DNA from: Pseudomonadota bacterium
GTDB lineage: Bacteria; Pseudomonadota; Gammaproteobacteria; Steroidobacterales; Steroidobacteraceae
Reading direction: 5' to 3'
NCBI GenBank assembly: GCA_018241505.1
Contig: JAFEDS010000010.1
Coordinates: 310,001 to 374,000 of the forward strand
Length of the DNA: 64,000 bases
The notes under the pieces are model-generated. The model saw only the letters and a list, made by a program, of their open reading frames with translations, was not told where the DNA came from and made no database searches. Position numbers and translations under genes: made by a program. Below, piece after piece: positions 1-64,000 of this stretch (its first letter is position 1; every line of letters starts with the position of its first letter).

Positions 1-35
1 CGGTTCGGAAAGGCGTCGGTGGTGAAATAGCGCAT
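1..35 (-). CDS. N-terminus of a CDS running off the left edge, possibly an AraC-family regulator
   Basis: On the minus strand an ATG at 35 opens a frame that reads MRYFTTDAFPN and continues past base 1. A GAGAG stretch lies about 8 bases upstream of it. The eleven residues resemble the start of AraC-type regulators with an AraC_binding_2 domain, which often begin with a phrase like YFSTDxFPxRDR. It lies 31 bases beyond the end of the permease gene on the same strand, so it could be the last gene of the dioxygenase operon. Only eleven residues are visible, so the family is a guess. Confidence 0.35.
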   Translation of the reverse strand, partial: MRYFTTDAFPN

Positions 36-65
36 GGCGAGTGCTCTCGAGTTTGAGACGACATC

Positions 66-1463
66 CTACGTATGTGGGGCGCCGTGATGGCTGAGCCAAC
101 GGGCAACAACCGCGACCGCAATCACTGCGATTCCTACGCATGACCACTTCCAGTCAGCGAGGAAGCAGGCAGTGAAGATGGCTACCGCAAGACCCAAGCC
201 AAGGGCCGGTATGGCGAGAGTGCCGGGGGTGCGGTACGGCCGCACCAGTTGCGGCTCGCGTCGCCGCAGGGTCATGTGAGCGACTAGAAAGAACAGATAT
301 GAGAGCGTTGCTCCAAAGACCAGGAGGACTACGAGCGGGTCCGCAAGTTTGGTCACCGCAAGTGCCAGCCCTGCAACCGCCGTAGCGAGTGTCGCAACCG
401 AGGGCGCGCCGCGTGCGTTGACCCGGCTGAAAATAGACGGCAATACTCCTTCGCGCGCCAACGTATAAAGCATGCGCGACCCCGCATACATGGCACCGAA
501 GAAGCTTGCGAGCAGGCCCACTAATGCGGCGATCGAAACGAGCAGCCGAACGGCTGCGGCCGCGGAGCCTGTATGGTGTGCAAGCGCGGCCGCCATCGGG
601 TCAGTCGAATCGACCAGCACGGCTGTGCCGACGCTTCCCGGTCCTGCCAGCAGAACACCACAGGCCAACACCACTCCAATGATCAGCGAAGTGAACATCG
701 CTGTCGGAATTGTGCGCCCCGGCTCGACCGCCTCTTCGGCTGCCAGAGGGACCCCTTCGATACTGATCAGGAAGGTTACCGCAAAAGGCAATGCTGCCCA
801 TACGCCATGCCAACCGAACGGCAACCAGGCACCGTACGGACGCGCGGGAACAACATCAAACAAGTGCTCCGCGTGGAAGCCGGGCGCCAGGGTGAAAATA
901 AATACCAACACTCCCGCTGCCGAGACTGCGGCAAGCAACAATGTGGCAGACAGCGCCTCGCCGACGCCTCTCACGTGCGCAATCACGACCAGAAGATACA
1001 GGACAACGACCGGTGTTGTGCCCTCCAGGCCCGTCAGGGATTGCAGATAACTGCCGGCGAAAAGTGACAGGACGGCGCCGCTGCACACATATTCGAGCGC
1101 TATCGCGATACCCGCCACGAAGCCCAGCCATGGGCCGAAGGCACGGCGCGCGAAGGCATAACCGCCGCCGGCAACCGGCAGAGCCGTTGAGAGCTCCGCG
1201 AGGCACGCGACCAGGCAGGCATAGAACACCGCAACGGCCAGGAATGCGACCAACAGGCCGCCCCAGCCGCCGCGTCCGAGCCCGAAGCCCCAGGCCGCAT
1301 AGTTCCCGGCAACGATGTATGAAAGGCCCAGGCCTGTCAGCAACACCTTACCGAGGACGCCGGCGCGCAGTCCCGACTGCGCGCCAGGCGCCGTTTCGTT
1401 TTCAACCACCCCTCGACTATCAGACCCAGATCTGCAGGACATAGTCAAACGGAGCCTGTCCAT
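66..1463 (-). CDS. APC superfamily amino acid/amine permease
   Basis: The 465-residue protein is almost wholly hydrophobic, with about twelve predicted membrane segments starting near residue 38. The first segment carries the glycine-rich LSYIVAGNYAAWGFGLGRGGW stretch seen in ethanolamine-permease-like members of the APC family, followed by LPVAGGGYAFARRAFGP, a typical APC signature. It should act as a secondary transporter in the inner membrane. The ATG at 1463 has GGAG seven bases upstream and overlaps the oxygenase beta gene by 44 bases. Later starts at 1442 (ATG) and 1409 (GTG) are possible. Its place after the two oxygenase genes suggests that it imports their substrate, perhaps an aromatic amine or amino acid. 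The substrate itself is inferred from context only. Confidence 0.85.
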   Translation of the reverse strand: MDRLRLTMSCRSGSDSRGVVENETAPGAQSGLRAGVLGKVLLTGLGLSYIVAGNYAAWGFGLGRGGWGGLLVAFLAVAVFYACLVACLAELSTALPVAGGGYAFARRAFGPWLGFVAGIAIALEYVCSGAVLSLFAGSYLQSLTGLEGTTPVVVLYLLVVIAHVRGVGEALSATLLLAAVSAAGVLVFIFTLAPGFHAEHLFDVVPARPYGAWLPFGWHGVWAALPFAVTFLISIEGVPLAAEEAVEPGRTIPTAMFTSLIIGVVLACGVLLAGPGSVGTAVLVDSTDPMAAALAHHTGSAAAAVRLLVSIAALVGLLASFFGAMYAGSRMLYTLAREGVLPSIFSRVNARGAPSVATLATAVAGLALAVTKLADPLVVLLVFGATLSYLFFLVAHMTLRRREPQLVRPYRTPGTLAIPALGLGLAVAIFTACFLADWKWSCVGIAVIAVAVVARWLSHHGAPHT

Positions 1464-2064
1464 TCAGCAGCTCCACACGCTGCAGCTTGATTTTGAAATC
1501 GTCACCGTGACGCACGAGCGTGTGCCGATAGGTACCGGCGAACTGGCGCAGCGTATCGCGGCGCAGCTCTGACATGTGAAAGCGCGAACGTACGACGACC
1601 ATATCAGCGTTCACGGATTCGATAACAACATTGCCCACGAGATGGCTCGTGCCCCACTGCGGCGCCTGTGACCACGCATTGGGGTGTGTCACACGGCCCA
1701 TCCGAACTTCCATCAGTCGCCGGTCTTCGGCGAAGATGGACGGCGAGTCCAGCCATTCTGTCTGGTCCGCGCTTACCGGCATCCAATAGACCCCGTCCTG
1801 CGCAAACAGATCGATATACTGACTCCAGCATTTCTGATCGAGCAGCTCGGACTGATGAAACAGGAACTGCTCGACCTGCTGCTGAAGCGAGCCGGCCTGG
1901 GTCACCGTTTCCGGTGCGGCGCGCGCGACGAGGTTACCGCCGCGGGCCGCCTCGCGAGGTGAATGATCCGGTGCCAGCGTCTGGGCGCCGGTCTTCGCCT
2001 GCTCGCGGTTCTCGAAGATGACAACCTCTTCCAACAGGCGGTTCTGCAGCTTCGAGGCGCTCAT
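1420..2064 (-). CDS. Aromatic-ring-hydroxylating dioxygenase, beta (small) subunit
   Basis: The 214-residue protein ends with the NTF2-like fold typical of ring-hydroxylating dioxygenase beta subunits. Visible marks are VEQFLFHQSELLDQKCWSQYIDLFAQDG, the acidic segment WLDSPSIFAEDRRLMEVRMGR, and the closing FKIKLQRVELLN. The first 55 residues are a charged extension. The beta subunit has no cofactor and stabilises the alpha3beta3 hexamer. ATG overlaps the alpha stop codon as ATGA, with GGGAG upstream, so the two are translationally coupled. No ferredoxin or reductase gene lies next to the pair. Assignment to family is firm, substrate unknown. Confidence 0.9.
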   Translation of the reverse strand: MSASKLQNRLLEEVVIFENREQAKTGAQTLAPDHSPREAARGGNLVARAAPETVTQAGSLQQQVEQFLFHQSELLDQKCWSQYIDLFAQDGVYWMPVSADQTEWLDSPSIFAEDRRLMEVRMGRVTHPNAWSQAPQWGTSHLVGNVVIESVNADMVVVRSRFHMSELRRDTLRQFAGTYRHTLVRHGDDFKIKLQRVELLNGQAPFDYVLQIWV

Positions 2065-3359
2065 GGTTGGCTCCCGAGGTATTGGGCCCAGGCCTTGAAC
2101 TGGTTGCGCATGACCACTTCAGAAGTTCCACAGTTGGAGTAGCTCACGCCCTCTTCGATAGTATCGCGACCGAACTGACGGTGAAAGCTCACCCAGTCCC
2201 CGCCATTGGACTCGAGACCCAATTGGCCCTTGGTCCAGTTCTCGAGGTCATCGGCGTTGATCAGGGTTGCCGGAGAGTTGACGAGGTTGTAATACCAGAG
2301 CGCGCGCCGGTAGATCGCCTGCGAGACCCCCTTGAGTCGGAAGTGCCAGATCTCAGACAGCGTCTTGTTGGGCGCGATGGGGCGCAATACCCGCAGTTGT
2401 TGCAGCGGCGATTGTACGGAGAGATAAGGATAGACCAGGACATGGTGGATGCTGCGCCCGAGGAACTCTTCGGCGCGCTTCTCACCGTAAGCCCGGTACA
2501 TCCCGGCGACGTACTCCTGCGTGTCGACATCGTCGGGCCGCAGGCCCATGTAGCCTTTCAGAATTCCGTGACCCCGCGGAAAGTTGACCGTTTGCACAGA
2601 ATCCCACTGGTCGAAGGAGGAAGCGAAGGTTGACAGATAGTGATAGTAGAGCGGCGGGGTTTCCCCTGCCTGCTGAAGCTTGCGCTCGACGCGGCCAGCG
2701 GCAATGCCGGTCGATTGATGGGTGACCGATGGATGCAGAGCGTCCAACTGGTTCTCCATGAAAAACTTCCAGTTCGACTGCTGCACCACCCGGTGACAGA
2801 GCGGCACAATCTCCACTTCACCCTCGGGCGAGCGGTCGCACATGTCATCGAATGCGATTCTGGCATCGCCCAGGAACTCGAGGAGAGTTGGGCCGTCGGC
2901 GCTCAGCGACGCGAAAACGAAGCCCCGATAGCTATCGACTCGCGCCGCCGCCTTCATCGAGCAATCGGGGTTGTCCTGTGTCAGACGCGTGCCGTCATAA
3001 CCGTGCGGCAGCGGAATGCCTTTCACCCGCCCGTCGAGATGGAATGTCCAAGCGTGGTAGGAGCACACGAACGTGGACCCGGTGTTCCCCTGCCGGCTGC
3101 CGCACAGTTGTACGCCTCGATGCGGGCAGCGGTTGTAGAGAACACGGACCCTACCATCGCTGCCGCGGACCATGATCATGGGTTGGCGGCCGATTTGCAC
3201 AGTGTGGAAATCGCCCGTCTTCTTCACCTGCGACTCGTGGCCACAATACACCCAGATCTTCTCCCAGATATCGGTCATTTCCCGGTCGAAGATGGCTGGG
3301 TCAGTATAGACCGATCTGTGCACGCGGTCGGCTTCGACCAGTTGATTCAGCGGCTGCAC
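2061..3359 (-). CDS. Rieske aromatic-ring-hydroxylating dioxygenase, alpha (large) subunit
   Basis: I place the start at a GTG with GGGGGAG six bases upstream, giving about 432 residues; an ATG at 3419 would add 20 unlikely residues. The Rieske [2Fe-2S] ligands are C78-x-H80 and C99-x2-H102. The catalytic domain follows, with the mononuclear iron motif ENQLDALHPSVTH (Asp-x2-His-x4-His) and a late acidic ADDLENW segment that supplies the third ligand. The enzyme should add O2 to an aromatic substrate, taking electrons from a ferredoxin or reductase encoded elsewhere. It leads an operon with the beta subunit and a permease, and is transcribed away from a LysR gene that probably controls it. The substrate cannot be read from the sequence. 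Confidence 0.93.
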   Translation of the reverse strand: MQPLNQLVEADRVHRSVYTDPAIFDREMTDIWEKIWVYCGHESQVKKTGDFHTVQIGRQPMIMVRGSDGRVRVLYNRCPHRGVQLCGSRQGNTGSTFVCSYHAWTFHLDGRVKGIPLPHGYDGTRLTQDNPDCSMKAAARVDSYRGFVFASLSADGPTLLEFLGDARIAFDDMCDRSPEGEVEIVPLCHRVVQQSNWKFFMENQLDALHPSVTHQSTGIAAGRVERKLQQAGETPPLYYHYLSTFASSFDQWDSVQTVNFPRGHGILKGYMGLRPDDVDTQEYVAGMYRAYGEKRAEEFLGRSIHHVLVYPYLSVQSPLQQLRVLRPIAPNKTLSEIWHFRLKGVSQAIYRRALWYYNLVNSPATLINADDLENWTKGQLGLESNGGDWVSFHRQFGRDTIEEGVSYSNCGTSEVVMRNQFKAWAQYLGSQP

Positions 3360-3450
3360 GTTTCTCCCCCCTGCGCACTTTGAAGCGTAAATTGAGGCTG
3401 CAAGGATCGTAGGCGGCATGCAGCGGGCTTCCCATGGGTCCAGCCCACTG

Positions 3451-3458
3451 CTTATATT
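3451..3458 (+). promoter_or_regulatory. Possible -10 element in the LysR/oxygenase divergent region
   Basis: The 131-base gap between the GTG of the oxygenase alpha gene and the LysR gene contains an AT-rich CTTATATT, followed by the 8-bp palindrome CCTGCAGG and TTATGG. In this GC-rich background it is the best candidate for the LysR promoter and operator region. No good -35 box is visible. Confidence 0.3.
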
Positions 3459-3490
3459 CCTGCAGGTTATGGATCCTCTGAGGTGACGCG

Positions 3491-4411
3491 ATGAGTGCCA
3501 GACTCGATGTGGACCGCCTGCACCAACTTGCCACGATCGTGCGCCAGCGCTCTTTTTCCAAGGCGGCAGAGGCCATCGGGATTACCCAGCCGGCCCTGTC
3601 GAAGAACATCCGTGCCCTCGAAAAGACGCTGGGTGTTCAGCTACTGGAGCGCGGCCGATTCGGCGCTTCGCCCACCTCGTTCGGATTGGCGCTGGTTCGT
3701 CACGCCGATGCGATTGATGCCGAACTACGCAGCGCGATGCAGGAAGTCGATGCTCTGCGTGTTGCGCGCGTCGGACACACGTGCGTGGGGTGCGGGCCAT
3801 CGGAGGCAACACGGCTGTTGCCCATCGCGCTGAGTCGCCTGCAGGCGCGAGCTCCGGGTGTCAGTGTTACCGTGCTCTATGGTTTGAATGAAGTGTTGCT
3901 TCCCATGGTGAAGCACGGTGAGGTGGATTTTGCCATTTCCTCCATTCCCGCGCGCTCCAACGATCGCGAGATCCGACACGTGCGACTGCATGAAGATCGG
4001 GCTGCGGTGATTGTACGCAATGGGCATCCCATACTGAACCGAGGTGGGCCCATTACTCCGGCGGACCTGGTCGGCCAACAATGGATCCTGGCGCGGCAGA
4101 ACGAGCTCGAGCGCCGGGCGCTGGATGACCTGTTCCTCGAGGCGGGCCTGGATTGTCCACAGGTCACGCTAGAGACGACTTCTGCGGTGCTGATGAAGGC
4201 TGTTGTGATGCAGAGCGACTCCCTCACATTTCTGCCGCGGGAGCTCATATTTTGGGAGGAGCGCGCCGGTTTGCTGTCTGCTCTGAAGCTCGCGGCTCCT
4301 TCATGGCACCGGATCGTCGGACTGACCCTGCGGGCCCGGGCCGGCATCAGCCCTGCGGGTCGAGCCCTCATAGACGTACTGCGTGACGTGGGTGAGGAAT
4401 TTCGAGTTTAG
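3491..4411 (+). CDS. LysR-type transcriptional regulator
   Basis: The 306-residue protein starts with a LysR winged helix-turn-helix at residues 6-65 (LHQLATIVRQRSFSKAAEAIGITQPALSKNIRALEKTLGVQLLERGR). A type 2 periplasmic-binding-like effector domain follows from about residue 95 to the end. The ATG has GAGGTGA six bases upstream. It is divergent from the Rieske oxygenase operon, the classical arrangement for a LysR activator of a catabolic operon, so that operon is the likely target. Its last four bases overlap the end of the convergent NHL gene. The effector is presumably the substrate or a product of the oxygenase, by inference. Confidence 0.93.
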   Translation: MSARLDVDRLHQLATIVRQRSFSKAAEAIGITQPALSKNIRALEKTLGVQLLERGRFGASPTSFGLALVRHADAIDAELRSAMQEVDALRVARVGHTCVGCGPSEATRLLPIALSRLQARAPGVSVTVLYGLNEVLLPMVKHGEVDFAISSIPARSNDREIRHVRLHEDRAAVIVRNGHPILNRGGPITPADLVGQQWILARQNELERRALDDLFLEAGLDCPQVTLETTSAVLMKAVVMQSDSLTFLPRELIFWEERAGLLSALKLAAPSWHRIVGLTLRARAGISPAGRALIDVLRDVGEEFRV

Positions 4412-5535
4412 TGGGGGTGGAAAACAAAAGGCTGATCCACCAGCCTGGCTTGGTCGGCGCCCGGCCGCGGGACAAATTTCTGCACGCGATTGTTGAACGC
4501 ATCAGCCACGTACAGGATGCCGGTTGGATCGACAGCAAAGTTATGGAAGTTGTAAATCCAACCGGGGAGCTGGCCGTGCGTGCCCCAATAGGTTTGCAAC
4601 ACTCCATTCATGTCGTATTTCGCGATTCGGTCTGCGCCGTTCGAGGCCACCCACAGGGACTTGCTGTCCGCTGAAACCAGCAGAAATGCGGGTTGCGGGA
4701 TATTCGGCCACTGGTCGAGAAACTTGCCCTGGGCATCGAAGATCTGAATGCGGTTGTTGCTGCGATCGGCGACGAAAACCCGCTTCATGCGATCCACGGC
4801 GACGGAGTGCACCAGGTTGAATTGCCCCGGCTCGGTTCCCTTGGCGCCCCACTCCAGTTGGAACTTGCCGCTGGCGTCAAATTTGATGACTCGCGTATTG
4901 CGGTAACCGTCAGCGACGTAGAAGGAGCCGTCGGGGAGAAAAGCAATGCCGGCGGGCAGGTTGAAGTGCTCGTGATCCGCCCCGGCCACGCCTTTCTCGC
5001 CGATTTTCAGGACCAGCTTCTTTCCGTCATTGGTGAATTTGAGGATCTGCTGACCTTCGCGATCGATGATCCAGATGTGCCGCTCTTTGTCGTAGGGATT
5101 GATAACGACACTGTGGGGCAGCGTGATCAGGTCATTCCACTGGCTCCAGTCTTCCATCACTTTGCCGTCGGCGTTCAGCACCAGGATCAGATGCTGGTGC
5201 GTCTTTTCCGACTCGGGCTTCTGCGGCTCCTTGGAATCTGGCCGGAGATTGAGTGGCACGCCCTCGGCATTGAGAATCAGCGACCCGGGGCGGGCCACGT
5301 GCTCATCCCCGCAGGCGACAATGATCCGGTTGGGCGTGTCGACAGCAACGGAAGTGACGGCCTGATTCCAGCGCTCGACCCCCGGTTCGAACCAGTTTTC
5401 GACCACTTGGTACGGGCCGGTTTCGTCCATTCCGCCCCGTTGCGTTGCCTTCTGCGCGAATGCGGGATTGATGGTCACTGCACACGCCGCAATGGCCGCC
5501 CATACAACCAGTTTGACTAGCTCGAGAACCTTCAA
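4408..5535 (-). CDS. Secreted NHL-repeat beta-propeller protein
   Basis: I choose the TTG at 5535, which has GAGGGG six bases upstream, giving 375 residues. An ATG at 5577 would add 14 residues ahead of the signal peptide. The signal peptide KLVVWAAIAACAVTINPAFA is followed by about six NHL blades. These are visible as repeats such as LPAGIAFLPDGSFYVADGYRNTRVIKFDASGKF, LVHSVAVDRMKRVFVADRSNNRIQIFDAQGKF and FHNFAVDPTGILYVADAFNNRVQKF. Such propellers bind ligands or partners in the periplasm or outside the cell, and some have hydrolase or lyase activity. Nothing here shows which. It converges on the LysR gene and stands as a single gene. Confidence 0.85.
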   Translation of the reverse strand: MKVLELVKLVVWAAIAACAVTINPAFAQKATQRGGMDETGPYQVVENWFEPGVERWNQAVTSVAVDTPNRIIVACGDEHVARPGSLILNAEGVPLNLRPDSKEPQKPESEKTHQHLILVLNADGKVMEDWSQWNDLITLPHSVVINPYDKERHIWIIDREGQQILKFTNDGKKLVLKIGEKGVAGADHEHFNLPAGIAFLPDGSFYVADGYRNTRVIKFDASGKFQLEWGAKGTEPGQFNLVHSVAVDRMKRVFVADRSNNRIQIFDAQGKFLDQWPNIPQPAFLLVSADSKSLWVASNGADRIAKYDMNGVLQTYWGTHGQLPGWIYNFHNFAVDPTGILYVADAFNNRVQKFVPRPGADQARLVDQPFVFHPH

Positions 5536-5746
5536 GGTGTACCCCTCGTCGATCGAATCCTCCGAATATTGCGGCATTCATAGCATCGGTTAGAAGACAA
5601 CAATCATGCAAAATAGCCCCATAAACGGGTCGAAGTTGCCTCTGGGAAGGGACGAATCGGGCCCAAAAAACGCCTCCGGCGCCTGAACTTCCGCGCCGCG
5701 AGACCGGTCCCTTGATGCAGCACAGTCCATTCCCGGAGAGACAACG

Positions 5747-6046
5747 ATGCTTGCAAAAAAAAGCACGACACTCGTGACGATACTGTTCGGGTTCGCCGTC
5801 GCCGGCAACGCGCTGGCGGAGGTTCCTGCAGATGGGTCGGAGCCTGCGCCGCAGACTCGTCAGAAAATGGCAGCGCTGCACGAGCAGATGGCTGCCTGTC
5901 TTCGTTCAGACCAGGCGTTTGCAATCTGCCAGGCGCAGATGGTCAAGAGCTGCAAGGAGCAGCTCGGTAGCGAGTGCCGGATGGTTGGCCATGGGGGCGA
6001 TGGGCCTCACCGCATGCGCCCCATGACCCCGCCACCGGATAAGTGA
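5747..6046 (+). CDS. Small exported protein with four cysteines, unknown function
   Basis: The 99-residue protein has GGAGAG six bases before its ATG and a clear signal peptide ending in AGNALA. The mature part is about 75 residues, with a helical stretch holding four cysteines (AACLRSDQAFAICQAQMVKSCKEQLGSEC) and a short Gly/His/Met/Pro-rich tail (GHGGDGPHRMRPMTPPPDK). The spacing suggests two disulfides in a helical hairpin, or metal binding with help from the His/Met tail. I do not recognise a family. It is followed by a hairpin shared with the convergent protease gene. Confidence 0.7.
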   Translation: MLAKKSTTLVTILFGFAVAGNALAEVPADGSEPAPQTRQKMAALHEQMAACLRSDQAFAICQAQMVKSCKEQLGSECRMVGHGGDGPHRMRPMTPPPDK

Positions 6047-6052
6047 GCGGGC

Positions 6053-6081
6053 AGCCGCACGGCCACTCGGGACGTGCGGCT
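6053..6081. terminator. Hairpin between convergent genes, likely bidirectional terminator
   Basis: AGCCGCACG at 6053-6061 pairs perfectly with CGTGCGGCT at 6073-6081 around an 11-base loop. It lies 7 bases after the small exported protein and 12 bases before the end of the convergent protease gene. It lacks a long T run, so termination efficiency is uncertain. Confidence 0.55.
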
Positions 6082-6092
6082 GTCATTCCAAC

Positions 6093-7436
6093 TCAGTGAC
6101 CGTCTTCAGCCAGTGTCGTTCCCAGAACGCCAAAGTTCGGTGTGCCCCAGCCCGTGCTGAGGTCATATCCGCGTTTGGCTGCGTATCCATCGACTCCGCC
6201 GAAGGAGTTATCTCCGGCCGTTACGTCGTGGAAGAGTCCACGCAGTGCGCCCAGGCCACCCAGTAGGTTCAAGCGATCGTTGATGAAGCCCATGGGCCGT
6301 CCGCGGGCCTGGTTCAGGTCGGCGGTGATTCCGGCCCACTGCGGAGCACCGGCACTCGTACCGCCGAAAATGAAGCAGCAACCGCCGCCAGGACTCCAGA
6401 CGACGAGCACTCCACCGACCACGCCTCCGTTATAGGCAACGTCCGGCACCCCACGATGCTTGTGCAGCGTCTTGTTAATCGACGCGCCGACTGCCAGTGT
6501 TTGTGAGAAAGGCTCATCAAACAGACTGCTCATGCCGCCGCCGCCGGCGCCGAATCCATCATTCCAGACCTGCTCACTCTGGTACGTACCATTGGGATCG
6601 GCATTCGTCGCCGAACCGAAGAAGAGATTCGTGCCTCCCACGCTGGTCACCAACGGTGAGCTGGCCGGAAACGACGCGTTCTGCCACGGCAGAACATCGC
6701 CTTCATCATCGAACACGTTGGTCGCTCCCTGATCGCCCGCTGAGGCGAACAGAGTCACGTGCTGTTCCCGTGCGCGCTGGAATGCGGCCTGCCAGCCCGC
6801 GACCACATCCAAGCCGGCCGGGTTGCTGAGCGAATGCTCGCTCTCACCGAAGCTCATTGAAACAACGTCGCCGAGATGATGGTCCAGGGCGTAGTTGAGT
6901 GCAGCGAGCAGGTCTCTATCGTCGTTGCTCTTGGCGCCAATGAGGACGATTTTCGCGCCCGGCGCTACAGCGTGCGCCCACTGGGTATCTAGGGCGATTT
7001 CACCCGTCCAGTTGACGATGTTGGCATCGTTCGGGTCGAAGGGCGGCGTGCCGGGCATCTGGATGGCGGTGAACACCGGGTCCGGATAGCCGAAAATGGC
7101 ATCGAACGCCTGCAAATCCGCTTGCGCGGTGGGGCTGCCATACGCATCAATGATGACAATCGTGCGACCCTTGCCAGTGATCCCTTTGGCAATCAGACCA
7201 TCGATTCCGTAGGCCTTGCGGATCGCATCGGGGCCGTAACAGAACAGTCCGTTGGACAAATCGAACGGCCGCAACTCACAACTGAAATGGGCGGTGGACT
7301 GACTTCCCGCAAGGGGGGTTTCCTTCGAGGCAGCGATGGCGCCGGGGTGCATTGCGCCGGCATGAGCCGCGCTACTTCCGACGACTAGGGCGGCGACAAC
7401 GGCTGCGCACCGCTTGATTGACGGCAATACCTTCAT
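6093..7436 (-). CDS. Secreted sedolisin-type (S53) serine-carboxyl peptidase
   Basis: The 447-residue protein has a signal peptide ending in SSAAHA. The catalytic set of family S53 can be seen: E146 and D150 in GEIALD, the oxyanion Asp D235 in SAGDQGA, and nucleophile S361 in GGTSAGAPQWAG. The end contains a likely calcium-site segment (YDLSTGWGTPN). Sedolisins are secreted endopeptidases, usually acid-active. The usual propeptide of about 200 residues is absent: only about 40 residues separate the signal peptide from the catalytic domain. The protein may therefore be active on export or be folded by another route. It is a single gene convergent with the small exported protein. Confidence 0.88.
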   Translation of the reverse strand: MKVLPSIKRCAAVVAALVVGSSAAHAGAMHPGAIAASKETPLAGSQSTAHFSCELRPFDLSNGLFCYGPDAIRKAYGIDGLIAKGITGKGRTIVIIDAYGSPTAQADLQAFDAIFGYPDPVFTAIQMPGTPPFDPNDANIVNWTGEIALDTQWAHAVAPGAKIVLIGAKSNDDRDLLAALNYALDHHLGDVVSMSFGESEHSLSNPAGLDVVAGWQAAFQRAREQHVTLFASAGDQGATNVFDDEGDVLPWQNASFPASSPLVTSVGGTNLFFGSATNADPNGTYQSEQVWNDGFGAGGGGMSSLFDEPFSQTLAVGASINKTLHKHRGVPDVAYNGGVVGGVLVVWSPGGGCCFIFGGTSAGAPQWAGITADLNQARGRPMGFINDRLNLLGGLGALRGLFHDVTAGDNSFGGVDGYAAKRGYDLSTGWGTPNFGVLGTTLAEDGH

Positions 7437-7599
7437 ACAGCAACTCCCTGAGATGATTGTTTGTATTTGAAACTCGCTGGTCGTTGTTCTTTTTAACGGC
7501 CTGAAGTCCTACTTATACCCGCGCTCCCGGGCAGTGAAAATGAATTTCTGGCTTTGCAACACAAAGCAGGAGCCTGCATTATGTTTAAAACTGGCGCCG

Positions 7600-8122
7600 C
7601 TAACCGGCCCCCTCCAGCTCGTCCATGACTTGGCGGGTAGCCTCGACGGCAATCGAAATCATTTCGTCGACCTCCGATTCCGAAATCGTCACCGGCGGCG
7701 CGAAGCCCAGAATATCTCCGTGGGGCATGGCTCGTGCAATCAGTCCACGATCCCGCGCAGCGTTGGAAACACGTACCCCCACCTTTAACGTGGGCTCAAA
7801 CCGCCGCCTGCGCTCGCGATCCGCGACGAATTCCACCGCGCCAAGGAGTCCCACACCGCGCATTTCGCCGACGATATCCAGTGATGAAAAGGCCTCGCGC
7901 AGGCGCTGTTGGAAATACGCGCCCACTCTTTCCGCGCGCTCGGTTAGCTTTTCTCTCTCGCAAATGTCCAGCACGGCGTTAGCCGCAGCAACCGCGATCG
8001 GATGGCCAGAGTAGGTATAGCCGTGCGAGAAAGCGCCGACGCGGCCGGCGGCCTCTTCCATCACGGAGTAAACTTTTTCGCCGACGACGGCACCTGACAG
8101 CGGCGCGTAGCCTGAAGGGCCC
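7600..8122 (-). pseudogene. C-terminal remnant of a class III aminotransferase
   Basis: The frame ending at 7600 reads the last third of a PLP-dependent class III aminotransferase. It opens with KGPSGYAPLSGAVVGEKVYSVMEEA, which should hold the PLP lysine just before the GY.PL motif. It then gives VGAFSHGYTYSGHPIAVAAANAVL and the C-terminal domain with GVGLLGAVEFV. About 170 residues remain of an expected 440-460. Homology stops near 8122, and the region upstream leads straight into the start of a divergent Lrp gene, so the N-terminal two thirds are deleted. No start codon precedes the remnant; an internal ATG at 8064 lies inside the domain. Together with the broken Lrp gene this is a decaying locus. 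Confidence 0.8.
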
Positions 8123-8226
8123 TTTCTTTGATGGAATCCTGCGCGCCGCTGTCACCAATGGCGAAATTCTGCGTCTAACGACTACACTAACGGTGCGGAA
8201 CGACAACCCTTCGCGAGAGAACTTAG

Positions 8227-8701
8227 ATGGAGCTGGACGCGATCGACATACGCCTTCTCTGCATCGTGCAAAAGAACAACCGCCTGACTTGCGGAGTTGG
8301 CAGGTCTGTCCGCCACCGCATGCCAGCGCCGGCTGAAGCGACTCCGAGCGCAGGGCATCATCGAAGCCGATGTGTCGATCATCTCGCCGAAGGCTGTGGG
8401 CCGCCGAGTCCAGATGCTCGTGCTGGTCAGTCTCGAACGCGAGCGGCGTGACATCATCGACCGGTTCAAGAAAGCAATTCGCACGACTCCCGAGGTCGTG
8501 AACGGCTTCTATGTCACTGGCGAGAGCGATTTTGAGTTGTATATGACAGCGCGGGATATGGAGGAATATGAGGAGTTTACGCGGCGCTTCTTTTACGAAA
8601 ATCCGGATATCAATGGGTTCAAAACGCTGGTGATCATGGATCGTGTGAAGATCGGGTTCGCCCTCCCTTTGGCGGAAAAACACGGACGTGAGTCCTCCTG
8701 A
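8227..8701 (+). pseudogene. Frameshifted Lrp/AsnC-family regulator
   Basis: The ATG at 8227 opens MELDAIDIRLLCIVQKNNRLT, the usual start of an Lrp-type helix-turn-helix. From about 8290 the frame must change to read AELAGLSATACQRRLKRLRAQGIIEADVSIISPKAVG, followed by the whole RAM effector domain to 8701. The uninterrupted homology across the junction, with the bases ACTTGCGGAG at the switch, points to a shift equivalent to one extra or two missing bases. Lrp regulators next to and divergent from amino acid catabolic genes commonly control them, so this was probably the regulator of the truncated aminotransferase. A short in-frame product from the TTG at 8297 would lack the first HTH helix. 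A sequencing error cannot be excluded. Confidence 0.8.
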
Positions 8702-8883
8702 CTGACACCTGGAAGCGGACTGGAACGGTTTGGGCTATGGCGAGGGCTATGCGCTAGCATGCAATGACCTATGCTCGATGGCCAATGCGATAGCACCGCC
8801 GCTGGTTCTGCGTCCGAATTCGCGGGAACGCAACTGAATATCACTTTGAGGCTGTGTCGTCCGGGCCGGCGGTACTATTCGGC

Positions 8884-10326
8884 ATGCATGTCAATCTCGT
8901 TATAGCCGCCGTGTCACTCATCTGCGCGGCAACCGCTTCCGCCGCAGCGAAGATGGAGAAATCATGGGCAGCAAAAGCGGCCGACGACATCGCCGCCGCT
9001 CATGAAATTATTCAGGACAATCATCCGGGGCCTGTCGACCCACTCAATCCCCGCTTCGAGCTCTGGCTCGAGAAGGGTCGAACAGTCGCGTTGCAGAAGG
9101 CACGAGCCGCGCGTACTCAGAGCGATTACTGGCGCGCACTGACTCTTTATGTCAACGGGTTTGAGGACGGTCACCTATCCGTCCGACGAAATAACAGCGT
9201 CGGCAAGGTATGGCCAGGATTTCTCACCTCAACCGACGCAACCGGAACGACCCGCATCACGGTCAGTACCATAGCATCCATTCCGGTCGGCGCGCAGTTA
9301 ACTGATTGCGACCAGGTACCAGCAGGACGGTTGCTCGATCAGCAGGTGCATCCCTATCTAACCAACGCCGGCATACCGCATGAGCGTCTTCTCACAGCAT
9401 CATACTTGTTCGTTGGAGATGCAGATGATCGAGCGAATCTGCTGAAGAGCTGCACGATCGTCGCCGACACCGGTGTACGGAGCAAACTGGTGTTGGACTG
9501 GCAAGCCCTCGACGACGAGACCCTGGCGCAAGACCTGCGCGAGGCACAGGGGCGCGTTGAGCCTCCACTTGCTGTCCGACAGATCGATGACGTCTGGTTC
9601 GTATCCTTGCCTTCATTCAACTGGTGGGGCGCTGGGGCCGCCCAAATGCAGGCGATGGTGGGCGAGATAAAGCGGCAAGCCGCCACGCTGCACTCGGCAT
9701 CTCGCGTCGTTGTCGATGTCAGGGGTAACACGGGGGGAAACAGCCAATGGGCTCGTCGAGTCGCAGCGGCTTTGTGGAGTGACGCCGCCGTGTCTGCGAT
9801 TACTGCCAGCTTCGATCAAACAGTTGATTGGCGGGCGTCGACTCAGAACGCACAGCTTACCCGCGTACTGGCGGCGCGCTCCGCCGCAGCGGGCTTGGCT
9901 GAAGATGCCCGAGATCGCACCCGGATCGCCGCTCGGATGGATGCGGCCAAAGCCAGCGGCAAGACCCTTTTCACTGATGCGGATCCCCCGGAATCGCAAG
10001 GTCTTCCCTCAGACTACACATCGCCGTTCCGGGGGAAGGTGTTCTTTCTTACCGACATGCGGTGCGCGAGCGCATGCCTCGATTTTGCGGATGTGGTTAC
10101 GCGGATGCCTGGCGTGATCCACGTCGGTCAACCAACTTCGGCCGACACCTTGTACATTGACAACGTCGAGATGGCGCTCCCCAGTGGCAACGCGCGCCTG
10201 AGCTATTCGCTGAAAGTGTATCGTCACAGACTGCGCGGAAGTAATCAGTGGTACACCCCGCAGGTGGTTTGGCCCGGCGGGCGGATGACAGACGCAGCCG
10301 TCGCTAAATGGATTGCGACACTTTGA
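8884..10326 (+). CDS. Exported S41-like (tail-specific/tricorn-type) peptidase-family protein
   Basis: The ATG at 8884 starts a signal peptide (MHVNLVIAAVSLICAATASAAA); an upstream GTG at 8854 would add ten residues. The mature protein of about 460 residues has an N-terminal helical region with DGHLSVRR, the core strand VVVDVRGNTGGNSQWARRV, and FFLTDMRCASACLDFADVV, where the serine of CASAC aligns with the S41 nucleophile. The end (VEMALPSGNARLSYSLKVYR) also fits S41 proteins. I cannot identify the general base with confidence, so activity is unproven. It stands alone between the broken Lrp gene and the GntR gene; its substrate is unknown. Confidence 0.75.
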   Translation: MHVNLVIAAVSLICAATASAAAKMEKSWAAKAADDIAAAHEIIQDNHPGPVDPLNPRFELWLEKGRTVALQKARAARTQSDYWRALTLYVNGFEDGHLSVRRNNSVGKVWPGFLTSTDATGTTRITVSTIASIPVGAQLTDCDQVPAGRLLDQQVHPYLTNAGIPHERLLTASYLFVGDADDRANLLKSCTIVADTGVRSKLVLDWQALDDETLAQDLREAQGRVEPPLAVRQIDDVWFVSLPSFNWWGAGAAQMQAMVGEIKRQAATLHSASRVVVDVRGNTGGNSQWARRVAAALWSDAAVSAITASFDQTVDWRASTQNAQLTRVLAARSAAAGLAEDARDRTRIAARMDAAKASGKTLFTDADPPESQGLPSDYTSPFRGKVFFLTDMRCASACLDFADVVTRMPGVIHVGQPTSADTLYIDNVEMALPSGNARLSYSLKVYRHRLRGSNQWYTPQVVWPGGRMTDAAVAKWIATL

Positions 10327-10527
10327 CCTGAAGTCACGAGCGGACCCCAGCTTTGCGACGACTATGCACGTCTTCTCGAGCTGGAATTCGCTCGCCTCCT
10401 GCCGGCACATGGCGACTTCGTGCGCAGCGGCGCCAGCAGACACTCAGGGAAACGCTCAGAAGGTTCCAGCAGATGTCGCCGCAGCCTCGTATAATGACGC
10501 CATGATATCCACAGGGGCAGCGCGGCA

Positions 10528-11274
10528 GTGAGGGCGCTCTACGAAAAAGCAATCGCTTTCATCCTGCAATACATAGATGAGAACAAATTGCGGGAGGGCG
10601 ACCAATTGCCTACAGAGCCCAATCTGGCGTCTCAGGCGGGAGTCAGTCTCGTCACGGTGAGGCGGGCGCTGCAGGAGCTGGCTGCGCAGGGGGTGATCCG
10701 CCGCGAGCAAGGACGCGGAACCTTCGTTGCCCGGCCACGCGTACGAGCGGAAACGACCCGAGTAGGCGGGCTGCGTAACAGCCTCCACCTGGATGCCCGG
10801 TCGAGCCTGCAAACCCGGCTGCTGGGCTGCTTTTCCAGGCGCGCCAACGATACGGAGACCAAGGCGCTCGGCCTGGCTACCGGGGCGATCATCTGGGAGA
10901 TCTCTCGCTTGCGGCTGCTCAATCGACGGCCGGTCATCTGGGAGGTCTCGACCATACCCAAGTTGCTGGCACCGGATCTCGGCGCCTACTTCGAAGCACG
11001 TGACAAACGCTCCCTCTATGATTTGCTGGAGGAGGTTTACGACCTGAAGGAGGCCCGCGAGGAGCAAACGCTCGTGTGCCGGCCGGCCGTGGCCCGTGAG
11101 CAGGAGTTGCTCGACTTGTTGCGCTTCGAGTGGGTTGTGGAGGTGTCGGGCATCAGTTTTTCAACCCGACGCACCCCCATCGATGCTTTCCGCATGATTT
11201 TTGTGGCCAAATCCTTCGCGTTCAGGCTGGCGACCGCACCGGCATTTGCGGTGGAAGCAGTCGAGATCGGCTAG
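10528..11274 (+). CDS. GntR-family (HutC/UTRA) transcriptional regulator
   Basis: The 248-residue protein begins at a GTG. Residues 5-70 form a GntR winged helix (LREGDQLPTEPNLASQAGVSLVTVRRALQELAAQGVIRREQGRGTFVA). Residues 85-245 form a UTRA ligand-binding domain, with ETKALGLATGAIIWEISRLRLLNRRPVIWEVSTIP. HutC-subfamily members are usually repressors that release DNA when they bind a small catabolite such as a sugar phosphate or amino acid derivative. It is the only intact regulator within the island from 10.5 to 24.6 kb and is the best candidate to bind the TCATTGCAATGA palindromes there. I did not find this palindrome in front of its own start. Its 3' end abuts the convergent serine hydrolase gene without a gap. 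Confidence 0.92.
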   Translation: MRALYEKAIAFILQYIDENKLREGDQLPTEPNLASQAGVSLVTVRRALQELAAQGVIRREQGRGTFVARPRVRAETTRVGGLRNSLHLDARSSLQTRLLGCFSRRANDTETKALGLATGAIIWEISRLRLLNRRPVIWEVSTIPKLLAPDLGAYFEARDKRSLYDLLEEVYDLKEAREEQTLVCRPAVAREQELLDLLRFEWVVEVSGISFSTRRTPIDAFRMIFVAKSFAFRLATAPAFAVEAVEIG

Positions 11275-12378
11275 CTATTTGAAGCCCGCGACGCTCGTCA
11301 TGACGCCGCGGGACAGCGGGACAGGCTCTGCCTTGTCCAGGTTGGCGAGCACCACCACCGTAATTCCACTGACAGGGTCGCGCTCGATGCTCGACCGAAA
11401 CCCCTGCCAGGACCCGTCGAATTCCAGGATCTCGTGGCCACTCAGTGTTACATGATCCCAGGTGAAACCGTGCTGCGTCAGCTTACCGTCGCTGGTTCGC
11501 ACCCGCTCCCACAATGTGGACCAGGACGCGTGTGTCAGGAGTGCTTCCCGGTCCATGGCGGCAATCCAGGCCGCCCAGTCATCGAGTGACAGGTACAGGC
11601 TGCCATCGCCGGTGGCATTGAGACTGGCGGAGGCAAAGTCCTGGTTACGGATGCCCGATGAAGTCAAAACGTAGCCGGCGGCGCGGTTGGGAATGATGTC
11701 GGTGTTACTGATGATGCGGGCGGTGCGCATACCCAGAGGCGCGAACATCTCGCGAGCCAGGAAGTCGCCATAGAACATTCCACTGACCCGGGTTACCACG
11801 ATACCGGCGAGGATGTAGCCGGAGTTGCTGTATTTCCACCGGCTGCCCGGCCGGTAATTCAGGGGATATGACTGCAGTATGCGCACGAGATCCGCATCGC
11901 TGTATTCATGCCGCAGATCAAAAATCTCCCCGCCGTCCTCCTCGGAGTCGTGCAGCCCGGAGGTGTGATCCAACAACTGGCGCACCGTCAGAGAGGACCA
12001 TGCCGGCGGACCCGCTGGCAGATACCGGCTGATGCGATCATTCAGCGAGAGCCGGCCCCGCTCCTGCAGCAACAGAACGGCCGCGGCCGTAAACTGCTTA
12101 CCGAGCGAGCCCGACTGAAATACCGTGTCATGTTTGACGGGTACGGCGAGCTCCACGTTCGCGAGCCCGTAGCTCGACATCCGTACAACCCGGCCTGACT
12201 TCACAACCAGGAGCGCCACCCCGGGGATGTGCTCACGAGACATGGCTGTCCGCATGAGCTCGTCGATCGCATCCGCATGGGCCACACCGAGCGGCGCCAG
12301 CAGCAGCAACAACATGAGCGCGCGCGGCGGCCCCCCGCGGCTACCTGCCGCGCCTCTCGAGTACAAACGCTTTGCCAC
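11275..12378 (-). CDS. Exported serine hydrolase of the beta-lactamase/DD-peptidase (class C-like) family
   Basis: The 367-residue protein has a hydrophobic signal region (ALMLLLLLAPLGVAHA) and a beta-lactamase-related domain. The SxxK motif is S91-L-G-K94 in FQSGSLGKQF, and the YxN motif is in WKYSNSGYIL. The HTSGLHD and GDGSLYLS segments are typical of the AmpC-like/EstB-like clan. Members cleave D-amino acid peptides, esters or amides; only some hydrolyse beta-lactams, so a resistance function should not be assumed. It starts 28 bases from the shared palindromic operator and is divergent from the TonB receptor gene, so it likely acts in the periplasm on the same imported material. Confidence 0.88.
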   Translation of the reverse strand: MAKRLYSRGAAGSRGGPPRALMLLLLLAPLGVAHADAIDELMRTAMSREHIPGVALLVVKSGRVVRMSSYGLANVELAVPVKHDTVFQSGSLGKQFTAAAVLLLQERGRLSLNDRISRYLPAGPPAWSSLTVRQLLDHTSGLHDSEEDGGEIFDLRHEYSDADLVRILQSYPLNYRPGSRWKYSNSGYILAGIVVTRVSGMFYGDFLAREMFAPLGMRTARIISNTDIIPNRAAGYVLTSSGIRNQDFASASLNATGDGSLYLSLDDWAAWIAAMDREALLTHASWSTLWERVRTSDGKLTQHGFTWDHVTLSGHEILEFDGSWQGFRSSIERDPVSGITVVVLANLDKAEPVPLSRGVMTSVAGFK

Positions 12379-12403
12379 GATCGGTTTCGGTGCCCAAACA
12401 ATC

Positions 12404-12419
12404 TGTCATTGCAATGATA
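12404..12419. promoter_or_regulatory. Palindromic operator, copy 1 of 3 (serine hydrolase/TonB divergent region)
   Basis: The core TCATTGCAATGA (12406-12417) is a perfect 12-bp palindrome; extended by two bases on each side it reads TGTCATTGCAATGATA with one mismatched pair. It lies in the 99-base gap between the divergent serine hydrolase (start 12378) and TonB receptor (start 12478), so one protein could repress both promoters. The same core recurs at 22140 and 24591. The local GntR regulator is the likely binder, by inference. Confidence 0.75.
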
Positions 12420-12477
12420 TCAGATTATGCCTACATTCGTAGCACAACGACTCGGCTAACGAGCATGGGGTAGCTAG

Positions 12478-15339
12478 ATGGCAAGGTTCTCAGTGAAGTC
12501 GGTAACGCGAACGGTGGCCGGGTTGCTGCTGGCATCGGCGTGCGAACGAGGCGCGTTTGCTCTCGACGGGCCACAAAAGGATCCGGGCGTCCCGCAGGCC
12601 CAGGAATCGGCGGGCGATGACCTGAGCACAGTCGTGGTGACCGGATCCTACATCCGTAGAACGGATACGGAGACGCCCTCACCCCTGCAGGTCATAGGAA
12701 CCGAAGAGATTGAAAAAAGCGGCCGGGTTTCCATCTCGGACGTCATCCGCAATGTCTCAGCGGATAACAGCGGGTCTCTTACGCAGAACTTCAGTGGCGC
12801 GCTCGCAGGCGGCGCCAGTGGCATCTCGCTTCGCGGATTGACGCTCGATGCAACGCTGGTGCTGGTCGATGGCCATCGAATGGCACCCTACCCGCTTGCG
12901 GACGACGGCCAGCGTCCGTTCGTCGACCTCTCATCATTGCCTCTATCGATTGTCGATCGGGTTGAGGTCCTGAAGGACGGCGCTTCAGCCATTTACGGCT
13001 CGGACGCCATTGCGGGCGTGGTCAACGTAATCCTGAAGCATGACTTCCAAGGCTTGCAGTTGGATGCGGATGCGGGCAGCTCCTATCGGGGCGACGGCCT
13101 GACGCAGCGGGTCTCAGCCCTATGGGGTTTTGGCGATCTGAAAGCTGACGGCCACAACTTCTATTTCAACGTCGAGTACCGCCATCAGGCCTCCATCGGC
13201 CAACAGAACCGCGGTTCCTACTTGAGCAACCTGGACCTCACCCCGTATGGCGGTCCGGACCGCCGCGGCGGTGTCGTCCAGCAGGCATTTCCGAACAACG
13301 GCACTTTCACGGTCCCCGGGATGGTCGCGCCACAGAACGCCGTTCAGGCAGGCGATCCCAATGCGGGCTATTTCCTGCTCCCGGGCTGCGCCACCCAGAA
13401 TCTGGATCCGTCCGGTGGCTGCATCTGGAATATCAATCAATACAACAAGATCCAGCCGCGTACCGAAGGGCTCAATTTCAGTACCCGCTGGAGCCAATCC
13501 CTGGGCGAGAACTGGCACAACGCCTTGTCGTTGGCCTGGTTCAACTCGCAAGCCGAACAGTATCGCCAATCCGATGCTTACAGCACGAGCCCGGTCACCA
13601 TCCCCTCCACCTGGGTAGGTTCCAGGGGCGTGCTGGTGGATCAGACCAATCCGCTGACGAGCTCGATGGTGCTGTCGCCCAACAGTCCTGACAATCCGTT
13701 CAATCCCGCGAGCCCCTACTTCAGCGCGGCCAGCGCGTACTACGGTGCTAGTTTCAGTTCCTATATCGGCCAGCCCGCGCTGCTGTACGCGGCATTGACG
13801 GACTTCCCGACACAGCAGATTCGCTACAGCACGGATGTGATCCGGGCTGTTGATGACATCAACGGCACCTTGGGTGGGTGGGATATCAACTTCAGTATCG
13901 GCTATATCCGGGACGCGACCCACGCCCGATACATCGGGTTCATCCGCAACAGCCTGCTGAGCGCGGCGCTCGCCGATGGCACCTATCGGGTCGGAGCGAA
14001 CTCCAACCTGAATTCTCCTTCGCTGTACGCTCAGCTCGCCCCGCAGACCTCCGAGACCGCGACCTCCGAATTGGCGTACGTGTCCGCTGGCGCAAGTCGC
14101 ATGCTCCTCCCCCTGCCGGGTGGGGACTTGGGTTTGGCCGCAGGCGTAGAAGCGCGGTATTTGCGAGCCAACAACCCTGGCGAGCCGTACGCGCCCGAAG
14201 GCGACATCATCATGGACGGAAGCTTCTTTGCGCATGGCTCGCAGAGCATCTCTGCCGCATTCGTCGAGGTATCCGCGCCCGTATTGAAGAGCCTCGAGCT
14301 CGATGCCGCCGGCCGGGTCGATCATTACAACTTTCCCAGCACGTCCTTCACGCCCAAGTTCGGAGCGAAGTGGACTCCCCTGCCGCAAATTGCATTCCGG
14401 GGAACTTACGCCAAGGGCTTTCGGGCACCGGGTATCGCGGAGGCTGGGGACAGCGGGACTGGCTCGGCCACCACAGCGCCCGTGGACAATCTGCGCTGTC
14501 CTTACACCAACAGGCCGTCGGATTGCGGTTTAGGCTACGCCGCCACGCTGAGTGTCGCCAATCATGCACTCGAGCCCGAGAAGTCGCGCAGCTATACGCT
14601 GGGTGTCGTCCTCGAGCCCATCAAGAAAGTCAGCTTCACTTTTGATTACTACAACATCCGGCGCGACGACGAAATCGTACCGGCGCCCCTGGGCCTGCAA
14701 GCGCCTGTGCGTGGAGTGCAACAGCCCGGCACGGACTACCCGGGACCCATCATCTACTACCCCCAGCCGTACGTGAACGCGGCGAACTCGAGCACCTCGG
14801 GTTATGACGGTGCCGTGCACATCGTGGCTCCTCTGGGCAGCCTGGGAAAGCTGACATTCAGCCTGGATGCCAACTATGTCCTCACCTCCGACCAGACCTT
14901 CATTGATCCGGTCAATGGGAACCAGACCTTCCACTACGCAGGCACGGCTGGGCCAACCGCGGTCGGTGGGGCGGTAGGCACACCACGGACCCGCGGATCC
15001 TTTACGACCGATTGGACGCGCGGGCCGATGAGCCTGGGCGCCACAATCAACTACCGTGGCGTCATGAAGGGAATCGACGAATCGGTCTCGGGCGATCAAT
15101 GCCTGCAACTCTCGCCTGACAATCCCCATTGCTACATTTCCTCCTTCACCTACCTGGACCTCTATGGTCAATACGCCTTTGGGGACCATCTACAGTTGAC
15201 GGGGTCGGTGACCAACGTCACCAATCGGATTGCACCGCTCAATACGGTGACCTACGGCGGCTTCAACTACAATCCTTCACTCGATCAGGTGGGTGCGGTG
15301 GGACGATTCTATGAACTTGCGCTTCGCTATCGGCTCTGA
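12478..15339 (+). CDS. TonB-dependent outer-membrane receptor
   Basis: The 953-residue protein has a signal sequence, a short TonB-box-like segment (DDLSTVVVTGSYIRRTDTETPSPLQVI) and a plug domain containing GISLRGLTLDATLVLVDGHRMAPYPLADDG and VEVLKDGASAIYGSDAIAGVVNVIL. The long barrel ends in the aromatic-containing strand FYELALRYRL. This type imports substrates too large for porins, often peptides or glycans, using TonB energy. The ATG has GGGG ten bases upstream. The M61 peptidase gene starts 29 bases before its stop codon, so the two form an operon. It is controlled, in all likelihood, by the palindrome 61 bases upstream. Confidence 0.94.
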   Translation: MARFSVKSVTRTVAGLLLASACERGAFALDGPQKDPGVPQAQESAGDDLSTVVVTGSYIRRTDTETPSPLQVIGTEEIEKSGRVSISDVIRNVSADNSGSLTQNFSGALAGGASGISLRGLTLDATLVLVDGHRMAPYPLADDGQRPFVDLSSLPLSIVDRVEVLKDGASAIYGSDAIAGVVNVILKHDFQGLQLDADAGSSYRGDGLTQRVSALWGFGDLKADGHNFYFNVEYRHQASIGQQNRGSYLSNLDLTPYGGPDRRGGVVQQAFPNNGTFTVPGMVAPQNAVQAGDPNAGYFLLPGCATQNLDPSGGCIWNINQYNKIQPRTEGLNFSTRWSQSLGENWHNALSLAWFNSQAEQYRQSDAYSTSPVTIPSTWVGSRGVLVDQTNPLTSSMVLSPNSPDNPFNPASPYFSAASAYYGASFSSYIGQPALLYAALTDFPTQQIRYSTDVIRAVDDINGTLGGWDINFSIGYIRDATHARYIGFIRNSLLSAALADGTYRVGANSNLNSPSLYAQLAPQTSETATSELAYVSAGASRMLLPLPGGDLGLAAGVEARYLRANNPGEPYAPEGDIIMDGSFFAHGSQSISAAFVEVSAPVLKSLELDAAGRVDHYNFPSTSFTPKFGAKWTPLPQIAFRGTYAKGFRAPGIAEAGDSGTGSATTAPVDNLRCPYTNRPSDCGLGYAATLSVANHALEPEKSRSYTLGVVLEPIKKVSFTFDYYNIRRDDEIVPAPLGLQAPVRGVQQPGTDYPGPIIYYPQPYVNAANSSTSGYDGAVHIVAPLGSLGKLTFSLDANYVLTSDQTFIDPVNGNQTFHYAGTAGPTAVGGAVGTPRTRGSFTTDWTRGPMSLGATINYRGVMKGIDESVSGDQCLQLSPDNPHCYISSFTYLDLYGQYAFGDHLQLTGSVTNVTNRIAPLNTVTYGGFNYNPSLDQVGAVGRFYELALRYRL

Positions 15340-17245
15340 ACCCCGCCTGGCCGGGTGGCTCGCGCTGGGGTTGTTGGCCTCGGGCGTCACGGGTGCGGCC
15401 GAAAACAGTGCGGGCACCGCCCAGGTAGAAGTGGACGCGCGTCAGGCGCCGCGGGGTATCATGAAGGTCCATCTGACCTTGCCCGCCAAGGCCGGTCCTC
15501 TGACGCTCGTCTATCCGAAGTGGCTCCCGGGCCGGCACGGGCCGGCCGGACCCATCACCGATCTGGCGGGCCCCACCTTCACGCACGATGGCCAGCCCCT
15601 GCAATGGAAGCGGGACGATGTGGACATGTATGCATTTCACGTCGACGTGCCTGTCGGGGTGAGCTCCCTCGAGGCAGATTTCGAGATCCTCACCGGCCTG
15701 CGTCCCGATGGCGTAGTGAATGGGCTGGAAGCGCCACGCACAGCGACGGACGCACTGTTGGTGCTCGAATGGAACCAGGTTGTACTGTACCCCGCTGATA
15801 GCAACACCGATGGATTGCGCTATCAGGCCCGTGTGCGCCTGCCGGCAGGCTGGCAAGCGGCGACGGCGCTGAGCCGAACCGGCGATTCGGGCGAGACCGT
15901 GGTGTTCGAACCCACCTCACTCACGACGCTCGTGGACTCCACGCTGATTGCAGGACGTTATTTCCAATCGTTCGAGCTGGGAGGCAGTCCCGCAGTCCGG
16001 CTGAATGTGGCCGCCGACAGCGCCACGGCACTGAACCTGACACCCGAAGTCATTGGCCACTACAAAAGCCTGGTACGCGAGGCCGCCGCGCTCTTCGGCG
16101 CCACTCACTACCGGCACTACGACTTTCTCTACGTTCTCACCGATCAGATCATGCCCGACGGCCTGGAGCATCACGAATCGAGCGACAACCGTTCCCCGTA
16201 TCGAACATTTCTCGACGAGGATATTCGGCGCGCCGAGGCAGCCCTCCTGGCCCATGAATACACCCACTCCTGGAATGGCAAGTTCCGCCGGCCCGAAGGA
16301 CTGGCGACCCCCAACTACCAGGAGCCGATGCGCGCCGGATTGCTGTGGGTGTACGAAGGGCTGACCGAGTACCTGGGCAACGTGTTGGCGACACGAAGCG
16401 GCTTGTTCACTCCCGAGGAGTTCCGGGGAGAGTTGGCACATGACCTTGCGGGAATGCAAACTCATGCTGGACGGGCCTCCCGCAACCTGCAGGACACGAC
16501 GGTCGCGGCCCAGTTGCTGTATGTTCAGCCGCGCGATTGGGCCGCGCGTTTGCGCCGGCAGGACGACTTCTATCAGGAGTCGGCACTGCTGTGGCTCGAG
16601 GCGGACACCTTGATTCGCCGCCTCTCCAAGGGTCGGCGCAGCCTGGATGACTTCTGCCGGCACTTCTACGGCCCACCAAGCACCGCGCCAGAAGTCCGCG
16701 CCTACGATCTGGCTGCGTTGGTCGCGGCTCTGAACGATATTCAGCCGTATGACTGGGAAGGATTCTGGCGGCAGCGGCTCGACCGTCACTCAGACGCACA
16801 GCTCAACCAGGGAGTGCTGCAGAGTGGTTGGAAGTTGGTATTCGGAGCGGGCCCCGCCACGATGCACCGGGCGCATGAAGCTGACGATCGGGATATGGAC
16901 GCGCGCTTTTCGCTTGGGTTCTATGTCAACGAGGATGCTACGCTCGCCGACATCATCCCTGAATCGCCGGCCGACCATGCGGGCCTGTCGCCTGGCGACA
17001 AGGTTATAGCGGTCAATGATCGCAAATGGTCTCAACAGGAGCTGCGGGATGTGTTGGCCGCGACTACCCGGGGAAGCTCCAGCGTCACGCTCCTGGTGGA
17101 GCGAGGCGACACCATCCAGCGTGTTTCGATGTCCTACAACGGCGGACCGCGTGAGCCTGATCTGGTGCGGGTCGAAGGCACTCCGGACCTGTTGACCGCT
17201 ATCGGACAGCCCGTTATCCCGGTCGAAGGCGTCCGTCGGCAATGA
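15311..17245 (+). CDS. M61-family (glycyl aminopeptidase-like) metallopeptidase with PDZ domain
   Basis: The ATG at 15311, inside the end of the TonB receptor gene, gives 644 residues with a signal peptide (GWLALGLLASGVTGAAEN). An N-terminal beta domain is followed by the gluzincin zinc motif HEYTH in LLAHEYTHSWNGKFRRPEG and the downstream glutamate in LLWVYEGLTEYLG. A C-terminal PDZ domain follows (DIIPESPADHAGLSPGDKVIAVNDRKW). M61 enzymes remove N-terminal Gly or Ala from peptides, in the periplasm for bacterial forms. Translational overlap with the receptor suggests processing of what the receptor brings in. Its last 32 bases overlap the convergent deaminase gene. Confidence 0.92.
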   Translation: MNLRFAIGSEPRLAGWLALGLLASGVTGAAENSAGTAQVEVDARQAPRGIMKVHLTLPAKAGPLTLVYPKWLPGRHGPAGPITDLAGPTFTHDGQPLQWKRDDVDMYAFHVDVPVGVSSLEADFEILTGLRPDGVVNGLEAPRTATDALLVLEWNQVVLYPADSNTDGLRYQARVRLPAGWQAATALSRTGDSGETVVFEPTSLTTLVDSTLIAGRYFQSFELGGSPAVRLNVAADSATALNLTPEVIGHYKSLVREAAALFGATHYRHYDFLYVLTDQIMPDGLEHHESSDNRSPYRTFLDEDIRRAEAALLAHEYTHSWNGKFRRPEGLATPNYQEPMRAGLLWVYEGLTEYLGNVLATRSGLFTPEEFRGELAHDLAGMQTHAGRASRNLQDTTVAAQLLYVQPRDWAARLRRQDDFYQESALLWLEADTLIRRLSKGRRSLDDFCRHFYGPPSTAPEVRAYDLAALVAALNDIQPYDWEGFWRQRLDRHSDAQLNQGVLQSGWKLVFGAGPATMHRAHEADDRDMDARFSLGFYVNEDATLADIIPESPADHAGLSPGDKVIAVNDRKWSQQELRDVLAATTRGSSSVTLLVERGDTIQRVSMSYNGGPREPDLVRVEGTPDLLTAIGQPVIPVEGVRRQ

Positions 17246-17915
17246 CGGTGAGTCTGGGATGCCCCAGGAGACTGGTTACGGGCCACATCAAATCGGGACG
17301 CCCCTGAAGTAGAGCCTGCAAGGCGTCAGCTTTGCTCTGACCGGAGACGAGCAGAAGTATTTCACGCGCACCGCTCAACGTTCCGATCCCCATGGTGATA
17401 CCGCAAGGAGGCACATATTGTCCCTCCTGTGCATTGGCTGCCCGTGTCAGTTCCGTCAATCTCACCACGTGAGTAGTCTGATGCCAGCCCGAACCGGGCT
17501 CATTGAATGCGATGTGCCCATTGGCGCCCAGGCCGAGAATAGCGAGATCGAGACCCTCCGCCCGAGCGATGGCCTCGTCATAGGCGCGACACTCAGCCTG
17601 AATATCGGCTGCGTCGCCGCGAATCAACCGAATGTTGGTATCCGGTACGCCGAGATCATCGAGCAGGTGCATGCGCAGAAACTGCGCGTAGCTGGTGCCG
17701 TCCGTGGCCGAAAGGCCCACATACTCATCGAGATTGAACCAGCGCACGCGGTTGAACGCCACCGGTTTCGATCGCAATACTGAGTACAATCCGAGCGGGG
17801 TCCGCCCTGTGGGTAATGCGATTGTAAGATCCGGCTTGCGCAAATGTGCAGCCAACACATGGTCGGCGGCCAGCGAATTGAACGAGTCCTTGGAGTCACA
17901 CCACAGTATCTGCAT
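17214..17915 (-). CDS. nagB: Glucosamine-6-phosphate deaminase (NagB type)
   Basis: I start at the ATG at 17915, giving 233 residues (MQILWCDSKDSF...); an upstream start at 18035 would add 40 residues without homology. The sugar-phosphate site is visible as LPTGRTPLGLY, and the catalytic region as FNLDEYVGLS and LGLGANGHIAFNEPGSG. The ANGHI form resembles the short Bacillus-type NagB rather than the DGHI of E. coli. TMGIGTLSGAREILLLVSGQSKADALQALLQG is also typical. It should convert glucosamine 6-phosphate to fructose 6-phosphate and ammonia, or act on a related amino sugar. It overlaps the kinase gene end by 20 bases and is the last gene of the operon. No NagA deacetylase gene is present. 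Confidence 0.88.
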   Translation of the reverse strand: MQILWCDSKDSFNSLAADHVLAAHLRKPDLTIALPTGRTPLGLYSVLRSKPVAFNRVRWFNLDEYVGLSATDGTSYAQFLRMHLLDDLGVPDTNIRLIRGDAADIQAECRAYDEAIARAEGLDLAILGLGANGHIAFNEPGSGWHQTTHVVRLTELTRAANAQEGQYVPPCGITMGIGTLSGAREILLLVSGQSKADALQALLQGRPDLMWPVTSLLGHPRLTVIADGRLRPG

Positions 17916-19356
17916 GCGTTTTCGCGAGGTAGTTGGCAAAGAGGGCGCCATAATCTTCCCGGGGAAGCACCGGCGGGGAATGGGCTCGCACCGGCGCCGC
18001 GCGGCCGATGAGCTGTAGAGCGCCGAGTGCGGCACCGAGCGCAGCCGGGGAATCGCCCAGGTAGGTTTGCACCGGCCTGCCGAGGATGTCGGCCAACATC
18101 TGCAAGCTCGCAGGTTGCTCCGTCAGATGGCCCGCGACAACGACGCTCCGAATGGGAGTCGTATCCGCGAGAACCTCCAGGCAACGCCGAATCTCGAAGC
18201 ACACGCCTTCCAGAAAAGCCCGTGCCAGATCGTTTGCATCGTGTTGCAAAGTCAGTCCCGAGATACTACCGCGCAAGGCCGAATTCCACAGAGCGCCCTG
18301 CTCACCCCCCGCCAGATACGGGGTAAACACCAGGCCCCGCGCGCCGGGCGGAGAATTCGCGGCTCGTTGATCCAACATGCCGGGAGCCAGGCCGAGCAGA
18401 TCGCTCAGCCAGCGGTAGCCCGTGCCGGTCGCCAACAGATCCATCTCTCGTCCATACCAACCCGGCTCAACATGTGGAGTCAGAAGATAGCGGATCGTAG
18501 GGTCCCAGCGAGCGGCGCGCACGGCATCAATGATGATGGTGCTCGAGCCCATGGTGATGCATGCGGCCCCCTCCTCCAGCCCTGTCATGGCAAATGCGCT
18601 GCTAACAGAATCGGCGGCCCCGACACTGACAGGGATTCCAACAGGGACTCCCAGAGTCTGTGCCGCCTGCGCAGTCAACGCCCCGGCCTGGCTGTGCGCG
18701 GCCCTGACAGGCGGCAGCATGTCCAGCGGCATCTGCCATAGCTCACACAAACTCGGTGAAAACGCGGCGGCCTGGAGATCGAATACGCCGTAGCCTGCCG
18801 CAGTGGAAGGATCGGTCACCCGCTCACCGGTCAACTCGAGAACCAGGTAATCCTTGGCGGAGAGGATCGCCACGATCTGGTCACGGCGCGCCAGCCAGTG
18901 ATGTCGGAACATCGGTCCCAGATAGCGCCCATCCAGTGGCATTCCGGTCTGGCGGTAAATGGCCCGGCGCTGTGCCGCATCCAGGCTCGCGGCGGTTGCG
19001 CCGTCCGCACGCGCATCCTTCCAGGTTATGGCGCGCCCCAGTGCCCCTCGAGTCCCCAGGCAAACGAGCGTGGGCAGTTGCCCTGCAACTCCGATCGCGG
19101 CAGTCCGGCCACGCCAGTCAGGAGTCGCGGGGGTCAACACGCGGTCCAGATCCCTGAGCGCTTCTTGCGTGGCCCGCATCCAGTCGGCTGGATCCTGCTC
19201 GGCCTGTTCCGGCAGCGGGTTGTAAGTGGGGTAGGCGGCAGTCCCTACCCCGGCGACGGCACCCGATTCCGCGCCCACCGCAACAACCTTGACCGCCGAG
19301 GTCCCCAGATCGAGTCCCAGGACGAGCGGCTCGCGCACAGTCAGCTCAACGGGCAC
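17896..19356 (-). CDS. FGGY-family carbohydrate kinase (xylulokinase-like)
   Basis: The 486-residue protein carries both FGGY halves. The N-terminal one opens LVLGLDLGTSAVKVVAVGAESG, and the C-terminal one has the ATP-binding GLVFTPYLAGGEQGALWNSALRG and SVVVAGHLTEQPASLQMLADILGRPVQTY. It should phosphorylate a free sugar, polyol or ketose in the cytoplasm. The second domain keeps GHLTE where many relatives have GGGAKS, so substrate specificity may differ. The GTG start has AAAGGA seven bases upstream and overlaps the aminotransferase stop by 11 bases. In this operon it sits between an aminotransferase and NagB, which suggests that the substrate is an amino-sugar-related compound. That is inference. 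Confidence 0.88.
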   Translation of the reverse strand: MPVELTVREPLVLGLDLGTSAVKVVAVGAESGAVAGVGTAAYPTYNPLPEQAEQDPADWMRATQEALRDLDRVLTPATPDWRGRTAAIGVAGQLPTLVCLGTRGALGRAITWKDARADGATAASLDAAQRRAIYRQTGMPLDGRYLGPMFRHHWLARRDQIVAILSAKDYLVLELTGERVTDPSTAAGYGVFDLQAAAFSPSLCELWQMPLDMLPPVRAAHSQAGALTAQAAQTLGVPVGIPVSVGAADSVSSAFAMTGLEEGAACITMGSSTIIIDAVRAARWDPTIRYLLTPHVEPGWYGREMDLLATGTGYRWLSDLLGLAPGMLDQRAANSPPGARGLVFTPYLAGGEQGALWNSALRGSISGLTLQHDANDLARAFLEGVCFEIRRCLEVLADTTPIRSVVVAGHLTEQPASLQMLADILGRPVQTYLGDSPAALGAALGALQLIGRAAPVRAHSPPVLPREDYGALFANYLAKTHADTVV

Positions 19357-20689
19357 GGAGGTCCTTTATGGTCGCGCCGGCTGCCTGGAGCGTCTTCTGA
19401 ATGTCATCTTCCGTGTGAGCAAACGAGACAAACAGATTCTCGAAGGCATGGGGATGGAACAGCACGCCGCGATCCAACATGCCCTCCCACCACAGGCGGA
19501 ACTGCTCGTGACTGGCATAACGCGCAGCATCCCGGTAGTTTCGAATCGGTTCCTGGGAGAACCAGACTTGCAACACCGGACCGACCCCTACCACATGAGC
19601 GGCAAGTCCGGCGTCGTGCAGGAGACGCTCGAGCCCGGTATACAGTCGTTGACAGCGGGCGTAGAGCTCCTGGTACTTTCCCGGCGCGGTGAGCTCATCC
19701 AGAGCGGCCATCGCCGCCGCCACTGCGATGGTGTTGGCTGCATAAGTTCCGGCCATCGAGACCGTGCCATCGGAGACCAACGCCATGATATCGCGCCGCC
19801 CGCCCAGCGCGGCCACGGGAAAGCCACCGCCCAGCCCCTTGGCGAATACGGATAGATCAGGACGGATTCCATAATGGCCTTGAGCACCGGCAATGCTCAA
19901 CCTGAACCCGGTGATGACTTCGTCGAAAATCAGCAGGACGCCATGAGCAGCCGTCAGCTCGCGCATTGCCTCGAGATATCCCGGCTCGGGCAATATACAC
20001 CCGGTGTTACACATCACCGGCTCGGTCAGCACGGCCGCGATGTTCGGACCGTCGCGCTCCAGTGCAGCCCGTAACGCGTCCAGGTCGTTCCACGGCAGAA
20101 TAATGAGTTGCTCCGCAACCCCACTCGGCATTCCGGGACCCTGGGCGACGGCAACCGGGTGGGATGGCGGGCCGGCTTCCTGCAGATTCGGATGTTTGCT
20201 CCAGTAAACACCGTCGGAGAATCCGTGGTACATACCCTCGAAGCGGATGACCTTGCTCCGTCCCGTGAAGGTACGAGCGAGCCTCAGTGAATACAACACC
20301 GCCTCGGTGCCCGTATTACACAGGCGCACCTGTTCCAGACTCGGAACCAAACTCACGATCTTCTCGGCAAGCGTGATCTCTTGCTGGGTCGGGAGGGCGA
20401 AGACCGTGCCGCGCTGCTCGATGGCCTCGACAACCGCGGCGGTCACTCTAGGCGGGCGGTGGCCGAGAATGAGAGGTCCCAGACCGAGGAGGTAATCGAT
20501 GTACTCATTGCCATCGACATCGAACAGATGCGAGCCGGTACCATGCGAGGCGAACAAGGGATAGGGTTCCCAACCGGAATAACGGGCTCGCGCCGTGCTG
20601 TTCACTCCGGCCGGAATCAGCTCGCAAGCCTTCGGAAACAGGGCAGCGCTGCGTTGGGTACGGTTGGGACTCTTGTAGCTCGACGTCAC
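19346..20689 (-). CDS. Class III PLP aminotransferase, glutamate-1-semialdehyde-aminomutase-like
   Basis: The true start is the GTG at 20689, which overlaps the permease stop as GTGA and has GAGGGAG nine bases upstream. This gives 447 residues; the longer frame to 21115 is permease sequence in another frame. Features are PAGVNSTARARYSGWEPYP, DVDGNEYIDYLLGLGPLILGH, LCNTGTEAVLYSLRLARTFTGR, the FDEVITGFRL cofactor-binding segment, and the PLP lysine in FAKGLGGGFPVAALGGRRDIM. The closest classical family is HemL, but the catabolic context argues for transamination of an amino compound rather than heme synthesis. It is tightly coupled to the permease and kinase genes. Confidence 0.88.
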   Translation of the reverse strand: MTSSYKSPNRTQRSAALFPKACELIPAGVNSTARARYSGWEPYPLFASHGTGSHLFDVDGNEYIDYLLGLGPLILGHRPPRVTAAVVEAIEQRGTVFALPTQQEITLAEKIVSLVPSLEQVRLCNTGTEAVLYSLRLARTFTGRSKVIRFEGMYHGFSDGVYWSKHPNLQEAGPPSHPVAVAQGPGMPSGVAEQLIILPWNDLDALRAALERDGPNIAAVLTEPVMCNTGCILPEPGYLEAMRELTAAHGVLLIFDEVITGFRLSIAGAQGHYGIRPDLSVFAKGLGGGFPVAALGGRRDIMALVSDGTVSMAGTYAANTIAVAAAMAALDELTAPGKYQELYARCQRLYTGLERLLHDAGLAAHVVGVGPVLQVWFSQEPIRNYRDAARYASHEQFRLWWEGMLDRGVLFHPHAFENLFVSFAHTEDDIQKTLQAAGATIKDLRAR

Positions 20690-22122
20690 GGCGAATGCTC
20701 CCTCGAAACAGAGGTATGATCCGCTGCAAAAGCGGATTTCGGTTGGAAAAAGACGGCGTTGCCGCAGTAGCGCACAAACGCAGCGGCAATCGCCCCCAAT
20801 GCGATCGACCCTGCGCCCCAAGCGAGGACCGCTCGCGAAGTGGCTCCGGTGCGTACGGATTCGACGGCAATCCAGGCCATGAATACAGTACCTAGTCCCG
20901 GCAGCAGACCGCCCAACAGGAAGTCCGCGGTCGAGCGGCCTATCCGGTCCCGGTTTTGCCATACCGCCGCTGCACCCGTCAGTGCGTAGAACAACAGCGA
21001 GATGAGGCCCAGGCTGCTGACTACGTTGCCCAGCGCGGTCGCCAGGCTGTTCGTTGTCAGGGCCAATACAAGGAGGCAGAGATTGATGATGCTCATGACG
21101 ACCGTGGCTACCCACGGGTTGCCGGTACGTGGGTCAACACGGCGGAATGCACTTGGCATCACACCGTCACGTGACATAGCAAAGCTGACTCTTGCAGCGG
21201 CGATAACTGCGGCCTGGAGAGTGGCCAGTGTGCCGCTCAGGACTACCAGGCTCATCACCAGGCCCCCGGGTCCTGGCAGCAAGCGCGTGGCAATAACAGC
21301 GAGGGCGTCGCCTGCATGATTCTGCAGCTCGAGCGGGTCGAGGACCGCCTGCAAGCCAAACAGCGCAATCGAATAGAACAGCGCCAGGATCACCACGCTC
21401 GCGATGGCCGCAAGGCCCGGCGCATCCACCTTGTCGACGGACTCCTCGTTCACATAGATTGCGGCATCCCAGCCGGAGTACATGAAGCAAGCAATCAACA
21501 TTCCGCTCATCAGGCCCCGTAGGCCACCCATTGCCTCAATCGAGAGCAAGTGCCACGAAAACGGACCGTGTTGAAACACCGCGACGGTACCTACCGCCGC
21601 CAGAGCCAGGATCGCTACATACTGAAAGACGACAACAATCCACTCGAAGCGCGCGGCAATCTTCAAGCCCCGGAGCGCCAGAGCAGTCACTACGATATTC
21701 CAGGCGCCCCCCGTGATCGCGACTGCCAGGTGATTGGTAACCAGCCGCGGCGCGAACAGTTCCAGTGTGTAAGTGCCTGCCGGCATCGTCAGACTGCTCG
21801 TACCCAACGTGTAATAGAGAAGAATCATCCAGCCAGCCAGAAATCCCAGATACGGATGAAACACTCTGGCTACCCAGGTGTAAGTCGCGCCCGCGCTCGG
21901 ATCCCACCGATTCAGCCGGTGATAGCCCACCGCAATACCCAACATGGGCACGAAGCAAGCCAACACCGGAACGATGCCACCGTAGCGGCAGGCCGCGACC
22001 ATGGCAGCCAGGCTGACAGCAAGCGTCTGTGCAGGGCCGGAGCTGCAAAGCCCGAGAACGATGGCGTCGCCAAGCGTGACCCGTCCCGGCCGTGCGGCCC
22101 CGGTTTTCGCGCCCTCACTCAT
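20686..22122 (-). CDS. APC-family amino acid/amine permease
   Basis: The 478-residue protein has about twelve membrane segments and the APC opening GDAIVLGLCSSGPAQTLAVSLAAMVAA, followed by WDPSAGATYTWVARVFHPYLGFLAGW. The C-terminus (HTSVSREHSP) is cytoplasmic. It should import an amino acid, amine or similar compound with protons or by exchange. It is the first gene of a four-gene operon (permease, aminotransferase, kinase, deaminase) whose members overlap one another. A palindromic operator centred 24 bases before the start implies tight repression. Its place next to the aminotransferase makes an amino-group-bearing substrate likely. Confidence 0.9.
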   Translation of the reverse strand: MSEGAKTGAARPGRVTLGDAIVLGLCSSGPAQTLAVSLAAMVAACRYGGIVPVLACFVPMLGIAVGYHRLNRWDPSAGATYTWVARVFHPYLGFLAGWMILLYYTLGTSSLTMPAGTYTLELFAPRLVTNHLAVAITGGAWNIVVTALALRGLKIAARFEWIVVVFQYVAILALAAVGTVAVFQHGPFSWHLLSIEAMGGLRGLMSGMLIACFMYSGWDAAIYVNEESVDKVDAPGLAAIASVVILALFYSIALFGLQAVLDPLELQNHAGDALAVIATRLLPGPGGLVMSLVVLSGTLATLQAAVIAAARVSFAMSRDGVMPSAFRRVDPRTGNPWVATVVMSIINLCLLVLALTTNSLATALGNVVSSLGLISLLFYALTGAAAVWQNRDRIGRSTADFLLGGLLPGLGTVFMAWIAVESVRTGATSRAVLAWGAGSIALGAIAAAFVRYCGNAVFFQPKSAFAADHTSVSREHSP

Positions 22123-22139
22123 CTCGGATAGTCATACTA

Positions 22140-22151
22140 TCATTGCAATGA
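22140..22151. promoter_or_regulatory. Palindromic operator, copy 2 of 3 (before the permease operon)
   Basis: TCATTGCAATGA lies 18 bases upstream of the permease start, in the 47-base gap after the second TonB receptor gene. On the minus strand it is followed by AGTATGACTAT, a possible -10 region, so a protein bound here would block the promoter. Only the 12-bp core is conserved at this copy; the outer bases differ from those of the other two. Confidence 0.72.
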
Positions 22152-22169
22152 CTTACTTGGCGAGCCCGA

Positions 22170-24500
22170 TCAGAATTTCAACTCGACCGACACACCGAGC
22201 GTCCGCGGCCGATTGGTGAACATCCGGGAACGGTTGGCCGCATCATAGTTGTCGGAAATGAAGCGCGACAATGCCGCCTGTTTGTCGAGGGCATTCGCGA
22301 TAAAGACATCCGTTTCCCAGCGCTCGTGCACCAGTCCTGCGCGCAGGTCCAGGATCGAATAAGCGCGCTGGAATGTAGCGGGATCGATCCGATCGAAGTC
22401 CGGGTAGGACAGGCCGACGTATTGCGCGTCACCCCGCACGAATGCGACATATCCCGGCACGGGCTCAAAGGTATATTTCGCGCTCGCGCCGCCGTTCCAG
22501 CGGGGCACGTTTTGGAGCTGCTGCCCTGCCACGCCGTCGAGGGACGGCGCATCGCGGGCCAGCACGGCGCTGGTGAAACCGGCGCCCAATCCGAGCTCCA
22601 GCCCCCCACCGAGCTGGGCCTGGATCTCCAACTCGCCGCCGCGCACGATGGCCTCACCCGCATTTTCCGTGATCTGGTAGGAGCACGGCAGCGTCCGCCC
22701 CTGCTGCACATCTTTCCATTTGATGTAGTAGGCCGCGCCGTTGACCTGCAGCGTCCCACCCAACCAGCGGGTCTTGCCTCCCACCTCATAATTCCACAGG
22801 CTGTCCGGCTGGTACGGTCCATAGTCCTGGCCACAGCCCTTCTCGGCCAGATTGCTGGTGTTCACTCCTCCCGGGCGCACGCCTCTGGAAGCGCTGACGT
22901 AATAGAGTTGCTCGGGCGTGACCTGGTATGACAACTCGCCTTTGGGATTGACGCCGGTGTTCTTTGCCTGCCCGGTCGAAAGGGAGGGGCCGCCGTTGCT
23001 CCAGCCATCCTCATGGCGGACCGTGGTGTATTGAAGATCGTACCAACGAACTCCGGCCGTGAGCTGCCACTGGCTGGTGAGCGAATAGTTCAGCTCGGTG
23101 AACACAGCGGACTGCTTGGGAGCATAGTCACCGCTTTGCCAATAGTTCACATCGCTCAGCGGCACGCCCGCCAACAGTGTTTGAGTTGTATAGGTATTTG
23201 CGAACAGGGAGGCGTATCCGGGAGTGAGATAGTTGACGGCATAGTGACGGTTGGCATTGTTGAAATAGGCACCCACCACACCCGCCAACCCCCAGCCGCG
23301 CGGGTTGAATGCCAAACGCACTTCCTGGGTGAATTCGCGAGTGGTGACCGTCGGCGCATACACATTCGGAACAAACTGACCTTGCGGGAAGGCTCCCTCG
23401 AGACCTTCCGTCTCATCGTCCGCCGTGCCCGCCCGGCGCTGCATGTAGGAAGTATTGGAAACGATGTTTCCCCACCCCAGATCCTCATTGACGGTCAGAT
23501 TGCCGAGAATGAATTCATCGGCATAGGCCTCGGATACGTTGAACGGCCGCGACTGGATCAAAGGGCCGCCGGATTCGCCAGTCGGGACGTCGTAGTCCGA
23601 CGGAGCGCCCATCAGCAAGCGCTGTCCCCATACCGACGGAGTGAGGGTCAGGCCCTCGACCGGCACGATTTTGAGCACCATTCTCAGGGCTTCCAGCCGT
23701 TCGGTGTTGACGTTACGGTCAACCGAGCTCGCCTGCGCGGGTGATACGGGGTACGGTGGGTATCCGGGCTGCGCGTCAGGATTCGGCGCCCAAACACCGA
23801 TTTCACGGTCAATGAAGCCACTGAACGCCTTGTAGGTTCCCACCACTCTCAGGGCTGCTACGTCGTCAATGAGCGGCTGGTTGTACATGGCATCCAGGCG
23901 CACGTTGCCGCCACCATGAGCGGTGTCGGATCCCTCCAGCTTTACACGGCCGTCTACGTGGGTGAGGTTTGGCTGGTTGGTGATGAGTCGGACGGTGCCG
24001 CCCATGGAGCTCGCACCATAGAGAGTTCCCTGTGGGCCGCGCAGAACCTCAACTCGCGCCAGATCAAACAGATCCGGATCTATCGTGGCATTTGCGCCGT
24101 CCCCTCCTGAAGGCAGGAGAGGTGTCTCGTCGACGTAGAAGCCCGTTGTAGGTGCATTGCCGCCGACCGAGGCGATCCCGCGAATCGAATAGCTGCTACG
24201 GCCCGGACCGGCGGAATTGAGCACCACACCGGGAATGCGTGCCGCCATTTGCGAGAAATCCTCGATTCCCGCTTGTTCCAACGTATCGCCGGTCACCGCG
24301 ACAATGCTCAGGGGTACCTTCTCGAGCGACTCGGCCCGCTTCTGGGCAGTCACCACGATCTCGGCGAGCCCGCCGGGCGCGTCGTCCCCAGCACCGGGCA
24401 CTGCCGCGGCGCGTGCCGGTACCCCGGACAGGCTCGCCGCAAGCAGCAGCAAATACACCGGAGCCGAATATGAGACGGACGGAAATACGACGTTGGACAT
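22170..24500 (-). CDS. TonB-dependent outer-membrane receptor
   Basis: I start at the ATG at 24500, which has GGAG ten bases upstream; an ATG at 24518 would add six residues. The 776-residue protein has a signal peptide ending in GVPARAA. The plug contains GGLAEIVVTAQKRAESLEKVPLSIVAVTGDTLEQAGIEDFSQMAARIPG and VEVLRGPQGTLYGASSMGGTVRLIT, and the barrel ends in PRTLGVSVELKF. It belongs to the FecA/IroN-like group common in sphingomonads and Steroidobacter-like bacteria, often used for non-iron substrates. It differs clearly from the larger receptor at 12478. It lies upstream of the permease operon on the same strand and has its own perfect copy of the shared palindrome. Confidence 0.93.
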   Translation of the reverse strand: MSNVVFPSVSYSAPVYLLLLAASLSGVPARAAAVPGAGDDAPGGLAEIVVTAQKRAESLEKVPLSIVAVTGDTLEQAGIEDFSQMAARIPGVVLNSAGPGRSSYSIRGIASVGGNAPTTGFYVDETPLLPSGGDGANATIDPDLFDLARVEVLRGPQGTLYGASSMGGTVRLITNQPNLTHVDGRVKLEGSDTAHGGGNVRLDAMYNQPLIDDVAALRVVGTYKAFSGFIDREIGVWAPNPDAQPGYPPYPVSPAQASSVDRNVNTERLEALRMVLKIVPVEGLTLTPSVWGQRLLMGAPSDYDVPTGESGGPLIQSRPFNVSEAYADEFILGNLTVNEDLGWGNIVSNTSYMQRRAGTADDETEGLEGAFPQGQFVPNVYAPTVTTREFTQEVRLAFNPRGWGLAGVVGAYFNNANRHYAVNYLTPGYASLFANTYTTQTLLAGVPLSDVNYWQSGDYAPKQSAVFTELNYSLTSQWQLTAGVRWYDLQYTTVRHEDGWSNGGPSLSTGQAKNTGVNPKGELSYQVTPEQLYYVSASRGVRPGGVNTSNLAEKGCGQDYGPYQPDSLWNYEVGGKTRWLGGTLQVNGAAYYIKWKDVQQGRTLPCSYQITENAGEAIVRGGELEIQAQLGGGLELGLGAGFTSAVLARDAPSLDGVAGQQLQNVPRWNGGASAKYTFEPVPGYVAFVRGDAQYVGLSYPDFDRIDPATFQRAYSILDLRAGLVHERWETDVFIANALDKQAALSRFISDNYDAANRSRMFTNRPRTLGVSVELKF

Positions 24501-24586
24501 TCTTGGAGTTCTCCGCAATCGGGCGGGCCGCGCGCGCGGCCCCCCCAGACCTCCCCTCGGTCTGCGGGAACTATAGGGGGTTCCAC

Positions 24587-24606
24587 CATATCATTGCAAT
24601 GATATG
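24587..24606. promoter_or_regulatory. Palindromic operator, copy 3 of 3 (before the second TonB receptor)
   Basis: CATATCATTGCAATGATATG is a perfect 20-bp palindrome 87 bases upstream of the receptor ATG, with the shared core at 24591-24602. It is the most symmetrical of the three copies and so probably the strongest site. The rest of the 180-base gap to the CsgG-like gene shows no gene. Confidence 0.78.
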
Positions 24607-24681
24607 TGGTTATTATGAGCAGACAGCCGGCGTCGACCTAGCGGTTTGCTCGTCTGGTGCCCGTGGGCATCAGTACGATGA

Positions 24682-25887
24682 TCAAATGCCGCTCAGTATC
24701 TGCGCCCGCTTGGCGTTGTACTCATCCTGAGTAATCAGCTTCTTCTTGAGCAGGTCTTCGAGATTCGCCAACCGATCTGACGCCGAAGCAGCGCCCGGTG
24801 CTGCCCTCTTGCCATCGCCTGCACCCGCATCTTTGACCTTGACGGGCTTCGGCACTGACTTGCCGCCTCCATTGGGCGCAGGCTTGACGACGTCCGCGCC
24901 CGTGTCTGCATGAAGGTCGCCAGGCGACTCTTTGAGAGCAACCGCCAATTGTTTCGCGCGCTTGCAGTCGGCGATGGCGTCCGTATATATCTTCGAACTA
25001 TCCAACTCCGTCGCCTTGCCCAGATTGACCAGCGCCGTGTCGAAGTCGTCCGACATGAACTGCAGCACTCCGAGGTTGTAGTAGGCATGAGCGATATTCG
25101 CGGGCTTCACCTTCGGGCTGCCCGGGCAGCCGCTCAGATTCTTCTGCGACTGCTTCAGGGCGCCATCCAGGTCCTGCGACTTCAGCATGTTACTGGCCAG
25201 CTTCAAATCACATTGCGTGTCGTTATAGAACACGATCCGTTTGGTCTCCTGCCACGGCAACAACAACTTGTGCACCGAAAATGCCGCGGTCTTTTCCGCG
25301 CTCTCCATGGCTAGCGCCGGGTCGGGGAATCCTTCGTAATTTTGCGCCTGGCCGGTGCCCTCGAAGCGCTGCGAAGCCAGGACCTGGCCGGTTGTCAGGC
25401 TGACCACACGGACCGACCCGGCAACCGACCCCGTGACAACATAGTTGTATGAGGTATGACCCTTCTTGTCGGTACCCAGGGTCTGCTGACTCTTGCCGCC
25501 ATGACAGTCCAGGACCTTGATGAACAACAGGGCCTGGGCACCGAGCAACGCACCCACCTTCGCAGCGGTCTTCTGCTCAAACAGCGCGCTGACCTGCAGT
25601 TTGTGCTCATTCAGAATGTCCTCAAAACGCTGCCGGTCGATGACGGTCACGCCCGCCCCGACGAAGTCCTCCTCGACGCGTGAGGCCAGATCTTCCGAGC
25701 ATTGGCCCTCCGGCTTCGCGATGGCGACGGTAGTCACCTTGATCTGGACGCCGGCCGGGTGCTGAATGGTGAGAGCAAACTTCGGATTTCCGAGGTTGCT
25801 GAAGAAGTCGGTAACGGGGTCCGCCGCGGCCGCCTGTGACATCAACGCCAGCACGATCCAGCCGGCAATGCGTTCAGTTAAGTCCAT
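24682..25887 (-). CDS. Exported CsgG-like/TPR protein with C-terminal SHOCT domain
   Basis: The start is the ATG at 25887, with GGAG seven bases upstream. A signal peptide (GWIVLALMSQAAAADP) precedes a domain resembling the CsgG/curli-assembly fold (VTTVAIAKPEGQCSEDLASRVEEDFVGAGVTVIDRQRFEDIL and LLGAQALLFIKVL). After it come a TPR-like region (IAHAYYNLGVLQFMSDDFDTALVNLGKATELDSSKIYTDAI), a Lys/Pro/Ala-rich linker, and a SHOCT motif at the very end (RLANLEDLLKKKLITQDEYNAKRAQILSGI). SHOCT motifs mediate oligomerisation. The protein probably forms a periplasmic or outer-membrane-associated assembly. The start overlaps the end of the upstream gene by 10 bases, so the two are one operon. Confidence 0.72.
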   Translation of the reverse strand: MDLTERIAGWIVLALMSQAAAADPVTDFFSNLGNPKFALTIQHPAGVQIKVTTVAIAKPEGQCSEDLASRVEEDFVGAGVTVIDRQRFEDILNEHKLQVSALFEQKTAAKVGALLGAQALLFIKVLDCHGGKSQQTLGTDKKGHTSYNYVVTGSVAGSVRVVSLTTGQVLASQRFEGTGQAQNYEGFPDPALAMESAEKTAAFSVHKLLLPWQETKRIVFYNDTQCDLKLASNMLKSQDLDGALKQSQKNLSGCPGSPKVKPANIAHAYYNLGVLQFMSDDFDTALVNLGKATELDSSKIYTDAIADCKRAKQLAVALKESPGDLHADTGADVVKPAPNGGGKSVPKPVKVKDAGAGDGKRAAPGAASASDRLANLEDLLKKKLITQDEYNAKRAQILSGI

Positions 25888-26816
25888 GACCACTCCCGTA
25901 CACTACTCTCCACCGAGTTTTTCAGGCGATCGAGCGCATTCTCCGTACTGAGTTGCTCACTCGTGCCGCCGCCCTTTTCACTGACTTCCAGAGGCGTTCC
26001 AATGCTGCCGGATACCGGATCAACCGGTCGGATATCGAGAACCGCCTCCCGAATGAACATGTCCGGCGCCACGCGCTGAGCGGGCCCGGCGAACCGCAGC
26101 ACTCCAACCAAAACGACATCGCAATACCGTTGCAGCCCGAGCCGGCCCACGAGCGATGGATCACCGTCATACAATTTCTGCCCCATGCCCGCATGTTGGA
26201 ACGCCGTGGTAAATATCGAAACGATCCGATATCCGCGCGAATCCAGCGCACTGCGCATGGCGATTTCCAGCGGCCGCGTATCCGAATCCGACAGCCCTTG
26301 AACCACGACAGCGACATTTAGCTTCCCACCTATGCGGGAAGTGCCGACATTGATGTACTTCGCTGCGTCGAAGCTCGCTCTCGTCCGCGGTTCGTGCAGT
26401 GGCACGCTGTTTGAGCGGCCACCCAGCAGCGTGCCCTTCAACTGCATGAATACATCCATCTTGCATTTGCGGCTGTCGCGCAGCGCTTCGAGTAAATCCC
26501 CGCGCTGTACGCCTTCGTAGCTCTTTTTCTTGATGCCCGCGTTGACCTCGATGCCGGCGTCGATCAACTTCTCGAGCAGACCCCGCATTTGCGTCGAAAC
26601 CTCACCCGATATCTGCGCTTCACTCATATCTGTGCGCAGCGGGATGTCCGTGCACACCTTGCTGGCGAAGTCGCTGATGAGATTCAATGCCGCCTGCTGC
26701 TTCGGCAGGTCGAGCGACTCGCTCCCCAATGAATGAGGTGTCACCAGTATCGAACTGATGAGGACTACCGATCGAACGATGGAAGACAGGCGATCCCGCG
26801 CCGAACCTTTGGCCAT
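25878..26816 (-). CDS. Exported protein of unknown function, partner of the CsgG-like protein
   Basis: The ATG at 26816 has GGGGAGG six bases upstream and gives 312 residues; the frame extends to 26915 without a better start. A signal peptide (SSIVRSVVLISSILVTPHSLG) is followed by an alpha/beta domain. Its second half (NVAVVVQGLSDSDTRPLEIAMRSALDSRGYRIVSIFTTAFQHAGMGQKLYDGDPSLVGRLGLQRYCDVVLVGVLRF) has the same strand-helix logic as CsgG-type domains: a variable outer-membrane-like protein searching for a named target. I do not recognise an exact family. It leads a two-gene operon with the SHOCT protein, and both are exported. Confidence 0.65.
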   Translation of the reverse strand: MAKGSARDRLSSIVRSVVLISSILVTPHSLGSESLDLPKQQAALNLISDFASKVCTDIPLRTDMSEAQISGEVSTQMRGLLEKLIDAGIEVNAGIKKKSYEGVQRGDLLEALRDSRKCKMDVFMQLKGTLLGGRSNSVPLHEPRTRASFDAAKYINVGTSRIGGKLNVAVVVQGLSDSDTRPLEIAMRSALDSRGYRIVSIFTTAFQHAGMGQKLYDGDPSLVGRLGLQRYCDVVLVGVLRFAGPAQRVAPDMFIREAVLDIRPVDPVSGSIGTPLEVSEKGGGTSEQLSTENALDRLKNSVESSVREWSWT

Positions 26817-26922
26817 CCGTCGCCTCCCCGATGCGCTCGCCTCTGTTGAATTGAGCGAAGCGCGTGTTGTAAGACTTATGGCTCGACTATAGCTGGTCGC
26901 TTTTTGAAGTTGCAATCATCCG

Positions 26923-26942
26923 ACGGGAAATATTTTCCCCGT
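26923..26942 (-). terminator. Hairpin after the unknown exported protein gene
   Basis: An imperfect AT-centred inverted repeat, ACGGGAAA facing TTTTCCCCGT, lies 60 bases beyond the end of the gene ending at 27002. Read on the minus strand it is a GGGGAAAA stem. It may separate this gene from the next operon. There is no clear T tract. Confidence 0.35.
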
Positions 26943-27001
26943 GGCGCAGCGAGCGATTCGAGCGAATCAGACTGTCACTGGTAGGAGTCCAAACAAACTC
27001 C

Positions 27002-28177
27002 TTACTGCCGGCTGGCGCTGAGCTGGTGCTTTTCGCCCGGCATCACCAGGTACACCTGCACAAACTCGACATTCACCGCCGAGGAAATGGCGGTGTTCTG
27101 CCCGGTCTTGGCATCCGGGTAACCATCGGCCAAACGCCGGATTTCCCGGTACAGGGACTGCGAGGACAGTTGTCCGTAACTCTGGTGATGAGTAGACCAG
27201 GAAGTGTTCAATTGATGTATGAACGCTTCGGTATCCACGTAGCCCGCAAGCATCCCCTTGCCTGTGGCGTCGGTCAGTTTCAATTGCAAGCGCAGACCGC
27301 GGAACACGTGATAGGCGTGCGTACCGAAGGTCGAACCCCAAGGGAGCTCGGCCCGATCGATGGGATCGGTGGTCAGGACGCCATTGACGATTTTGCCCTT
27401 GGTGTGGGAAACAAACTGCTTGCCCCAGCGCAGGTCTATGTGTTGCGTGCCGCCGGGGAGATAGCCCTCACCCGTGGAATCACTCATCAAGCGGTCGCTG
27501 CCCCGGTAGATATTCACGCTGACATTGTCGGAGTTTTCCAGGCTCTTGACGTGGGTCAGCTCGACAACGATGCGGGCATCGTTGTAGCTGTTCATGAACA
27601 GATCCTCGAAATGGTTGATGGTCCCCATGTTCCGGTAGTTACCGATACAACCGATCACCCGGTACAGTTGATTGTCAACGCCCTGCACACCATCCGGGCT
27701 GGCGAAATCATTGGGCCCGATCTTGCCGTCCAGGTCCATGCCGTAGGAGATTTTGCTTTGCGCCTCCTTGAATCTGAGCTGCGGCGGCTCCGGCGCGAGG
27801 GACGGATGCCACAAGTCCCCTTCGCGCTTCAACTGCGCTTCGACTATGGTGTACTTCTTCGGCCCCTTACCGTCGCCGTACAGCGTCCGGAACTGCTCGC
27901 GCGGGCCGTCATTCATGCCCGCCGGGCATTCCGACTTGGCAGGCGTCTCATACACAGCCCAGAACTTATGAGTCATCACATAGGCGATCGTGCCGTTTTG
28001 CAGGCGGGTGCTGCCTTCCTTCGGCAGCGCGGCGGCGGCGGGTGCCGGAGCCGCCGCCTGCGGGGCATTCGCGGCGCCGATCCCGCGGGCGCCGAGAGAT
28101 AAACCAACACCCAGCGCCAGACCAACACCCAGCGCACCTGGAAACCGGGTGCTCCGTCGAGCCACTCTACGAGTCAT
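27002..28177 (-). CDS. Exported protein of unknown family
   Basis: The start is the ATG at 28177, with GGAGG about 5 bases upstream, giving 391 residues. A signal region (LGVGLALGVGLSLGARGIGAANA) is followed by an Ala/Pro linker and a mostly beta domain. Residues such as YVMTHKFWAVYETPAKSECPAGMNDGPREQF, FEDLFMNSYNDARIVVELTHVKSLENSDNVSVNIYRGSDRLM and HVFRGLRLQLKLTDATGKGMLAGYVDTEAF look like a single large folded domain with two conserved-looking cysteines. I do not recognise the family. It follows the COG4315-like gene with a gap of 32 bases, so it belongs to the same operon, downstream of a TonB receptor. Confidence 0.7.
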   Translation of the reverse strand: MTRRVARRSTRFPGALGVGLALGVGLSLGARGIGAANAPQAAAPAPAAAALPKEGSTRLQNGTIAYVMTHKFWAVYETPAKSECPAGMNDGPREQFRTLYGDGKGPKKYTIVEAQLKREGDLWHPSLAPEPPQLRFKEAQSKISYGMDLDGKIGPNDFASPDGVQGVDNQLYRVIGCIGNYRNMGTINHFEDLFMNSYNDARIVVELTHVKSLENSDNVSVNIYRGSDRLMSDSTGEGYLPGGTQHIDLRWGKQFVSHTKGKIVNGVLTTDPIDRAELPWGSTFGTHAYHVFRGLRLQLKLTDATGKGMLAGYVDTEAFIHQLNTSWSTHHQSYGQLSSQSLYREIRRLADGYPDAKTGQNTAISSAVNVEFVQVYLVMPGEKHQLSASRQ

Positions 28178-28209
28178 ACAGCCTCCAACTTTCAACGGCA
28201 AGGGGGCGC

Positions 28210-29619
28210 TCAGCGCCGGTCTCCAGGAGAGTGCCCATGGGCGTTACCGCGGTAGTCATCACGCAGCCAGAAGGCGCGAAATCCGTTGCGGGCGCCATTG
28301 AACTCGCCGAAATTGTCACCGTCCACGGATCCAGGGTGTGTATCAGCACCGTAGGTGTACACCGGACGTTCGCGATAAGCCCACACCTGCAGGCTGCCGG
28401 CCTGTCCCGCCTGGGCCAGCTTGCCGGTGTTGGGATCAATGGAAATCACCGACCACAGTGCACTGTCCGCTTTCTCGCCGGGCTTGGCTTGGACATAGGG
28501 GAAGGTTTCGTTACACACCTTGGGATCAAAGTTGCCACAGATGGCCAGACGATATACCTGCGGGGCATCCGGCGAGTCGCAGCTCTGCTGGTCCATGGCG
28601 TCATCATTGCACGAGTAGTAGTAAATCGTTTTGCCCCTGGAATCGGCCAACACTTGCCCCAGATCCGCATCCTGCACCGTCCAGTCGGACGGTGGCGTGA
28701 GAGCGCGCTGGGTGTAAACGTTGTGCCAACCTGGAATGTCCGTACCAATCACCTGACGGTGTTCGACGTCATTCATATTGGTATAGAGCGGCTTCCCGCG
28801 GTACGCCCATTGCTGGATGCCCGGCGAGCGCTCGACGACACTCCAATCTCCGTGCGGATTGGCCATCACTGGCGCAAGCACCGGTGCCCAGGTCTCGAGA
28901 CAGGCTGCCGTGCAGTTGGATTTTCCCGGCGTGTCCTTGTCGTAGGCGTACACCGAGAAGCCCTTGTTGTTGGTCAACATCCGGCCCGTGCGGAACACCG
29001 CCAGGGCGAGATCGGAAGGGATATCGGCAGTGGGACCAATGGGCCAGCGCACGGCGCCCATCTCACCGCCAATCAAGGAAACCGATGCGCCCAGCACATC
29101 GCCCTTCTTGTGATCCTTGGAGGACAGGTAGACCGGATAATCGTCAAAGGCCCACTGCGACTCGCCATTGGTGCGTTTCACAACAGTCCACTTGCCGACG
29201 GGCTTGGCATCAGCCGGCGCCAGGAAGGGCGGCCATAGCGCTTCGCAGCTCTTGCGAGTCTCCAGCTCGGGCAGCAGGAAACCGCCTGGATACGGACTCA
29301 TGAAGCCGGTCGTCTCCTTGTAAATCGTGCCGTCACAGGTAGCTTGGCCGCTTTTGCGGCGATCACCCGCCTGGCCACTGCGCAGCGAAGTCAACGGCCA
29401 GGAATAAAGCGTCTTGCCGTCCGCAGTGGCGAACACGGGCCCCTCGTTTTCGGTGTCCACGACCTGCACCCCCGGCGGCATGGGCGCGGCAATGTAGGCT
29501 TCCTTATCCTTCGAGGCCGGTGACTGCCAGTAGAGGTCCGTGGGTATGGCGAAAGCAACTCCGGTCGCTGCCAGCACAGTGGCGCACAGGGCCCCTCGAA
29601 TCAATTTCCGCACTTGCAT
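28210..29619 (-). CDS. Exported protein with three COG4315-like (secreted lipoprotein repeat) units
   Basis: The likely start is the ATG at 29619 (signal peptide MQVRKLIRGALCATVLAATGVAFA); an ATG at 29631 is also possible. The clearest repeat, GFSVYAYDKDTPGKSNCTAACLETWAPVLAP...GDWSVVERSPGIQQWAYRGKPLYT, is the textbook form of the PF03640/COG4315 unit. Two more divergent copies flank it: TLYSWPLTSLR...SCEALWPPFLAP...WTVVKRTNGESQWAFDDYPVYL and TIYYYSCND...LWSVISID...LQVWAYRERPVYTY. This family is extracytoplasmic and of unknown function, usually a single- or two-unit protein of 100-200 residues. A three-unit 469-residue version in an operon after a TonB receptor is unusual. Confidence 0.8.
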   Translation of the reverse strand: MQVRKLIRGALCATVLAATGVAFAIPTDLYWQSPASKDKEAYIAAPMPPGVQVVDTENEGPVFATADGKTLYSWPLTSLRSGQAGDRRKSGQATCDGTIYKETTGFMSPYPGGFLLPELETRKSCEALWPPFLAPADAKPVGKWTVVKRTNGESQWAFDDYPVYLSSKDHKKGDVLGASVSLIGGEMGAVRWPIGPTADIPSDLALAVFRTGRMLTNNKGFSVYAYDKDTPGKSNCTAACLETWAPVLAPVMANPHGDWSVVERSPGIQQWAYRGKPLYTNMNDVEHRQVIGTDIPGWHNVYTQRALTPPSDWTVQDADLGQVLADSRGKTIYYYSCNDDAMDQQSCDSPDAPQVYRLAICGNFDPKVCNETFPYVQAKPGEKADSALWSVISIDPNTGKLAQAGQAGSLQVWAYRERPVYTYGADTHPGSVDGDNFGEFNGARNGFRAFWLRDDYRGNAHGHSPGDRR

Positions 29620-29656
29620 GTTGGATCTCATACTCCAGTGCCGCAAGAAACGCAAA

Positions 29657-29679
29657 GGGGAGCGGTTCGACCGCTCCCC
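29657..29679 (-). terminator. Strong hairpin between TonB receptor and COG4315-like gene
   Basis: GGGGAGCGGT at 29657-29666 pairs perfectly with ACCGCTCCCC at 29670-29679 around a 3-base loop. Read on the minus strand the stem is followed by CTTTGCGTTTC. It lies 27 bases after the receptor stop and 38 bases before the next start. It probably reduces read-through, giving much more receptor or much less of the downstream proteins, or stabilises the 3' end of the receptor message. Confidence 0.65.
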
Positions 29680-29705
29680 CTTGCTGCCTCGAGCTACATC
29701 TTTCC

Positions 29706-32700
29706 TCAGAACTTGACGCGATAGCCGACGTGGAAGGCCCGGCCGATACGGTCATAGTTGATGTTCGACTGTCCCTGATAGAAGCCGGCACCGAAGCTGC
29801 CGGGAACCATCGGTGGATCCTTGTCGAACAGATTATCAATCACACCGTAGACCTCGCCCGCGTTGCCCAACGAGTAGTTCGCCGACAGGGAGAAGCTCTT
29901 GTAGGAGTCGATGTGGTTGAAATTGCTGGTAGCGGTGGTCACTCCATTCCCCGTCGGGCAGCCGCTGTCGCACACAGTCAGGCCGTTGTAGTACACCCCG
30001 GCGCTCAGACCGGTCATGATCAATGACAGCGACACCGGCTCCAGGCTGTAGGTCACCGAGGCCAGGTAGCTGAACCGGGGGGCATTCAGGTTACCGAGGG
30101 AGGCCAGGTTGGTGATACCCGAATTGATGACGCCGCGGCCATCCAGGACACCGTTGACCGGATCCTGGATTTTCAGCTTCTGAATGAAGTTGGCCATGCC
30201 GTACCACTTCAGCTCGCCCTTGGGCAGCGGCAGCGTGTAGTTGGCATTGACGTCGATACCCTCCTCCTGCTGACCGGTGATGTTCTGCGGCACGTTGTAG
30301 ATCATGCTGACCAGCCCGGTGCTGGGGTCACGAACCACGTATTGACAGAACCGCCCGGTGGTGAAGCACTGATTCAGGATCGTCGTCGTGGCAAGCGAGG
30401 AGACCGCATTGCGCACCTGAATGTCGTAGTAGTCCACCGACATGGTGAACCCGGGCATGAAACGCGGCTCAAACACGAAACCGAAGCCCGTGGTGTACGC
30501 GCGCTCCGGCTGCAGGGCCGTGCTGCCCGAACTGGTGGACTTCAGGAAGTACGTCTGACCGCCTCCTGGCGCACCCGGGTCGAAGGTGTTGCCCGTGCCC
30601 ACAACACCGGTGTTGAACAACTCGCCGAGGTTGGGAGCGCGAATGTCGAGTGAGCGTGTCGCACGGAAGCGCAGGTCCTTGACCGGTGACCAGGTGGCAC
30701 CGACTTTCCAGGTGGTAACCGAGCCGGACGTGCTGTAGTGCGTCTCGCGAACGCCCGCGTTGAGATCCGCGTTCTGGGCGAACGGCAAATCCTTGAGCAA
30801 GGGAATCGTGGTCTCGAAAAAGCCTTCCGCTACGTTGTAGGCACCTTTGGTGGCCTTGTAGTTGCCGGCAAAGAAGGCGCTCTGCGCATCCAGGTCGCTG
30901 ACATCACCATTTACATACTGTTTGCGCCACTCAGCCCCTGCCGCGACGGAAACCGGTCCCGCCCAGATGGAAAACGGTTCACCATTCAGGTCGGCAGCCG
31001 CTTGAACCTGCCGCAAGGACGTGTAGGACCAGCCATAGCCGGTAACATAGTCGAGGGCTGCCTGAGTGTTCACACCCAGACCCATGGGATTATAGGGGAC
31101 GCAACCGGACTGAGGGGCGAAGCTGCCCTTCGCCTTGGCGGCAGCGGTTGCAGTCGCAATGTAAGCCGGGTCGCAGACAATCGCGCCATTGGCACCGACA
31201 ATGGCATGCGTGGCAGCGTCCCAGTTCGCACTGATCTCATCACCAGGGGTCTTGGACGTAATGTCCATCTCGTCGTACCCACCGAACGCCTCCCACTTCC
31301 AATCGGTGTTGATGAGATTGAACTTGCCTTCAGCGCCCAGGATGGCGCGCTTCATGGAGCGCTCATTGATGCCCTGCAAGTAACTCATATCGCCATTGAA
31401 GCTGCCGAGAGTGAACGCCGAGATGCCATCCGCCGTCATCGTCGACTGCAAGGATGCGGGAATGAACGGATTCCCGCTGAGAATGGGCTGCCCACCATTG
31501 TTCAGATTGGGCACCACGGACGTGTTATGTGAATAGCTGTGTGAATACGCCAACTCCGTAAAGACGTTGGTATTGTCAGACACATCGAAACTCAGGCGCC
31601 CGTACACATTGCGGCGGGACAACGGCAGATCGATCTGCGTGGTTTGATCGACGCGTGAGACGGTCCCACCTACCATCACCGGCCCCGGGGAAGTGGGGCT
31701 GATGGCACCGAAGTTGAACGGACTCGGCTGGCCGCCCTGCAGAAACTGAATCCCGCGCAAGGGGCAGCCACCGGTCTGAATAGCCTGCGCCACGGAGTAC
31801 GACTTGCCTTTCACAACACAGGTGGTGATCAGGCCACCCAGCGTTCCATTCGCCAGACTCGCGTTCGGAGTCACAATGAACTGAGGCAGCCCGTTGCCCT
31901 TGACGTAGGCCGGGTTGGTCATGAACTGCCAGTTCTGATTCGCCCAATCCCGATCGCTGCTGGTGACGCCGCGGTTTTCGGTCAACTCACCGGCGAAGAT
32001 CACATGGCCGCGGCCGTCGGCGAAGTCGGTGCCGGTGGTCAAAGTGGCCTTGTAATTGACGTCATCGCCGCGGAAGCTCGAACCGCCTTCGATATCCGCC
32101 TTAACACCCGTGAACTTCTTGTTGATGATGAAGTTCACCACACCCGCGAGAGCGTCAGAGCCGTACGCGGCGGAAGCACCCCCGGTCACTACTTCCACTC
32201 GCTCGATGAGGTCGCTCGGGATGACGTTGGTGTCGACGGCGCCGGCATTGCCACCGGTGCCCAGGCTCGCAGGAATCATGCGCTTGCCGTCGAACAGCAC
32301 CAGGGTGCGATTCGCGCCCAAACCGCGCAGGTTCACCAGATTCTCACCGGCTGTACCGGTGCCCACGTTCGAAGACAGGCTGCTGGAGGAAAGGTTGCTC
32401 GAAAACTGCGGCATGCGGGTCAGCGAACCGGCAATGGTCGTGGTCGCCATCTGCTTCAGGATGTCGCTGTCCATGACGGCAACGGGTGTGGGCGCTGCGA
32501 AACCATCGGTCCGCGCAATGCGTGACCCGGTAATCGTGACTTCCTGAATCGTGCCGCCCGCTTCGCCATTCGGCTCTTCCTGGGGAGGCGGGGGCGTCCC
32601 GGCGGCCTGTGCCAGCAACGGACTACCAGCCTGCGCCACCGGCGGGCCGCCGGCCTGTGCCAGCAGCGGTGCCGCGGCAGTTGCCTGGCCGGCCGGCTGC

Positions 32701-32861
32701 TTCTGTTGATCACTCGTGTCAGCATTTTGGCCATAGGCCAACGCGGATGCGAACGTCGCCGCCGTGACGAGCGAAATACCGGTTCGCATCAACACACGGT
32801 GAATATAGGCACTCACGGTCAGATCCTGTCCACGAACCGTGCAGCGGTCGTTCGTCGTCAT
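29706..32861 (-). CDS. TonB-dependent outer-membrane receptor (large, oar-like)
   Basis: The ATG at 32861 has GGAGGAGGGGGAG just upstream, giving 1051 residues. After the signal region (VLMRTGISLVTAATFASALAYGQ) comes a low-complexity stretch in which PLLAQAG occurs three times. Then come the plug (GTIQEVTITGSRIARTDGFAAPTPVAVM, RGLGANRTLVLFDGKRM, VEVVTGGASAAYGSDALAGVVNFIINK) and a long barrel ending in IGRAFHVGYRVKF. It resembles the receptor at 12478 in size and plug type. The two downstream exported proteins may help capture or process its ligand. Nothing in the sequence names the ligand. Confidence 0.93.
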   Translation of the reverse strand: MTTNDRCTVRGQDLTVSAYIHRVLMRTGISLVTAATFASALAYGQNADTSDQQKQPAGQATAAAPLLAQAGGPPVAQAGSPLLAQAAGTPPPPQEEPNGEAGGTIQEVTITGSRIARTDGFAAPTPVAVMDSDILKQMATTTIAGSLTRMPQFSSNLSSSSLSSNVGTGTAGENLVNLRGLGANRTLVLFDGKRMIPASLGTGGNAGAVDTNVIPSDLIERVEVVTGGASAAYGSDALAGVVNFIINKKFTGVKADIEGGSSFRGDDVNYKATLTTGTDFADGRGHVIFAGELTENRGVTSSDRDWANQNWQFMTNPAYVKGNGLPQFIVTPNASLANGTLGGLITTCVVKGKSYSVAQAIQTGGCPLRGIQFLQGGQPSPFNFGAISPTSPGPVMVGGTVSRVDQTTQIDLPLSRRNVYGRLSFDVSDNTNVFTELAYSHSYSHNTSVVPNLNNGGQPILSGNPFIPASLQSTMTADGISAFTLGSFNGDMSYLQGINERSMKRAILGAEGKFNLINTDWKWEAFGGYDEMDITSKTPGDEISANWDAATHAIVGANGAIVCDPAYIATATAAAKAKGSFAPQSGCVPYNPMGLGVNTQAALDYVTGYGWSYTSLRQVQAAADLNGEPFSIWAGPVSVAAGAEWRKQYVNGDVSDLDAQSAFFAGNYKATKGAYNVAEGFFETTIPLLKDLPFAQNADLNAGVRETHYSTSGSVTTWKVGATWSPVKDLRFRATRSLDIRAPNLGELFNTGVVGTGNTFDPGAPGGGQTYFLKSTSSGSTALQPERAYTTGFGFVFEPRFMPGFTMSVDYYDIQVRNAVSSLATTTILNQCFTTGRFCQYVVRDPSTGLVSMIYNVPQNITGQQEEGIDVNANYTLPLPKGELKWYGMANFIQKLKIQDPVNGVLDGRGVINSGITNLASLGNLNAPRFSYLASVTYSLEPVSLSLIMTGLSAGVYYNGLTVCDSGCPTGNGVTTATSNFNHIDSYKSFSLSANYSLGNAGEVYGVIDNLFDKDPPMVPGSFGAGFYQGQSNINYDRIGRAFHVGYRVKF

Positions 32862-33087
32862 CACTCCCCCTCCTCCACCGTTTTTCGTACGAAGAGCTTA
32901 TACAAGAGGCGTTGCAAGATTCTTCTGAAGGGCCGGCAGCGACGGGACGTTTGAGCATGATTCATCTGCGGGATGAAGCCTTCGCGACTTCGAATCCGCT
33001 TCATAAAACTTTACACGCCCCACAAACACCCGCAACGCTCGCGGAGCACAGTTCTCCTCGAGCACTACAACCCCGAAAGGACTGCCC

Positions 33088-33627
33088 ATGAATACTCTCT
33101 CCGACCCGAACCCCTCTGCTCGCTCTCGCCTGCGTAACCTGTTCAATCGGCAGACGGTGTTCGCATTCCTCGCCGGCGCTTCTGTGGTAGGAGGCGTTGG
33201 CGCCGCAGCCGCCGCGGTGACTGCGAATGGCTGGCACCATGGCATGATGATGATGCACGGTAACGAAAGCCCCGCGGACGTGACCGCCCACGTCGACCAT
33301 GTGCTGAAGCACCTCTATGTCGAAATTGACGCCACGGATGCGCAAAAGGCCAAAATCGGTCCCCTCGTGCAGCAGGCCGCCAGCGATCTCATTCCCCTGC
33401 ACGCCCGACTTCAAACCGCACACGGCCAGATCGTCCAGGGGCTGACACAGCCGACAGTCGACCGCGCCGCTCTCGAAGCCGCACGCGAGTCTCATCTGCA
33501 GTTGGCGGACGAAGCATCCAAACGTATCGTGCAACTCATCGGCGATGTCGGCGACGTGCTTACGCCGACGCAGCGCAACGCACTGGCCGCTCACCTCGAG
33601 CAACTTCACGGCATGCGCAATCACTGA
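33088..33627 (+). CDS. CpxP/Spy-like periplasmic protein with LTxxQ motif
   Basis: The 179-residue protein has a membrane/signal segment (TVFAFLAGASVVGGVGAAAAAV) preceded by a basic N-terminus, so it may stay anchored. A His/Met patch (NGWHHGMMMMHGNE) follows, then a long helical region ending in VLTPTQRNALAAHLEQLH, which carries the LTxxQ motif of CpxP/Spy proteins. These are periplasmic chaperones or stress sensors, sometimes linked to copper or zinc. It lies 46 bases before a response regulator and histidine kinase on the same strand, the same set as CpxP-CpxR-CpxA. It may act as the sensor inhibitor of that kinase. Confidence 0.8.
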   Translation: MNTLSDPNPSARSRLRNLFNRQTVFAFLAGASVVGGVGAAAAAVTANGWHHGMMMMHGNESPADVTAHVDHVLKHLYVEIDATDAQKAKIGPLVQQAASDLIPLHARLQTAHGQIVQGLTQPTVDRAALEAARESHLQLADEASKRIVQLIGDVGDVLTPTQRNALAAHLEQLHGMRNH

Positions 33628-33673
33628 GGACGGCTGGCAAAAGGGGCTCGCAACCCCTATTGTCACGAGTCAG

Positions 33674-34366
33674 ATGAGTGAGCGTATTCTCCTGGTCGAA
33701 GACGACCCCCGCCTGGCCGAAATGCTCTGTGAATATCTCGGCCAGGCGGGGTTCAGCGTGACCGTCGCGCCGCTGGGCACCACCGCGCTCGAGCGGCTGG
33801 CGGAGGCTGACTATGACGCTGTTGTGCTCGACCTGATGTTGCCTGACATGGACGGGCTGGACGTCTGCCGCCAATTGCGCGCCAAAGCTGACACACCGGT
33901 TCTGATGCTCACCGCACGGGGCGAACCTATCGACCGGATAGTAGGTCTGGAGCTGGGCGCCGATGACTACCTGCCGAAGCCGTTTGAACCTCGGGAATTG
34001 CTGGCGCGCGTTCGCGCCATTCTGCGGCGGCGCTCCCGCGCGACGGGACCGGGTGAGAAACCACTGACGTTCGGCCGCCTCGAAATCGACACCGCCGCTC
34101 ACGTCGTTCGACTCGACGGTGAAGCGTGCGAGTTGACTGGCTATCAGTTCAACTTGCTCGTGACATTGGCAAAGAACGCCGGCCGCGTATTGTCACGCGA
34201 CGCTCTCCTGGACGCCGTCAAGGGCGAACAGTTGGAATCATTCGATCGCTCCATTGACGTGCATATTTCCCGCATCCGGGCGGCCATCGAAGACAATCCG
34301 AAGAAGCCGCGGCGTGTGATTACCGTGCGTGGCTCGGGTTACGTGTTTGCGAAGGCGCAAGATTAG
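33674..34366 (+). CDS. OmpR/PhoB-family response regulator
   Basis: The true start is the ATG at 33674 (MSERILLVEDDPRL), not the longer frame that begins inside the previous gene. The 230-residue protein has a receiver domain with acidic pair D10/D11, phosphoacceptor D53 in VVLDLMLPDMDG and the PKPFEPRELLARV lysine. A C-terminal winged helix follows (LTFGRLEIDTAAHVVRLDGEACELTGYQFNLLVTLAKNAGRVLSRDALLD...IDVHISRIRAAIED...VRGSGYVFAK). It closely resembles CpxR and RstA. The stop TAG overlaps the GTG start of the kinase by one base. Its targets probably include the CpxP-like gene just upstream. Confidence 0.93.
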   Translation: MSERILLVEDDPRLAEMLCEYLGQAGFSVTVAPLGTTALERLAEADYDAVVLDLMLPDMDGLDVCRQLRAKADTPVLMLTARGEPIDRIVGLELGADDYLPKPFEPRELLARVRAILRRRSRATGPGEKPLTFGRLEIDTAAHVVRLDGEACELTGYQFNLLVTLAKNAGRVLSRDALLDAVKGEQLESFDRSIDVHISRIRAAIEDNPKKPRRVITVRGSGYVFAKAQD

Positions 34367-35649
34367 TGTTGCGCCTGTACCTGCGCTTCTATCTCGCTTT
34401 GCTGGCCAGCCTCGTCCTCTTTGGGCTCGCGACCGCGCTGATGTGGCGTCTCACCGGAAGCTCAATGGAGCAAGCGGGCGTTACCGTCGGCCGGTTGGTG
34501 CAAAATGTCCTGCCCTCAGCCCAATCGCCGCCCGCCGTCCAGCAGGAGGCGCTGCGCCGAATTGCTGCCGGACTCGAGAGCGACGTCACTTTGTTTGCCG
34601 CCGATGGCAGCGTCATTGCCGCCATAGGCCACCCGCTTCCGCGGCTCGGCGCGAAGCGATTCGGAGCGTTCGCGCGGGCGCATTGGGATGGAAGCGCGGT
34701 CTCCGTCATCCATCTCCAGGACGGTCGCGTACTCGTGGCTCGCGTGCCCCTGGGAACCGGAAGCACACGGCTTTTCTTTCACCTGATGTTGGTACTCTTG
34801 GTTGCGGCGATCGGCGTGGCCGCCTACCCGATCGTCCGGCAACTCACCCGACGCCTGGAGCGATTGCAACGCGGTGTTGAGTCCCTTGGCGCGGGAGATT
34901 TGTCGGCGCGGGTCGCCGTGGAAGGCCGCGACGAAGTGGCACGCCTGGCCGAGAGCTTCAACCGCGCTGCAAGCCAGATCGAGCAGCTCGTCCGGGCACA
35001 CCAGACGCTCCTGGCCAACGCTTCGCATGAGTTGCGCACTCCGTTGGCCCGAATCAGGTTGGCAGTGGAGCTCCTGAAAGCCTCAGCCGACGCCAAGAGC
35101 AAGGCAGGACTGGAACAGGACATTGCCGAGCTGGACTGGCTGGTCGATGAGATCCTGCTCGCCAGCAGACTCGATGCGGTCAATGAGATCGAGAGCCGCG
35201 AGGAAATCGATCTTCTGGCACTCGCCGCCGAGGAATGCAGCCGCTACGACGACGTACACCTCGAGGGGTCCCCAGTCGGCGTCCACGGCGATGCTCGCTT
35301 GCTTCGCCGCCTGCTGCGCAATCTGTTGGAAAACGCCAGACGCCACGGCATTCCCCCAACGCAAGTGAGGGTGACCAGCGCGGACGGTACCGCCGTTGTG
35401 ACGGTGTGGGACAACGGCCCAGGCCCCTTGCAATCCGAATTCGAAAAGGTGTTCAAACCCTTCTATCGCAGCAGCGCCAGCCGCACTGGTGTTGGAACCG
35501 GGTTGGGCCTGGCATTGGTGCGACAAATCGCACAACGCCATGGAGGCGACGCACGCTGCACAGTGGGCGACGATGGACGAAGCCGCTTTACCGTCACGCT
35601 GGCCGATAAATCTGCGCCACCGCACCCAGCGGGAAGGCCCTCGAGCTGA
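34366..35649 (+). CDS. Membrane sensor histidine kinase with HAMP domain (CpxA-like)
   Basis: The 427-residue protein starts at a GTG overlapping the regulator stop. Membrane segments at about residues 8-28 and 137-155 flank a small periplasmic domain of about 105 residues. A HAMP linker follows (RRLERLQRGVESLGAGDLSARV). The H-box is ASHELRTPLARIRLAVELL, with H221 as phosphoacceptor. The ATP domain has the N-box (RLLRNLLENARRHG), DNGPGP and GVGTGLGLALVRQIAQRHGG. It should sense an envelope signal and phosphorylate the adjacent regulator. Its last 56 bases overlap the convergent reductase gene. Confidence 0.93.
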   Translation: MLRLYLRFYLALLASLVLFGLATALMWRLTGSSMEQAGVTVGRLVQNVLPSAQSPPAVQQEALRRIAAGLESDVTLFAADGSVIAAIGHPLPRLGAKRFGAFARAHWDGSAVSVIHLQDGRVLVARVPLGTGSTRLFFHLMLVLLVAAIGVAAYPIVRQLTRRLERLQRGVESLGAGDLSARVAVEGRDEVARLAESFNRAASQIEQLVRAHQTLLANASHELRTPLARIRLAVELLKASADAKSKAGLEQDIAELDWLVDEILLASRLDAVNEIESREEIDLLALAAEECSRYDDVHLEGSPVGVHGDARLLRRLLRNLLENARRHGIPPTQVRVTSADGTAVVTVWDNGPGPLQSEFEKVFKPFYRSSASRTGVGTGLGLALVRQIAQRHGGDARCTVGDDGRSRFTVTLADKSAPPHPAGRPSS

Positions 35650-36229
35650 CCAACTCGAGTGGCCGTGGCGCGGCCAGATCGGAAAAGATCGGCACGCCCT
35701 TGCCCAACGCGATCGGGTAGACCAGCAGAACGTATTCATCGACCAGGTTCCGGGCGATGAGGCTGCGCGCTAAGGCAGCCCCACCGTGGGCGACGATCGG
35801 CTTGCCATCCTGGGCCTTCAGTTGGGTGATTTCTTCGGCCAGGTCGCCGCCGGCCACATAGGCCTCCGCCCAGCTTTCTGCTCCGGGTTGCAACAACCTG
35901 GCCTGATCATCGGCTCTCCGACCCTGCGCATCCCTGAGGTGTTGGATGGTGGCGGCGGCCGCCTTCAGGACCGCGGCCCCTTGTTTTGAAACAACGGCCT
36001 TGGGAATCTGGTTCATTGCCGGCGCGAACTCCGTAGTGGCGGTCGGAAAGTAGCCGGCCATGTTCTGGAAGCTGCGGCTACCCACAATGTGCAAGCTGGC
36101 GTTCCACGTGTTCGCCACCTTCCAGGCCTTGGCCTCCGGGTCGCCACTGAATATCCAATCGGCCCTGCCGTCGAGGCCGCTGACGAAGCCGTCGAGCGAT
36201 ACAGACATATGCAGAATCAATTTTCTCAT
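35594..36229 (-). CDS. Dihydrofolate reductase-like (RibD C-terminal domain) protein
   Basis: The 211-residue protein is a single RibD-C/DHFR fold: MRKLILHMSVSLDGFVSGLDGRADWIF at the start, then IVGSRSFQNMAGYFP, and GKPIVAHGGAALARSLIARNLVDEYVLLVYPIALGKGVPIFSDL near the end. Proteins like YwjB/YyaP of this type probably reduce a folate- or pterin-like substrate with NADPH, but few have a known role. ATGA overlap joins it to the upstream alpha/beta hydrolase, so they are co-translated. The 3' overlap of 56 bases with the kinase is unusually long for convergent genes and implies antisense interference. Confidence 0.87.
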   Translation of the reverse strand: MRKLILHMSVSLDGFVSGLDGRADWIFSGDPEAKAWKVANTWNASLHIVGSRSFQNMAGYFPTATTEFAPAMNQIPKAVVSKQGAAVLKAAAATIQHLRDAQGRRADDQARLLQPGAESWAEAYVAGGDLAEEITQLKAQDGKPIVAHGGAALARSLIARNLVDEYVLLVYPIALGKGVPIFSDLAAPRPLELVSSRAFPLGAVAQIYRPA

Positions 36230-37038
36230 TGCGCTCTCCCCGAGCCGGCGTCCGCTTCGCCAAGGAACTGCAACGCCGTTGCGGCGAGAGTGGGCGCATC
36301 CGAGAGGGTGTAGTGAGTAACCCCTGGCAGAATCGCCAGGCGATGACGAGCCATGCCCGCCCCGTCCCAGCCAGCATCCTTCAACCCACCGCCGAGAAGT
36401 TGATAAAAGCGAATGATGTGCTCCGGCTCAAACATATCGCTGTCACCATAAATGAGCAGCGTGGTCGGCTTCAGCACCTTCACCTGCTCAGACCAGTCGT
36501 AGGGCGTGCGGATTGCCCGGCCCATGCGTTCAACAAATTCCGGGAAGTCCTCGACCTTGGGTGCCAGGGCCTTGTAGGCGTCGTAGAGCGGAGTCTGCAT
36601 CATTCCGGCCGGATGAATCTGCTTCTGCTGCTCGCGGATATCCGGATAAAACCCTGCGGAGGCATATGGCATGGAGGCCAGGACCAGCCGCCCGATTGAA
36701 TCCGGGTGTTGCGAGGCGAACTGAAACGCGACCATGGCACCGAAGGAGAAGCCAAGCGCATCGACTCGAGCGAAGCCCAACGATTTCACGACTTTCGCCA
36801 TGTCGCTACCCATCGCAACGGCATCGATCGGGCGATCTGTCAGCGCCGTGCGGCCGTGACCGTACAGGTCGACTGCGATTACCTGCCGCCGCTGCGCCAG
36901 GCTGGCGAGCACAGGACCGAACATCTCCAAAGACCCAAAGCCCCCATGCAGCAGAAGCAACGGCGCGCCGGCGCCATGGATCTCGTACCCGTAGTGAACC
37001 CCGCCTGCCTCGACATGCCCCTTCTTGATCTCGGTCAT
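36226..37038 (-). CDS. Alpha/beta hydrolase
   Basis: I take the ATG at 37038 (MTEIKKGHVEAGGVHYGYEIHG), which has AGGAG six bases upstream; the frame extends to 37218 without a better start. The 270-residue cytoplasmic protein has the oxyanion-hole LLLLHGGFGS, the nucleophile elbow GFSFGA, an acid in LLIYGDSDMFEPEH, and the histidine in LPGVTHYTLSDAP. It fits the broad esterase/haloperoxidase-like clan. The substrate is unknown. It is co-translated with the DHFR-like gene. Confidence 0.88.
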   Translation of the reverse strand: MTEIKKGHVEAGGVHYGYEIHGAGAPLLLLHGGFGSLEMFGPVLASLAQRRQVIAVDLYGHGRTALTDRPIDAVAMGSDMAKVVKSLGFARVDALGFSFGAMVAFQFASQHPDSIGRLVLASMPYASAGFYPDIREQQKQIHPAGMMQTPLYDAYKALAPKVEDFPEFVERMGRAIRTPYDWSEQVKVLKPTTLLIYGDSDMFEPEHIIRFYQLLGGGLKDAGWDGAGMARHRLAILPGVTHYTLSDAPTLAATALQFLGEADAGSGRAQ

Positions 37039-37240
37039 AACCATCTCCTGATGCCCTTGTGTCCCAAGGACGCAGCAACCGACTCGGATCCGACGAGTGC
37101 GACAATTTCTTAGTGGAACCGATCCGCTATAGTGTGCGGCAGGTGAGAGTTGGCGCGGCATGCGGCAATTCCTTGCCACGAGTGCGGCAAGCAGTTGCCG
37201 CTGCCGAGACTGCCGCACTACTTCCGATCAGACAACCTGC

Positions 37241-37696
37241 ATGTCGATCAACCGGGTCTCCCGCTCCCTTTTGTCCTCCTACGGCCCGCTGGCGGCGGCG
37301 AACAGCTCGCCAACGGCGGCGGCCGTTGCCAATGGGGCTCCGGACGCGACAGCCCGCACAGAACCGGTCGCGCCTGCAGCCACCTCAACCGGCGACCCGG
37401 TTGGCCAGGTTGAAACCGCGTTGGATGCAGTCCTGCGCCGGGCACGATTCGCCACCGGAAGTTCGACCGATGGAGAATCGGCCGGTAGCGAGCGTCACGC
37501 CCCGGCGATCGGTCTATATCGGCGGGTGAGTCAGTACAGCGACGACCGATCCACGGCATCGGGCCTGATGAAAAGTTGGAACGAGATCGTCCGCGAGAAT
37601 CAGTTTGAGGATGCCGGCGTGGCGAATCATGTGAAGGCCATTGCACAAAATGACGCCCTGGCACTGCCCACGCGCGTTCTCCACCTGACAGTCTAG
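37241..37696 (+). CDS. Hypothetical protein with Ala/Thr/Pro-rich N-terminal half
   Basis: The frame from the ATG at 37241 gives 151 residues; the upstream extension to 37160 is Cys/Arg-rich and looks non-coding. The N-terminal half is disordered (SSYGPLAAANSSPTAAAVANGAPDATARTEPVAPAATSTGDP). The C-terminal half looks foldable (GLYRRVSQYSDDRSTASGLMKSWNEIVRENQFEDAGVANHVKAIAQNDALALPTRVLHLTV). It is not exported and I do not recognise it. There is no good ribosome-binding site, so the start and the gene itself are moderately uncertain. If it is not real, the stretch from 37039 to 37846 holds nothing else that I can see. Confidence 0.5.
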   Translation: MSINRVSRSLLSSYGPLAAANSSPTAAAVANGAPDATARTEPVAPAATSTGDPVGQVETALDAVLRRARFATGSSTDGESAGSERHAPAIGLYRRVSQYSDDRSTASGLMKSWNEIVRENQFEDAGVANHVKAIAQNDALALPTRVLHLTV

Positions 37697-37846
37697 CCGC
37701 CCACTCCCCTCCCCGGGCTGCAATCCAGCCGTTTGCATTCAATGCGGCGGCGTACGATGAAAAAGCCGCGAGCAGCGCGCATACTCGCCCCGCCCCGCAC
37801 TCATTCAGAACAGGTGTCGAACACCGCGAGACTGGAGGCTACTTCA

Positions 37847-39184
37847 ATGAAGCATCTCAATAGAAGATCCGCATTCGTAGCTATGGTGTCATTCGCCGCC
37901 ACCGGGCCGGCAATCGCGCAACAACCCCCGGATGTAGTGCAAAGCGACAGTCACGCGAATACGGCGATGGGAACTGCCGTCCTGAGCAACCTCACGCAAC
38001 AGGGCGACGCCAACACCGGCATGGGCACGGCCGCACTCGGCTACACCACCACCGGTTCCTGGAACACGGCGGCGGGCTTCTGGAGTCTTTTGAAGAACAC
38101 CAGTGGCGACCGCAACTCCGCCTTTGGTGTGCAGGCCCTGCAGTCGAATCTCGCGGGAGGCGCGAACTCGGCATTCGGCCTCACCGCTCTCTATAACAAT
38201 ACCAATGGCAACGAAAATACGGCAGCGGGCTACGACGCTCTGTTTTCAAACACGACCGGCAGCAACAATGTCGCGCTTGGTACGCACGCGCTTTATTCCA
38301 ACACCACGGCCAGCAATAACACCGCCTCGGGTCCGAGCGCGCTCTATACCAACACGACCGGGGCCGATAATACCGCCGCCGGAGCCAATGCACTGTTCTC
38401 CAACTCAACCGGCAGCAACAATACCGCCGCCGGCTTCGATGCGCTGTACGCCAACACGAACGGCGCCAGCAACACCGCCACCGGTCATCACGCTCTTTAT
38501 GCGAATTCGACCGGCTACCACAATACCGCAGAAGGTGCGGATTCACTGGTCGCGAATTCGACGGGCCACAACAACGCGGCTTTCGGCCTTCAGGCCCTCA
38601 ATTCCAATTCCACGGGATCCAATAATATCGCCTTGGGCACCGGTGCCGGGTACAACCTGACCACGGGCAGCAACAATATCGACATCGGCAGCGTCGGGGT
38701 GGCGGGCGAAGGCGCGACGATCCGCATTGGAGCGTCAGGCACGCACACCGCCACCTACATTGCAGGCATCAACACAGCGCACGTGACAGGTGCAGCGGTG
38801 TACGTGACGTCCACCGGTCGGTTGGGCGTGCTCGCTTCCTCAGAACGTTACAAGACTGCGATTGCGCCGATCGGCGCGGCGTCCGCGAAGTTACAGAAGC
38901 TGCGACCGGTGACATTTCACTTGAAGAGCGAGCCGCAGGGCGCACTGCAATACGGTCTCATTGCCGAGGAAGTCAGTCGCGTCTATCCGGATCTCGTGAT
39001 CCGGGACGAACACGGCACGATCCAGGGCGTCCGCTATGACGAGCTCGCGCCGCTATTGCTGAACGAAGTGCAAAGGCAACAACAGCAGGCGGCAGTGCAG
39101 GCGGACGAGATCCGCGAGCTGCAACATCAGCTCGCGGACCTGCGGGACCTGACGCACGCGATGCAGGCGGCGCTCGCTCGCTAG
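37847..39184 (+). CDS. Exported YadA-head-like repeat protein with S74 intramolecular chaperone domain
   Basis: The ATG at 37847, with GGAGG nine bases upstream, starts a signal peptide (RRSAFVAMVSFAATGPAIA); the frame back to 37733 is unlikely to be translated. Residues 38-276 are fourteen tandem units of about 17 residues with the pattern NTAxGxxALxxNTTGSN, as in trimeric autotransporter heads. After a short beta region (IGASGTHTATYIAGINTAHVTGAAVYVTSTGRLGVL) comes a peptidase S74 domain with SSERYKTAIAPI, LRPVTFHLK and YGLIAEEVSRVYPDLV, then a coiled coil rich in Gln. S74 domains trimerise fibres and cut themselves off in phage tailspikes. There is no YadA membrane anchor. Confidence 0.85.
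   Translation: MKHLNRRSAFVAMVSFAATGPAIAQQPPDVVQSDSHANTAMGTAVLSNLTQQGDANTGMGTAALGYTTTGSWNTAAGFWSLLKNTSGDRNSAFGVQALQSNLAGGANSAFGLTALYNNTNGNENTAAGYDALFSNTTGSNNVALGTHALYSNTTASNNTASGPSALYTNTTGADNTAAGANALFSNSTGSNNTAAGFDALYANTNGASNTATGHHALYANSTGYHNTAEGADSLVANSTGHNNAAFGLQALNSNSTGSNNIALGTGAGYNLTTGSNNIDIGSVGVAGEGATIRIGASGTHTATYIAGINTAHVTGAAVYVTSTGRLGVLASSERYKTAIAPIGAASAKLQKLRPVTFHLKSEPQGALQYGLIAEEVSRVYPDLVIRDEHGTIQGVRYDELAPLLLNEVQRQQQQAAVQADEIRELQHQLADLRDLTHAMQAALAR
37958..38674 (+). repeat. Tandem 51-bp (17-residue) coding repeats
   Basis: Fourteen units encode residues 38-276 of the S74-domain protein; the first is 18 residues and the other thirteen are 17. Each keeps N-T/S-A near its start, Gly at position 5, Ala-Leu at 8-9 and an Asn-Thr/Ser-Thr-Gly turn near the end. 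DNA identity between units is moderate, so the array is old or kept by selection on the protein. Confidence 0.85.
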
Positions 39185-40098
39185 TGCAGCGTTTCGGGTA
39201 CCCAGACGTCGCCCTTTTTGCTCTTGACGATCTTGCCCAATCCCGGGAATGGGAAGTGTTCTGCGTAGAGCCGCTGCCCGGTGGCCGCCGACTGTGCCAC
39301 CAGCGCCGCGCGGCTCGCCGCACCGGTCTGTTGGTCAGAATCGAACGCAACTTTCCATGACGGCTCGCGAACAGAGACCACGTAGCTATGCATCGCATCG
39401 CCAAAGACCAACAGGCTGTTGGGATCCGAGCCTATGCGATAGGCGGAATGACCCGGCGTATGCCCCGTGATTGCAACCGCCTTGACGACACCCGGCAGAA
39501 GGTCCGCACCCGGCTCAAAGGCAACGACTTTCGGGCGAATCGCGCCAACGAGCGCCGTCACCTGTGTGATTCCGATGTTTTTCGCGCTCTCGGCGCTCAT
39601 GGTGCTCAGCCATTTCCACTCGGGCGCGGACATGTGGATGGTCGCATTGGGAAACGCCAGCATGCCCGCGGGTGTGACGAGCCCCCCAACGTGATCACCG
39701 TGCGCATGCGAGATGAAGATGTCAGTTACCGTGGCCGGGTTCTCTCCGGCCGCGGCCATCGACCCCAGCAGCTTGCCGGCAATCTCACCGAAGTAGTTGC
39801 CGGCACCCGTGTCGAACAGCAGCACGTGCGCACCCGCATGAACCAGCAGGGGTTGAATGCTGAATTCGAAGTGGTCGCCAGGGGCACCGCCGTCCTTCAG
39901 CACCGCGGCCACTTCGGCGGTTGGACGTCCAACGACGAAGCTCTTGCCGTCGTTGGGTTCCTGAATTGCGCCGTCCACGAGAGCTATCGCGCTGTAGGTC
40001 CCGACCTTGAACGCCTGGAACTGCGCGCCCGGCGACGGTGGCGCCGCAGCCTGTGCCGTCAAAGTCAGCGACAACAATGCCAACAGGGAAAATTTCAT
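39181..40098 (-). CDS. Exported MBL-fold metallo-hydrolase
   Basis: The 305-residue protein has a signal peptide (MKFSLLALLSLTLTAQAAA). The metallo-beta-lactamase fold shows the metal motif H131-A-H133-G-D135-H136 in ISHAHGDHVGG, a second histidine in ITGHTPGHSAYRI, the bridging Asp in LLVFGDAMHS, and AEHFPFPGLGKIV for the last histidine. This arrangement is typical of the lactonase/AttM-like or SoxH-like groups. Substrate unknown; quorum-signal lactonase or thiol hydrolase activity are possibilities only. Its stop codon overlaps that of the convergent S74 protein by four bases. Confidence 0.87.
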   Translation of the reverse strand: MKFSLLALLSLTLTAQAAAPPSPGAQFQAFKVGTYSAIALVDGAIQEPNDGKSFVVGRPTAEVAAVLKDGGAPGDHFEFSIQPLLVHAGAHVLLFDTGAGNYFGEIAGKLLGSMAAAGENPATVTDIFISHAHGDHVGGLVTPAGMLAFPNATIHMSAPEWKWLSTMSAESAKNIGITQVTALVGAIRPKVVAFEPGADLLPGVVKAVAITGHTPGHSAYRIGSDPNSLLVFGDAMHSYVVSVREPSWKVAFDSDQQTGAASRAALVAQSAATGQRLYAEHFPFPGLGKIVKSKKGDVWVPETLH

Positions 40099-40160
40099 GC
40101 GCCATCCTTCTTCAGGTTCGCGTTATCCTAGCATCGAATCACTTGCTGAAGGGTACGGAC

Positions 40161-40532
40161 ATGACCCAGTTCCAGCCGGATGGTTGGCCTACCGTCACAC
40201 CTCGGATCTTCGTAGCGGATCCGGAAAATCTGGTTACGTTCCTCAAGCGAGTCTTTCACGCGCGCGGCGACTACCGTCCCGGTCGGCCTGCGGAAATCAG
40301 AATCGGCAGCTCCGTAGTGATGATCAGCGATGGCGGCGGCCTGCGCGAAGCGGTTCCGGCGTTTCTGTATGTTTATGTGGAGGACGCCGATTCGACCTAC
40401 AGGCGTGCGCTTGCGGCGAACGCGGTCTCAATCGAAGAGCCGATCGACACGCCCTACGGCGACAGGCGTGCGATGGTGAAGGATAGCTGGGGCAACACCT
40501 GGCAGATCGCCACTTACAAACAGCCCCTCTAG
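40161..40532 (+). CDS. VOC/glyoxalase-like (PhnB-type) protein
   Basis: The ATG at 40161 (MTQFQPDGWPTVTPRIFVADPENLVTFLKRVF) with AAGGG upstream gives 123 residues. The paired beta-alpha-beta-beta-beta units of the VOC superfamily are evident, with FLYVYVEDADSTYRRALAANAVSIEEPIDTPYGDRRAMVKDSWGNTWQIAT at the end. PhnB-like members bind a metal or small molecule, and many have no known reaction. It is a single gene 62 bases from the divergent MBL gene. Confidence 0.85.
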   Translation: MTQFQPDGWPTVTPRIFVADPENLVTFLKRVFHARGDYRPGRPAEIRIGSSVVMISDGGGLREAVPAFLYVYVEDADSTYRRALAANAVSIEEPIDTPYGDRRAMVKDSWGNTWQIATYKQPL

Positions 40533-40537
40533 CAAAC

Positions 40538-41701
40538 TCAGGCAGCTTTCTTACGCGCCAGCCTCGGATCCTCGAGGTTGTTCAGAAGCCGGCTCCACAT
40601 GCATTTCAAATGAGCCGGCGATAACCCGGCCTCGGGCAGCGAGAGACGAACGGTCGCGTCATTGACAATCGAGTTGGTATGCAGGACGGCCAGTGCCCCG
40701 GCGATTCGCCCGAAACGCAGCGATCGGCCCAGCGGCGTGGTTGGCTCCGTTGCCAATGTCTGTTCTTCCAGCGCGGCCACCATCAACTCCGACAACTCCC
40801 ATTCGGCGCCGAGCCGCCAGGCGAACACCGGCGCCTGCGATGCCAGTAGCGCGGCAATCAATTGGGGCGTGGGGCGACGCTTCTTCTGATCGGGATTGTT
40901 CTGGCAGTGATCAATGGTGGCGCGGAACAGGATGATCTCCGCCAGCCCTGTAATGAGGCACAGCAGCTCCGCACCAAATGCATCAGCCCGCTCGACGAGC
41001 GCGGCATGCGGAATGGCGGCATGGGCAGAGCGCTGCGCATGCTCCCAGACCAGCTCCGGAAAGCGCGAGAAGACTTTCGCACTGTTGATCTGGAAAATCG
41101 GCTGCAGAATCGAGCTTGCGACCAGCGACCGCAGTCCATCGGAACCCAATATGACAACCGCCCGTTCAATCGATTCAACTCGGCCGGCCGCTACCCGGTA
41201 GTAGGCACTGTTGGCCATTTTCAAGAGGCTCCCCACCATGGAGGGATCGCGCGCGATAATGGCTGACAGCTCACGGCGTGAGACGTCTTCGTCGTTGATG
41301 GCGCGCATCAGTTGCGGAAGCAGGTTGGGCCGGCGCGGCGTCAGTCGCTTTTGCATCGCCGGATCGCTGATTGCAGCGAGCACGGAAGCGACGACCGGAT
41401 GATCGTCGGACAAAGGCGGACCCAAATCCTCGAGTCCCAACTCCAGTTGCCGCAGCCGCCTGGTAATTTCAGGTGGCTCCAGAATCTCCACGGTGGCCGC
41501 CTCGAGCAAGGGTGGCTCAGGCAAATGCTGCAGCTCGGCGGGTAGCTCGAGCGTGAGTGGAGCAGCGGTTACCGGTGCTTCAGGTACCGCGGAGTGTCGC
41601 GTGCGAGCGTCAATCAGGGCCCGGCGCAACGTGGGGTGTAGCGCGACGGCCAAACCCGCGGCCAGGGCGGTCAGAAGCAGCACTGAAAAGTAGATCACCA
41701 T
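40538..41701 (-). CDS. Membrane-anchored HDOD-domain signalling protein
   Basis: The 387-residue protein has an N-terminal membrane segment (MVIYFSVLLLTALAAGLAVAL), a Pro-rich linker with a predicted short coiled coil, and an HDOD domain from about residue 125 (RPNLLPQLMRAINDEDVSRRELSAIIARDPSMVGSLLKMANSAYYR...VESIERAVVILGSDGLRSLVASSILQP). HDOD domains lack the full HD catalytic set and act in signalling, often with cyclic di-GMP. The membrane anchor is less common than the soluble form. The last 12 residues are basic (DPRLARKKAA). Confidence 0.87.
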   Translation of the reverse strand: MVIYFSVLLLTALAAGLAVALHPTLRRALIDARTRHSAVPEAPVTAAPLTLELPAELQHLPEPPLLEAATVEILEPPEITRRLRQLELGLEDLGPPLSDDHPVVASVLAAISDPAMQKRLTPRRPNLLPQLMRAINDEDVSRRELSAIIARDPSMVGSLLKMANSAYYRVAAGRVESIERAVVILGSDGLRSLVASSILQPIFQINSAKVFSRFPELVWEHAQRSAHAAIPHAALVERADAFGAELLCLITGLAEIILFRATIDHCQNNPDQKKRRPTPQLIAALLASQAPVFAWRLGAEWELSELMVAALEEQTLATEPTTPLGRSLRFGRIAGALAVLHTNSIVNDATVRLSLPEAGLSPAHLKCMWSRLLNNLEDPRLARKKAA

Positions 41702-41867
41702 GGCGCCGGTTCACCTCCGGACCAGCCAGTCTTCCCGGGAAAGTAATTGGTTGTCGGCACCTGGCGGGAAGACTTTAGTCGTCATCGCGCACCTTGACGG
41801 CTCTCCGTGACACCGTATACGGTCTACGAAATGCGGTCAGCCGCGGCGCATTCGAAGGGGGATTTCG

Positions 41868-43244
41868 ATGAACCGACGGGAATTGCTTTCAGGGGCCGGG
41901 GTCTTGCTGGCCGGTTCCGGCGCCGCTTTAAAGACGGATCTCGCCGGTGCCGCCACCGGCGCCGAATCGTCCAAATTGTTTGTGACGCCGGACCGCCTCG
42001 CGCCGGCCACGTTCGACCGCCTCCCTTTGAATTGGCATAAAGAGCGCTTCCGCGCCCTGCAGGGCCGCTTGGCGCAGGCCGGCTACGACGGCATCTTCCT
42101 GACCGAGCAATGGAACATCATCTACTTCACCGGTTTGTTCCACACCAACACCGAACGGCCGTTCTACGCCTTCATTCCCGTCAAGGGTGATCATCCGATC
42201 TGGTTCTACCCTGCCCTCGATCGCGACCTGGTGCGCACGTGGTGGTACGAGGATGGCGACACGTACTTTGACTACCCGTGGGTAGCGGGCGCGATGCCAA
42301 ATGAAGGCAAGGTGGTCAAGGGACCGAAGGTGGACCTGTGGCGCTGGGCTTTTCAGGGCTTGCAGCGTCGCGGCTTCGCTGACAGGAAGCTGGCAGCCGA
42401 CCGGGAATTTCCGCCCTCGCTGCAAAAAACGGTGGTGGACGAGCTCAAGAAGCCCATGGACTCGGCCGCGGATCACTGCATGTACTTCCGTATGCGCAAG
42501 ACGCCGGAAGAGCTCGCCCTCATTCGACGCGCCTACAGCTACTTCGACCGCATGCACGCCTTTGCCCGGGACCTGCTCCTGAGCCGGGGAACCGACCTGA
42601 CAGACTATGAAATCGGCGCGGCGGCCACCCAGTTCGGCGTCGACATGATCATGAAAGACATCAAGCACGACGGCACACCCCATACCACGGTGGGCATCAC
42701 TGTCGATGTGAGCTGCCGCGCGGGCAAGATCACCGGCTATCCCCATCCCAACCAGTTCCTCTACAACAAGGTCGCCAAGGGCCAGGCCTTGCAGGTGGAA
42801 GGAGTGGTGCGAATCGGCGGATGCGGTGGCGAGCTGTACCGGCCCTTCATGATTGCGCCACGCACCGGGCACATGGAGAAAATCTGGAAGGTGAATCGCG
42901 ACTGTTGTCTGATGCAGAAGGATCTATCGCGCAAAGGCACGGAATGCGCCGACGTTGCCTACCCCATCCACGAGTTTCAAGTGAAGCAAGGCGTGCAGAA
43001 ATGGATCTATCATCGTCCAGCGCACGGTGAGGGCATGGAGGGTCATCAACCACCCTATCTGGCGTTGGGTGATCACACAGTACTCGACACGGGCATGTGC
43101 TTTTCGGTCGAGCCCGGCCTGTTTGATCCCGAGAACGGCATCGGCTCGAACTTCTCCGATTGCTTCGTGGTGGAGCCGACAGGGCCGTCACTGGGCATGT
43201 CGCGGGTGCCGTACAGCGAAGAGTGGATGTGGATCAGCCTGTGA
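41868..43244 (+). CDS. Exported M24/creatinase-fold (Xaa-Pro peptidase-like) protein lacking part of the metal site
   Basis: The 458-residue protein begins MNRRELLSGAGVLLAGSGAAL, a Tat-like twin-arginine signal. The rest matches the prolidase/creatinase fold, with a creatinase N domain (RLAQAGYDGIFLTEQWNIIYFTGL) and a pita-bread domain. In that domain the histidine (YHRPAHGEGMEGHQPPYLALGD) and one glutamate (FSVEPGLF) are present. The two aspartates expected in DxG...GYxxDxxR are replaced: the segment reads EGVVRIGGCGGELYRPFM. The dimetal site is therefore probably incomplete, as in creatinase, which works without metal. Function could be hydrolysis of a non-peptide C-N bond. It is a single gene. 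Confidence 0.83.
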   Translation: MNRRELLSGAGVLLAGSGAALKTDLAGAATGAESSKLFVTPDRLAPATFDRLPLNWHKERFRALQGRLAQAGYDGIFLTEQWNIIYFTGLFHTNTERPFYAFIPVKGDHPIWFYPALDRDLVRTWWYEDGDTYFDYPWVAGAMPNEGKVVKGPKVDLWRWAFQGLQRRGFADRKLAADREFPPSLQKTVVDELKKPMDSAADHCMYFRMRKTPEELALIRRAYSYFDRMHAFARDLLLSRGTDLTDYEIGAAATQFGVDMIMKDIKHDGTPHTTVGITVDVSCRAGKITGYPHPNQFLYNKVAKGQALQVEGVVRIGGCGGELYRPFMIAPRTGHMEKIWKVNRDCCLMQKDLSRKGTECADVAYPIHEFQVKQGVQKWIYHRPAHGEGMEGHQPPYLALGDHTVLDTGMCFSVEPGLFDPENGIGSNFSDCFVVEPTGPSLGMSRVPYSEEWMWISL

Positions 43245-43253
43245 ATGCGGGCT

Positions 43254-44639
43254 TTAAAACTCCTGCGCCCTGATGAATCCATCGCACGTGAGCAGCGCCG
43301 GATTGGAATCGGCTGAGTGTGTACCGGGACCGTTCTGCAGACCGCCGATGACCCAACCCTGAAGCCACGGGGCCACAGTACGGACCTGGTTCTGACGCAG
43401 ACCCACCGGCAGCGGCAGTCTTCGAGCGGGCCCTGACACCGCTGGAAGCACGGCCAACAGCGGCTCGGCACTTTCGGAAATGCTGGCACCGGTCGGGTTC
43501 TGTAGATAAGCCGTACTGCCGGCAAGCGCGATGCGGCCGTCACTCATAGGCGCGACATCCAGAATCACATCGCCACGATCAAAGTCCAAAGCCTGCATTT
43601 GTGTGGCACCCTTCCCCGGGCTCACGCGCGCCACAAATCCGTCCCACCCGCTCCCGTCATCTCTTACCGCGGTTCGCACGCGGCCGGCTACGACTACGGT
43701 ATCGCCGGCCCAGCGCACGGCGTGCGCCTCGGAAAGCACCCTGGTATCAACGGGTGTTGCATTCAACCGATGTCCGTTGCCATCCAGCACCGTGACAATG
43801 GCGCCATTGACCAACGCCGGATCGAGCGGCTCGCCGAAGTATTCGCTGTGGCCCCTCGTGAGATCCGTCCCGCCAACGCTCACGGCAATCGCACTTTGAC
43901 CTCGTGAATCGACATCGAGGAGCAGGTGCCACTGGCTATCCAAACTCCCGAACGGGTCGAACGTACCCGAGGTCAACCGCACCCGGAAGATCGGCACTCC
44001 GGGCTCGACGATTGTGCGCCAGAGCGGCTCGAAGCCGGCGCCGCCTATGTAACTGAGAAGCTGCGCAACAATGACATTGCGGCCGGTCCGGTACGCAATC
44101 AGCAGACCTTCTCCAAAGGGCGCCAGACGCACGGCATCGCGGGTACCCAGAGGAACCAATGACTGCGAGTCCTCGACTGTGACGCTGCCAATGAAGGGAT
44201 CGGCCGCGGCTTCCGCGTCGACGAAGGTCATATCCCCCAGCAATCGGCCGTCGCGCGTAAGACGCTGCAAGCGCAACTGTTTGTCGCTGGCGAGCACGAG
44301 GCTGACCTCGCCGGACGGATGTAGCGCAAAGTCGATCAATGACCAACCCTGCGGCGGCTCGACACTCAGTGTCGGACCGTTCCCAGTTGAAAGCTGCAGG
44401 CTTCGATCAGGCGCCGTCAGGTCAACCAACGGTAACAGCCGCTCTGTCATGACGACCCAGCCATTGCCCGAGGCCCGAAACTTGTTGACAGCGACGCCTT
44501 GCGGCATCAACGCAAGCGGGCTGCCGGCGGGCGCCGGCGGCGCGGATAGATTGAAATCTCCTCCACACGAGACGAGCAACGCCAACGAGGCGAGCGGGCT
44601 CACTGCCTTCCATTTGGTAAGGTGACGAAAGTAAGTCAT
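43254..44639 (-). CDS. Lipoprotein, probably beta-rich, unknown function
   Basis: I choose the ATG at 44639, which gives a lipoprotein signal peptide with the lipobox LVSC (PLASLALLVSCGGDFN); the frame continues to 44714 without a better signal. The 461-residue protein is a chain of beta repeats of about 40-50 residues, each with a phrase like GWVVMTERLLPL, GWSLIDFALHPSGEVSLVLASDKQLRLQRLTRDGRL, AVRWAGDTVVVAGRVRT and DVAPMSDGRIALAGSTAYL. The pattern looks like a beta-propeller of the quinoprotein-like type. It is divergent from the MOSC gene. I do not recognise a named family. Confidence 0.7.
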   Translation of the reverse strand: MTYFRHLTKWKAVSPLASLALLVSCGGDFNLSAPPAPAGSPLALMPQGVAVNKFRASGNGWVVMTERLLPLVDLTAPDRSLQLSTGNGPTLSVEPPQGWSLIDFALHPSGEVSLVLASDKQLRLQRLTRDGRLLGDMTFVDAEAAADPFIGSVTVEDSQSLVPLGTRDAVRLAPFGEGLLIAYRTGRNVIVAQLLSYIGGAGFEPLWRTIVEPGVPIFRVRLTSGTFDPFGSLDSQWHLLLDVDSRGQSAIAVSVGGTDLTRGHSEYFGEPLDPALVNGAIVTVLDGNGHRLNATPVDTRVLSEAHAVRWAGDTVVVAGRVRTAVRDDGSGWDGFVARVSPGKGATQMQALDFDRGDVILDVAPMSDGRIALAGSTAYLQNPTGASISESAEPLLAVLPAVSGPARRLPLPVGLRQNQVRTVAPWLQGWVIGGLQNGPGTHSADSNPALLTCDGFIRAQEF

Positions 44640-44818
44640 GCGGCTAATTTTGGCCCTTGCCCAGGGCAGTGGTTGTAGGCCTTTTGTTCGCAGTTTGTTG
44701 CTGTTTGTCACCATCCCCCTTTTTACTCGCGAGCATCCCCCGCGCTTGCTCTTGCGCCGCGCGCGGGTAGCCGATATTCCGGGAACACTCCTGCAGCACA
44801 GTCAAACCGAGGTCGCTG

Positions 44819-46543
44819 ATGCACCTGGTCGCGGTATGCACCGGCAAAACTCGCGCGGTCGAAATCCAAGGCTCGACCGTCCAGACTGCTTATCTGAAAG
44901 CTCAGGTCAGGGGTCCCTGCCGCATCGGCCTCGCCGGCCCTGAGGGCAATGAGACGGCCGTTCACCCGGATACGGTGTACGCCATCGCCCTCGAGCACTA
45001 CGACTATTGGACACAGCGGTTAGGCAGCCACATCAGCCAATCGGGTTACGGCTATTTCGCGGAGAACCTGACAATCGCCGGCCTGGACGAGCAGGCACTG
45101 CACGTGGGTGACGTGTTGCTCATCGGCTCGACTGTGCGGTTAATTGTCACCGGACCGCGCATACCTTGTTTCAAAGTAGCGTGGCGCATGCAGCAACCGC
45201 AGGCCTTTGTCCGTGACTTCGCCGAGTCAGGACGTACCGGCGTGTACTTCGCGGTCCTGCAACCGGGCATGATCGAAGCGGGTGACACGGTTGAGGTCAT
45301 TCACCGTGAATCAGCCAACCCAACGGTAGCAACGCTCGGTGCTGTTGCAAGGGGCGCCGTCGAGATCACAACGGCTGCGCTGGCAAGGCTGCTGGCCCTG
45401 CCCTGTTTGAGCAAGACCGCGGCCCTCCTGCTGGGTGGAATCTACTACAGGTTGCTGGATCAGCCCGATCACACTCGCCACTGGGACGGCTGGCGCGATT
45501 TTGTGGTGTTGGACGTTAAAGATGAAACCGACACCGTCAAATCCTTCGAGTTGGCTCCGGCCGATGCCAAACCATTGCCCCGCTTCGCGGCCGGTCAATA
45601 TGTGACGCTGCAATTTGCGGACCGCACCGGCCAGGAGTTTGTGCGGCCGTGGAGCTTGTCGAGTTATAGCCGCGAGCCGGAGAGCTTTCGAATCACGGTC
45701 AAACGCGAACAACACGCCTCGGCAGCATTGCACGCAGCTATCCACAAGGGCGCCACGGTGAAACTGCGCCCACCGAATGGGCAGTTCAAGTTGGACCGCT
45801 CGCGCGTCATGCCTGTTGTGCTGGTCGCTGCCGGCATCGGAGTGACGCCATTGCTGTCGATGGCCCGAGCCCACTTGGATCGAGGTCCAGGGACGGCGCC
45901 ATTGCGACTGTTTCACTGCGTCCGCAATGGCGCCGCTCACCCGTTGCGCACCGAGATAGCAGAGCTGCAAAGCAGCCACACCGGCTTCAAAGCTCGCTTT
46001 TACTATTCGCAACCCCGCCCCGAAGACGCGCAGACGCCTCACGAGGCAGGCCGTCTCACGGCAGAACGCCTGATTGCAGCAGTGGCGGACCTGCAGATCG
46101 AGTTCGCCGGCAAAATGATTCCGGTACCCTGGTATGAGATCGATATGTATTTGTGCGGCCCCACGCCCTTCCTGGAGCAGATGCACGCTGACCTCATTCA
46201 GCGGGGAGCCCGGCCTGAACGACTCAAGATGGAGTATTTCATGCCGCATGCGCGCCCCCAGCGGGGCCAGTCGGGAATTCCACAGGCAACCGTAAGGTTC
46301 GCGCGCAGCGGCACGCAAACGAGCTGGCGGCAGTCCGAAAACTCAACGCTCCTGCAACTCGGCGGCGCACTCGGACTCGATCTACCCTTTTCGTGTCGGT
46401 CGGGATACTGTGGGAGCTGTCAATGTCGAATTGTGGAAGGCGAAGTGCGCTACGAATACGCACCGCTCTATGACGCGCCGCCCGCGCATGCATTGCTGTG
46501 TTGCGCACGGCCGGCTTCGCCTGTTCTCATTCTCGATGCCTAG
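44819..46543 (+). CDS. MOSC - flavin reductase - [2Fe-2S] ferredoxin fusion protein
   Basis: The 574-residue protein has three parts. Residues 1-165 are a YiiM-like MOSC domain (GYGYFAENLTIAGLDEQALHVGDVLLIGS and GPRIPCFKVAWRM, which contains the cysteine). Residues 230-480 are an FNR-type FAD/NAD(P)H reductase (FAAGQYVTLQFADR, RPWSLSSYSREPESFRITVKR, VLVAAGIGVTPLLSM). Residues 495-574 are a plant-type ferredoxin with CRSGYCGSCQC and a late CARP cysteine. It should pass electrons from NAD(P)H to the MOSC site, which may handle molybdenum-bound or hydroxylamine-like substrates. It is divergent from the lipoprotein gene and ends 3 bases before the LuxR gene. Confidence 0.92.
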   Translation: MHLVAVCTGKTRAVEIQGSTVQTAYLKAQVRGPCRIGLAGPEGNETAVHPDTVYAIALEHYDYWTQRLGSHISQSGYGYFAENLTIAGLDEQALHVGDVLLIGSTVRLIVTGPRIPCFKVAWRMQQPQAFVRDFAESGRTGVYFAVLQPGMIEAGDTVEVIHRESANPTVATLGAVARGAVEITTAALARLLALPCLSKTAALLLGGIYYRLLDQPDHTRHWDGWRDFVVLDVKDETDTVKSFELAPADAKPLPRFAAGQYVTLQFADRTGQEFVRPWSLSSYSREPESFRITVKREQHASAALHAAIHKGATVKLRPPNGQFKLDRSRVMPVVLVAAGIGVTPLLSMARAHLDRGPGTAPLRLFHCVRNGAAHPLRTEIAELQSSHTGFKARFYYSQPRPEDAQTPHEAGRLTAERLIAAVADLQIEFAGKMIPVPWYEIDMYLCGPTPFLEQMHADLIQRGARPERLKMEYFMPHARPQRGQSGIPQATVRFARSGTQTSWRQSENSTLLQLGGALGLDLPFSCRSGYCGSCQCRIVEGEVRYEYAPLYDAPPAHALLCCARPASPVLILDA

Positions 46544-46546
46544 TTC

Positions 46547-49207
46547 ATGAAAAAGCGTCCCCCGGATACTGTAGGCCGCTATCGCCCAGCCGTCGTCACG
46601 CCGCACGAGTTGGTGCGCAGCCGGTTGGTATCGCGGCTCACCGCCCAGAACGAACTGGGCGCGCCCCACTGCACTCTGGTGGTCGGGCCCGCCGGGTTCG
46701 GCAAAACAGCTCTGCTGGCTCAAGCTTACCGTGCGCTCACGGGCGACGGACAGGCCGTTATCTGGCTCGAATGCAATGAGCACGACGCGGACCCGAGCCA
46801 CTTTCTTGCCAGTCTGTATGACGCGGCGGATGCGGCGGGCGCAGATACAACGGATCCGGAATTCAACACATCGGACATCTCGCGCCGGGCCGCCGACCTG
46901 GCCCAGGACATCTACATTTGCATCGATGCTCTCGAGCACATCATTGCCACCGATTCGGAGCCGATGTTGGAGCGCCTGCTGGCCTGCCTGCCCAAGCGTG
47001 CGCGTGTTCTGCTGGGGTCGCGCCGCCAGCCCAATTCATGGTTTCTGGAGCGCGAGCTGCAAGGGCTCGCCGCCACGATTGAAGCGAATGAATTGCGGCT
47101 CACCCGGCTCGAGTTGGCTGAGTTGCTCAAGGAGCGCTTTACGCCGGAGCAGGTCCTGTTGGTTTCGGCGCTCACGGAAGGTTGGCCGGTCGCAGCGCAA
47201 TTGACCCGGCTGCGCGCGCGAGACATCTCCTCCGTAGGCGAAATGCTCGAGCGCCTGGCGCACGAGGGCTTGGGGTTGTTCGAATACCTCGCACACAAGG
47301 TCCTCGAAGGTCTCTCGCCCGAGCATCGCGAGCTGCTGCGAGCAACTTCGATCCTGAGCTCGATCACGCCCGCCTTGGCAAATGCCCTGCTGCAGCGAGA
47401 CGACGGCTATGCACTCCTGTCCGGAGTTCTGCGCCTGGCCCCCATCGTCAGTGTCACCAGCGACCAGGAATTGACACTGCGTGTGCATCCGCTGCTCAGG
47501 CAATACATGCGCGGCGAGCTGGCCCGCATGGGACAGGAGCACGTTCAGGCACTGCATCGCAGAGCCGCCCGCGTCCTGCTCACGAGTGGGCAGATCCTGG
47601 AAGCCGTACAACATGCGCTCGCAGCCGATGACCTGCCGCTCGCCGTGGAGGTGTTTGATCAGGCCGGTGGCGAGGAAATGATCTTCACTCTGGGCCCGCG
47701 CCAGGTGGCCACGGTGATCGCGACTCTGCCACCTGCCGCGCGCCCGCTGTCGCTGCGGCTGCAATTCGCGGACTTTTTGCTGGCCCTGGCGGAGGGGCAT
47801 GCCCGGCTGGCCGCCGACTTCCGCACGCGGTTGCTGCAGAATCTGACACTGAGCAGCGATGGCGCCCACGAGCCGCACGCTCTGTGGCGGCAATTCGCGG
47901 CCGACTATGCCAATGCGACCATTGCGTTGCTGGCGGACCTGAACGAAGGTGTCAACCCGGACGTGCTCGAACGTTGCGCGGCGGTCGAGCGCCTGTCGCA
48001 TTTGAATTTCGCGCGCAATGAAGCCTATCTGGGCCTGATCCTGGCCCTCGAGGTGCTGATTTTCTGCAGGCATACCAACGCAGGCGAAGCTCGCCGGGCT
48101 CTCAATGACTACATTGCGTTGTGTGAGCGAAACCACTTCGCCCCGCATCTGCCGTCCGTCAATCCACAAAGGGGCATGCTCGCTTTCCTGGAAGGCGACT
48201 TCGACTCGGCGCTGAATTTTCTCGCCCGGCCCCAGTCCAAACGCATTGACCGGTTCGCGGAGCCGGAGCTGCTGCTCGCGCAGCTCAGCAAGTGCCTGGT
48301 GAGCTGGATTGAGTATGAGCGCAATGACCCCGAAGCGGCGTTTTCCCTCATAGACAGCACGGTCATCGATCCGGACCGAACGCTCCCGGAGTGCTGGGCA
48401 TTGTCATGTTGCCTCAGGGCGCTGTGCCTGGAGGCACTGAATCGCCCGGCCGAGGCTGACCACGTATTGGAGCAGGAACAACGACAGGCGCGCCGCCGGG
48501 ACGCACGCCGTCTGAGCCTGATCATCGACGCCCAGGGACTGGAGATCAGTCTGCGACGCTCGAAACCGGAGCTCAGTCAGCTCGATATGCTGGAACAGGC
48601 ACTGCAACAGGAAGTGATTCGAACGGAAGCATCCTGGCTGTTTGTGTTGGTGCTGGGCCGGGCTGTTATTCCCGCACTGGTTGCGACCGGTCAACACGTG
48701 CGAGCCCGCCGGCTTGCTGAGTCCGTCGTGACTCGCGCGCAATCGTGTGGCAACCCGCTTCTCAGTGCCACGGGCCGGATACTGGCGGCTCGAGCCGCGG
48801 ACGCGGCTGGGGATAGCACCGGGGCTCATGAGCAACTCGCGGCAGCCCTGAACATCACCGGCCCCATGCGAGTTGTACGCCCCTACATGGATTGCTGGCC
48901 CAAGGCCACCGCGCCGCTGCTGCATATCCTCGCACAGCAAATTTCGGCTCAGACGGGCGAGCACATCCGCCAGATCCTGCGGCTTCTGGATGCGACCGTG
49001 CCGGGTACTCATGCCGGTTGGAGCGAGCTCTCCGAGCGCGAGCGCGACGTGTTGTCGGCGCTATCGGCGCATACCACCACCAAGGCCATCGCCAAGCAGC
49101 TCGGCCTGTCGCCGGAGACCGTCAAGCATCACTTGAAACGCATCTTCGCCAAACTCGACGTCCACAGCAGGACTGAAGCCCTGGAGTGGTTGGCCAGGCT
49201 GCCGTAA
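46547..49207 (+). CDS. MalT-like LuxR-family ATP-dependent transcriptional activator
   Basis: The 886-residue protein is a STAND-type regulator. The Walker A motif GPAGFGKT is at residues 47-54, with the typical opening RYRPAVVTPHELVRSRLVSRL and a Walker B-like DIYICIDALEHI. Winged-helix and TPR-like regions follow. A LuxR HTH closes the protein (LSERERDVLSALSAHTTTKAIAKQLGLSPETVKHHLKRIFAKLDVHSRTEALEWL). Such proteins oligomerise when they bind ATP and an inducer, then activate promoters. Its start is 4 bases after the MOSC gene, and the TonB receptor follows 108 bases downstream. The receptor-amidohydrolase operon is the likely target. Confidence 0.92.
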   Translation: MKKRPPDTVGRYRPAVVTPHELVRSRLVSRLTAQNELGAPHCTLVVGPAGFGKTALLAQAYRALTGDGQAVIWLECNEHDADPSHFLASLYDAADAAGADTTDPEFNTSDISRRAADLAQDIYICIDALEHIIATDSEPMLERLLACLPKRARVLLGSRRQPNSWFLERELQGLAATIEANELRLTRLELAELLKERFTPEQVLLVSALTEGWPVAAQLTRLRARDISSVGEMLERLAHEGLGLFEYLAHKVLEGLSPEHRELLRATSILSSITPALANALLQRDDGYALLSGVLRLAPIVSVTSDQELTLRVHPLLRQYMRGELARMGQEHVQALHRRAARVLLTSGQILEAVQHALAADDLPLAVEVFDQAGGEEMIFTLGPRQVATVIATLPPAARPLSLRLQFADFLLALAEGHARLAADFRTRLLQNLTLSSDGAHEPHALWRQFAADYANATIALLADLNEGVNPDVLERCAAVERLSHLNFARNEAYLGLILALEVLIFCRHTNAGEARRALNDYIALCERNHFAPHLPSVNPQRGMLAFLEGDFDSALNFLARPQSKRIDRFAEPELLLAQLSKCLVSWIEYERNDPEAAFSLIDSTVIDPDRTLPECWALSCCLRALCLEALNRPAEADHVLEQEQRQARRRDARRLSLIIDAQGLEISLRRSKPELSQLDMLEQALQQEVIRTEASWLFVLVLGRAVIPALVATGQHVRARRLAESVVTRAQSCGNPLLSATGRILAARAADAAGDSTGAHEQLAAALNITGPMRVVRPYMDCWPKATAPLLHILAQQISAQTGEHIRQILRLLDATVPGTHAGWSELSERERDVLSALSAHTTTKAIAKQLGLSPETVKHHLKRIFAKLDVHSRTEALEWLARLP

Positions 49208-49315
49208 CGCCATCCCCCGGGATCGGCCATCCCATCCCCCGCGAGTCCCCTTGTCCGCCCCCGCCGCCGGCGCTTTCAATCGAGCCTGGGGTGCAGTGTG
49301 GAGTTACCAAAAACA

Positions 49316-51400
49316 ATGCGATCAATGATCCGAATGGCCGTGGCTGCGGGGGCCGCCATTGCCTTAACACAGCAGGCGGTCGCTGAAGACACCGTCGAAG
49401 AAGTGGTCGTTACCGCGCAGAAGCGCAGTGAGCGCCTGCAGGAAGTACCCATCCAGGTCGACGTGTTCAATGCCCAGACCATTTCTGACGCCGGCATCCA
49501 CGACACGTCCGACTTCATCGGCTACGTACCCAACATGACCTTCGACCGGGCTGACAGCTACCGGAACAGCTTCGTGGTCGTCAGGGGCCTGGCGCAAGTC
49601 ACGAACGCCGACCCGCCGATCGCCGTAATCGTCGACGGCGTCCCGCAGGTTGATCAGAAGCAATTCAACATGCAGCTTTTCGACGTCAACCAGGTGGAAG
49701 TCCTGAAGGGGCCACAGGGCACCCTGTACGGGCGCGATGCCATCGGCGGCGCGGTCATCATCAATACGCAGAATCCAACGGGTCAGCTATCCGGCTACGC
49801 CAATGCCACCGCGGGTAACGGTGAAGCCTTCTCGACCACGGCGGGCCTCTCCGGACCGCTCGGCACCGACAAAGTGCTGTTTCGCCTTTCCGGCAACTAC
49901 GTGCACCAGGGGGGTTTGACCGACAACAACTACCTGGGCACGAAGTCCGATTTCGTGAATTTTGATTACACGACCCGCGCCCGCCTGACGTTCCTCCTGA
50001 GCGATGCCTGGACGGTCGATTTCCGGGGCCAGTTCGGTCAGTTCAGTGGCGCGACCAACCAGTACAGTTGGGTACAGGCTGAAAGCACCAACGTCTACGT
50101 CGATCCCACCAACAGCATACGGCCCCATTCCCGGGGCGACTCGACTGACGCGGTCATCAAAGTCGACGGCGACCTCGGCTTTGCGAAACTCACCTGGATC
50201 AACGGCTACAACCGGATTACGGAAGTGAATCGCGCGGATCTCGACTTCAGCAACCCGGTGCAGGATCCCACCGGCTTCCTGGGACTGGGTTTCCAGGTCG
50301 GCCAGGGCCAGGACCTGGACGCCAAGATCTACTCCGAAGAGCTGCGCCTCACCTCCCAGGCGGGCGGCCCGCTGCGCTGGGTGGGCGGCCTCTCCTACCA
50401 GTATTCGGACAAGACCCTGCAGACCCGCGCCTTCGTCGACCTGGATGGCGACTACAACCAGATCAACAATCCGGCACTCGTGATCGTCAACAACAACATC
50501 CGCAACCGCTACCGCTCGCAGGGCGTTTTCGGCCAGGTCGACTACGATATTCTGCCGCAACTGACGCTGACCGGAGGCCTTCGCTACGACCGCGACGTGC
50601 GCGACCAGCGCGACCTGGTCGGCCTCAAGTCGTACAACGCCACCTTCGTCGCCACTCAACCAAAGGTGACCCTGACCTACAAGCCCTCACGTGAGCTGAC
50701 GTTCTATGGAACCGCCAGCAGCGGCTATCGGCCCGGCGGATTCAATGCCAGTCCGATTTCGCCGACGTACAAAAGCGAGTACGTGCGCAGCTTCGAGGCA
50801 GGGTTCAAGACATCGCTCCTCGAAGGCCGGTTGCAAGTCAACGGCGCGGCTTTCTTCGAGAATGACCACAACTATCAGTACTACTATGTCGATGTGGCCA
50901 CGGCCTCGCAGATCGATCAGAACATCGACCGGGTCGAGGTGAAAGGCGGGGAGCTGGAAGCCCAGTTCCACCCATTGAGCCACTGGCTGATTTTCGCGAA
51001 CTTCGGCTACAGCGACGCGAAGATCAAGCAGTTGAATTCCCTTCCTCAATATGTTGGCAACTATACCCCGAACCTCACTCCATGGAACGCGGCCCTGGGC
51101 ACCGAGTATCGAGCGCCGCTGGTGGGAGACCTGAAATGGTACGGACGCATCGACGCCCAACTGTATGGCCGCAAATATTGGCAGGTGGACAACATGGACG
51201 TGCAGAACGCCAAGCAATACCTGAACGCGCGGTTGGGTATCGAGGCCGACAAGTGGGGAGCCTACGTCTGGGGACGAAACATAACTGACACCCGTGCCTA
51301 CTCGCAGTACGTCTCGCCGTCGCTCGGAATTGGTGTTGCCGGCCTCGGGTTCCTGGTCGAGCCGGCCACTTATGGCATCGAGCTGAACGTCAAATTCTGA
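49316..51400 (+). CDS. TonB-dependent outer-membrane receptor
   Basis: The probable start is the ATG at 49316 (signal peptide MRSMIRMAVAAGAAIALTQQAVA); a GTG at 49298 would add six residues. The 694-residue protein has a plug with VEEVVVTAQKRSERLQEVPIQVDVFNAQTISDAGIHDTSDFIGYVPN and VEVLKGPQGTLYGRDAIGGAVIINTQNP, and a barrel ending in FLVEPATYGIELNVKF. It is shorter than the receptor at 29706. Its stop codon lies one base from the amidohydrolase start, so it leads an operon with catabolic enzymes and probably imports their substrate. Confidence 0.93.
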   Translation: MRSMIRMAVAAGAAIALTQQAVAEDTVEEVVVTAQKRSERLQEVPIQVDVFNAQTISDAGIHDTSDFIGYVPNMTFDRADSYRNSFVVVRGLAQVTNADPPIAVIVDGVPQVDQKQFNMQLFDVNQVEVLKGPQGTLYGRDAIGGAVIINTQNPTGQLSGYANATAGNGEAFSTTAGLSGPLGTDKVLFRLSGNYVHQGGLTDNNYLGTKSDFVNFDYTTRARLTFLLSDAWTVDFRGQFGQFSGATNQYSWVQAESTNVYVDPTNSIRPHSRGDSTDAVIKVDGDLGFAKLTWINGYNRITEVNRADLDFSNPVQDPTGFLGLGFQVGQGQDLDAKIYSEELRLTSQAGGPLRWVGGLSYQYSDKTLQTRAFVDLDGDYNQINNPALVIVNNNIRNRYRSQGVFGQVDYDILPQLTLTGGLRYDRDVRDQRDLVGLKSYNATFVATQPKVTLTYKPSRELTFYGTASSGYRPGGFNASPISPTYKSEYVRSFEAGFKTSLLEGRLQVNGAAFFENDHNYQYYYVDVATASQIDQNIDRVEVKGGELEAQFHPLSHWLIFANFGYSDAKIKQLNSLPQYVGNYTPNLTPWNAALGTEYRAPLVGDLKWYGRIDAQLYGRKYWQVDNMDVQNAKQYLNARLGIEADKWGAYVWGRNITDTRAYSQYVSPSLGIGVAGLGFLVEPATYGIELNVKF

Positions 51401-51401
51401 A

Positions 51402-52637
51402 ATGACCACTCTTACGATCAAGACCCGCCGTTATTTTGACGGAGAGAAGCTGCACACCGCAGAGCGGCTAACTGTCATAGTACGCGGTGGCCGCATCGTC
51501 GGAGTGTCCGATGTCGCGGACGATGCCAGTAAAACGGACGAGATCGATGCATCCTCGCTCACCCTGCTGCCCGGCCTGATTGACGCGCACTTTCACCCGG
51601 TCAGCGCCTCGTTCGATGTCAGCGTGGTGGATCGTTCCCATCCCTCACTACGCGCACTGGATGCCCGCAAACATCTGGAGTCCGCGTTGCTCCGGGGCTT
51701 CACGACTGTGCGTGATGCCGGTGGCGGTGACATCGGCCTGGTTCGTGCGACAGAGCTGGGATTGATACGCGGACCCCGCCTGTTGATAGCCGGCAAAGCA
51801 CTCTCTCAAACCGGCGGACATGGCGATATGCGGCCGGCCGATGCCGTACCCATTTGCTCCTGTGGCTATAGCGGCGCCCTCAGTGCAGTCGTGGATGGAC
51901 CCGAGCAAATGCGCCAGGCCGTGCGCGAGCAACTGCGTCAAGGGGCGTCACAAATCAAGCTGTTTGTTTCCGGCGGGGTCCTGTCTCCGACCGACCCGCT
52001 CTGGATGAACCAGTTCACCGATGCGGAGATTCGCGCGGCGGTCGAAGAGGCCGAGACACGCCGTACGTACGTCATGGCGCACGCGCATACCGCTGATGCC
52101 GTACTGCGCTGTATCAAAAATGGAGTCAGATCGATCGAGCACGGTACGCTGATGAATCGCGAGAGTGCCGACGCTGTCGCGGCAGCCGGCGCCTTTGTGG
52201 TGCCCACCCTCGCGGTAGTGGACGTGTTACGCCAGGACGCGGCGCGGCTGCCCCCTGGCGCCGGCGAGAAATTGGGGATGATTGCTGACCAGAACGCCGA
52301 GTCGCTCGAGCTCTGTGGCCGAGCCGGTGTGAAGCTGGGATTCGGCACCGATTTGTTCGGCGGGTTGCGCGATCGGCAGGCCGACGAGTTCATTACCCGA
52401 GGTCGCGTCCAGTCCGCGTCCGACATCATCCGTTCAGCCACCCGCGTCAACGCCGAATTGCTCAACATGGCTGGACAAATCGGCACGATCGCGCCGAATG
52501 CCTGCGCCGACATCATCGGAGTTACCGGCGACCCTCTCAACGATCCGCGCGTGTTGGGCGAACCCGAACGCCATTTGAAGCTCGTGATCCGCGGTGGCGA
52601 GGTTGTCCTGAATCGTTTAACGGAGAATCCGCAATGA
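51402..52637 (+). CDS. Amidohydrolase (imidazolonepropionase/prolidase-like)
   Basis: The 411-residue protein has the TIM-barrel amidohydrolase set: H63-x-H65 in GLIDAHFHP, the metal-bridging lysine candidate in QIKLFVSGGV, histidines in VMAHAHT and SIEHGTLM, and the aspartate in LGFGTDLFGG. The N- and C-terminal beta-sandwich parts are present. Enzymes of this type hydrolyse amide bonds in cyclic or peptide substrates, for example Xaa-Pro, imidazolones or hydantoin-like rings. It has no signal peptide, so it works in the cytoplasm. It begins one base after the TonB receptor and overlaps the next gene as ATGA. Confidence 0.91.
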   Translation: MTTLTIKTRRYFDGEKLHTAERLTVIVRGGRIVGVSDVADDASKTDEIDASSLTLLPGLIDAHFHPVSASFDVSVVDRSHPSLRALDARKHLESALLRGFTTVRDAGGGDIGLVRATELGLIRGPRLLIAGKALSQTGGHGDMRPADAVPICSCGYSGALSAVVDGPEQMRQAVREQLRQGASQIKLFVSGGVLSPTDPLWMNQFTDAEIRAAVEEAETRRTYVMAHAHTADAVLRCIKNGVRSIEHGTLMNRESADAVAAAGAFVVPTLAVVDVLRQDAARLPPGAGEKLGMIADQNAESLELCGRAGVKLGFGTDLFGGLRDRQADEFITRGRVQSASDIIRSATRVNAELLNMAGQIGTIAPNACADIIGVTGDPLNDPRVLGEPERHLKLVIRGGEVVLNRLTENPQ

Positions 52638-54199
52638 ATACAGTCGCACCCGTGTTGGGTGTGGACGTCGGTGGAACAAACACTGACGCCGTCATCATGG
52701 TGGGCGATGAAGTCATTGCCGCCGCCAAGCGAGCCACGACGCCGGATGTTGGCGATGGATTGATTGCAGTCGCTCGTGCCGTGCTGGATGCAGCGAAGCT
52801 GTCACCTTCCAGCCTGGCTTCCGTAATGATCGGCACCACCCAATTCATCAATGCCTTCGTGCAAAGACGCGATCTGACACAGGTGGCTGCGGTCCGGGTG
52901 GCCCTGCCGAAGTCCGACGGCATTCCACCCATGGTGGGTTGGCCACAGGACCTCATCGATGTCGTCGGCCGGCACGGCTACCTGGTGGGCGGCGGATCCT
53001 TCTATGACGGACGTGAATACGCCAATCTAGACACCGAAGCTTTGGAACAGGCTGCCAGGGACATCAAGGCCAAGGGAGTTCGGGCCATCGCCGTGACCAG
53101 CGGGTTTGCCCCTGTAAGACCGGACATCGAGCAGCGCGCGGCTGAAGCGATCCTGAGCGTTCATCCAGAGGCGGACATCACCCTGTCGCATGAAGTGGGT
53201 GGCCTGGGCCTGATCGACCGGGAAAATGCCGCGCTCATCAACTCGTCGCTGCGGCAACTGTCGCGCAAGGTCGTGACTTCACTCCAGGGCGCCCTGGGTC
53301 AACTGGGCGTTCATGCACCGATCTTCCTGAGCCAGAACGACGGCACGCTGGTATCGACCGGCTACGCGACTCAGTTTCCCATCGTGACCTGCTCGGCGGG
53401 GCCAACTAACAGCATTCGCGGCGCCGCGTTCCTGACAGGACTGCGGGACGCGATTGTCATGGACATTGGCGGCACCACCACGGACCTCGGTTTTCTGGTG
53501 AAAGGCTTTCCGCGCGAGACCGCCACTGCCCACCTCATTGGAGGTGTTCGGACGAATTTCCGCATGCCGGACGTTCTCTCCATCGCGTTGGGCGGTGGCA
53601 CCCGTGTCAGGGGTTCCGCGGACAACATCTCACTCGGCCCCGACTCCGTTGGCTATGAGCTGACCCGGCGTGGTTTGATTTTCGGCGGCACCGACCTGAC
53701 CACCACGGATATCGCCGTCCGTGCGGGTCACGTCTCACTCGGTGACGCCAGCAGAGTGCGCTCCATCGATCAGGGCCTGGTCGATGCCACACTCGACCGC
53801 ATACACCTGCAGATTGAAGACTCCATTGACCAGATGAAGACCAGCAGCCAGCCGGTCCCGGTCATTCTGGTTGGCGGCGGCCACATCCTGCTGAGCCGTA
53901 CCCTGCGCGGCACCTCGAAGGTTCATCGGCCGCAACATGCCGACGTTGCCAACGCGGTGGGAGCCGCCATCTCCATGGTGAGCGGCCGCGTCGACCGGAT
54001 GTTTGATTTCGCCGCGGGCCGCGAAAAAGCTCTCGGGCAAGCGAAAGAGGAAGCGCGTTCTGCCGCCATTGCCGCCGGCGCCGAGCCGGACTCGGTCGAG
54101 ATCGTCGAATTGACCGAGCTGCCGATGACTCATATGCGCACGAGCGCGGTTCAAGTGAAAGTCCGCGCGGTGGGCAAGCTGCGGGTAGGAGCCCTGTGA
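52634..54199 (+). CDS. Hydantoinase A/5-oxoprolinase-type ATP-dependent subunit
   Basis: The 521-residue protein starts APVLGVDVGGTNTDAVIMVGDEVIAAAKRATTPDVGDGL, the hydantoinase/oxoprolinase N-terminal ASKHA-like region, and continues with the GTTQFINAF segment. It then gives VMDIGGTTTDLGFLVKGFPRE, a second phosphate-binding segment, and ends with VPVILVGGGHILLSRTLRG. Such proteins open five-membered cyclic amides using ATP, usually with a HyuB-like partner. No HyuB is present; the next gene encodes a DUF917 protein, which often takes its place. The start overlaps the amidohydrolase stop as ATGA, and the stop overlaps the next start as TGATG. Confidence 0.9.
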   Translation: MNTVAPVLGVDVGGTNTDAVIMVGDEVIAAAKRATTPDVGDGLIAVARAVLDAAKLSPSSLASVMIGTTQFINAFVQRRDLTQVAAVRVALPKSDGIPPMVGWPQDLIDVVGRHGYLVGGGSFYDGREYANLDTEALEQAARDIKAKGVRAIAVTSGFAPVRPDIEQRAAEAILSVHPEADITLSHEVGGLGLIDRENAALINSSLRQLSRKVVTSLQGALGQLGVHAPIFLSQNDGTLVSTGYATQFPIVTCSAGPTNSIRGAAFLTGLRDAIVMDIGGTTTDLGFLVKGFPRETATAHLIGGVRTNFRMPDVLSIALGGGTRVRGSADNISLGPDSVGYELTRRGLIFGGTDLTTTDIAVRAGHVSLGDASRVRSIDQGLVDATLDRIHLQIEDSIDQMKTSSQPVPVILVGGGHILLSRTLRGTSKVHRPQHADVANAVGAAISMVSGRVDRMFDFAAGREKALGQAKEEARSAAIAAGAEPDSVEIVELTELPMTHMRTSAVQVKVRAVGKLRVGAL

Positions 54200-55305
54200 T
54201 GTACACCATAACCAATGACATTGATGTCCGCGACATGGCCCGGGGCGCAGTTCTGCTCGGCTCCGGTGGCGGCGGCGATCCCTATGTCGGGGAGTTGTAT
54301 CTGCGCAATCAGCTCGCCGAAGGCCGCAGTCCAAACATCATCAAGGCTTCTGAGCTGGCTGACGATGCGTTTGTGGTATCGATCGCCGGAGTCGGTGCGC
54401 CGACGGTCATTATCGAGCACCTGGTCAGTACCCATACTCTGCTGCGGCTTCTGGAGGCGAGTGAAACCTTCTATGGCCGCAAGATCGATGCCCTGATCAG
54501 CGCTGAAATCGGCGGCGTCAATTCAATGTTTCCCTTAGCGCTGGGGACACGAGCAGGAATACCTGTTGTGGATGGGGACGGCATGGGCCGCGCATTCCCT
54601 CATCTGGAGATGACGACGTTTGGAGTATATGGCTGCGCCGCAACTCCCAGCGTCCTGATGGATGACTCAGGCAACGTTGTTCATGTGCATACTACAACCA
54701 ACCGCATTGCCGAGGATGTCGTTCGCTCGGTCTGCGCATCCCTGGGATCCATGATCTTCGGCAGTTTCTATCCCATGTCGGGCCGGCAGGTGAAACAACT
54801 CACAGTCCATGACACCGTCACGCACACACTGGAAATCGGCCGCCGCATCCGTGCTGCCCGGGAGTCGCAGCTCGATCCGGTGAAGGGTGTTCTTCAGTTT
54901 CTGGACGCCCCCGCGCAAGGTAGATACGCGCGAGAGCTGTTCAACGGTCGCATTGTCGACGTTGTCCACGAGACGCGCGATGGCTGGCACTGGGGCTATG
55001 TGCTCATCAGCAGCGGCGCCGGCCGGGAGCCTGAGTTTCGTATCGAGATCCAGAACGAATATCTCGTCGCCCGGCACAACGGCAAAACCGTCACCATTGT
55101 ACCGGACCTGATTGCCATCCTGGATGCGGAGTCCGCCGAGCCTTTGACGGCGGAAATGCTGGCCTATGGCCAGCGCGTCCGGGTCATCGGTTACAGCGCC
55201 GCGCCCATCATGCGCCGGCCCGAGTGTCTGAAGGTGTTTGGACCCCGCCTGTTCGGAATCGATGAAGACTTCCGGCCCGTGGAACAATTGCGGGCCGCCG
55301 AATGA
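54199..55305 (+). CDS. DUF917-family protein
   Basis: The ATG at 54199 overlaps the previous stop by one base; 368 residues follow. DUF917 signs are DIDVRDMARGAVLLGSGGGGDPYVGELYLRNQL, GAPTVIIEHLV, ISAEIGGVNSMFPLALGTRAGIPVVDGDGMGRAFPHLEMTTF and a beta-rich C-terminal part. The family has no settled reaction but is found beside hydantoinase A-like proteins, and a joint cyclic-amide hydrolase is likely. The C-terminus overlaps the SemiSWEET gene by four bases. It has no signal peptide. Confidence 0.88.
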   Translation: MYTITNDIDVRDMARGAVLLGSGGGGDPYVGELYLRNQLAEGRSPNIIKASELADDAFVVSIAGVGAPTVIIEHLVSTHTLLRLLEASETFYGRKIDALISAEIGGVNSMFPLALGTRAGIPVVDGDGMGRAFPHLEMTTFGVYGCAATPSVLMDDSGNVVHVHTTTNRIAEDVVRSVCASLGSMIFGSFYPMSGRQVKQLTVHDTVTHTLEIGRRIRAARESQLDPVKGVLQFLDAPAQGRYARELFNGRIVDVVHETRDGWHWGYVLISSGAGREPEFRIEIQNEYLVARHNGKTVTIVPDLIAILDAESAEPLTAEMLAYGQRVRVIGYSAAPIMRRPECLKVFGPRLFGIDEDFRPVEQLRAAE

Positions 55306-55577
55306 AGGAGGCGGTCGCCTTTATATTCGGGCTGGGCATGGTGTTGAATGCCGCCCTGTTCGTACCTCAGGCCATCCACCTGTGGCGCACGCGGACCTCG
55401 CAGGGCGTGTCCATTCTGTCGTTTGCCGGATTCAACGCCCTGCAGGCCATCGGCGCCCTGCACGGCTATTTCCAACACGACTACGCCTTGATGGTTGGAA
55501 TGCTCGCCAGCCTGCTGACTTGTGGGAGCGTCACGCTGCTGGCGGCGCATTTCGGCCGCAAGGCTGTTGCGGCCTAG
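55302..55577 (+). CDS. SemiSWEET/PQ-loop small transporter
   Basis: The 91-residue protein has three membrane helices: residues 5-25 with FVPQ at 20-23, then about 42-60, then 65-83. The PQ-loop, the TSQGVSILSF segment and the size all fit SemiSWEET proteins, which dimerise to move sugars or other small solutes. It overlaps the DUF917 gene as ATGA and closes the operon. In this context it may carry the small substrate or product of the amidohydrolase/hydantoinase pathway rather than a sugar. It ends in a 4-base overlap with a convergent gene. Confidence 0.85.
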   Translation: MKEAVAFIFGLGMVLNAALFVPQAIHLWRTRTSQGVSILSFAGFNALQAIGALHGYFQHDYALMVGMLASLLTCGSVTLLAAHFGRKAVAA

Positions 55578-55942
55578 GTGTGATTGAATGTCTTGCTGAC
55601 AATCCGCCAGTCCGAACCGATCTTCAGCAGGTGGAAGAAGTTCGTGAAATGCATGCCCAGGTAGGGCCCTTCAATGAGGGTTGCGGTCGCCGCGGCGCCT
55701 GCGACATTGAGGGCCGTGATCTCGGCCTGATAGGGCTCGCCCGATTTCTCCGGCGACGGTGCATTGGCGACGGCGTCGTAAAACGGCTGCGGACCTCCGA
55801 CTAGCAGATTCCCCTGCAGAAAGCCGCTCATGCGAGCATCCGGGTGAAAGGTACTTTCCACGAGCGCCAAATCTCCGCGCCGGGTGCCCTCAATGTAACG
55901 CTCAATGACCGCTCGTACCAGGTCAGCGTCGGGATTAGCCAT
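55574..55942 (-). CDS. NTF2-like (lumazine-binding/SnoaL-type) protein
   Basis: The 122-residue protein is one cone-shaped NTF2-like domain: ADLVRAVIERYIEGTRRGDLALVESTFHPDARMSGF, then an inner beta sheet ending in TNFFHLLKIGSDWRIVSKTFNH. It is typical of the Lumazine_bd_2 family, whose members bind small molecules and are mostly uncharacterised. It is a single gene convergent with the SemiSWEET operon. Confidence 0.82.
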   Translation of the reverse strand: MANPDADLVRAVIERYIEGTRRGDLALVESTFHPDARMSGFLQGNLLVGGPQPFYDAVANAPSPEKSGEPYQAEITALNVAGAAATATLIEGPYLGMHFTNFFHLLKIGSDWRIVSKTFNHT

Positions 55943-56063
55943 CAGTTGCTCCTCAGTCGCATCATGAGTTCGAGTGTGCCACCAATACTGTCAGGTTAAT
56001 AAACTTACGAACCTGGGGGGAACAGGATTCGCAATTCGGTTGCGAGCACGCCGGAATGGCACC

Positions 56064-57509
56064 TCAGGCGCTCGCAAGCGCCGACTCGCGCAAACCACGG
56101 ATCTTTGCCGCCGTACCTGGCGCATCCTTCATCTCACGGCAGGCGTCCATTATCTGGTTGAAGGTCGTGAGCCCATTGTCGTAAGTCTCACCGTAGCCTT
56201 TGATCAGCCGCTGACATCGGATGATCTCCACGGCGGTTTCCATGTCGGCTGCAGCGGCGGCGCGTGCGAGGTCCAACCAGTTTTCAATGAGCCTCTGTTG
56301 GTGCGCATAGCGCAACGTAGATCGCCGCCACCGGCGCAGTGACGCCAGCAGGCTCAGGGTCAGGAATCCAGCCAGGCTCGTCGTCTCAATGCAACGTCCC
56401 TTGCTGAAGAAGCGCTGCAACAGGCGCGCGGCCAATGGGCTGTGCAGTAACCACTCACCGGCGGCTCGTGGAAGCGTATCACATAGCTCACGCAATCTCG
56501 GATGCATGAACTCAGTGATGCCGATCAGTTGGTGATCGTGGGCTCCGACTTCTTTGCGCACTCTTTGGACCCGCGTTTCGCGCACCTTCAGGTCGGCAAC
56601 CCTGATTGTATCGTCGTAAGCCATCCAGAGCGCGAGATAGCGCACCGCTTCATCCGTCAATTTCCAGCCCGCGCGCTCACTGTCGACGGTGCGCAGATGC
56701 GCGAGCCGATCCAGGTACAGATTGGCGTAAGCGTAGTCCTGATAGTCGACCAGCCTGCGCACTCCCTCCACAGCCATGTTGTAACTGGAAGGCGGCAACT
56801 CAGCCACGATGCGAGCCTGCAGCGCCCAGCCCGAATCGGTGGTGGGCGCTGGCACGGGAGCAGACTGGCGGGACGGGCCTCGATCGGGCTTCCGGCTTCC
56901 CGTGAGGCCCGCATGAAACCCCTCGAGATTGGCATCCACGGACTTGCCCTCGGCGCGAATGACTTCGATATAGTCGGCCACTGGGAAAGGCAGCACTCCG
57001 GACCCTGCAAGCGCACCGAACACGACTGCGCTGATTGCGCACCCAGCTTGCTCCGCCACTGCGGACATGTCGAAGGCGACAAAGCGTCTCGCTCGCTGTC
57101 GCGCCGCTGAAAGAACCGCGTCGGAGTTGGCGATGCCATTGCCGCGAGCAGACTTCTCCGAGAGCGCGTACACACGATGTGTTGAACCTATCAGCGTGGT
57201 GCGGTCCGGGCTGACAAAACCCCGTATCATGGCCCTCCCGGCCTCCATGAGCTCGAAGGCCAACACCACATCAACATCGCCCACAGCCGGGCTCAGTGCC
57301 AGGATTGGTTCCGGATCCGAGAGCCCCCAGGGAATCAGCTCGACGTAGTAGATGGTTGCGCCGGTGCGTTGAGCTACGCCCGGTATGGAGGTGGCCTGTG
57401 ATCGATAACCCGTCTGCCCGCCCAAGCGCGCAATCCATTGGGTCAGCACCCCGCCACCCTGCCCACCCAGCGCAAGGATGGCAATGCTGATGCGATTTCT
57501 TGCGCTCAA
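56064..57509 (-). CDS. iorB: Indolepyruvate ferredoxin oxidoreductase, beta-type subunit
   Basis: The TTG at 57509 overlaps the alpha-subunit stop as TTGA and has GAGG eight bases upstream; it gives 481 residues. The frame extends to 57680 but that part shadows the alpha gene. The first 190 residues form the gamma-type pyruvate oxidoreductase domain (ISIAILALGGQGGGVLTQWIARLGGQTGYRSQATSIPGVAQRTGATIYYVEL). The remaining 290 residues are the helical extension found in the aerobic bacterial version of IorB (YANLYLDRLAHLR, HPRLRELCDTLP). With IorA it oxidatively decarboxylates arylpyruvates to aryl-acetyl-CoA, or a related 2-oxo acid. Confidence 0.88.
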   Translation of the reverse strand: MSARNRISIAILALGGQGGGVLTQWIARLGGQTGYRSQATSIPGVAQRTGATIYYVELIPWGLSDPEPILALSPAVGDVDVVLAFELMEAGRAMIRGFVSPDRTTLIGSTHRVYALSEKSARGNGIANSDAVLSAARQRARRFVAFDMSAVAEQAGCAISAVVFGALAGSGVLPFPVADYIEVIRAEGKSVDANLEGFHAGLTGSRKPDRGPSRQSAPVPAPTTDSGWALQARIVAELPPSSYNMAVEGVRRLVDYQDYAYANLYLDRLAHLRTVDSERAGWKLTDEAVRYLALWMAYDDTIRVADLKVRETRVQRVRKEVGAHDHQLIGITEFMHPRLRELCDTLPRAAGEWLLHSPLAARLLQRFFSKGRCIETTSLAGFLTLSLLASLRRWRRSTLRYAHQQRLIENWLDLARAAAAADMETAVEIIRCQRLIKGYGETYDNGLTTFNQIMDACREMKDAPGTAAKIRGLRESALASA

Positions 57510-59635
57510 TACGCCCGCCTCGCGTGGCGCGTGCGCGCCCATGCCTGTATTCGCGCTATGAGCGCCCGGCGAAAGCCACCGAGCCAGCGGTCTCGCCAAT
57601 TCGGGTTGGTGATGAGGCGGGCACGATAAAAGCTGGGACACAGAACTGCCGCGTGACTGGCCTCTCCGCATAGACCGCATCCCACACAGTCATTGTTGAC
57701 GTGCGCGACGGGATCCTCACGCAAGGGGTCAGGGTTCGGCTGGACTGTCAGCGACGGGCAGCCGGATATGCGGATGCAACTGTGATCGCCCGTGCAGGTA
57801 TCCGCATCCACTCCGAACCGGTCGTGGATGGTTCGTCGACCAGCCTGCACTGCGGCCCTCAGGCGCGGCTTCTCGCGGCGTTGTTTGTTGAGCATGCATT
57901 CCGACTGCGCGACTATGAGCTTTGGCCCCTTGTCCGGACTGGTCAGCGCATTGCGCAGCGTCTTCCGTACCAGACTGACATCGTATGTCCGGTGAATGGT
58001 CTGTGCCCACTCGACGCCCACCGCACGCGCGGCCCGCTCGACTGACTGGCCGGTCGCCCGATTGGGCAACTTTGCTTTGGAGGACAGATTGTCCTGGCCG
58101 CCCGTGGCCGCTGCGTAGCCGTTGTCTATGACAACCGTGACCGTCTCGTCCCGGTTGAACACGGCATTGCCGATACCGGACGTCAGTCCGTTGTGCCAGA
58201 AACCACCATCTCCCATCACGGCAATCGGCCGCCTCACGGCTGCGGAGAGAGCCGACGCAGACGCAGTCCCCAGGCCGTAACCGGCCGTGGTGGCACCGAT
58301 GTTGAAGGGGCCGAGTGTCGAGAATAAATGACAGCCAATGTCCGCCGACACATGGGATGGGCCGATTTCGCGCTCGAGAAGCTTCATTGCTGTGAACACA
58401 GGACGTTCCGGGCAGCCTGTACAAAAACCCGGTGGGCGCGCGGGTACCGTGGCCGCCAGCGTAGAATCAGGTGCAGGCATCTCTGCATGAGTGGCGATTG
58501 CCAACTCCGGCGCAAATTCGCGCAGGAATCCACTGACTGCCGACCGGATGACTTCTGTCGTGTATTCACCGGCGCGTGGCAGCAATCCTTTGCCGCGAAT
58601 CAACGTGGCCAGCCCCGAGCGCCGCAACACTGTGTTGATTTCGTGCTCAATGAACTCCGGCTGCCCTTCCTCGATGAGAAGTACGGCGTGCTTGTTGGAA
58701 CAGAACGCGATGACTTCGTCCGGCACCAGCGGATAGGTCACATTCAGGCACAGTATCGGCAGGTCACTCGAGCCGTGCGAATCGGACCGGCCTTCGAGCT
58801 CCAGCGCACGGTTGAGACCGTTGAAAAGCCCTCCTTGAACAATGATCCCCAGTGTTCCCTCATCCGGACCGAAGTGCTCGTTCAGTCCTGCGGCGGTGAT
58901 GAAATCGAGCGCCGCGGGCCGGCGTTCTTCAATCTTCTGTGCTTCATGCGCGAACAGGGCCGGAGGTAGCACGATTCGGCCGGTGTCGCGCCGCGGGTTC
59001 GCGGCGGCTTGCACGGTGGTCATCCGCGGCCTGACATTGTCGCGGGCCGTGAATCTCCCGGTCATGTGGCAGGTACGAATCCGTAGCTGCAGGATGACCG
59101 GGGTATGAGTGGCTTCCGAGAGTTTGAAGCCATTCTCCACGGCAGCCACAATGCTCGGCAGGTTCGGGCGCGGGTCCAACAACCACATCTGCGATTTCAT
59201 GGCGAATGCGTGAGTGCGCTCCTGCACAATGGAAGAGCCTTCGCCATAGTCTTCGCCCACGATCACCAGCGCCCCGCCAATCACCCCCGCGCTCGCGATG
59301 TTCGACAAGGCATCCGATGCAACGTTGGTTCCGACAACCGACTTCCAGGCCACCGCACCCCGTAACGGGTAGTTGATGGATGCGCTCAACATCGCCGCGG
59401 CGCCCGCCTCGGTCGCATTCGCCTCAAACCTGACGCCCAACTCGCGCAACAGGCCGTCGGCTTCGGCGAATACATCGAGGAGATGGCTGATGGGAGCACC
59501 CTGGTAGCCCCCCACATACGCGACTCCGGACTGCAGCAACGCCTTGGTCACGGCGAGAATACCTTCTCCCTCGAATACGGCCCCGGCGCCGAGCCGCAGC
59601 GAATCCACCTCTTTGCTGAAAGACCGTTCTGCCAT
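57506..59635 (-). CDS. iorA: Indolepyruvate ferredoxin oxidoreductase, alpha-type subunit
   Basis: The start at the ATG at 59635 has GGGGGCGGGC just before it; an upstream start at 59659 is weaker. The 709-residue protein has the pyruvate-oxidoreductase alpha domain (VAYVGGYQGAPISHLLDVF), a central domain with EGSSIVQERTHAFAMKSQMWLLDPRP, and the thiamine diphosphate site (GDGGFWHNGLTSGIGNAVFNRDETVTVVIDNGYAAATGGQ). A C-terminal ferredoxin part has cysteines in CTGDHSCIRISGCP and CVGCGLCGEASHAAVLCP, enough for two [4Fe-4S] clusters. It forms an operon with IorB and is divergent from a LysR gene. Confidence 0.92.
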   Translation of the reverse strand: MAERSFSKEVDSLRLGAGAVFEGEGILAVTKALLQSGVAYVGGYQGAPISHLLDVFAEADGLLRELGVRFEANATEAGAAAMLSASINYPLRGAVAWKSVVGTNVASDALSNIASAGVIGGALVIVGEDYGEGSSIVQERTHAFAMKSQMWLLDPRPNLPSIVAAVENGFKLSEATHTPVILQLRIRTCHMTGRFTARDNVRPRMTTVQAAANPRRDTGRIVLPPALFAHEAQKIEERRPAALDFITAAGLNEHFGPDEGTLGIIVQGGLFNGLNRALELEGRSDSHGSSDLPILCLNVTYPLVPDEVIAFCSNKHAVLLIEEGQPEFIEHEINTVLRRSGLATLIRGKGLLPRAGEYTTEVIRSAVSGFLREFAPELAIATHAEMPAPDSTLAATVPARPPGFCTGCPERPVFTAMKLLEREIGPSHVSADIGCHLFSTLGPFNIGATTAGYGLGTASASALSAAVRRPIAVMGDGGFWHNGLTSGIGNAVFNRDETVTVVIDNGYAAATGGQDNLSSKAKLPNRATGQSVERAARAVGVEWAQTIHRTYDVSLVRKTLRNALTSPDKGPKLIVAQSECMLNKQRREKPRLRAAVQAGRRTIHDRFGVDADTCTGDHSCIRISGCPSLTVQPNPDPLREDPVAHVNNDCVGCGLCGEASHAAVLCPSFYRARLITNPNWRDRWLGGFRRALIARIQAWARTRHARRAY

Positions 59636-59694
59636 GCCCGCCCCCGTGACTGCGCCCACACAGAATTGCCAAAAGGCGGCCGATCGGTCAAATT

Positions 59695-59709
59695 GATAGT
59701 AGATCTATC
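59695..59709. promoter_or_regulatory. LysR-type operator candidate, copy 1
   Basis: GATAGTAGATCTATC has a perfect 5-bp inverted repeat (GATAG/CTATC) around TAGAT, in the 94-base gap between iorA and the divergent LysR gene. Its size and symmetry fit a LysR T-N11-A box. A similar 15-bp element, GATAATGAAACTATC, occurs at 60691. Confidence 0.55.
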
Positions 59710-59729
59710 TCAAATAGAGTGGCTCAATA

Positions 59730-60656
59730 ATGCCTGCCACCCCCCAATCCGGGCACTCACGCCGCATCGACTTGAACCTGGTGCGCCTGTTTGTGGCCGT
59801 CTACGAAACCCGCAGTGTGAGTCAGGCGGCCGAGCGATTGTGTGTAACGCAGCCGACCGTGAGTTACGGTTTGGCTGGGTTGCGCCGCATGTTGCAGGAT
59901 TCACTGTTCGTGCGCACGCGCGCGGGAATGGAACCGACTCTGCAAGCGATCCAGATGTACCGCGAGTTCGTGGACGCAATCGCCAGAATCGATGCGGCCG
60001 TGGCGGACTCGCAGCACTTCACACCGGCCCAATCGCAAAGGCGTTTTCTGGTGGCGATGTCGGATATCGGTGAATTGATTTTTCTGCCACCCATCATGGA
60101 ACACCTGCGGCGTCAGGCGCCCAATGTGGAGCTGGAGATTGTCGAAGCCGCCGCGCCCGACCTGGCCCGGCGCCTGGCCACCGGCGAAGTGAGTGCGGCA
60201 ATTGGCAACCTGCCCGCGCTGTTGAGCGAGACCCGCACTCAAACCCTATTTGAGGAACGCTACGTCTGTCTGTTGCGCCGGAAGCACAGCTCGATTGGCC
60301 GCAAGCTGAGCGTAGCGGAGTTTGCGGCCGCCCGGCACGTGCTGGTTTCATCGGGACTGTCGGGCCACAATCTGCTGGAAGAAACGCTCCGCGGCCTGGG
60401 CATCCAACGGCGCATAGGACTGCAGATTCCGCATTTCGCCATCCTCGGCAATCTGATTGCCAACAGCGACCTGTTGGCCATGCTGCCCTCCCGGGTGGCG
60501 AAATTCTTTGCCGCTCACGGGGATGTGCGTTCGTTGGATCTGCCCGTGGCATTGCCCCGATTCCAGGTGCGGCTGCATTGGCACGAGCGCGATGACCTGA
60601 ATGTCGCCGGCAAATGGCTGCGCGCGGCGGTGGCGGATGCGTTGCGGGGTATCTGA
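59730..60656 (+). CDS. LysR-type transcriptional regulator
   Basis: The 308-residue protein opens with the LysR winged helix (IDLNLVRLFVAVYETRSVSQAAERLCVTQPTVSYGLAGLRRMLQDSLFVRTRAGMEPT) and continues with a NodD/LinR-like effector domain. The N-terminal IDLNLVRLF phrase is typical of the subgroup that includes NahR and LinR, regulators of aromatic degradation. It lies between the iorA and GlcD-like genes, with a related 15-bp element in the gap on each side, so it probably controls both operons and itself. Confidence 0.93.
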   Translation: MPATPQSGHSRRIDLNLVRLFVAVYETRSVSQAAERLCVTQPTVSYGLAGLRRMLQDSLFVRTRAGMEPTLQAIQMYREFVDAIARIDAAVADSQHFTPAQSQRRFLVAMSDIGELIFLPPIMEHLRRQAPNVELEIVEAAAPDLARRLATGEVSAAIGNLPALLSETRTQTLFEERYVCLLRRKHSSIGRKLSVAEFAAARHVLVSSGLSGHNLLEETLRGLGIQRRIGLQIPHFAILGNLIANSDLLAMLPSRVAKFFAAHGDVRSLDLPVALPRFQVRLHWHERDDLNVAGKWLRAAVADALRGI

Positions 60657-60690
60657 TTCAACTGCATCAATATTGAATCCATCTATGTCG

Positions 60691-60705
60691 GATAATGAAA
60701 CTATC
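60691..60705. promoter_or_regulatory. LysR-type operator candidate, copy 2
   Basis: GATAATGAAACTATC lies in the 90-base gap between the LysR gene and the GlcD-like gene. It shares GATA at the left, A at position 9 and CTATC at the right with the element at 59695, and both are 15 bp. An AT-rich stretch around it could hold the promoter of the flavoprotein gene. Confidence 0.5.
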
Positions 60706-60746
60706 TATTTGACGGCCGTCAGGCTCATTGGCTAGATGTTGTAAAA

Positions 60747-62132
60747 ATGCGTGATCGCATCTACCCAACCCTGGCCGGCCGCCTGCCAGCGGACAGCATC
60801 CAGGGGCCTCGCGATATCGAGCCCCGCTACCTGGGAGACTGGGTACATCGCAATGACTGCGCCCAACCTGCAGCCCTGGTTCTGCCGCGAACCACGGCCG
60901 AAGTGTCCCTCGCACTGAGCGCCTGCCATGAATTGGGTTGTGCGATTGTCGCGCAAGGCGGTCGCACCGGACTGGCTGGAGGAGCAACGCCCGAGGATGG
61001 CTGGGTAATCCTGTCCATGGAGCGGATGCGCTCGGTCGGTTCGCCCGATCAGGCTTCCGCCACCCTGGTCGCTGACGCGGGTACGCCCTTGCAGCGTGTC
61101 CAGGAAGCGGCTGACGCGGTTGGACTGTTGTTTCCATTGGATATTGGCTCGCGCGGGACCTGCACAATCGGCGGCAATATTGCCACCAATGCGGGTGGCA
61201 ACCGGGTCTTGCGCTACGGCATGATGCGCGAGCTCGTGTTGGGAATGGAGGCCGTTCTGGCCGACGGCACGGTTCTGACATCGATGAATACGATGTTGAA
61301 GAACAACAGCGGTTACGACCTGAAGCAGCTTTTCATAGGCAGTGAAGGCACGTTGGGCGTTGTGACCCGTGCGGTACTGCGCCTGTTCCCGAAGCCGACC
61401 AGCCGCGAGACGGCACTGTGTTCGGTGTCGGACTATGCGCAGGTGCTTGCCCTGTTGAGTGTGGCGAAGGCGCGGCTCGGTTCCACACTGTCGGCATTTG
61501 AAGTCATGTGGTCGGATTTCTACCGCCTAGCGACCGAGGTGGCAGGAATACGCGCGCCGCTCCCGGGCGGCTCGTATGCCTACATTTTGGTCGAGTCACA
61601 AGGCACTGATCCCCAGGGCGATAGCGCTCAATTCGAGCGTTTCCTCGAAGCGGCGGTGGCGGCGAATGCGCTATGCGATGCCGTGGTCGCGCGCTCAGGC
61701 ACCGAAACGCGGGAAATCTGGGATATCCGCGATTCCTCCGGGGAGTTCCCGCGCACCTTCTGGCCGTACGTTGGTTTCGATGTGAGCCTGCCCATTGGCA
61801 GTACCGGGCAGTTCATTGCCGAATGCTCGCGGCGCCTGAGTGCGCAATGGCGCGATGTCGGCCTCGTTTTCTTCGGCCACCTGGCCGACAGTAACATCCA
61901 TATTTGTGTTCGCACGGCGGCGGCCGAACAGCCGCAGGCGCAAATCGATGCAATCGTCTACGGTTGTCTCAAAGAGTTTGCAGGCGCAGTATCTGCAGAG
62001 CACGGTATCGGGCTTCTGAAGAAAGACTTTCTCGGACTGTCGCGCACGCCGGGCGAGATCGCGCTCATGCGCGGTCTGAAACAAACGCTGGATCCCCGTA
62101 ACATTCTCAATCGCGGGAAAGTATTCGGTTGA
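60747..62132 (+). CDS. GlcD-type FAD-binding oxidoreductase (2-hydroxy acid dehydrogenase)
   Basis: The 461-residue protein has a PCMH-type FAD domain (AALVLPRTTAEVSLALSACHELGCAIVAQGGRTGLAGGATPEDG, GTCTIGGNIATNAGGNRVLRYGMMRELVLGMEAVLADG, and FIGSEGTLGVVTRAVLRLFPKP). The second domain carries the FFGHLADSNIHI and EHGIGLLKKDFL metal/substrate-binding segments of the D-lactate/D-2-hydroxyglutarate dehydrogenase family. It oxidises a D-2-hydroxy acid. Its TGA overlaps the TTG start of the HTH-shikimate kinase gene, and the pair follows the LysR gene. Confidence 0.9.
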   Translation: MRDRIYPTLAGRLPADSIQGPRDIEPRYLGDWVHRNDCAQPAALVLPRTTAEVSLALSACHELGCAIVAQGGRTGLAGGATPEDGWVILSMERMRSVGSPDQASATLVADAGTPLQRVQEAADAVGLLFPLDIGSRGTCTIGGNIATNAGGNRVLRYGMMRELVLGMEAVLADGTVLTSMNTMLKNNSGYDLKQLFIGSEGTLGVVTRAVLRLFPKPTSRETALCSVSDYAQVLALLSVAKARLGSTLSAFEVMWSDFYRLATEVAGIRAPLPGGSYAYILVESQGTDPQGDSAQFERFLEAAVAANALCDAVVARSGTETREIWDIRDSSGEFPRTFWPYVGFDVSLPIGSTGQFIAECSRRLSAQWRDVGLVFFGHLADSNIHICVRTAAAEQPQAQIDAIVYGCLKEFAGAVSAEHGIGLLKKDFLGLSRTPGEIALMRGLKQTLDPRNILNRGKVFG

Positions 62133-63016
62133 CAACAAAACTCGAGGATCCGTTCCCAGCGCAACTCGGAGAGCGCGTACGCCGTATACGGGCCCGTGCG
62201 GGTCTCACACGCCGCGAACTTGCAAAGGAGGCCGATGTATCCGAACGGCATCTGGCCAATCTGGAAACCGGTGTTGGCAATCCTTCGGTGCAGATCCTGC
62301 GCCAGGTGGCTCACGCCCTCAATTGCAACGTCGCGGAGCTCGTGGGCGATGAAGTGGATGAATCCGCCGACTGGCTGTTGATTCGCAGTTTATTGCGCAG
62401 TCGCGGGCCTCAGGACCTGGCCGAGGCGCGCCGCGCGTTGACCGATCATTTCGGACTGACCGGCCATGCCGGCAGGCGCACCCACCGGGTCGCGTTGATT
62501 GGCTTGCGTGGTGCCGGCAAGTCGACACTGGGTCGAATGTTGGCGCAGGAGCTGAGCTGCCCTTTTGTCGAGGTCAATCGCGAGGTCGAACGGGTCGCCG
62601 GCTGCAGCCCGCAGGAGATCCATGCACTCTATGGCGCGAACGCCTACAGGCGTTACGAGCGCCAGGCACTCGCCCGCGTCATTGAAAACAATCCGCGCGC
62701 CGTCATTGCGACACCGGGCGGACTGGTGTCGGAAGCAGAGACTTTCAATCTTCTGCTGCAGAACTGTCTCACCGTCTGGCTGCGGGCCGCCCCCGAGGAA
62801 CACATGAGTCGCGTAGTCGCGCAGGGCGATCGGCGCCCCATGGCGGACAACCGGCAGGCCATGGACGATTTGAAGTTGATCCTGGTGGAGCGGGCACCGT
62901 TCTACGCTAAAGCGGATCTGACTTGTGACACCGGCGGCCGCTCCGCGCAGGAGAGCTTCACGCAACTGCTGGCATTGATCCGCGGCGCGACCCGGCCCCG
63001 ACGCCGGCGTGCCTAA
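62129..63016 (+). CDS. BoxR/BzdR-like HTH - shikimate-kinase-like fusion regulator
   Basis: The TTG at 62129 overlaps the flavoprotein stop as TTGA. The 295-residue protein has an XRE-type HTH at about residues 14-72 (LGERVRRIRARAGLTRRELAKEADVSERHLANLETG). A shikimate-kinase-like domain follows, with the P-loop GLRGAGKST at residues 125-133 and FVEVNREVERVAGCSPQEIHALYGANAYRRYERQAL. The aspartates of true shikimate kinase are missing there (VN in place of D.D). This architecture matches BoxR and BzdR, repressors of benzoate pathways that respond to benzoyl-CoA. Its inducer here may instead be another acyl-CoA. No benzoyl-CoA pathway gene is in view. Confidence 0.87.
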   Translation: MTTKLEDPFPAQLGERVRRIRARAGLTRRELAKEADVSERHLANLETGVGNPSVQILRQVAHALNCNVAELVGDEVDESADWLLIRSLLRSRGPQDLAEARRALTDHFGLTGHAGRRTHRVALIGLRGAGKSTLGRMLAQELSCPFVEVNREVERVAGCSPQEIHALYGANAYRRYERQALARVIENNPRAVIATPGGLVSEAETFNLLLQNCLTVWLRAAPEEHMSRVVAQGDRRPMADNRQAMDDLKLILVERAPFYAKADLTCDTGGRSAQESFTQLLALIRGATRPRRRRA

Positions 63017-63044
63017 AAAGCAACGCGCCGGCATCCGGGCACCG

Positions 63045-63080
63045 GCACTATAGTACTGGTATACGAACGCACGATAGTGC
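63045..63080. promoter_or_regulatory. Inverted repeat before the AraC-type gene
   Basis: GCACTAT at 63045-63051 and ATAGTGC at 63074-63080 form a 7-bp inverted repeat with 22 bases between them, in the 157-base gap between the BoxR-like and AraC-type genes. The spacing, two helical turns apart, fits a regulator binding site. Nothing else is visible in that gap. Confidence 0.4.
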
Positions 63081-63173
63081 ATATTCCCGACAACTACGGT
63101 CGCGAGGCCGAGCCCCAACCGTCATGGCTGTGTCCCGTGTCTGCTGCAATGTTGATCGGCCCGGGGAGGTTCT

Positions 63174-64000
63174 ATGTACGACGCCTATTCGCTCGCAACA
63201 CAGGCACCCAAGGATCGGTTCGAATTCTTCCGTGGAGTGGTGGAAGAGATTTTCTATCCCATGGGCATTCAGCCCGGACTGGCAGCGCACGAGTCTTTCG
63301 GCGGGAATGTCAGCGTCGGACGCTTGCGGGACACCCTGCTCGCCCATATCGCAACGTCACCCTGTGTTGTAAGACGGCGGCCGGAAGATATTGCCCGCGA
63401 CAACACCACCACTTATCTCGTCAAGTTTCAAATGAAGGGGCAGTCAGTCTGGACGCAGCGGGGCCGGGAGGTCCATTTGCGCCCGGGTGATTTCGCGGTC
63501 TGCTCCGCCGTCGAGCCCTACACACTGCGTCTGCTCGAATCTTACTCGATGCCCGTGCTCGGCTTGTCCACGGAGGTGATGGAGGACCTGGTGAGCGACC
63601 CCGAGCAGTTTCTGGGTGTACGCATGAGCGGAACCGACCCCGACTGCGGTCTGTTGAGCAGCTTTGTCGCGCAAGTCGCGTCGCGTATGAACCAACTAAC
63701 CGATCCGCTGCGACAGAGCGCCGAAACGAGCATATTGCACCTGCTGGGCGCGATCCTGACATCCCGGGCCAAAAAGAAAAGCTACTCGGCGCCGCAACTG
63801 CTGGCTGCCATCAAGGCGTATGTGCACAAGAACCTGTCCGATCAGCGGCTCGGACCTGCCATGATTGCCTCGGAATTGGGCATCAGTCCGCGTTATGTAC
63901 ATACGCTCTTCCATGATGAGCCGATGACGCTGGGGCAATACATTCGCGCCTCCCGCCTGCGGGCCTGCCGTGACGCCCTCGAAAACAATCCGTCACGTGT
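63174..64000 (+). CDS. AraC-family regulator, truncated by the right edge
   Basis: An ATG at 63174, with GGGGAGG three bases before it, opens a frame that stays open to the last base, 275 residues (MYDAYSLATQAPKDRFEFFRGVVEEIFYP...). It has an AraC_binding_2 sensor domain (VRRRPEDIARDNTTTYLVKFQMKGQSVWTQRGREVHLRPGDFAVC) and the start of the HTH domain (AAIKAYVHKNLSDQRLGPAMIASELGISPRYVHTLFHDEPMTLGQYIRASRLRACRDAL). The C-terminal end is missing. AraC regulators with this sensor type often activate catabolic genes that would lie further right. Confidence 0.88.
   Translation, partial: MYDAYSLATQAPKDRFEFFRGVVEEIFYPMGIQPGLAAHESFGGNVSVGRLRDTLLAHIATSPCVVRRRPEDIARDNTTTYLVKFQMKGQSVWTQRGREVHLRPGDFAVCSAVEPYTLRLLESYSMPVLGLSTEVMEDLVSDPEQFLGVRMSGTDPDCGLLSSFVAQVASRMNQLTDPLRQSAETSILHLLGAILTSRAKKKSYSAPQLLAAIKAYVHKNLSDQRLGPAMIASELGISPRYVHTLFHDEPMTLGQYIRASRLRACRDALENNPSR

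Follow-up and report, generated by a model that had tools for sequence, protein, structure and literature searches.

The window analyzed here, a stretch of DNA of 64,000 nucleotides, contains three exact copies of a 12-bp palindrome, TCATTGCAATGA. We consider that this palindrome is very probably the operator of the GntR/UTRA protein encoded at position 10528, which would repress the surrounding gene cluster until an effector made by the cluster's own kinase is present (probability of about 0.86, as judged from sequence). The original prediction that the palindrome marks a GntR regulon is supported as the best explanation, and binding itself is predicted. The grounds for this reading are the sites, their placement and conservation, their near-exclusivity in the genome, the co-inheritance of GntR and the aminotransferase of the cluster, and the way in which protein and DNA deviate from a family rule at matching positions. 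Binding, repression rather than activation, the class of effector, and the pathway are what we infer. The regulon would be small and clean, with three predicted operators in 7.9 Mb, and it would offer a natural example of an apparent joint change in a GntR-family protein and its operator.

The Gene Cluster and Its Predicted Operators

The nine genes of the cluster and the three predicted operators are as follows.

10528..11274, plus strand: GntR/HutC-type regulator with GntR wHTH and UTRA domains (Pfam GntR, 5.6e-18; UTRA, 8.8e-21)
11275..12378, minus strand: serine hydrolase, beta-lactamase family (PF00144, 8e-65)
12406..12417: predicted operator 1, exact palindrome, between the serine hydrolase (minus) and TonB receptor 1 (plus) genes
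12478..15339, plus strand: TonB-dependent receptor 1 (PF00593, PF07715)
15293..17245, plus strand: M61 glycyl-aminopeptidase-type peptidase with PDZ (PF05299, PF17899, PF17820)
17214..18035, minus strand: NagB-like glucosamine-6-phosphate deaminase (PF01182; true start probably later in the frame)
17896..19356, minus strand: FGGY carbohydrate kinase, xylulokinase-like (PF00370, PF02782)
19346..20677, minus strand: class-III PLP enzyme of the glutamate-1-semialdehyde aminomutase family, not HemL (PF00202; start approximate)
20686..22122, minus strand: APC-superfamily amino acid permease (PF13520)
22140..22151: predicted operator 2, exact palindrome, before the permease gene
22170..24500, minus strand: TonB-dependent receptor 2 (PF00593, PF07715; ATG by eye, mechanical ORF starts at TTG 24518)
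24591..24602: predicted operator 3, exact palindrome, before the TonB receptor 2 gene

Both domains of the regulator exceeded their Pfam cut-offs (PF00392, 64.8 bits with a cut-off of 27; PF07702, 74.6 bits with a cut-off of 23.8). The N-terminus of the serine hydrolase, read by eye, resembles a signal peptide, and its best NCBIfam match was D-aminopeptidase, at 95.5 bits against a cut-off of 443. The NagB-like protein and the FGGY kinase were under all NCBIfam cut-offs; the nearest solved structure for the former was 2bkv, a glucosamine-6-phosphate deaminase (E 4.6e-42). The mechanical frame of the M61 peptidase shares its first 47 bases (15293-15339) with the end of TonB receptor 1, and its real start may be later. 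A 154-aa frame at 7600-8064 of the window, on the minus strand, resembles class-III aminotransferases in their C-terminal portion alone (profile 281-400 of 403), and it may be the remnant of such a gene.

All three copies of TCATTGCAATGA are intergenic and close to start codons, as originally reported, and the spacing of 18-91 bases given then was reproduced to within one base. Site 1 lies between two divergent starts, that of the serine hydrolase (12378, minus strand) at a distance of 27 bases and the TonB receptor 1 ATG (12478) at 60 bases. The permease ATG (22122, minus strand) is 17 bases away from site 2, and the likely ATG of TonB receptor 2 (24500, minus strand), which was chosen by eye, is 90 bases away from site 3. 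Because TonB receptor 2 and the permease are co-directional across the 47-base gap (22123-22169) in which site 2 lies, this site may serve an internal promoter of one operon.

Copies of the Palindrome in the Window and in the Genome

The exact copies at 12406-12417, 22140-22151, and 24591-24602 were the only ones in the 64-kb window at 0 or 1 mismatch, in agreement with the original prediction; two further positions, 58384 and 60845, matched with two mismatches. When up to two mismatches were counted, the window was unremarkable (5 matches, compared with a mean of 2.4 in shuffled sequences and 5 or more in 12 of 100 shuffles), and it is the count of exact copies that is remarkable. The Markov-1 expectation for TCATTGCAATGA was 0.0046 per window and 0.57 per genome, and none of the other 12-bp palindromes in the window (34 distinct, 36 in all) occurred more than once. 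The earlier statement that the three copies are far beyond chance has to be tempered for the window alone, in which the look-elsewhere chance is about 1%, some 12-bp palindrome having occurred three times in 1 of 100 Markov sequences. The statement does hold when the genome scan and the relatives are included.

The genome (7.88 Mb) contains 4 exact copies of TCATTGCAATGA, 3 of which are the window sites. The fourth, located within the frame of an ACR_tran (RND pump) protein, scored 13.9 bits and was rejected as a member of the regulon. There were 29 places within one mismatch, including the window sites; a reversed-pattern control gave 2 places, with a dinucleotide expectation about tenfold lower than that for TCATTGCAATGA. 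For scoring, we derived a relatives-only 24-bp matrix from 22 sites in other species and took the best position per ~3-kb stretch. The window sites scored 28.7 (site 3), 28.2 (site 2), and 25.1 bits (site 1), and the best position at the remaining 26 places was 19.7 bits or less. This ceiling is within the range of random sequence, because in an 8-Mb Markov-1 sequence 4 positions reached at least 18 bits, with a top score of 20.7. When a leave-own-out matrix was applied to the window, the three sites were on top (29.5, 28.8, and 25.3 bits), followed by a position at 7.7. The near-match at 19.7 bits (L006) was excluded as it is part of a 283-aa frame, for which the sole match was to DUF707 and below threshold, and so was one at 14.7 bits (L236) inside CTP synthase. 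The degenerate pattern TNATTRYAATNA matched 12 genomic places, three of them outside the 29, and those three stretches scored 7.3 bits or less. The check for many extra copies, by a pattern scan covering the 29 and the three degenerate places, therefore left no further credible site within the scope of that scan, which covers sites at up to one mismatch and those matching TNATTRYAATNA.

Conservation of the Sites in Related Genomes

In the family set of 217 genomes (G numbers denote genomes, and L numbers loci), a GntR ortholog was present in 15 genomes including this one, at 65-79% identity in the other 14 (E up to 1e-40). Aminotransferase orthologs at ≥70% identity were found in the same 15 genomes, and as contig-end fragments in G338 and G403; judging from these sequences, GntR and the aminotransferase are co-inherited. 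A site of ≥20 bits preceded a cluster gene in all 15 GntR genomes (in G285, on a contig other than that of gntR). All of the 14 named ortholog records (L062-L075) come from metagenome assemblies, and that collection therefore has so far no cultured model for the group.

Thirteen loci could be viewed widely (the window, G190, G354, G161, G193, G301, G312, G110, G106, G339, G182, G331, and G227). The permease, aminotransferase, FGGY kinase, and GntR were present in all 13, TonB receptor 1 and M61 in 12 (they are absent from the G331 stretch), the serine hydrolase in 10, the NagB-like gene in 7, and TonB receptor 2 (≥40% identity) in 4. The clusters of four relatives have, near the permease, a HAD-type hydrolase of 223-249 aa (L048:13036-13710, L050:12064-12735, L209:12036-12722, and L054:11355-12104); the window has none between the M61 and permease genes.

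The sites were counted for each gene with leave-one-species-out matrices, and divergent genes share some of the sites counted. The promoter of TonB receptor 1 had a site of ≥22 bits in 11 of 13 cases (none in G227 and G285), that of TonB receptor 2 a site of at least 20.9 bits in 5 of 5, and that of the serine hydrolase a site in 7 of 10. For the permease, the score was ≥18 bits in 12 of 17 promoters and 12.1 in G110, and nothing was found in G193, G301, G106, and G403. In three of these the permease is downstream of, and co-directional with, TonB receptor 2 (G106 and G403) or M61 (G301), with a site further up; no such upstream reason was seen in G193. Among 14 readable gntR promoters, 5 had ≥14 bits (two of these sites are shared with TonB receptor 1), 3 had 8-9, and 6 had none. 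Upstream of gntR in the window there is no full site, the best score being -7.5 bits.

Matches with up to two mismatches in the relatives' loci (376 kb) were concentrated in cluster promoters: 23 of 30 fell within these 16.8 kb (4.5%), although one of the 23 (G338 2380) looks like a chance match. Twelve control palindromes gave 0, 1, 0, 0, 0, 1, 0, 0, 5, 2, 1, and 0 matches in cluster promoters and 1 to 7 outside; the control with 5 matches, ACATTGCAATGT, shares the motif core, and the other 11 gave 0-2. Conservation upstream of orthologous genes, which had been proposed as a check, is thus strong, both with the per-gene matrices and in this count. The relatives' sites were initially picked by likeness to the window motif, and two were dropped from the first matrix, namely G193 17714 (gntR promoter) and G182 6489, which is inside a 1112-aa frame (L052:5582-8920) taken to be the ACR_tran match found once among the scanned frames. 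The motif in the relatives mostly has the form TYATTRYAATGA.

GntR had been described as the only regulator of the island. A scan of 80 other frames of ≥90 aa around the 13 clusters revealed, among the 25 of 66 families listed, no transcription-factor family with matches in more than one frame, so that GntR is the only regulator common to the clusters on this count; an IclR-type domain was found in one of the 80.

The Regulator Protein and Its Putative Operator

HutC operators follow GTMTAKAC, according to an excerpt of one study (PMC4494728), and in NagR, Arg38 and Arg48 read G-5 and G-4, according to an excerpt of another (PMC4333415). Placed on the NagR center, our motif reads T-6 C-5 A-4 T-3, with frequencies of 86% for C-5 and 95% for A-4, and with T-3 and T-2 in all 22 relatives' sites. 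If GntR binds this motif, the operator departs from GTMTAKAC at -4 (A) and -5 (C), and its form as a perfect 12-bp palindrome with invariant T-3 and T-2 agrees with the half-site spacing of NagR. In the protein, the position of NagR Arg48 is Leu in all 15 orthologs (register by profile-structure alignment). Leu was found there in 0 of 20 other GntR proteins of the order (Q or R) and 0 of 66 distant ones (R, K, Q, I, or V), so it is special to this ortholog group. The Arg38 position is P, A, T, or L in the 14 readable orthologs, which is weak evidence because Arg is also missing there in 19 of the 20 and 32 of the 66. Protein and operator thus appear to depart from the HutC family rule at matching positions, and the protein would partly explain the departure of the operator.

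Sites and Enzymes Outside the GntR Genomes

Among the 202 family genomes without the ortholog, 50 contained TCATTRYAATGA. The 61 matches (hand count) correspond to 0.30 per genome, close to the Markov-1 expectation for TCATTRYAATGA of 0.38 per 3.3 Mb; the reversed-pattern control gave 7 matches in 217 genomes, with an expectation tenfold lower than that for TCATTRYAATGA. We scored 26 of the 61, in 25 loci. Three precede cluster-gene orthologs, namely the G338 permease and, in G314 and G340, TonB receptor 2; the remainder reached up to 29.7 bits at unrelated or unread places. In G314 and G340 (93% and 97% complete), the sites score 29.6 and 27.6 bits and precede the TonB receptor 2 orthologs L262:9228-11614 and L263:10138-12504, respectively. 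The ortholog in G314 is at a contig end, and that in G340 is on a 167-kb contig, with the rest of the cluster absent within the 20 kb read. No GntR ortholog was found in G338 and G403 (84% and 82% complete) despite their sites and aminotransferase fragments. A looser search of G314, G340, G338, G403, and G336 returned only GntR-type genes of 22-41% identity (12 matches), and the NagR Arg48 position in the 11 readable ones was Arg or Lys, never Leu (Arg in those read in G314 and G340). In these draft genomes, either the gene is missing, or the site was left behind, or another protein can use it. Because sites precede cluster genes in genomes without a detected ortholog, our confidence in the GntR reading is lowered, and the drafts of G314 and G340 are its main weak point. 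In G309, of the same genus and with no detected GntR ortholog, two exact copies of TCATTGCAATGA lie 712 bases apart (L215:4308 and 5020) and score 10.5 and 20.8 bits.

A phylum-wide sample of 398 genomes yielded further aminotransferase orthologs, two at about 70% identity (G620 and G570) and two at 47%. The gene set in G620 (L223) contains a NagB-like enzyme, an FGGY kinase, the aminotransferase, a serine hydrolase, an M17 peptidase, a DHDPS-family aldolase, and frames that read, by eye, as an ABC transporter. Its GntR protein is 36% identical, has GVSLISVRHAL, and keeps Leu. The palindrome CATACTCATTATAATAAGTATG lies 26 bases before the likely ATG of the aminotransferase ortholog; it was looked for after the fact and is one of 24 near-perfect 16-bp palindromes in 24 kb. 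In G921, the aminotransferase of which is 91% identical to that of G620, CATACTCATTATAATAAGTATG is present with one change, at a family-invariant position. No clear site was seen before gntR in G620 and G921. We regard G620 as a supporting, not proving, case for the pairing of GntR and operator. In G570, which has an aminotransferase ortholog and no GntR, there was no TCATTRYAATGA in 32 kb, a weak result from one case with an unclear promoter. The G570 enzyme (L225) is near a GMC oxidoreductase, an enolase-superfamily enzyme, and a serine hydrolase, and because its neighbors differ from those in G620, the GSAM-like enzyme may serve more than one gene set.

Proposed Regulation and Alternative Explanations

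We propose that a GntR dimer most likely binds TCATTGCAATGA at the three sites and that, when bound, it would repress the serine hydrolase gene, TonB receptor 1 together with M61, TonB receptor 2, and the genes for the permease, aminotransferase, kinase, and deaminase. The cluster's own kinase would produce a phosphorylated sugar or amino sugar, which would then enter the UTRA pocket and free the DNA of repressor, so that the cluster would open while substrate is taken up. Given the sugar kinase and the NagB-like deaminase encoded in the cluster, the likely signal would be a sugar or amino sugar phosphate formed there. In DasR, the residues that hold phosphate and sugar are R142, R144, E154, and S175-L176-Y177, according to an excerpt of PMC4918961. 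These six UTRA contact residues, placed by the profile-structure alignment, are kept in 15 of 15 orthologs; they are common in other GntR proteins too, and their conservation is subfamily-wide and not specific to one effector (GlcN-6-P or GlcNAc-6-P).

The mode of action is suggested by the promoters. The center of site 3, TTGCAA, is the -35 hexamer of a promoter-like match on the minus strand, TTGCAA-18-TATAGT; no sigma-70-like promoter match was found at sites 1 and 2, and no terminator-like match at any of the three. With site 3 over a predicted -35 and site 2 so close before the permease ATG, the arrangement fits repression, and NagR is itself a repressor that blocks transcription until its effector binds (PMC4333415, in excerpt). 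We therefore think it unlikely that GntR binds the sites as an activator or dual regulator rather than a simple repressor, although a position relative to a promoter is suggested at site 3 alone. Hardly any credence is left for the view that the three copies are due to chance, or are a structural repeat with no regulatory role. The triple palindrome in one of the 100 Markov sequences would allow for chance, but the position before orthologous genes is kept in the relatives, the site scores exceed those of all near-matches examined in the genome, and terminator-like matches are absent from the sites.

The palindrome might also be the operator of a different regulator encoded elsewhere, with the neighboring GntR merely traveling with the cluster. 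The TonB receptor 2 sites kept in G314 and G340 would be expected in that case, the gntR promoter of the window without a full site points the same way, and so do the 50 ortholog-less genomes with TCATTRYAATGA, though their number is close to the Markov-1 expectation. We nevertheless consider this explanation improbable. Every GntR genome has its high-scoring site before a cluster gene, and no other regulator family is common to the 13 clusters. Moreover, Leu at the NagR Arg48 position accompanies A at -4, and in G620 both this Leu, in the distant GntR, and a similar palindrome are found. As draft genomes, the exceptions could have lost gntR or left it unassembled. Regulation by the neighboring GntR protein remains our preferred reading.

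The Aminotransferase and a Possible Pathway

The aminotransferase passed the NCBIfam subfamily model NF000818 (451 against a cut-off of 398) and failed the HemL equivalog TIGR00713 (431 against 527); its structure match was 6w80 (E 6.6e-106). An identity as HemL was ruled out, with eight positions separating 20 orthologs from 16 HemL-type sequences, and a HemL-type enzyme is encoded elsewhere in the same genome. An aligned Lys and Arg are kept in all readable sequences, and a Glu in all orthologs and 14 of the 16 HemL-type sequences; in HemL, the functional residues are Arg32, Lys273, and Glu406. This pattern does not distinguish mutase from transaminase action.

The gene content suggests that the cluster imports and metabolizes a compound that combines an amide- or peptide-linked moiety with a sugar-like one. 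Literature searches gave no description of the pathway or gene set among the papers listed, and none of the 12-mer TCATTGCAATGA, for which the matches listed were only eukaryotic proteins. One joint reading would combine an undescribed use of peptide-linked amino sugars with a re-coded HutC operator; as a whole, it is speculative and rather doubtful. The compound would enter via the TonB receptors, be freed by the M61 peptidase and the serine hydrolase, and then pass through the amino acid permease. The GSAM-like enzyme would move the amino group between carbon 1 and carbon 2, converting a 1-amino-ketose to a 2-amino-aldose, i.e., performing glutamate-1-semialdehyde/5-aminolevulinate chemistry on a sugar. 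The FGGY kinase would phosphorylate the sugar before or after this shift, and the NagB-like enzyme would then release ammonia. The regulator would read the sugar phosphate, and the HutC site would have been re-coded as both guanine-reading arginines were lost. The cluster offers a testable entry to a catabolic pathway around a GSAM-like, non-HemL enzyme.

Comparison With Known Systems

NagR (YvoA) of Bacillus subtilis and DasR of Streptomyces coelicolor are GntR/HutC repressors of amino-sugar use that likewise combine a GntR wHTH with a UTRA domain, and among solved structures they match the ortholog profile best (2wv0, E 1.6e-22; DasR 4zs8, E 1.7e-16). As in these systems, there is a 12-bp palindromic core on the same center, the residues for phosphate and sugar contact are kept, and a nagB-type gene is among the predicted targets. 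Unlike in NagR, the operator here is without G-5 and G-4, and the protein is without both arginines that read them. The predicted targets also differ from those of NagR and DasR in that they include TonB receptors, an M61 peptidase, a serine hydrolase, a permease, a GSAM-like enzyme, and an FGGY kinase, and neither NagA nor a PTS transporter was found among the nine genes (Pfam, NCBIfam).

The NagQ regulons for GlcNAc use in proteobacteria resemble the predicted regulon in the GntR-family control of nagB-type genes, whereas their core targets, nagA, nagB, and a PTS transporter, form a different set (excerpt of PMC5343134), and NagQ sites are direct repeats of TGGTATT (excerpt of PMC4494728) rather than a palindrome. 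The exceptions to the HutC rule named in the latter excerpt (FarR, NagQ, BioR, NanR, and SdhR) have other sequences. The motif shares its center and T-3 with the HutC operators (GTMTAKAC) and T-6 with the NagR palindrome, and it differs from the HutC operators in having A-4 in place of G-4, with C-5 in front. On present sequence evidence, we regard the cluster as a predicted regulon whose regulator belongs to a known family and whose operator deviates from the rule of that family.
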